Source: a virus
Length of the DNA stretch: 23,034 bases
IMG/VR virus record: IMGVR_UViG_3300025889_001000
Coordinates: 1 to 23,034 of that record
Strand: one strand, 5' to 3'
The notes under the pieces were generated by a model. That model made no database searches and was not told the DNA's origin. It saw only the letters and a list, made by a program, of their open reading frames with translations. Below, one piece after another: positions 1-23,034 of the stretch. Both the position numbers and the translations under genes were made by a program. Position 1 is the stretch's first letter. Every line of letters starts with the position of its first letter.

Positions 1-1277
1 AATACATTCAATCCACCTAGACCTTGAGTAGTTCCTTCAGCGAATGGATTAGCAACTAGCCCATAGCGCGTTTTGAAACCGATTTTTGGTTGGAAGTTAT
101 TAGTATCAACTGCACGTACCATTTGTAATGGAACATAGGGGCAATAAAATAAACCGGCATCGTATGCATTAGTACCTTTATATCCAACTACTGCAAATTC
201 TCTAGTAGAAGATACTGCGGCATATGGATCAATATAAACTTTGATACGACCAAACATCGTACCAGCAAAGGTATTACCAGTATCATCAACGTTCAAATTA
301 ACTTGCCCTTGAAGTGCTGAATTATAATCCAATAAACCCGCCATTGCCAACGCACTAGCAACATCAGATGTACAGATCATAATATTGCCTTTACCACGAC
401 GAGTCGTTTTAGCAATAGTATTACATTCGCGCTCAATTTGGAATGCCAAACCTTTTACTTTTTCTACCAGCCAACGACCATTAGAATCAGTATCCAAATC
501 AAACTGACCGGCAGTAGTAGTACCTACTTGACAACCAGTTTTTGCAGTACCATAAATCGTGCGAACAACTTCACGATTAATTTCTGATAGAATTTCACTA
601 GAAAGAATATTAGCCAATTCCGTTTCAGCATCCAATCCATGAACTGCTTTCAAGTCTTGTGCAAGTTCAATTGAATATTCTGCTTTCAATGCACGAGTTT
701 TAGCAGTAACAGCTACTTTCTCAATAGAGAATGCCATTTCTTGGAAAGTCAAATCTTCGGCAGTAGCAGTAGCCATTGCGGTACAAGCGGCTGCATTAGC
801 AACAAACGTATTGGCAGCGGCAGAACCAACTGTCAATGATTGTTGCGCACCTGCGATACCAGCAAAACCGGTATTAGCTTCGTTATAGAATGCCTCAGTT
901 GCGCCCGCTGTGATATTAGCAGTGGTATAGCTTGAACGCATTGCAAAAATCAGTCCGGTAGGACCTGTCATTGGCTGAACGCCGCAAATATCATAAGCGA
1001 TCAAATTAGGCAATGAACGACGAACTAAACTGATAAGAATAGGATCAAAACCGGCAACTGGACCACCTGAAGCTGCGGAACCACCGTATCCACCAGTACC
1101 GGCGGCATTGGCAGGAGTCGCTTCAAACAACATTTGACCAGATTTTTGCATTTCAACTGCTTGATTTTCTAAAATAACCGCAGTTACCGCTTTACGATAT
1201 GGGTCTTTAATCGCAGGCAAATCAGGATTATCTAATACTGATTCCCATTTGCTTTGTAAGTTTTCTGAAAGATACAT
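1..1277 (-). CDS. 23: Major capsid protein, T4 gp23 family (3' end cut by window)
   Basis: Forms the hexameric shell of the phage head. The frame is open from an ATG at 1275-1277 to the window edge, giving about 425 residues; the C-terminus is missing. Family signatures visible are RRSLPNLIAYDICGVQPM (about residues 86-103), YSIELAQDLKAVHG, INREVV, YIDPYA, a VGYKG box, and FQPKIGFKTRYG near the edge. T4 gp23 loses a 65-residue propeptide to gp21 after an L-x-E site; here LFE|A ends at residue 52 in the matching place, so the mature protein probably starts at Ala53. A strong ribosome site, AAGGAG, lies 6-7 bases before the start. It follows the scaffold gene by 21 bases. The glycine- and alanine-rich stretch after the cleavage site is unlike T4 but minor. 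Identification is firm from motifs and synteny. Confidence 0.97.
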   Translation of the reverse strand, partial: MYLSENLQSKWESVLDNPDLPAIKDPYRKAVTAVILENQAVEMQKSGQMLFEATPANAAGTGGYGGSAASGGPVAGFDPILISLVRRSLPNLIAYDICGVQPMTGPTGLIFAMRSSYTTANITAGATEAFYNEANTGFAGIAGAQQSLTVGSAAANTFVANAAACTAMATATAEDLTFQEMAFSIEKVAVTAKTRALKAEYSIELAQDLKAVHGLDAETELANILSSEILSEINREVVRTIYGTAKTGCQVGTTTAGQFDLDTDSNGRWLVEKVKGLAFQIERECNTIAKTTRRGKGNIMICTSDVASALAMAGLLDYNSALQGQVNLNVDDTGNTFAGTMFGRIKVYIDPYAAVSSTREFAVVGYKGTNAYDAGLFYCPYVPLQMVRAVDTNNFQPKIGFKTRYGLVANPFAEGTTQGLGGLNV

Positions 1278-1298
1278 TATTACTCCTTGTTTAAATTA

Positions 1299-2291
1299 TT
1301 AGATTTTTGTGCGAGAAATTGCATTAGCAACTTGCGCGACGAATGGATCAACATATTTCTGTTTACCATCGTCTTGAATTGCTTCATGGAGATGGTTAGT
1401 TTCTACTTTTTTAACTCCAGTCGGAAAATAGTTTTCCCGAATCGTCTCTAGCTTTTGTTCATAATCTTCCTCTGTGGAAAATTGCACACTCTCTGCAAGT
1501 GTTTTGATTTTTTCAGCTTGAGTAGAAGTTAGTCCTTCACATACATCCCTCATAATTAAATCTTTCTTGGATTCAATCAGTGATTTTTTAAACGTGATAC
1601 CACGCTCAATTTCTTCATTTAATTGATCTTCCAGGGATTCGACTTTGGCAGCCAATTCTTCGACCAAATCAACTTTTTCAGTTGGCACGTCGATATAATG
1701 TTCTGCGAAAAGATTTCTTAAACCTGAGATGAAATCTTCGGTTAATTCTGATCTAAGACCAGTCTCAATAGCGATTTCATTTTCTTCTAGCCATTGTTCG
1801 ACTACATAGTTCAGATAATCGTCGATTTTTTCCGATAGTTCTTCATTGATATTAGTAACAGCATCTTCCAAAGCTTCTGCATATTGTGATTCCAATTCTT
1901 CTTCAATCTGAGATACGCGATCTAATACCCTTGCTTCGAAAATCGTAGTTACTTTATCTTTGAATTCTTCTGAAAGATTTTCATTAGCAAAAATAGCATT
2001 GATATCTTCTTTGAAAATTTCAGATGAATCGTTTTCCGCATCTTCATTCGTTAATTTATCAACGGTTTTTGAAGATGCTGCTGAAGGATGGGTCGTAGGC
2101 GCAGTTGCTTTTTTAGCTGCCTTGGTCGCATCAATTTTTTCCGAATCATCCAATGGATTAGCATCGGTGTTTTTTGGACCACCTAAGTCTACTATTTCTG
2201 CGTCTAATTTTTGCATGGGTGCCGCAGGAGCATTCTTTTTGCTTTGATTGAGAATATCTGCTGCTGCTTCCATTAATTTATCACTTGCCAT
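1299..2291 (-). CDS. 22: Prohead core scaffold protein, T4 gp22 family
   Basis: Major internal scaffold around which gp23 assembles; in T4 it is later degraded by gp21 to small peptides. The 330-residue product (T4: 269) is strongly acidic and mostly predicted helix. An Ala/Pro/Lys-rich low-complexity N-terminal third is followed by Glu-rich helices from about residue 95, including probable coiled-coil segments around 120-160 and 208-235. Several L/I-x-E sequences are possible protease sites. It lies between the protease and capsid genes exactly as in T4. AAGGAG sits 6 bases before the ATG, and a TATAAATA late box ends about 24 bases upstream. The C-terminal segment FVAQVANAISRTKI resembles the conserved end of gp22 proteins. 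Assignment rests on position, composition and this C-terminus. Confidence 0.93.
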   Translation of the reverse strand: MASDKLMEAAADILNQSKKNAPAAPMQKLDAEIVDLGGPKNTDANPLDDSEKIDATKAAKKATAPTTHPSAASSKTVDKLTNEDAENDSSEIFKEDINAIFANENLSEEFKDKVTTIFEARVLDRVSQIEEELESQYAEALEDAVTNINEELSEKIDDYLNYVVEQWLEENEIAIETGLRSELTEDFISGLRNLFAEHYIDVPTEKVDLVEELAAKVESLEDQLNEEIERGITFKKSLIESKKDLIMRDVCEGLTSTQAEKIKTLAESVQFSTEEDYEQKLETIRENYFPTGVKKVETNHLHEAIQDDGKQKYVDPFVAQVANAISRTKI

Positions 2292-2315
2292 TTGAATCTC
2301 CTTGTGTTATATTCT

Positions 2316-2323
2316 TATTTATA
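2316..2323 (-). promoter_or_regulatory. T4-type late promoter box before gp22
   Basis: Minus-strand TATAAATA, the exact T4 late -10 motif recognised by the gp55 sigma factor with gp45/gp33 in T4. It lies in the 65-base gap between gp21 and gp22, about 24 bases before the gp22 start. The same distance is seen at two other genes here. Confidence 0.75.
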
Positions 2324-2356
2324 ATATGGGGAATTTTACTCTTATATTTTAATAGT

Positions 2357-3025
2357 TTAAATTTTTTTACGAGTAATACCATCTAAATACCACTCGAATA
2401 GCTTTGCCGCAGTATTTTCTATTTGTTTTTTTGTAAATGATTTAGATGTTTCATATAATTTTTCAACATCTTGCTCTATATATGTTCCTTTTGCCATATC
2501 ATACCAAAATTCTTTACCTTCCATAATTCCTTGAACATATACTTCTGCGCTAGGATCATGAACTAAGTCCGCTGCTGTGGACAATCTAAGATCATCTTGA
2601 ACTAAGTTGTATCCTTCTTTAGTCAAAGCAATTGATCCCATTGCTCTTGAAGAAACACCTAAACTTACACCACCATCTATTAAATTTTTTGCTATCAAAC
2701 CACAAGGTGTATCCAATATCAATGCTTTACCATAAAAAGTATTATTATCTTCTTTTAATGATATAATACGATGGGAAGCTCTATCCAGATTTATTTGGGG
2801 TGAACTCGGATGGGCAAGTTCGCCTAATGCTCGATTTTTATTTATATATTCTTCTGTATATCTTTGGACTTCTCTTCTAAGAGTGTCCATTTTATACATT
2901 CGATTATTTCTATTAACTTTTTCAGCTACTAGAAAAGTTCCTTCAATATATAAACGCTTTTTACCATCTTCTGTTTTTTCAGTTATGAATTTAGCGTCAT
3001 CAATATTTTCGGTGATTAGTTTCAT
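2357..3025 (-). CDS. 21: Prohead core protease, T4 gp21 family
   Basis: Serine protease that matures the prohead by cutting scaffold, core and capsid proteins after L/I-x-E sites. The 222-residue product (T4: 212) carries the family core: LYIEGTFL (25-32), the NRNNRMY segment (38-44), the GELAHPSSP box with the probable catalytic His72, SHRI (84-87), and SLGVSSRAMGS with the probable nucleophile Ser125 or Ser126. The fold is related to herpesvirus assemblin-type proteases (family knowledge). The ATG at 3023-3025 is one base from the stop of the upstream 121-residue gene, which suggests coupled translation. It is followed by the late promoter and gene of its main substrate, gp22. Confidence 0.96.
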   Translation of the reverse strand: MKLITENIDDAKFITEKTEDGKKRLYIEGTFLVAEKVNRNNRMYKMDTLRREVQRYTEEYINKNRALGELAHPSSPQINLDRASHRIISLKEDNNTFYGKALILDTPCGLIAKNLIDGGVSLGVSSRAMGSIALTKEGYNLVQDDLRLSTAADLVHDPSAEVYVQGIMEGKEFWYDMAKGTYIEQDVEKLYETSKSFTKKQIENTAAKLFEWYLDGITRKKI

Positions 3026-3026
3026 T

Positions 3027-3392
3027 TTACAATCCTACCAACGCTGGTGAATATGTTGCTTCTTTGGACATAACCAATATCAATGTGCCATCTGTTCCTG
3101 AATTAGTAACATAAATATTGGAACTTGCATTAGTTGTTATAGGAATATCATAGTCTACCAGTGGTAAATTAGCATTTTGATATAAATCTAAAATAACATT
3201 ACCAGTTGCATTATCGCCTCGATAGATTTTCCAATAACCACTACCAGTCGCAAATGCCATTGCTATACTAGCCGCAGATACTATCTCAGTTGTAGTATTA
3301 ACTGACAAATGAGTTAAATTAATAGTAGTGGCAGTATTACCGGTAATTCGTATCGTGCTTTTTGAACGTAATGTATTTTTTATTTCTAACAT
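3027..3392 (-). CDS. Small beta-rich protein of unknown function in the capsid locus
   Basis: A 121-residue product I do not recognise. Ser/Thr/Asn-rich sequence with alternating hydrophobic residues suggests a beta-sandwich, for example KSTIRITGNTATTINL at the N-terminus and TDGTLILVMSK near the C-terminus. There is no signal peptide, membrane segment or Cys. It lies between the 55-residue gene (3-base gap) and gp21 (1-base gap), inside the head-assembly cluster. A virion role such as head decoration is therefore reasonable but is only inference from position and fold style. It has no counterpart in the T4 20-67-68-21 interval. Confidence 0.75.
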   Translation of the reverse strand: MLEIKNTLRSKSTIRITGNTATTINLTHLSVNTTTEIVSAASIAMAFATGSGYWKIYRGDNATGNVILDLYQNANLPLVDYDIPITTNASSNIYVTNSGTDGTLILVMSKEATYSPALVGL

Positions 3393-3394
3393 TT

Positions 3395-3562
3395 CTATAA
3401 TCCATTAAAATTCTTTTTGAGATTTTGTTTTTTAGTTCTCAACTTAGATTCAACTATATTGTGTAATTTAGTATTGATTAAAGTGTTATTTTCCAATAAT
3501 CTATTATTTATGATATTGTAGATTACTGATTTATCTATGTTAGATGAATTTATATTATCCAT
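3395..3562 (-). CDS. Small hypothetical protein, 55 residues
   Basis: A short gene from ATG (3560-3562) to TAG (3395-3397). Product is Asn/Lys/Ile-rich and probably helical: residues 9-26 (IDKSVIYNIINNRLLENN) and a basic tail RTKKQNLKKNF. It fits tightly between neighbours, starting 4 bases after the upstream stop and ending 2 bases before the next start. AGGAA lies about 8 bases before its ATG, which supports real translation. Without it there would be a 174-base hole in a genome with almost no gaps. Basic composition and location among prohead core genes hint at an internal head protein, but no homology is recognised. Confidence 0.65.
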   Translation of the reverse strand: MDNINSSNIDKSVIYNIINNRLLENNTLINTKLHNIVESKLRTKKQNLKKNFNGL

Positions 3563-3566
3563 TTTA

Positions 3567-4034
3567 TTAAATTCCTAGTGATGATCGGCGCCGCATTGAC
3601 ATTTTTCTTTTTAGTAATGTTCTTCTTAATTTTGCTCGGCGTGAAGTTTTCCATGATCGTTTCAATAATCTTGCTTTTTTCATTCTTTCAAATGCTGGTA
3701 TTCGTTTAACAGTTGAACCAGAAATTCTATAGCCTTTTATACCAGATTTTTTGACGTTTCTCTGAACAACTATTTTTCCTTTAGCATTTCTTCGAATACG
3801 TCTACGGATTTTAGTCACTCGACCCATCTTAACTATATTTGCGTTTTTACCGGATTCTGATATAATGTTTGATAATTCATTAAAGTTGTCTGACATATTT
3901 GAAGCAACATAGATTTTGGCTTCATCCAATCTATGTTGTGCTATTTCATTCAATCGAAATTTAATTTGTTCCTGGAATTCTATTATTTTACTATTTATAA
4001 TAGTGTTGATAATAAATTCTTGAATACTATTCAT
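3567..4034 (-). CDS. Very basic prohead core/internal protein, possibly gp68-like
   Basis: A 155-residue product with two parts. Residues 1-60 look helical, with the pattern KFRLNEIAQHRLDEAKIYVA typical of the N-terminal domain of T4-like prohead core proteins. Residues 68-155 are packed with Arg/Lys (RRRIRR, KRSWKTSRRAKLRR) and end in RRRSSLGI, suiting DNA or scaffold binding. Candidate gp21 cuts are LDE|A (38) and ISE|S (60), which would release the basic half. T4 has gp67 and gp68 core proteins in this place between gp20 and gp21; the gp68 link is inference. I chose the ATG at 4034, one base after the preceding stop, rather than an upstream TTG at 4082 that would overlap the preceding gene by 47 bases. 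Confidence 0.8.
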   Translation of the reverse strand: MNSIQEFIINTIINSKIIEFQEQIKFRLNEIAQHRLDEAKIYVASNMSDNFNELSNIISESGKNANIVKMGRVTKIRRRIRRNAKGKIVVQRNVKKSGIKGYRISGSTVKRIPAFERMKKARLLKRSWKTSRRAKLRRTLLKRKMSMRRRSSLGI

Positions 4035-4035
4035 T

Positions 4036-4617
4036 TTATTTAATCGTAGTATGTTTAAAAGCAAATTCGGATGCTTTAGCAAAATGAGACGGTGATTTAT
4101 GGACCAAATCTCTTAATTTTTCGGCAGCATCTGGATTTAAAGCTTTATGCAATGCTACTATTGCCGATGCAGTCATTCCATCAACTTTTCTAGTTGAACC
4201 ATCAGCAAATTTAACTCTTTGAGCTTGTTTTTCATTATGAATTTTATGCAGTATATCCATTACAGCTTCTTCAATTTGTTCAATTTCTTCCGTTTGAATT
4301 GCTGGATTAGAAATATCAGGACCATAAGGAACTGAAAAATGCTTATCAAGTTTCGCGTTATAATAGAGTGCAACCTTAGTATTATTAAGATAATATCTAA
4401 TAGCTTCTCGTTTTAATACTAGAACAAATGGTGGATCTTTAGGCATATTTGATACCGATTCCGATTGTATAGTAGCAGTATTGGTATCGTCATTTGAATC
4501 TTTGTTAATAGTAAATCGATGCGCCTTATATTTTCTACCATCAACTCCAATTTTATAATCAGATGTTGATACAACACTTTCGAATAAGGTATTCTTGAAT
4601 TGGTCTAATGTTTTCAT
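4036..4617 (-). CDS. Internal head protein candidate with capsid-targeting-like N-terminus
   Basis: A 193-residue product. The start MKTLDQFKNTLFE|S resembles the short capsid-targeting sequences of T4 internal proteins (MKTYQEF type), which gp21 removes after Glu; here the likely cut is after Glu13. A second site, EEIEQIEE|A (cut after Glu117), separates an N-terminal domain from a C-terminal domain. That C-terminal part (about 133-190) contains VKFADGSTRKVDGMTASAIV and a helical region ending FAKASEFAFKH, a type that recurs in phage core proteins as I recall it. The stop of the upstream 342-residue gene is 5 bases from this ATG. Function beyond packaging in the head is unknown. Confidence 0.8.
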   Translation of the reverse strand: MKTLDQFKNTLFESVVSTSDYKIGVDGRKYKAHRFTINKDSNDDTNTATIQSESVSNMPKDPPFVLVLKREAIRYYLNNTKVALYYNAKLDKHFSVPYGPDISNPAIQTEEIEQIEEAVMDILHKIHNEKQAQRVKFADGSTRKVDGMTASAIVALHKALNPDAAEKLRDLVHKSPSHFAKASEFAFKHTTIK

Positions 4618-4622
4618 GGTAA

Positions 4623-5651
4623 TTAAACTTGAAAATTGCCGAGTTCCATTTCACTCTTATGTTTATCGGCGAAATGACTAGCAGCTTCTTTTCTATCTGC
4701 AACTGAAAAAATATGATGTCCTTTTTGTCCAGGTTTTCCATACTCTTTAGCATATGAATCGGCTGCACGATCTGCATGATATTTCCACAATTTTTTTGCT
4801 TTCTCATGATCATATTTACCAGCTTTAACTTTCTTTTCCAAATTCTTAGCAACTGGTACATGACTCGATTTATATAAATGCCTATCATTATCGGCATGAG
4901 TGACTAATTTATAGGCATTATCCGATAATTCTTCATCTAATTGTTCAAATTCTTCTTTTTGAAGAATTTTGGAATCATTTTTAATATTTTTGATATCCGA
5001 TGTAAGTCTATGGATCGAATGTTGTTGTGCATGTTTCGCTGCCGATGCATGATCTGGAAATTCATCAACATATTTATCCATAAATCTAACAACATGTTGA
5101 GGTTCGCCACTTGGATGACCGGTATATTCTTTTGTTACAGTATACCTTGAATCTTTTCTATTTGTTAAAGTTGGTTTATTACTATCATCCAAATCAAAAT
5201 GTTTTACCGGATGTAATTTACTTTCTTCCAATTGTTCGACTTCTTCGTTTTGTTTATATTTGGCAGCTTGTCGTTGCAAATGCAATGAAGTTCGATAAAA
5301 TTTAGATCGACCAGTTGGCGAATCGCCCTTTGCAACATATCCATGTCTTTTAGCCAACTCCATTCTTTCTCTAACATCTTCACCACTAAGCGCAAAATGA
5401 TCGGTATTTACTCCACCAGTTTGAGTCAAAATTCTATGTGCATCTGCTGGATGAACTGCTCCTTCTTCCAAGGAATCACTAGATTCATTTATATCTATGG
5501 ATCCAACATCTCCAAATAAATCAATAGCAATATCATTTTTCTTTACATCTAAAAAATTCATGGCACGTTCTGAAATTGCTTCATATATACTTTGCTTTGC
5601 GCCAATAGCATCACTGTTATATGCATTTGATATGATATCTTGGATTTTCAT
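4623..5651 (-). CDS. Prohead core polyprotein candidate with repeated protease sites
   Basis: A 342-residue product, first gene of the core cluster. Residues 6-48 (ISNAYNSDAIGAKQ, then ISERAMNFLDVKKNDIAIDL) match the pattern of the T4-like core-protein N-terminal domain. Three acidic linkers carry gp21-type sites: SLEE|G (after 63), EEVEQLEE|S (after 143) and EEFEQLDE|E (after 240). They bound segments of about 80, 97 and 102 residues. The segments are His/Lys-rich, for example the end segment GKYDHEKAKKLWKYHADRAA. Cleavage would leave several small proteins inside the head. Start ATG 5649-5651 has GGAG 10 bases upstream and a late promoter box 23 bases upstream. The domain split and motif are visible; processing and packaging are inferred. 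Confidence 0.85.
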   Translation of the reverse strand: MKIQDIISNAYNSDAIGAKQSIYEAISERAMNFLDVKKNDIAIDLFGDVGSIDINESSDSLEEGAVHPADAHRILTQTGGVNTDHFALSGEDVRERMELAKRHGYVAKGDSPTGRSKFYRTSLHLQRQAAKYKQNEEVEQLEESKLHPVKHFDLDDSNKPTLTNRKDSRYTVTKEYTGHPSGEPQHVVRFMDKYVDEFPDHASAAKHAQQHSIHRLTSDIKNIKNDSKILQKEEFEQLDEELSDNAYKLVTHADNDRHLYKSSHVPVAKNLEKKVKAGKYDHEKAKKLWKYHADRAADSYAKEYGKPGQKGHHIFSVADRKEAASHFADKHKSEMELGNFQV

Positions 5652-5668
5652 TTATTTTTCTCCGGGTG

Positions 5669-8572
5669 TTATTTATTTATACTTTTTGAATATTTGGAAA
5701 CATCTGCCGATAATTGTGGAGTTAAATCTTCAGTATCTTGAGTATTATCTTCCAAATCTTCTGGAGCTGGTTGTTGCATTAATTGCTCTGAATTTTGTTG
5801 ATTTTGTGGTGTATAATCATCGTTTTCTATTTCTTTTTTCATTTGCTCAATTTCTTCTTCAGAAAATCTTAATACATTTCTATCAATCCAAGATTTGGAA
5901 TAAAATGTTCCTATATATGGTTCCATAAGAGTTAATAGATTAACTCTTTCTCTCATTAAATCGGCATCGCGCATTTCAGTGAAATTATTATCTTTCACAT
6001 AGTCATAATATACATCATCCTTAAATGTTTCCCATTCTTCTCTAGTACAAATACCTTTTAATGCTAATTGTATACTAAGAGCATTATCGAATAATTGGGA
6101 AAATTTATTTCGTAATCTGTCAATAAATTTTGAGAATTTAACTTCATCTCTTGTTACTTCGGACGTTCTTCCTAGACCTATTAGTCCACCTTGTTGTGGA
6201 TCCAATCGTGAAATTGGTACTTTTAGTGCCTGTAATAATTTTTGTCGAAAGAATACCACATCTTCAATTTGCGATAAATTTTGTCCAGATGGTAGAGTAG
6301 TTATTTCAGTGCCTTTCGAATTCATTACAAAAATGCCAGAACTTAATGCGAAATTATGATAATCATGATACTCGTGGTGTTCATCAATAGTTAAAGTTCC
6401 AACATCCAATCTATCATCTCTTCTAACTATTTTTACAACTTTATGATTATTGATTTTACTTTTTTCAAGTCGTTTTTGCACAATATATTTTGAGTCGACA
6501 TTTCTAACAATAAATTCGGAGATACTATTGTAACCATTTCTATGAAGATATTTGCATAATATTTTTATAGAAAGTCTTGGATATATCTCTTTAATATAAT
6601 TCAGTAAATGTTTATTGGAAACTCTAGGATTTTTTTCAACACATGAAACAATAATATCTTTTATAGTTGATAGTGAAACATTCTCTGTATTTTTCAGATG
6701 AATATTTATATTATGTTTGCCATGTTTTGAATATTTTTCTCCCCATTCATCTTTTGATAAATTTTTTCTATCATTTTCGCATATTTCTTTTCTACGATTA
6801 GCCCCTTTTTGTGACATTTCAAGAGTTAATCCTGGACTCCATTTTTTTAAATATTCATCTTTTGATAATATTTCTCTATCTCGTTGTCTATTTTGTTTTA
6901 TTATTTCCCGACCTTTTTTGAATCCATTTATTATTTTTTCATTTGTTTTATTGTTTTCTGATATTTCTTTTCGTCGATTTTGTCCTTCAGGAGTTTGAAA
7001 AAAATTCTTTCCAGACTTAGATAAATTTTCACAATGTTTATTGTAATCGCCATATTTCCAAGTTAATTGTGCATTTTTTCTATGGTATCTAATATGCTCA
7101 AATTTATCCATAATCAATAAATTTTCTGGATTATTATTGAATCTATTGAAATCTACATGATGTATTACTTCTGTTTTTTCTTGTATTCTGTCAAAATATC
7201 TTGATATCATTCTATGTGAATGTTCCCAAGTATTATCATCATTATGTTGAATTTGTTGATAGTCTTTTTTACTTATTGCTTTAAATTTAGTATTGAATGG
7301 CATTAATGACGATCCTGCTATCAGGTGCTGTGCTTCTATTTTTTCACCATTTCGCAAAATAAATTTATGATCAGGTGTTGCGATTATTGTTTCACCATTG
7401 TCTAAATGCACTTCAAGAATCTCCGCATTTTTTCGAGTGACTCCAGCCCACGAAATCTTACCCGGAACAATATGTCCATTCGGATCGACAGAATATACCC
7501 AATTTTGCTTGCCTAAATTATGTTCAATTATTAGATCATGTAATTCAACATCTCTACCATCCAATAATTTTATTTTCGTATCTAATGAAAAACAGCCTTC
7601 TCTTCTGGGCAAGAAAAAATCTTCCAGCATTGATAAATGTTTTCTCTGATCGACTAATTCGCCGGATTGTTGGTTATATACCATTTTATTACGATATTTA
7701 ACCATAATATCTTGCATATATTGTTCAGCTTTACCTTTAGGTAAATTTCCAACATCAATGTAAAATATTCTGCGTTCACTAGCTCGACTTATCCTATAAA
7801 TGACTACAGCATCTTCAATCATTCGTAGTTGATTCAGTGGTTTTATAGCACTATGTAAATATGATATGACAAAAGTATTTTTGGCATCCATCAAACCAGA
7901 ATTAATATTCAATATCGAATCCGGTGCAATCTTAACTCCAGTATTTACATTAGAAGTATATGTTTGAGTAGTTGTGCCGCGATCATTGTATACATAATAT
8001 TCTGCCGTGGATGCGATTACTACTGCACCAGTTTTTGGATCTTTTTCTTGTTTAATCTCACGAACTTTTCTAATTTTTCTAGGATCAATATATCGTAATT
8101 CTACTATTCCATTTTTAGGATTTTTTTCATCTACTATGATATGAAAAAATAGTCGACCATCAATATACCAACGTCTAAAAAGATCATCTGAAATATTAGA
8201 AAAATTCAACATTTTTTGAATATTGTCGAATTCTTCTATTATTTTTTTCTTAATCGTCTCTGAAAGCTTCAGATTGTCTAATTTAATGTGTATTATTTTA
8301 CCGGTATCATCATGTGATATTGCCTCATTAACAATCTCATCAACAGCCATATCCAACTCTGGATGATTGGCCATTTCACGATATCTTGTAATTAATTCTA
8401 ATTCATTTCTGACAGAACCTTCAAGATCAACATATGTTCCAAAATGACTAGATGATGTGATATTAACTGCACCATCATCTATAGCTTCAGTTGGTAAAGT
8501 AAATGCCGGTTGAGTAGGAGGTTGATTTTGCACAACCTCCTTTTTCCCTAATGTGAATCCAAACAGTTTCAA
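5669..8572 (-). CDS. 20: Portal protein, T4 gp20 family, interrupted by an intein
   Basis: The dodecameric portal is the unique head vertex through which DNA enters and the tail attaches. The 967-residue precursor is residues 1-326 plus 752-967 of portal (542 residues joined; T4: 524) with a 425-residue intein between. Portal signatures are RRWYIDGRLFFHIIVD (133-148), ELRYIDPRKIRKVR (158-171), FYIDVGNLPKGKAEQYM (270-286), LEDFFLPRREG before the intein, and SKGTEITTLPSGQNL then GGLIGLGRTSE after it. The interruption falls inside the highly conserved RREGxxGTEI box, so splicing is needed for a working portal. Translation most likely starts at TTG (8570-8572): an in-frame stop lies 3 codons upstream, AGGA is 9 bases before, and no ATG occurs until residue 68. 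Its tail holds the late promoter for the core genes. Confidence 0.97.
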   Translation of the reverse strand: MKLFGFTLGKKEVVQNQPPTQPAFTLPTEAIDDGAVNITSSSHFGTYVDLEGSVRNELELITRYREMANHPELDMAVDEIVNEAISHDDTGKIIHIKLDNLKLSETIKKKIIEEFDNIQKMLNFSNISDDLFRRWYIDGRLFFHIIVDEKNPKNGIVELRYIDPRKIRKVREIKQEKDPKTGAVVIASTAEYYVYNDRGTTTQTYTSNVNTGVKIAPDSILNINSGLMDAKNTFVISYLHSAIKPLNQLRMIEDAVVIYRISRASERRIFYIDVGNLPKGKAEQYMQDIMVKYRNKMVYNQQSGELVDQRKHLSMLEDFFLPRREGCFSLDTKIKLLDGRDVELHDLIIEHNLGKQNWVYSVDPNGHIVPGKISWAGVTRKNAEILEVHLDNGETIIATPDHKFILRNGEKIEAQHLIAGSSLMPFNTKFKAISKKDYQQIQHNDDNTWEHSHRMISRYFDRIQEKTEVIHHVDFNRFNNNPENLLIMDKFEHIRYHRKNAQLTWKYGDYNKHCENLSKSGKNFFQTPEGQNRRKEISENNKTNEKIINGFKKGREIIKQNRQRDREILSKDEYLKKWSPGLTLEMSQKGANRRKEICENDRKNLSKDEWGEKYSKHGKHNINIHLKNTENVSLSTIKDIIVSCVEKNPRVSNKHLLNYIKEIYPRLSIKILCKYLHRNGYNSISEFIVRNVDSKYIVQKRLEKSKINNHKVVKIVRRDDRLDVGTLTIDEHHEYHDYHNFALSSGIFVMNSKGTEITTLPSGQNLSQIEDVVFFRQKLLQALKVPISRLDPQQGGLIGLGRTSEVTRDEVKFSKFIDRLRNKFSQLFDNALSIQLALKGICTREEWETFKDDVYYDYVKDNNFTEMRDADLMRERVNLLTLMEPYIGTFYSKSWIDRNVLRFSEEEIEQMKKEIENDDYTPQNQQNSEQLMQQPAPEDLEDNTQDTEDLTPQLSADVSKYSKSINK
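5674..5681 (-). promoter_or_regulatory. T4-type late promoter box before the prohead core genes
   Basis: Minus-strand TATAAATA lying within the last codons of the portal gene, 22 bases before the ATG at 5651 and followed by a GGAG ribosome site. It would drive the 342-, 193-, 155-, 55- and 121-residue genes and gp21. Confidence 0.7.
6320..7594 (-). mobile_element. Intein with HNH homing endonuclease inside the portal gene
   Basis: Runs from Cys327 to Asn751 of the precursor. Block A is CFSLDTKIKLLDG, block B is ATPDHKF (398-404), and the C-terminal block is HNFALSSGIFVMN followed by Ser752 as the +1 nucleophile. Inserted between them is an HNH nuclease domain around residues 469-500 (IHHVDFNRFNNNPENLL, then HIRYH; DNA 7073-7171). 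Two repeats containing NRRKEIxEN (533-540 and 592-600) follow, of the kind used for DNA contact. A probable helix-turn-helix region lies at about 634-690. It should splice itself out and copy itself into intein-free portal alleles. The residue before the terminal Asn is Met instead of the usual His, which may slow Asn cyclisation. Confidence 0.93.
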
Positions 8573-8600
8573 ATTAATTTATCCTAAGATATGTATATTA

Positions 8601-8608
8601 TATTTATA
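8601..8608 (-). promoter_or_regulatory. T4-type late promoter box before the portal gene
   Basis: Minus-strand TATAAATA overlapping the stop codon of the tail tube gene, 28 bases before the TTG start of gp20. Between them is the AGGA at 8582-8585. Confidence 0.7.
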
Positions 8609-9146
8609 TACCTATTTCTTCGGATTGCCACCATTGATAAGAGAAATTAACAGTAAATTCTTCAATGGTATCATTAGCACCCCAATCAACTTCAATTGGA
8701 GATACATCATTTGGAAACATTCCTATAAATTTATACTGCTTGATTATATTGCCTGTTTTTCCATATTGTCTAACAGTAGCGTCAACAGTATATCCAAGAG
8801 AACTTAAAGCTGCTGGATTACGAACGTTTAATTGATGTGAATTGATTCCTTCGTGCCATTTTTCCATTACATTCTTAACGATAAAATCTTCATCGTTAAT
8901 AACAGTAATTGTCCAGTCAGGATAAGTTGGATTTCCAGCAAATTTCAATTCACGACCAAAATAATAGACAGGTACAGGATTAATAGTAGAACCAGGTAAC
9001 TGTGCAGATTTACACATGAATGTTAATTTATTGGATGCGCTTTCTATATTAGCAAATCCTGGAAATGCCATTGAAACTTCGAATAAATTTGGACGCGCAC
9101 CATCATATAATAGATTCGATCTGAATTGTTGAATATTAAATGCCAT
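8604..9146 (-). CDS. 19: Tail tube protein, T4 gp19 family
   Basis: Hexameric rings of this protein stack into the inner tail tube through which DNA passes. The 180-residue product (T4: 163) begins MAFNIQQFRSNLLYDGARPN and has the family elements FMCKSAQLPGSTI (43-55), YYFGRELKFAG (61-71), WTITVINDEDF (78-88), and a C-terminus ending FTVNFSYQWWQS. The ATG at 9144-9146 has AAGGAAAA just upstream. It sits directly after the sheath gene (11-base gap) and before the portal, as in T4. The full domain is present with no oddities. Confidence 0.97.
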   Translation of the reverse strand: MAFNIQQFRSNLLYDGARPNLFEVSMAFPGFANIESASNKLTFMCKSAQLPGSTINPVPVYYFGRELKFAGNPTYPDWTITVINDEDFIVKNVMEKWHEGINSHQLNVRNPAALSSLGYTVDATVRQYGKTGNIIKQYKFIGMFPNDVSPIEVDWGANDTIEEFTVNFSYQWWQSEEIGI

Positions 9147-9157
9147 TTTTATTTTCC

Positions 9158-11071
9158 TTAGATATTGGTTCCAATAACTTCATCAAATGTTACACCGGTT
9201 CTGGTGGATACGAAGTTCAATTGGATATAATTAATTGATCTAGCTGGTTTAATATAGATGTTGGCAACAAATTCATTTCTATCAATTACTTCAGGTGTAT
9301 TGACGCTAGTATCAGCAACAACTCGATAATCCGTTATGCCCCTACGCCCTTTAATATCACGTAAATATGGTTCGACCATAGATGTGAAGGCATTGCGTGT
9401 TATCTCATCATTAATTTCAAATAGAACTGTTCTAGCGGCTTTTGCAATATCCTGTTCCAAAACAATAAACAATCGTCTAACATTGATATGATCAAATGCT
9501 GAAGGGCGTGATAACATAGTTTTATCACCATATAACATAGAACCCTCGCCTGGGAAAGTTACTATCGGATTTATTCCCTTAACATACAGTGAATCACGAT
9601 CTGTTTTGGTTGGATTCCATGCAAGTTTAATAACATTTTTCAATATTCCTCGACTAGAACCTGCTGGTGAAAACCATGGATCTCTTTCTAAATCAGTTCT
9701 GGCATTAATTCCCGCAACGTCTGCGTTCAAAGGAACCCATCTATAAGTATCATTATATTTATCATATTGATACTTCCATCCAGAATCCATAACAGCATAA
9801 GATGATGATGTTAGACTATTTCTATGGCTAAGTACATCTGTTAATTCCGATCCCGTATTATCAATTACATTCACGCGCAATGGGGATAAAAATACTAATG
9901 CGTCTTTTCGTGTTTCTGCTAGTGATGTCAACGCTATCTGCGTTGCAAGTGTTGCATCTCCAGATATTAACAGTGAAACATCTACTGAATCTGGATTAGC
10001 AAATAGATCATATGCTGTTTGAATATTGCCCGCAGTTGGATTACCATCAGCACCTGCACCTAAATCAGTATAATAATTGATATTGGCAGTTGATTCAGTG
10101 TAAGTCTGATTTGTCGCTGTGTTACCCCAACTTGTTCCAGATAAGCTTGGATGATTGATCCACCACAAATATTTAGAACGATTGTTGACAACATCTTTAT
10201 AGTAATTAGATGATCCATCGTTTGTTTTAGCATCCCTTGCTTTAGACATGAATGCAAATTTTTCAAGAATTGTATTTTTAGCACCGGAGAATAAACCATC
10301 TGCGTCATATACTACCATGTGCAATTCATCATCAGCACCGTTCAGATTGTTAGTATATGTTGATGTAGCAGGTGCATCCGTGAAACTAGAATAATATTTC
10401 CATCTGCGGTTAATTGCTGCACCGGAAGAAATTGTCTTGTTAAATGCTGTTGATACATTAATACGTGTATTGGATATACTAGAAACTTCAACATAAGCTG
10501 TTTGATTATTTCCTGTACCAATTGAAATCAGATCACCAACAACGATATAACTACGCAAATCCGCGCTGGTCAATACTGTTGTATTTGATGTAGTGATGCT
10601 GGAAGATGTTTGGGCAATAGAAGTTACATTCTGAGAAAATGCATTAGAACTTGGACATAGTGAAATTGCTAAACTATTTCCTAAACCACCAGCATATTTA
10701 GCTGCGAATGGTCCAGAAACAGCATCAGTACCATCTGAGTGATTTTCTAAATAGTCTAATTCATTTTCTATTAATAGCCCAGAACCATCAACAGTTGCAT
10801 TTAATGAATCCGTTCCTAATGCTCGAACTACTCGTAAATCATTGGAATATGCTAAAAAATTTGCTGCCGAAAACCAATGTGTGAAATTATTGGAATCCGG
10901 TTTACCAAAAGTATTCAGTAGATTAGTTTCATTTGATATAGATACGATTTGATTTCCTGGACCCCAATTGAATATTCCAGCAAATGCGCCTGTCGAAGTT
11001 GCGCCTGATTGAATAGATGCTGTTAAATCAACTTCTGTTACATTTACACCTGGCGATAAAAAATTTGCCAT
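9158..11071 (-). CDS. 18: Contractile tail sheath protein, T4 gp18 family
   Basis: Forms the sheath that contracts to drive the tube into the host. The 637-residue product (T4: 659) starts with the family N-terminus MANFLSPGVNVTEVD (1-15), which with the C-terminal strands links neighbouring subunits. The conserved C-terminal core includes DRDSLYVKGINPIVTFPGEG, MLYGDKTM, HINVRRLFIVLEQDIAKAART, LRDIKGRRGITDYRVV and YIQLNFVSTRTGVTFDE. Residues about 150-223 form a Ser/Thr-rich beta module (TTSNTTVLTSADLRSYIVVG..) that looks like a surface insertion and is similar in style to one in gp13. The upstream gap of 57 bases holds a near-consensus late box and an AGGGG ribosome site. Confidence 0.97.
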   Translation of the reverse strand: MANFLSPGVNVTEVDLTASIQSGATSTGAFAGIFNWGPGNQIVSISNETNLLNTFGKPDSNNFTHWFSAANFLAYSNDLRVVRALGTDSLNATVDGSGLLIENELDYLENHSDGTDAVSGPFAAKYAGGLGNSLAISLCPSSNAFSQNVTSIAQTSSSITTSNTTVLTSADLRSYIVVGDLISIGTGNNQTAYVEVSSISNTRINVSTAFNKTISSGAAINRRWKYYSSFTDAPATSTYTNNLNGADDELHMVVYDADGLFSGAKNTILEKFAFMSKARDAKTNDGSSNYYKDVVNNRSKYLWWINHPSLSGTSWGNTATNQTYTESTANINYYTDLGAGADGNPTAGNIQTAYDLFANPDSVDVSLLISGDATLATQIALTSLAETRKDALVFLSPLRVNVIDNTGSELTDVLSHRNSLTSSSYAVMDSGWKYQYDKYNDTYRWVPLNADVAGINARTDLERDPWFSPAGSSRGILKNVIKLAWNPTKTDRDSLYVKGINPIVTFPGEGSMLYGDKTMLSRPSAFDHINVRRLFIVLEQDIAKAARTVLFEINDEITRNAFTSMVEPYLRDIKGRRGITDYRVVADTSVNTPEVIDRNEFVANIYIKPARSINYIQLNFVSTRTGVTFDEVIGTNI

Positions 11072-11113
11072 GTTTAACCCCTATGATGTTGAATTCTTTT
11101 CTTGTAGATTGAT

Positions 11114-11121
11114 TATTTATG
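11114..11121 (-). promoter_or_regulatory. Near-consensus late promoter box before tail sheath
   Basis: Minus-strand CATAAATA, one base from TATAAATA, in the 57-base gap between terminase and sheath and 42 bases before the gp18 start. A separate late promoter for this abundant protein is sensible, but the mismatch and AT-rich background keep this tentative. Confidence 0.4.
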
Positions 11122-11128
11122 TTTTTTA

Positions 11129-12313
11129 TTATTTGTATATGTTTGAATTAAAAACACCATAATCAAACCATACATCTTTTGTATCATGATAGATTCCAGA
11201 ATCTATTCCATCGTCTCGTAGTATAGGCAAAAAATCATCTTCAATTTTCTGGATTCGTTCTTGATATAATGCTTGACGCAAATTCATATCAGTAACTTCT
11301 TTAAAAAACATGGAAGTTGTTAACCAACCAAATAATACTAACGTCATTACTAAATCATCATTATATCCTTCATCTGCTGCATATGAATCTTTTACTTGTA
11401 TGAAGGTTGATAATTCTGATATAATATCTGCATCGGGAATTAGCAGTTTTTTCTCTTCTATAAGCGCCTTAAAATTTGAACAACCGATACGTTTCACTTT
11501 TTTATCCGTGGAAACACCTAACGCGGTTGATGCACCAGCAAAACCATTCGATATTCTCTGCTGCGTATTATCTTTAGTGACAAATAAAATATTTTCATAT
11601 TCATAATCAGAATATAGAATATGTGCAACTTGATCTGAGAAATTAATTTCTAGTAGCACAAATGCATTGTTATATTGTCTAGCAACTTTATATATTATTG
11701 ATGGATATAATAACGGTGATATAGTATTATCTCGATATTTTGCAACAATTCGATAAGGCATTTGAGTAATATCAATTACTGTAAACGCGGAATAATCTCC
11801 ACCAACACCCTTAGATGTATCTGCAACTAGAATATATCCATGTTCATATTCCAATACTTTGTGATCCGAATCTAATGTTCTATGAATAGGATATTCATAG
11901 ATATCTAATCCCGAATCTGATAATAATGGAGTCGAATATGATAATTGACCTATTGTTTCTGCATTAATTAATGTGTATGAAGAACCATTAAATAGGCAAT
12001 TATGAGAAATTATATTTTTTGATAGATATTTACTGCCATTTGCAACATTTATTGGATCATATACATTTTGAATTTTATCCAATTTAACTGATACAACTAT
12101 TTCATTTCCTAATTTAGATTTAACTTTTAATGATTTGGCTGTAATTTCAATATTATCGTGAATAAATCTATGATCTGGCGTGCATATTACTTCTTTCCCA
12201 GATTGAAATTTAATTTTTAGTGTTTGTTTTTTTGATTTTCTTATGCCATCGAAATTTTGCCAATCAGTTGGCGTTAGAATTTCATAATTTGAGTTGAATG
12301 CTATTTCTGACAT
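11129..12313 (-). CDS. 17: Large terminase gp17, C-terminal nuclease part, with C half of split intein
   Basis: A 394-residue product. Residues 1-105 are the C part of a split intein and 106-394 are the second half of the packaging terminase. The extein begins at Cys106 (CLFNGSS) and has the RNase H-like nuclease residues of gp17: Asp165 in VADTSKGVGGDYSAF, Glu222 in LLEINFSD, and Asp319/Asp320 in EGYNDDLVMTLVLFGW. It lacks any ATPase motor, which is encoded separately at 13072-13968. Trans-splicing would give a 553-residue gp17 (T4: 610) cutting and packaging genomic DNA. The ATG (12311-12313) overlaps the end of the endonuclease gene by 13 bases, which suggests coupled translation. The ribosome site is weak. 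Confidence 0.94.
   Translation of the reverse strand: MSEIAFNSNYEILTPTDWQNFDGIRKSKKQTLKIKFQSGKEVICTPDHRFIHDNIEITAKSLKVKSKLGNEIVVSVKLDKIQNVYDPINVANGSKYLSKNIISHNCLFNGSSYTLINAETIGQLSYSTPLLSDSGLDIYEYPIHRTLDSDHKVLEYEHGYILVADTSKGVGGDYSAFTVIDITQMPYRIVAKYRDNTISPLLYPSIIYKVARQYNNAFVLLEINFSDQVAHILYSDYEYENILFVTKDNTQQRISNGFAGASTALGVSTDKKVKRIGCSNFKALIEEKKLLIPDADIISELSTFIQVKDSYAADEGYNDDLVMTLVLFGWLTTSMFFKEVTDMNLRQALYQERIQKIEDDFLPILRDDGIDSGIYHDTKDVWFDYGVFNSNIYK
11999..12313 (-). mobile_element. C part of the split terminase intein
   Basis: Residues Met1-Asn105 of the downstream terminase gene. Block B is CTPDHRF with Thr45 and His48; the C-terminal blocks are VYDPINV (84-90), YLSKN and IISHN, followed by Cys106 as +1 nucleophile. 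Length and motifs (NFDGI, YDPINV, SHN-C) resemble my recollection of the AceL-TerL intein from an Ace Lake metagenome, also in a phage terminase, with about 25 + 104 residues. Splicing has not been shown for this copy; all key residues are present. Confidence 0.92.
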
Positions 12314-13008
12314 AACAATCTTTTCGCAGTTGTATCTTTTGTGATTATTATATATAATCCATTTGCAGTTAAATTAAATTGATTACAAAATGTTTTCGCA
12401 AATGCTCTATCATAAGTTAAAATGTGCCCATTTCGTAATATCTGCCCATACTGTAATATTGGCATTGAATTATATAATCTAAGAATTTCGTTATATAATT
12501 TCTTTTTTTCTTCTATTTGTTTTTTTGATAATGGAAGTTTATTTTTTCTAAGTTCAGACATTTTCTTTTTATGTGATGGTTTTGAAAATGCCCTTAGTGA
12601 CGAAATTCTACTATTCTCTATTTGTTCTGGAGTTTTTTTCCAACGTTTACCATAAACTGGATTATTTTCTCTCTTTGCCGACATTCCGAACCAGCCAAAA
12701 TCTTTCGCAATGCTCATATTCATATACATTTCGGATTTGACAACATTTAATTTTTGCTGTAGTATTCTTTCTCGATACATTGCTTTTTTTCTTGAATAAT
12801 ATTTACTAATTATTATTGTTTTAAATAAATGTGGATTTTCAGTCAATTCTTTTTGAAAAATTAACTTATATTTTTTAGATTTAACTGAACCATGATAATG
12901 TTTATTTAACACAGTATCGATTAATGTTGATCCAATATAAAACATTGGTAATTTATTTCCTGTGTATACTGTTAAATACACACAATACTTTGGTGCATAA
13001 ATAGGCAT
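12301..13008 (-). CDS. GIY-YIG-type homing endonuclease in the break of the terminase gene
   Basis: A 235-residue product. N-terminal residues 8-100 fit the GIY-YIG nuclease fold: VYL (10-12) in the place of GIY, FYIGST (23-28) for YIG, HYHGSVKSKKYK, and a candidate catalytic Glu80 in YRERILQQKLNVVKS, then NMS. After it comes a NUMOD3-like DNA-binding segment (ENNPVYGKRWKKTPEQIENS, 114-133) and a basic C-terminal region. It has its own AAGGAG 7 bases before the ATG. It lies exactly between the two halves of a split intein, so it probably drives spread of the intein by cutting intein-free terminase genes. It is AT- and Lys-richer than its neighbours. Family call is good; exact specificity cannot be read. 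Confidence 0.85.
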   Translation of the reverse strand: MPIYAPKYCVYLTVYTGNKLPMFYIGSTLIDTVLNKHYHGSVKSKKYKLIFQKELTENPHLFKTIIISKYYSRKKAMYRERILQQKLNVVKSEMYMNMSIAKDFGWFGMSAKRENNPVYGKRWKKTPEQIENSRISSLRAFSKPSHKKKMSELRKNKLPLSKKQIEEKKKLYNEILRLYNSMPILQYGQILRNGHILTYDRAFAKTFCNQFNLTANGLYIIITKDTTAKRLLCQK

Positions 13009-13071
13009 GCTGGATACTCCTTGTCAATTTATCGTATCTAGGGGCGACAGAAACTATGAATTTCGTGGTCG
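13009..13071 (-). other. Leader of the endonuclease gene with a possible hairpin
   Basis: A 63-base gap between the N-terminal terminase gene and the endonuclease gene. On the minus strand CGAC-CAC-GAAA can pair with TTTC-T-GTCG across a 7-base loop (stem interrupted by an internal loop), 5' of the AAGGAG site. It may control endonuclease expression; this is only a possibility. No promoter of the late type lies inside; a one-mismatch box (CATAAATA) is at 13077-13084. Confidence 0.3.
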
Positions 13072-13968
13072 TCAATTATTTATGCTTAGTAGATCATGTA
13101 GTTTTTCTAATGTGATAATTTCTATTTTATTTGTATTTTTATTTCTAATAGTTACTGTTTCATTTCCACCTAGACATTCTACCTCCTGTGCAAATCCAAC
13201 ATCGCCTAATGTTTTTCGTTGTTCCTCTGCCCATTTTTTATTTTTTCCAGGAACTTCCGAATAGTGAATTTCATATGTTATGAATCCGTTCCTACCTTCT
13301 TTGGCATCGTTCCATAATTTCCAAAAATGATTATATCCTCTAGGTGTAGATGATATTAAAATTTTCGTTGTTGTACCAGAAGAAACTACCGGAAATACTG
13401 AAGTTAAAAACGCATCTGCGATATTATTTGGTATAATTGCGGCTTCATCTATATATAAAATCGAAATTGTTTTTCCTCGAATTCCCGATGATGTCGTTGC
13501 TGCTGTTATCACCTTGGAACCATTCTCTAACTCAATACTACCTTTATTCCAAGTTTTTACGCCTTGCTGCAACCATAACGGAAGATTCTCATACATTATC
13601 TGATAGCGAGATAATGTTTCCATAGCAGCATCTTCTTTATTGGCCAGAACCGCAACTGTTTTATTATCACTAAACAGTGTATGCCATAAAAAATATGCTG
13701 CCGCCGTTGTTGTTTTTGATGTTTGGCGAGGAAATTTTACTATTATCTTTCTATTATTGTGAAGAATATCCAGATAAGTTTTCTGAAATTTCCATAATTT
13801 GAAGGGCTGTAAACCGGAATCAACTGTTACAATATAGCAATAATTATCGATAAAATATTTATAATCTTCGGAGCATTTTTTAATCTCTAAAATTTGTTCC
13901 TCAGTATAATCAATTGCTACTCCAATACGTTTTAGATTAGGATTTCCAAAATAATTTTCGGATGCCAT
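13072..13968 (-). CDS. 17: Large terminase gp17, N-terminal ATPase part, with N part of split intein
   Basis: A 298-residue product. Residues 1-264 are the ATPase motor of the phage DNA-packaging terminase. They carry an adenine-binding region around FKLWKFQK (56-63), a Walker A variant RQTSKTTT (81-88), Walker B ISILYIDEAA (168-177) with Asp174/Glu175, and the coupling motif ISSTPRG (205-211). Residues 265-298 are the N part of an intein starting at Cys265 right after FAQEVE, where intact T4-like terminases continue with a conserved Cys-x-F-x-G-S. The nuclease half is encoded at 11129-12313. So this polypeptide alone is a truncated terminase that needs trans-splicing or non-covalent pairing. 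ATG 13966-13968 is one base after the Dps stop. Confidence 0.95.
   Translation of the reverse strand: MASENYFGNPNLKRIGVAIDYTEEQILEIKKCSEDYKYFIDNYCYIVTVDSGLQPFKLWKFQKTYLDILHNNRKIIVKFPRQTSKTTTAAAYFLWHTLFSDNKTVAVLANKEDAAMETLSRYQIMYENLPLWLQQGVKTWNKGSIELENGSKVITAATTSSGIRGKTISILYIDEAAIIPNNIADAFLTSVFPVVSSGTTTKILISSTPRGYNHFWKLWNDAKEGRNGFITYEIHYSEVPGKNKKWAEEQRKTLGDVGFAQEVECLGGNETVTIRNKNTNKIEIITLEKLHDLLSINN
13075..13176 (-). mobile_element. N part of the split terminase intein
   Basis: Thirty-four residues, Cys265-Asn298 of the upstream terminase gene. CLGGNETVTI is a good block A, followed by NTNKIEIITLEKLHDLL and an immediate stop. The split between blocks A and B gives an unusually short N fragment. 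Together with the 105-residue C part it makes a 139-residue mini-intein without a nuclease domain. Confidence 0.9.
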
Positions 13969-13969
13969 C

Positions 13970-14416
13970 TTATGTTAAAATGCTACGCAACATCCATTCA
14001 TGTTTTTTATGAGCATCAATTCTACCCGCGATATAATCTGCCAATCCTTGAAGTTTTAATTCAGTTGCCAATTCAAATGTAATATTCAAAGTATTCAATA
14101 TGGTCTTATTATCAGCGAATAGTCGTTGAACCATTTCTGGAATTGCTGGAATACTCAATTCACATTTAATTTCAGTTAATTCAAGAAATCTAGTCATAGA
14201 TCCAGGTGCAAAGGTATCCAATGTTCTAAGATGTTCTGCGATATCATCTATTGAACCATTCAGTTCAGTATAGAAATTACCGAAAAAATCGTGATACATT
14301 GGAAAATTTGGACCAGTACAATTCCAGTGATAATTTAATGACTTAACATATAACGCAAATGTATCAGCTAATACTTTCTTCATTAATTCTTGAATAGTTT
14401 TTGTGTCTTCCATCAT
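13970..14416 (-). CDS. dps: Dps-family ferritin-like protein
   Basis: Predicted 148-residue four-helix protein of the Dps family, which assembles into 12-mers that oxidise and store iron using H2O2 and may bind DNA. Ferroxidase-site residues occur with exact family spacing: His30 (SLNYHWN), His42 (MYHDFF), Asp57 and Glu61 (DDIAEHLRTL). The APGSM motif (70-74) also fits. It is full length. Two Met codons start the frame (MMED); the first overlaps the TGA of gp16 (14413-14415), and GGAAAG lies upstream. It sits between the small and large terminase genes, absent from that spot in T4. A role in protecting phage DNA from iron-driven oxidation during late infection, or inclusion in virions, is inference. 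A cellular origin is likely. Confidence 0.93.
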   Translation of the reverse strand: MMEDTKTIQELMKKVLADTFALYVKSLNYHWNCTGPNFPMYHDFFGNFYTELNGSIDDIAEHLRTLDTFAPGSMTRFLELTEIKCELSIPAIPEMVQRLFADNKTILNTLNITFELATELKLQGLADYIAGRIDAHKKHEWMLRSILT

Positions 14417-14808
14417 TTCTCTTTCCTTATAACTCGTAATAATTCTGCGGTCGATCCTGTGAAAATCACAGCATTGCTTCCATTTGCATCATCATGAGAT
14501 AATTTTTGTGATCCTACTCCAAGTAAATCTTTTTTTCGTTTTTGGATTTCCATCAAATCCTTATTTAATATTGAAAGACTTCTCAATAATTTAGTTGCAG
14601 AATCAAATGCAAATGCGTTTTCAGATTCTTTAGCAACATTGGATATATCATCAAAAAGTTTGTTGCCTTTTAAAATCAATTCACGAATATTCTCTCTCGC
14701 AAAATCGGCATCATTTTTGCCTGTAATGTCTATAGTATTTAGATCATTATCTACTGTAGATGGTGGCAAATCTAATAAATCATCTAAATTTTCATTTATA
14801 CTAGCCAT
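14413..14808 (-). CDS. 16: Small terminase subunit, T4 gp16 family
   Basis: Regulates DNA recognition and the activity of the large terminase. The 131-residue product (T4: 164) has a Leu/Asp-rich N-terminus, a central predicted coiled coil with FARENIRELILKGNKLFDDI (36-55) and LLRSLSILNKDLMEIQKRKKDL (73-94), and a C-terminal tail ending ELLRVIRKEK. This is the usual shape of T4-like gp16, including the DADFARxNIRELIxKG pattern. The start overlaps the gp15 stop by 8 bases and its stop overlaps the Dps start, so translation is probably coupled. Homology is weaker than for other genes; synteny makes the call secure. Confidence 0.9.
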   Translation of the reverse strand: MASINENLDDLLDLPPSTVDNDLNTIDITGKNDADFARENIRELILKGNKLFDDISNVAKESENAFAFDSATKLLRSLSILNKDLMEIQKRKKDLLGVGSQKLSHDDANGSNAVIFTGSTAELLRVIRKEK

Positions 14809-15562
14809 CGAAATACTCAGTTATAGTTTCGGTATAAGTATAAGAATCATTTGCATTAGCTGTTATAGGATTAGGAACCGTCCAGATATTAACCAATACA
14901 TTTTCAGTATTCATAGTTTCTTCTGCAAAAATATCAACATTAGATGAACGAATAATTTTTCCAGATTTGACAGGCGGTATCATAAAAGCTTTGGCAGTAA
15001 AATCTAAATCCCATACTATAAATCTTGTTTCTGCCTTATCGCCCTCATATTCAATAGGAGGATTTACAGAATTTAATATAAATGGAATATCAAATTTTTG
15101 ATCCATTCCACCATATTCAATAGTAACTGTGAAGTCTGGTGTAAAGAATGGCAATATTTGTTCTAGTATTTGTGTTCCATCTTCGATATTTCGTACATAT
15201 ATAGCCAGTGAAAATTCTAAATTATATGGAATAGGTGCATATTGAGTTCTTGCGCCTGTGCTGGAATCAATAGCGAAATTTAATAAGGTTGATTGAAGTT
15301 TTCTACTAGAATCATAAGATATTCCTTCCAATCCAAAAGATATTCTAGGTAGAACTGTTGCAATCGATTTAGTTAAAGTTGGATCACTTGTTATACGAGT
15401 GATATATTTTTCTTTAGCACCAAAACTAATAGGCACTTTGAATCGTTCTTTTGGATTATCATTGGCATCAAATCTAATGATATCGATATCATTAAATAAT
15501 GATCCAAATGTCGCAACTAATTTGCGAATTATTCCAAATCTGAAATGTGCATTTCCTAACAT
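14801..15562 (-). CDS. 15: Tail sheath stabiliser / tail completion protein, T4 gp15 family
   Basis: Hexameric ring that caps the finished tail and docks to the neck. The 253-residue product (T4: 272) has family motifs NAHFRFGIIRKLVATFGSLF (4-23), then KVPISFGAKEKYITRI (42-57), VLPRISFGLEGISYDSSRKL (69-88), PIPYNLEFSLAIYVRN, QILEQILPFFTPDFTVT and DIPFILN. It begins directly at the stop of gp14 (TAAATG). The C-terminal end from about 210 is variable and not recognised. Confidence 0.95.
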   Translation of the reverse strand: MLGNAHFRFGIIRKLVATFGSLFNDIDIIRFDANDNPKERFKVPISFGAKEKYITRITSDPTLTKSIATVLPRISFGLEGISYDSSRKLQSTLLNFAIDSSTGARTQYAPIPYNLEFSLAIYVRNIEDGTQILEQILPFFTPDFTVTIEYGGMDQKFDIPFILNSVNPPIEYEGDKAETRFIVWDLDFTAKAFMIPPVKSGKIIRSSNVDIFAEETMNTENVLVNIWTVPNPITANANDSYTYTETITEYFDG

Positions 15563-16450
15563 TTATGATCCAAATGGATTAGTCTCTGAGAAGTCTAAGA
15601 TAGTATCAACTTCGTCGGATAATCTTTGATTATCTTGAATATCTTCAGATATTGTGGACATAGGTATAGTATCCGAACTATCTACGATATTAGCGGTTGA
15701 ATTTGATGTCACACCTCTTATAATACCATTAGCTGAAGTAAATATTCCCTGTGTTCTATATACATCCATAGAAATAGATGAAATATAATCAAATACATAA
15801 GCTTGTGCTGAAGCATTTGCTAGACTATTGCCCTGATATACAATCTCATCATTGACAAATTTGCTGCTAGTGTTCGCTATAGTCAATTTCACTTTTGGCC
15901 AATAATTTCTTGCTGCATTATTTATTTCTTGAATATTGGTGTTTATCACTTCATTGGAATATACATATTGTTTCAATTGGAGCGCATATAGAAATACATT
16001 ACCACCTCTACCTCTACCTAAAGTGTAGAACATTGCCTGATCATTCTGATTTTCAACTGCTATAACCTCAAAGAAGCTAGTAAATAATGGTATATAAAGT
16101 AGATCACCTTCATTGGGACGAATTTGATTAGGAACTACACTCTTAAATCGTCTCCTAGAAACAATCATTCTAATTTCTTCTCGAATTTCCAATCCAAATT
16201 TAGATATGAAATCACCTTCACCTTCCATTCCAGTGAAATTCTCAATATACATTTCAATTGGATATGCTTTTGTATATGTTTTTAGTACATCTTCTCCATA
16301 TAGCATATCGAAAGTGTCCCTAGTTTCTCTGGGTAAATAATATAAATCCATTCCATGCATTTGAATAGATTCTATCAAACAATCTTCGACAAGAAGTTGT
16401 TCAGAAGTGACGAAATCACCCGGAAATTGATTAAAGAAATTATTTAACAT
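15563..16450 (-). CDS. 14: Neck protein, T4 gp14 family
   Basis: Joins the DNA-filled head to the tail. The 295-residue product (T4: 256) starts MLNNFFNQFPG and has TSEQLLVEDCLIESIQMHGM (15-34) with YYLPRE just after it, GEGDFISKFGLEIREE (77-92) and RPNEGDLLYIPL with FFEV close behind (111-129). These are conserved in the family. Residues about 197-256 hold a Ser/Asn-rich beta module ending TQGIFTSANGIIRGVTSNST, seen in other aquatic T4-like necks as I recall. The C-terminus ETNPFGS resembles the family end. ATG 16448-16450 is 6 bases from the gp13 stop. Confidence 0.95.
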   Translation of the reverse strand: MLNNFFNQFPGDFVTSEQLLVEDCLIESIQMHGMDLYYLPRETRDTFDMLYGEDVLKTYTKAYPIEMYIENFTGMEGEGDFISKFGLEIREEIRMIVSRRRFKSVVPNQIRPNEGDLLYIPLFTSFFEVIAVENQNDQAMFYTLGRGRGGNVFLYALQLKQYVYSNEVINTNIQEINNAARNYWPKVKLTIANTSSKFVNDEIVYQGNSLANASAQAYVFDYISSISMDVYRTQGIFTSANGIIRGVTSNSTANIVDSSDTIPMSTISEDIQDNQRLSDEVDTILDFSETNPFGS

Positions 16451-16456
16451 TTAATT

Positions 16457-17413
16457 TCAACCAATGAAAATTTCATTTGGTAGTACATTATATATTTGCA
16501 TTTCTTGTTCAATTTTATCAATTTCTTGTTGCGCTTCTTGTAATATTCTAACACCATCTAAAGTTACACCTCCAGGCATTTGAACTCCTGAATATTTAGA
16601 TAAGTTAGAACCCCATTGATATTTTATTAGTGCAGTTGCATATTGTTTAAGCAATCGATCATCCCAAACATCCGATACACCTGCAACTACCATAGTAGCA
16701 TTGCTTATATTCGCACTTAGATTATTGGCAATAACAATTTCAGTAGGTGAATTAATTTTTCTGACTTGAACAATCTGAGAATCCGATAATGTTAACATAT
16801 CATTTTCCAGAATTTCTTGATCGAATGTTGTAGAATAACCTGTTAGAACATTCGATGATGTATTGCCTGTTACTGTACCAGCTAATGTCACACTATCTGG
16901 CACCATAGATCGATAACATTCTACTATCACATATTTGCCTACTTGGGCATCTCTTTCCCAGTCAATATCTAAAAATAGTTTATTGTGTTTTCTATTAAAT
17001 CTAAATTGGGGTGTACCCGAGAACAATAAATTAAGCGTTCTAAGATGTTGCATTGTGATTTCATAAGATACATATGATACCGAAGTAAAATCATATAAAT
17101 CGTGCAATCTTAATTGATAACGCAAATCAAACATATTAACAGATGCATTTGAATCATCCCATGGTAGAACTTTAGTTACGAATACGATAGGATCGGGACA
17201 ATAAATCCAGCGTCTATCAATATCTGTTTGGGTAAATTGGTGCTTCATGTAAATCTTCTCAGTACCATCAAAATGATAATCAATGAAAAAATTTAGGGCA
17301 TCTGTTACGCGATCTTCTATTTGTTCATTTGAGACGTTGATTTGTATAACTGGCCAACCTAATCGTCTCAGGCAATATTTTTTGAATTCCGCGCGTGTTG
17401 TTATTTTGGCCAT
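16457..17413 (-). CDS. 13: Neck protein, T4 gp13 family
   Basis: Partner of gp14 in the neck complex. The 318-residue product (T4: 309) has FKKYCLRRLGWPVIQINV (10-27), an EQIEDRVTDALNFFIDYHFDG segment (30-50), QFRFNRKHNKLFLDIDW (136-152) and LIKYQWGSNLSKYSG with PGGVTLDG close behind near 262-285, all typical. An inserted beta module at about 176-245 (GNTSSNVLTGYSTTFDQEI.., IVQVRKINSPTEIVI..) separates the two halves of the core, as in many aquatic T4-like gp13 proteins. It starts 12 bases after the 62-residue gene. Confidence 0.95.
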   Translation of the reverse strand: MAKITTRAEFKKYCLRRLGWPVIQINVSNEQIEDRVTDALNFFIDYHFDGTEKIYMKHQFTQTDIDRRWIYCPDPIVFVTKVLPWDDSNASVNMFDLRYQLRLHDLYDFTSVSYVSYEITMQHLRTLNLLFSGTPQFRFNRKHNKLFLDIDWERDAQVGKYVIVECYRSMVPDSVTLAGTVTGNTSSNVLTGYSTTFDQEILENDMLTLSDSQIVQVRKINSPTEIVIANNLSANISNATMVVAGVSDVWDDRLLKQYATALIKYQWGSNLSKYSGVQMPGGVTLDGVRILQEAQQEIDKIEQEMQIYNVLPNEIFIG

Positions 17414-17425
17414 TTTAATTATAGT

Positions 17426-17614
17426 TTAGATATTGTAGAATGTTTTTGCTTCTTGTTCGGAATCAAACCAATTCCATCCATGAATTGGATAAATGTAATC
17501 ATTTCTCGACTCTCTATTTAGCTGATAGTCAAATGATTCAACAAAATATTGAGCATATAATAAATCATCATTTTCCAATTTATAGAATCCGCTAGTATCT
17601 AATATATCTGCCAT
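17426..17614 (-). CDS. Small hypothetical protein, 62 residues
   Basis: Acidic, Tyr/Phe/Trp-rich product: FVESFDYQLN and YIYPIHGWNWFDSEQEAKTF. AGGATAAT lies just upstream of the ATG, and the gene is packed between neighbours with 4- and 12-base gaps, so it is probably real. No family is recognised. Its place between an adhesin-like gene and gp13 suggests a virion or assembly role, but nothing in the sequence proves this. Confidence 0.75.
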   Translation of the reverse strand: MADILDTSGFYKLENDDLLYAQYFVESFDYQLNRESRNDYIYPIHGWNWFDSEQEAKTFYNI

Positions 17615-17618
17615 ATGA

Positions 17619-20003
17619 TTATCCTGTAATTGTCCATTGTTTTAGTAAAGCTGGCGCTGTTATTAATTCTCTAAAAGTATATGTTGATGTATTGGATATT
17701 GGCATAACTCTCGATAATGTGATGCTAGTATTTGTGACAACTGAGTCCACAACCGCTTTATATCTTGCTTGTCCCGATCCATCTGTAGTTAACGTAACAG
17801 CACTACCACCAACTGTTTCTGATACTTGAAAATCATTTGCATTAGCATTTATAACATAGTATGTTTTCCATGTAGTTAATCCAGTAGTTGATACTATTGA
17901 ATTAAATGATATGATATCATTATTTTGTAGACTATGTGCAGTAGCTCCAACTAAATCACCGGCATCAGTAAAAGTGACTGCTAGATTGGCTGTTATTGGT
18001 GAACCACCACCAGTAACTTGCATACCTGTTAAAACACCCACGGTATCTGAAGTTGTGATTAGATTCGAACCAGCCGTAGATGTGCAAGTTTTTATAACAG
18101 AATTACCTACTCCATGATTTGTTGATATTGTAAGAGTTGCTCCAGCCACGGTATTTGCAGTTGCGAGATTATTAAAGAATGATTCAAGTTCGGTTCGACC
18201 CAAACTAAGTGATGCAACCGATAGTGTAGTCGCAACATTTGACAATAATATCTTTTGCACTGACGCACATGAAGTAAACGTTCCCGTAAATCCTGCCGTA
18301 GTTATTATAGATTTACAATTCATTGCGGGAATTGTTTTAATATTTCTACAAGCCGAAAACATGGATCCCATAGTGGTTACTTTATCAGTATTAAACGCTG
18401 GAATAGATTCTAATGCTGAACAACTACTGAACGTAGATGAAAAAGAAGATACATTGGCAGTATTAAGCGCGGGAATAGAAGTTAATGCTGAACAACTTGC
18501 AAATATAGATGCAAAAGAAGTTACATTGGCAGTATTAAATAAAGGTACTGATAGCAATGCTGAACAACCACTGAACATAGATGCCGCCGTCGTCAATTTG
18601 ACAGTATTAAATAAAGGCACTGTTTTCAATGATGAACAATTTGTAAACATTGAACCCATAGAAGTTACATTGGCAGTATTAAATAAAGGTACTGATAGCA
18701 ATGATGAACAACCACTGAACATAGATGCCATAGAATCCACATTGACAGTATTAAATAAAGGTACTGATTTCAGTACAACACAATTTGTAAACATTGAATT
18801 CATAGCAGTCACAGCAGCAGTATTAAATAAAGGTACTGATTCCAATGCTGAACAACCACTGAACATAGTACCCATATCAGTGACTTTTGTAGTATTAAAT
18901 AATGGCACTGTTACCAAACTATCACAACCATTAAACATTAAAGACATATCAGTGACTTTTGTAGTATTAAATAAAGGCACTGTTTTCAATGCTCTACAAT
19001 TGGAAAACATTGATGTCATATCTAAAACATTTGCGGTATTGAATAATGGCACTGTTTTCAATGAGTAGCAACCACTGAACATTTGTGACATATCAGTAAC
19101 AGTTGTTGTATTAAATAATGGAAAAGATTGTAGGCGAGTACACCCCGTAAACATGGCATTGGTTGAAGTAACGGTTCCAGTTGATACGAAATATACATCT
19201 TGCAACGCTGCTAAATATTGGCACTTGGAGGCAAATGTTGTTAATGCACTACTAATGACTCTAACTCTTTCTAAACTATTAAAATATACTGTTGGAGATG
19301 CTGATCCTATAGTTAATGTTGTCATTAACGGTGCGGATATTAATAGATCAAGAAATCCAGTAGAATATGCTGGTAAGTTTGTTTTGCTATGTTTTACATT
19401 AAAATTAACAGATGTTAGATTCGCGCCAGCTTGTGGTGTAATTGTAATTAATGCTTGTTTATAATTTAATAATGTCGCTGATCCATCCGTAGTTAGCGTA
19501 ACTGCACTACCACCAACTGTTTCTGATACTTGAAAATCATTTGCATTAGCATTTATAACATAATATGTTTTCCATGTAGTTAATCCAGTTGTACTAACTA
19601 TATTATAAAAATTTACTTCCATTCCATTGGAATACCCATGATTTGTTCTTGATATCAAATCACCAGCATCCGTTAATGTTACTGGAGCATTTGTGTTATC
19701 CAAAGCGGTGTCAATATAAGAGTATTCATGATATGCAACTGTGGCAGCATTAACATTTTCACTGGTACCATCACCCCAATTTACATTATAATTACCGGAT
19801 ATTATACCCAATGCAACAAAATTGGAATTAGCATCAAATACTTGATGTACTGCTACAATTTTCTCTTCGGTGTTTGCGACTGCGGGTAGACTAATCCAAG
19901 AAGGATTTCTAGTCCAGTATGAAATAATGTCACTATATTCATTATAGGAATGATTCTTATCGTAATTATCAACATTAGATTGTTGAACTGATTTAATACT
20001 CAT
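17619..20003 (-). CDS. Large phage surface/fibre protein with BspA-type leucine-rich repeats
   Basis: A 794-residue product. The N-terminal part contains VNWGDGTSENV (74-84), as often found before BspA-type repeats. Residues about 283-583 are 13 repeats of the DUF285/BspA LRR type, consensus TxMxxMFxGCxxLxxVPLFN. The first twelve Cys positions are 24 residues apart (FTGC at 285 to FSAC at 549), the thirteenth 27 apart. BspA-type repeats are known from surface proteins that bind host molecules. A 70-residue module (TDAGDL..GLTTWKTYYVINANANDFQVSE..) occurs twice, at 108-178 and 677-745. There is no signal peptide, fitting a virion protein rather than a secreted one. Its place among fibre genes before gp13 suggests a receptor-binding or tail/neck-attached adhesin; this is inference. 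Confidence 0.88.
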   Translation of the reverse strand: MSIKSVQQSNVDNYDKNHSYNEYSDIISYWTRNPSWISLPAVANTEEKIVAVHQVFDANSNFVALGIISGNYNVNWGDGTSENVNAATVAYHEYSYIDTALDNTNAPVTLTDAGDLISRTNHGYSNGMEVNFYNIVSTTGLTTWKTYYVINANANDFQVSETVGGSAVTLTTDGSATLLNYKQALITITPQAGANLTSVNFNVKHSKTNLPAYSTGFLDLLISAPLMTTLTIGSASPTVYFNSLERVRVISSALTTFASKCQYLAALQDVYFVSTGTVTSTNAMFTGCTRLQSFPLFNTTTVTDMSQMFSGCYSLKTVPLFNTANVLDMTSMFSNCRALKTVPLFNTTKVTDMSLMFNGCDSLVTVPLFNTTKVTDMGTMFSGCSALESVPLFNTAAVTAMNSMFTNCVVLKSVPLFNTVNVDSMASMFSGCSSLLSVPLFNTANVTSMGSMFTNCSSLKTVPLFNTVKLTTAASMFSGCSALLSVPLFNTANVTSFASIFASCSALTSIPALNTANVSSFSSTFSSCSALESIPAFNTDKVTTMGSMFSACRNIKTIPAMNCKSIITTAGFTGTFTSCASVQKILLSNVATTLSVASLSLGRTELESFFNNLATANTVAGATLTISTNHGVGNSVIKTCTSTAGSNLITTSDTVGVLTGMQVTGGGSPITANLAVTFTDAGDLVGATAHSLQNNDIISFNSIVSTTGLTTWKTYYVINANANDFQVSETVGGSAVTLTTDGSGQARYKAVVDSVVTNTSITLSRVMPISNTSTYTFRELITAPALLKQWTITG
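17776..17885 (-). repeat. Dispersed direct repeat, copy A (beta module core)
   Basis: About 110 bases nearly identical to 19480-19589 in the same gene and orientation, about 1.7 kb away. It encodes the segment TTWKTYYVINANANDFQVSE and the following VGGSAVTLTTDGS. Confidence 0.85.
18255..19157 (-). repeat. Tandem 72-bp repeats encoding BspA-type LRR units
   Basis: DNA of the 13 repeat units. Most are diverged, but 18517-18585 and 18661-18729 differ at one base over 69 bases and lie exactly 144 bases (two units) apart. This points to recent duplication of a two-unit block. Confidence 0.85.
19480..19589 (-). repeat. Dispersed direct repeat, copy B (beta module core)
   Basis: Partner of 17776-17885. 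Recombination between the two would delete the LRR array in frame or nearly so. Confidence 0.85.
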
Positions 20004-20004
20004 A

Positions 20005-20331
20005 TTAAGTTATTTCTGATCCGAATAGTGTAAAAGATAAACAATTGTTTCCAGCATATACTGTTACAACATCAGTATTACCTAATGTCGCACCTATTGT
20101 CAGCATAACTGAATCATATTGATTGACATAATTATCATATATGATATAATGCTTATCATCTAAAGTTGCACCGGCAGGACGCACAGCTACTCTATAGTTT
20201 GTGGAATTTGATCTATTACAAACTGCTAGTGTTGATATAACAGCTTGTGTTGCCGCAGGTACCGTATATAATGTAGTATTAGTTTGAAGTTCTGGATTGC
20301 TTTGTCCTAGCACCTTATATGCATTTGCCAT
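20005..20331 (-). CDS. Small virion-type protein, 108 residues, unknown function
   Basis: Begins MANAYKVLGQSNP and continues with beta-rich sequence LYTVPAATQAVISTLAVCNR and VAVRPAGATLDDKHYIIYD. The pattern LGQ..P...TLYTVPA......STL.VCNR is common in small tail-associated proteins of T4-like marine phages as I recall, where it lies among fibre genes. There is no enzymatic motif. Stop and start are 1 and 4 bases from neighbours, so it is probably part of one operon with the fibre genes. Confidence 0.8.
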   Translation of the reverse strand: MANAYKVLGQSNPELQTNTTLYTVPAATQAVISTLAVCNRSNSTNYRVAVRPAGATLDDKHYIIYDNYVNQYDSVMLTIGATLGNTDVVTVYAGNNCLSFTLFGSEIT

Positions 20332-20335
20332 ATTA

Positions 20336-20521
20336 TTATCCGCCCATTAATAGAAAATGTTGTTCGAATCCTGTTGAACCACCTTGAACACCTGTTGCTG
20401 CTGTAGTTTGAAATGTTCCATCCGGCCATACTACGGAATTTGCTAATAGAAGATTATTATTAGCCTTGGATATATTGATGACTTGTGGATGATCACTTAA
20501 TTGTCTATTTTTTGTTGGCAT
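20336..20521 (-). CDS. Small fibre-associated protein with WPDGT motif, 61 residues
   Basis: The product contains SVVWPDGTFQTTAATG (28-43), closely like IQWPDGTKQYTANAG in the large fibre encoded upstream. The xPDGTxQxTA motif is common in phage tail fibres. The N-terminal 27 residues are polar and the C-terminus is Gly-rich. AAGGAT precedes the ATG. It could be a short fibre accessory or an attachment segment; function is not known. Confidence 0.75.
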   Translation of the reverse strand: MPTKNRQLSDHPQVINISKANNNLLLANSVVWPDGTFQTTAATGVQGGSTGFEQHFLLMGG

Positions 20522-20538
20522 ATGAAATATCCTTTTAT

Positions 20539-20546
20539 ATATTTAT
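20539..20546 (-). promoter_or_regulatory. Possible weak late promoter box
   Basis: Minus-strand AATAAATA, one base off the late consensus, in the short gap after the glycine-rich gene and 17 bases before the 61-residue gene. The AT-rich background makes chance likely. Confidence 0.25.
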
Positions 20547-21490
20547 TAACATATAATAGCAAATGATCTTGCTGTTCCTGCAGCATCATAGAAGATGTAT
20601 ACTAATCCACCTCCACCAGTGCCGCCCGGTCTGCCTCCTGCACCACCGCCCCCACAACGGCCACCCGCACCACCTGCAACAACAGTGCCTGACATATTAC
20701 CGGCACCGCCACCACCGCCACCGGAACCAACAGAATTTGAATTATTTAACGTAGTCCCTAAATCAGTTCCAGTGCCACCGATGCCGCCGTTTCTCGCATT
20801 ATCACCACCCCCGCCACCGCCACCATTTGATCCTGGTCCACCATCAGCATTACTACCACCAGTTCCAGAACCGGTGCCCCCTGGTCCTTGCCCACCCGCG
20901 CCACCTGCGGTGGTACCATTTGATCCAGTTGTAGACGATGCTCCGCCAGCGCCACCGCCACCACCGCCACCATCATCACCGGTTGCAGTAGTGTCACCAT
21001 TACCCGCAGTTCTACCTACACCTGCGATTCCCGCTGCACCACCACCACCGCCGCCCGTGAATGTTGATCCTGTTGCGCCGACACCACCATTGCCACCAGC
21101 GAATGTTTGATTGCCTATAGATTGCGCTGTTGAACCACCGGCGCCAGCATTCAATCCAATTGCCGTTAAGCCGCCGTTAGCTGAAACACCATTAGCAGTT
21201 GTTGTTGGTTGCGAATTTGCTGTCCAATTAATCCAAGTATTTGCGCCATTGAGATTCGCTGCGGTATTAGCAGGAATACTAAAATAAACTGTTTGTCCGG
21301 GTGTTAATGTTATATTATTACTTCTAGCATATGCCGCGCCACCACCTCCACCTGCACCATACGTGGACGCTCCCGTATTGCCGCCAGCACCGGAACCTAT
21401 ACATATAATATAATTATTAGTGTTACTCCAATCACTTGGTACCACCCATGATGTATTACCTGTTAAAAAAGAATATGCTTTTGCTGCCAT
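20546..21490 (-). CDS. Glycine-rich putative adhesin
   Basis: A 314-residue product. Residues 1-95 are a mixed domain with a hydrophobic start (AYSFLTGNTSWVVPSDW, NYIICIGSGAGG) and LTPGQTVYFSIPA. From about residue 110 to 300 it is mostly Gly with Ala, Thr, Ser and Asn, with many runs of 5-7 Gly. The end returns to GLVYIFYDAAG. Such glycine-rich stretches can fold as polyglycine type II helix bundles, as known for the gp38 adhesins of some T-even-like phages; whether this one does so is inference. It lies directly after the fibre gene, sharing TAATG, a place suited to a fibre-tip adhesin. The antisense strand shows a Pro-rich open frame that is only its mirror. Confidence 0.85.
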   Translation of the reverse strand: MAAKAYSFLTGNTSWVVPSDWSNTNNYIICIGSGAGGNTGASTYGAGGGGGAAYARSNNITLTPGQTVYFSIPANTAANLNGANTWINWTANSQPTTTANGVSANGGLTAIGLNAGAGGSTAQSIGNQTFAGGNGGVGATGSTFTGGGGGGAAGIAGVGRTAGNGDTTATGDDGGGGGGGAGGASSTTGSNGTTAGGAGGQGPGGTGSGTGGSNADGGPGSNGGGGGGGDNARNGGIGGTGTDLGTTLNNSNSVGSGGGGGGAGNMSGTVVAGGAGGRCGGGGAGGRPGGTGGGGLVYIFYDAAGTARSFAIIC

Positions 21491-23034
21491 TATGAAACTA
21501 CTCTTAGAGAAACTGTTGTTTTAGTCGCATTTGTGGGAGTTCCACTAACAGAAAACTGCAACACATCATTAGCCGATACCGTAGTAAATCCAGTCCAATT
21601 TATAGCAAAGGAAGAATTTGCTAATTGTCCTACTGTAGAAGGTGAACTGCCACCGGATGCGGTAAATGTTCCAAAATTAGTTAAATTAGAACGACTAATA
21701 TCAACTGTCATGTTTCCAGAAACATCATTGAATATTTTCCAATTGGATATTGTTCCCGAAAAATCAATGCTAACATTACCTTTTGAACCAGTTGTTATAA
21801 CAGAACCACCACCATCTATTAGGAAATTAATAGTTCTAATAGATGCCGTATTTGCTTGTGCATACGCGCTTGCAGTATAATTCGAATTAGCATATGATGT
21901 TCCTTGAAGTCCATCTAATAGATCGGCATCTAATCCAGAACTACTACCATCGACCGTTAATAGACCAGCTAATATACTAGAATTTGCAACTGCGCCAGTA
22001 TCACCAGATACCGAAGTAACAGGAAAAGCAATTGCGGTATTAACTATTGAATTAACTCGACCATTTGCAGCGAGATTTACTTGCGTAATGTGAGTTGTAT
22101 TTCCATATACTGTTGCGGTAGTTGTTATATTAGTAACATCAGTATTTGCTTTATCGAAAGCTGCCTGTGTATGTAACGTATTAGCATATTCCGATCCATT
22201 TTTACCATCAAGCAAATCAGCATCTAATCCAGAACCGCTACCATCGACTGTTAATAGACCAGCTAATATACTAGAATTGGCAACTGCACCAGTATCTCCT
22301 GCAACGGTGCTAACAGGAAAAGCAATGGCGGTATTTGTTATACTATTAATTCTACCATTTGCTGCCAAATTTATTTGTGTTGTATATGTAGTATTTCCAT
22401 ATACTGTTGCTGTAGTTGATATATTAGTAACATCAGTATTTGCTTTATCAAATGCTGCATTAGCCTGATTTCTTGCATATTGATCTAAATCATCAGCTAT
22501 CACTGTAATTGATTCACCAGCAAATCCTATCAAGTGAACGAGATCATTTGCCGATGCTGCTGTCGTTAATACGACATTGGTATTAGAAGTTGCTGTGTAT
22601 TCATTTGGATCTAATACTACACCATTCAACGTTACTAGAACATACGGTGACGTATATGTTACGGCAAATGTAGTTTGCGCTGCTGTTGCTGTGTATGTTT
22701 TAACATCAACCGCAGCAATTGTGCCGCCTGCTCCGCCAGCATTCGCAGTATATTGTTTAGTGCCGTCTGGCCATTGAATCCATGATCTAGTATGTAAAGC
22801 TTGTGCGCTGGTATTACCTGTTGCCAGATTTATCGATAAATTAGATGTTGCCCCAAAGACACCTGAATTATTGAATTGTATTTCACCATTAATACCTGCG
22901 GGTGTTCCTGAACCACCAAATTCTTGAATAGTTCCTGTGTGATCTTTGTAGAATATTTTGCCATCATTAGTATTGATAGCAATTTCACCATTAGCCAATG
23001 ATGTTGGAACATTCGCTGCAACCTGTGAGTATTT
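21490..23034 (-). CDS. Tail fibre protein (5' end outside window)
   Basis: The open frame continues through the window edge, so the start is not seen; the TTG at 22996-22998 is only an internal Leu codon. Visible N-terminal sequence is VAANVPTSLANGEIAINTND with GKIFYKD, the phage fibre motif LxxGElAINT.DGklFyKd that normally lies near the N-terminus, so probably little is missing. Then come a PDGT motif, a probable beta domain (TTFAVTYTSPYVLVTLNGVV), and two 98-residue tandem repeats with SSILAGLLTVDGS and GLDADLLDG. A Ser/Thr-rich beta C-terminus ends SLRVVS. LDADLLDG repeats are frequent in myovirus fibres and form trimeric shafts. It is probably a side or short fibre binding host surface. 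Confidence 0.88.
   Translation of the reverse strand, partial: KYSQVAANVPTSLANGEIAINTNDGKIFYKDHTGTIQEFGGSGTPAGINGEIQFNNSGVFGATSNLSINLATGNTSAQALHTRSWIQWPDGTKQYTANAGGAGGTIAAVDVKTYTATAAQTTFAVTYTSPYVLVTLNGVVLDPNEYTATSNTNVVLTTAASANDLVHLIGFAGESITVIADDLDQYARNQANAAFDKANTDVTNISTTATVYGNTTYTTQINLAANGRINSITNTAIAFPVSTVAGDTGAVANSSILAGLLTVDGSGSGLDADLLDGKNGSEYANTLHTQAAFDKANTDVTNITTTATVYGNTTHITQVNLAANGRVNSIVNTAIAFPVTSVSGDTGAVANSSILAGLLTVDGSSSGLDADLLDGLQGTSYANSNYTASAYAQANTASIRTINFLIDGGGSVITTGSKGNVSIDFSGTISNWKIFNDVSGNMTVDISRSNLTNFGTFTASGGSSPSTVGQLANSSFAINWTGFTTVSANDVLQFSVSGTPTNATKTTVSLRVVS
21911..22160 (-). repeat. Fibre tandem repeat, unit 1
   Basis: Highly similar at DNA and protein level to 22205-22454, offset exactly 294 bases (98 codons). 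It covers YGNTT..NLAANGR..NTAIAFPV..GDTGAVANSS..LDADLLDG. Confidence 0.85.
22205..22454 (-). repeat. Fibre tandem repeat, unit 2
   Basis: Second copy of the 98-codon fibre unit. Differences from unit 1 are mainly silent or conservative, which suggests a fairly recent duplication under selection. Confidence 0.85.

What the first reader, a model, noticed from the sequence alone, without database searches (positions are those of the whole stretch)
11129..13968. Fractured large terminase: split intein halves flanking a free-standing GIY-YIG-type endonuclease
Seen: the terminase ATPase gene ends in an intein block A followed by a stop, then a separate endonuclease gene, then a gene starting with intein block B and ending SHN before the terminase nuclease domain. 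Known: this gene-intein half-endonuclease-intein half-gene layout was reported from marine metagenomes (Dassa and colleagues, fractured genes), as I recall with a Vsr-like endonuclease. Here the enzyme looks GIY-YIG with a NUMOD3-like tail, which may be a different combination. Inference: the endonuclease mobilises the whole cassette.
Basis: partly seen in the sequence, partly recalled or inferred. Interest (0 to 1): 0.9.

Follow-up and report, generated by a model that had tools for sequence, protein, structure and literature searches.

The report
Split-intein terminase hosting a homing endonuclease
A phage DNA-packaging gene has been broken in two by a selfish cutting-enzyme gene sitting inside a self-splicing protein element (an intein); this layout is a known kind, but comparison with dozens of relatives shows that the cutting enzymes share one DNA-reading tail with interchangeable cutters, and that many, though not this copy, carry a decoy of their own target site beside their promoter.

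Summary
On the minus strand lie TerL-N + IntN (13072-13968), a 235-aa GIY-YIG endonuclease gene (12301-13008) and IntC + TerL-C (11129-12313). Splicing predicts an intact 553-aa T4-gp17-type terminase. The intein belongs with the atypical TerL split inteins (AceL-TerL, GOS-TerL, engineered Cat), broken at the N-terminal S1 position. It is not an assembly error: orthologous three-gene loci occur in two other lineages (endonuclease 65% and 55% identical, dN/dS about 0.2). A GIY-YIG enzyme in a fractured gene is already published (AceL NrdHF), so the locus alone is a new member of a known kind.

The wider family (about 78 distinct spacers in IMG/VR) shows more. (1) Endonucleases at this site share one C-terminal tail under different catalytic domains (several GIY-YIG types, HNH); in a tail-only search 77 of 77 new loci were at this site. 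(2) Most classic GIY-YIG and HNH members have a T4-type late promoter just after IntN, abutted at a fixed 18-20 bp by a copy of the uninterrupted TerL target, probably an autorepression operator like I-TevI's. The window copy lacks it. (3) Fused, endonuclease-less and re-fused forms occur, some with deletion scars.

The parts
13177..13968 (-). TerL N-extein (gp17 ATPase part), 264 aa
   Evidence: ORF, Terminase_6N E=1.4e-20, boundary
13075..13176 (-). IntN, 34 aa, Cys1 (CLGGNETVTIRNKNTNKIEIITLEKLHDLLSINN)
   Evidence: translation; alignable with IntN of L092, L095, L006 and others
13077..13084 (-). CATAAATA, 7/8 match to the T4 late promoter consensus; weak candidate promoter for the endonuclease
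   Evidence: exact TATAAATA is absent from this spacer, and no target mimic was found
12301..13008 (-). Free-standing homing-endonuclease-like gene, 235 aa
   Evidence: dN/dS 0.18-0.26
12745..12990 (-). GIY-YIG catalytic domain (residues 7-88), divergent
   Evidence: Pfam 0.037; fold match to I-TevI catalytic domain 1ln0
12310..12525 (-). C-terminal helical tail (residues about 162-233) shared with endonucleases of other catalytic types at the same TerL site
11999..12313 (-). IntC, 105 aa, ends ISHN
   Evidence: CatC (PDB 6dsl) E=1.5e-8; Intein_splicing 9.5e-05; A1 alignment
11129..11998 (-). TerL C-extein (gp17 nuclease part), 289 aa plus stop, first residue Cys+1
   Evidence: Terminase_6C 4.2e-12; close homologues without intein align from residue 106

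Best explanation
The locus is a mobile cassette: an atypically split class-1 intein in the T4-type large terminase, with a homing endonuclease gene lodged in the break. Shown by sequence: two TerL halves with complementary intein halves and all expected splice-junction residues (Cys1, His-Asn at the end, Cys+1), and a conserved intact endonuclease gene between them. Inferred: IntN and IntC associate after translation and trans-splice the 553-aa terminase; the endonuclease cuts intein-less terL near the insertion site and repair copies the whole cassette. Inferred: the C-terminal tail recognises the target while the catalytic domain is exchangeable. In most relatives with the classic GIY-YIG or HNH type the endonuclease has its own late promoter and a copy of the target next to it, so the enzyme probably represses itself late in infection as I-TevI does; the window copy has lost, or never had, that operator. 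Overlap of the endonuclease stop with the IntC start in nearly all loci suggests translational coupling that would penalise loss of the endonuclease frame.
For: Junction residues and domains. Best PDB match of IntC is CatC, consensus of AceL-TerL/GOS-TerL; natural IntC genes 89% identical to CatC sit in loci with the tail-bearing endonuclease. Same three-gene layout in L092 and L095 lineages and in about 30 further lineages. Endonuclease dN/dS 0.18-0.26. Empty alleles in related phages align straight through the site. L129 and L132 are identical over the flanks compared (about 1 kb) except for the endonuclease gene. Tail HMM trained on GIY-YIG members finds HNH members (8.9e-19) and others at this site, not free-standing endonucleases elsewhere; tail-only scan: 77 of 77 new loci at this site. 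Operator/late promoter in relatives; I-TevI precedent (PMC2988022). Start/stop overlap within 20 nt in 28 of 34 loci.
Against: No splicing, cleavage, binding or homing was measured. The window's GIY-YIG domain scores below the Pfam cut-off and lacks an obvious equivalent of the I-TevI catalytic arginine, so activity is not assured. The window spacer has no target mimic (p=0.40; no significant local match) and no exact TATAAATA, so the autorepression part does not apply to this copy as far as can be seen.
Confidence: 0.85

Rival explanations
1. Degenerate remnant: the endonuclease is dead and the split terminase is maintained only because the halves still splice.
For: Weak GIY-YIG score and missing arginine-like residue in the window; no operator or exact late promoter in the window spacer; endonuclease-less split forms exist.
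Against: Open frame with dN/dS 0.18-0.26 against two orthologues; catalytic Tyr, Gly, Glu and Asn positions kept; conserved tail.
Confidence: 0.12
2. Two unrelated terminase fragments or an assembly or sequencing error in a continuous intein.
For: Metagenomic contig; continuous mini-inteins exist at this site in relatives.
Against: Three other contigs agree at 100% over the encoded proteins and two further lineages at 65% and 55% endonuclease identity share the layout; isolate phages are split at the same site too.
Confidence: 0.02
3. In the relatives, the target copy beside the late promoter is a passive relic of how the endonuclease first inserted, not an operator.
For: Its bases match the coding target at codon positions 1 and 2, as a copied coding sequence would; it does not track the phage's own synonymous variants (13.1 versus 12.9 of 18 matches, p=0.28).
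Against: It persists in 25 non-redundant spacers at a fixed 18-20 bp from TATAAATA while the flanks are not conserved; it occurs with both GIY-YIG and HNH members that share the tail and is absent in members without the tail.
Confidence: 0.2
4. The shared tail is a generic phage helix-turn-helix module, so its sharing says nothing about target choice.
For: It resembles, from memory, the HTH tails common on phage HNH endonucleases; its fold had no confident PDB match.
Against: Tail HMM and tblastn find it only at this TerL site in the data searched.
Confidence: 0.15

Closest known systems
Fractured genes with split inteins (Dassa et al. 2009, NAR; not readable here, cited through PMC11766414 and PMC10448857)
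   Same: Gene half - intein half - endonuclease gene - intein half - gene half, in phage-like metagenomic DNA.
   Different: GIY-YIG instead of the Vsr-like endonuclease recalled for that report; break at the S1 position.
AceL NrdHF split intein locus (PMC7891396)
   Different: Different host gene (nrdHF), class 3 intein, 98/48-aa split at the canonical position.
AceL-TerL / GOS-TerL / Cat atypical split inteins (PMC11766414; PDB 6dsl)
   Same: TerL host, short IntN (25-37 aa) and IntC of 104-115 aa, homologous IntC (CatC E=1.5e-8).
   Different: IntC is diverged; the papers read here do not describe the endonuclease context of those loci.
I-TevI autorepression (PMC2988022)
   Same: Target-like operator beside a late promoter upstream of the endonuclease gene (15/20 nt identity in I-TevI).
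   Different: There a group I intron endonuclease in td; here, in relatives only, free-standing endonucleases inside split-intein terL with HNH and GIY-YIG members sharing one mimic.
Yersinia phage TG1 terL
   Same: Isolated T4-like phage with terL fractured by a split intein and an endonuclease gene.
   Different: Other terL site (Walker B) and a nuclease that looks Vsr/EDxHD-like.

Membership tests
Fractured gene with split intein | One host protein encoded as two separate ORFs | tested here: met
Fractured gene with split intein | Complementary intein halves with nucleophile, block B, His-Asn and +1 nucleophile | tested here: met
   Cys1, CTPDH, SHN, Cys+1; match to CatC
Fractured gene with split intein | Endonuclease gene between the halves | tested here: met
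Fractured gene with split intein | Trans-splicing activity | not testable with these tools
   needs co-expression
Atypical TerL split inteins (AceL-TerL/GOS-TerL/Cat) | Short IntN of about 25-37 aa, IntC of about 104-115 aa | tested here: met
   34 and 105 aa; published sizes in PMC11766414
Atypical TerL split inteins (AceL-TerL/GOS-TerL/Cat) | Sequence homology of IntC | tested here: met
   6dsl E=1.5e-8, 97 of 105 residues
GIY-YIG homing endonucleases | GIY and YIG strands, catalytic Glu and Asn | tested here: met
   fold match to 1ln0
GIY-YIG homing endonucleases | Catalytic arginine on the first helix (I-TevI Arg27) | tested here: inconclusive
   no clear Arg; a GSxK-type motif stands there in this subfamily
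GIY-YIG homing endonucleases | Pfam GIY-YIG score above curated cut-off | tested here: not met
   14.8 bits against 22.6
GIY-YIG homing endonucleases | Cleavage of the cassette-free site | not testable with these tools
   biochemistry needed
Vsr-like (EDxHD) fractured-gene endonucleases | Vsr/PD-(D/E)XK-like catalytic domain | tested here: not met
   no such match; fold is GIY-YIG
I-TevI-type autorepression | Target-like operator at the endonuclease's late promoter | tested here: not met
   window: p=0.40, no exact TATAAATA; met in many relatives

The most novel reading that the evidence does not exclude
The terL insertion site hosts a family of modular homing cassettes in which one target-reading tail is conserved and catalytic domains are swapped (classic GIY-YIG, SegE-like GIY-YIG as in the window, HNH), and in which the tail also binds a target-mimic operator abutting a late promoter, giving autorepression; loss of the endonuclease repeatedly yields endonuclease-free split inteins or re-fused mini-inteins.
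Probability: 0.6. Interest if true: 0.75.

Novelty: new variant of a known kind. Interest (0 to 1): 0.6.

Why it matters
It links the widely used atypical TerL split inteins to their natural genetic context, offers a reason why they are split so near the N-terminus (the endonuclease gene sits there), and gives a natural series of split, fused, endonuclease-free and re-fused alleles. The shared tail plus decoy target site predicts which part of the enzyme reads DNA and makes domain swapping and autorepression in homing endonucleases directly testable.

Tried and rejected
Assembly error: rejected (independent contigs and lineages). Vsr-like nuclease for the window: rejected. Target mimic in the window spacer, both strands and up to 90 bp either side of the junction: not found; one weak hit inside the endonuclease gene (p=0.02 among several tests) was not followed. 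RNA hairpin hiding the endonuclease start: fold not better than shuffles (z -0.96). PDB sequence search with the endonuclease: no hit. First mimic test using each phage's own target was underpowered and was replaced by a matrix from natural empty sites. Profile scan with the broad tail alignment failed for lack of conserved stretches and was repeated with closer sequences. Dassa et al. 2009 is not in the library.

Full report
What is there. All genes concerned run on the minus strand. The first ORF (13072-13968) is the ATPase part of a T4-gp17-type large terminase that runs into a 34-residue intein N-fragment and stops. The second (12301-13008) encodes 235 residues. The third (11129-12313) starts with a 105-residue intein C-fragment ending ISHN and continues into the terminase nuclease part with Cys as first residue. 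The neighbours (tail sheath, tail tube, portal, putative small terminase) fit a T4-like myovirus.

The intein. The best PDB match of IntC is CatC, chain B of 6dsl (E=1.5e-8), the consensus of the AceL-TerL and GOS-TerL inteins (the review PMC11766414, gives 25/104 and 37/115 aa for these). The window's 34/105 split is the same atypical geometry, unlike canonical split inteins. Natural IntC sequences up to 89% identical to CatC were found in loci that hold the tail-bearing endonuclease, so the engineered intein comes from this family.

The endonuclease. Pfam's GIY-YIG match is sub-threshold (0.037), but PHROG endonuclease families match strongly (2.8e-29; PHROG labels one of them HNH, which the alignment does not support), phage relatives are annotated GIY-YIG or HNH, the diagnostic Tyr, Gly, Glu and Asn are aligned, and the AlphaFold2 model (mean pLDDT 84, pTM 0.49) has the I-TevI catalytic domain as best PDB hit (probability 0.99, E 0.017). 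An I-TevI Arg27 equivalent is not evident. The model shows a disordered linker (104-123) and a confident helical tail (about 162-233).

Not an artefact. Three IMG/VR contigs encode the same proteins at 100%. Two further lineages (L092 and copies; L095 and copies) have the same three genes with endonucleases 65% and 55% identical. Pairwise dN/dS of the endonuclease is 0.18-0.26 (synonymous sites are near saturation, so the ratios are rough). Most relatives of TerL-C have no intein, which gives the empty allele.

The family. A scan with IntC found 432 relatives in IMG/VR; the best 80 plus isolates were parsed. Most distinct lineages have a free-standing ORF between the halves. By Pfam 22 of 35 such middle regions are GIY-YIG, 3 HNH_3, 3 T5orf172. 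Vibrio phages K469, VP-1 and 1.244 have the GIY-YIG part fused in frame behind IntN. Some loci are split without an endonuclease (e.g. L038, EniLVp02), others are continuous mini-inteins. L129 and L132 are identical over the roughly 1 kb of flanks compared except for the HNH gene; the continuous intein of L136 keeps out-of-frame bases of the endonuclease 3' end, and L174 keeps spacer bases. A tree of IntC needs at least 4 changes for continuous forms and 3 for HNH on starred branches; counts of gains versus losses cannot be separated. Together this says that re-fused mini-inteins arise from fractured ones by deletion, at least in L136 and probably L174.

The shared tail. The last 60-70 residues are alike in endonucleases with different catalytic domains. 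An HMM built only from GIY-YIG members, the window among them, detects HNH members (L144 8.9e-19), the KYFGKT-type GIY-YIG members (L121 8.9e-15) and the fused Vibrio proteins (VP-1 1.5e-13), but none of the related free-standing endonucleases found at other loci. tblastn of the tail against 50,697 phage records found only VP-1's terL with meaningful coverage. An IMG/VR scan with the tail alone returned 77 new loci; every one had a TerL intein half next to it, 72 both halves. The window's GIY-YIG domain, by contrast, is nearest to free-standing endonucleases elsewhere that lack this tail (L097, L098, L100). The simplest reading is domain exchange on a conserved target-reading tail; that the tail binds this DNA is inference.

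The decoy site, in relatives. In the spacer between IntN and the endonuclease many relatives have GAnTGTGAnTTnnTnGGA followed by TATAAATA. The first matches the uninterrupted terL site (E-C-E-F-L-G codons), the second the T4 late promoter. A matrix from 37 natural empty sites scored 18 of 31 distinct spacers at p<=0.05 and 13 at p<=0.01 against dinucleotide shuffles, with much lower scores for the complementary and reversed spacers. In spacers found later by the tail alone, 38 of 40 reached p<=0.05 and 33 had TATAAATA 19 bp from the start of the mimic. TATAAATA occurs in 52 of 78 distinct spacers against 3.7% expected. Anchoring on TATAAATA without selecting on the mimic, the same site appears in most of 25 non-redundant spacers. 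Loci are related, so the p-values are not independent; the profile was selected on score and overstates conservation. HNH members with the tail also have the mimic; members without the tail do not, apart from one weak case (L175). I-TevI has an operator with 15/20 identity to its homing site at its late promoter (PMC2988022). I therefore think autorepression likely for these relatives. A search of the held papers found no report of it for intein-associated endonucleases, but most subscription papers are not held.

The window copy. It lacks the mimic (p=0.40) and an exact TATAAATA; CATAAATA at 13077-13084 is a weak candidate. Its sister loci L092 and L095 have exact TATAAATA 15-24 nt before their endonucleases but at most degenerate mimics. 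The overlap of the endonuclease stop with the IntC start is shared by nearly all loci (28 of 34 within 20 nt), which suggests translational coupling of the essential TerL-C to the endonuclease frame; untested.

Verdict. The finding is right. As a single locus it is a new member of a known kind, since fractured genes and even a GIY-YIG example (AceL NrdHF, PMC7891396) are published. As a family it shows features I could not find described, hence 'new variant of a known kind'.

Noticed in passing
5669-8572 (-): The portal (gp20) gene holds a continuous intein with an HNH endonuclease (portal match in two stretches, HNH families between; CFSLDTKIKLLDG ... FVMN|S). TATAAATA lies 36 bp before its annotated start.
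   Followed up: partly
17619-20003 (-): 794-aa protein with five DUF285 stretches (E=6.8e-61) and tail-fibre-like PHROG hits; probably a repeat-bearing surface or fibre protein.
   Followed up: no
13970-14416 (-): Ferritin-like/Dps-like protein (PF00210, 9.4e-23) directly upstream of the terminase gene.
   Followed up: no
L006 2126-3712: A second, continuous intein in the same terL at the Walker B site, with a GIY-YIG-like domain embedded at the same N-terminal (S1) position.
   Followed up: partly
L129 and L132: Otherwise identical phages with and without the HNH gene between the intein halves: a natural deletion pair.
   Followed up: partly
L196 2513-5362 (Yersinia phage TG1): Isolated T4-like phage with terL fractured at the Walker B site around a nuclease that looks Vsr/EDxHD-like; a tractable system.
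   Followed up: partly
L084, L088 (Campylobacter phages IBB_35, CP21): terL with several intein insertions and T5orf172-like endonuclease genes between halves at another site.
   Followed up: no
L191, L192 (Rhizobium phages IG49, LG08): Relatives of the window endonuclease beside ribonucleotide reductase genes.
   Followed up: no
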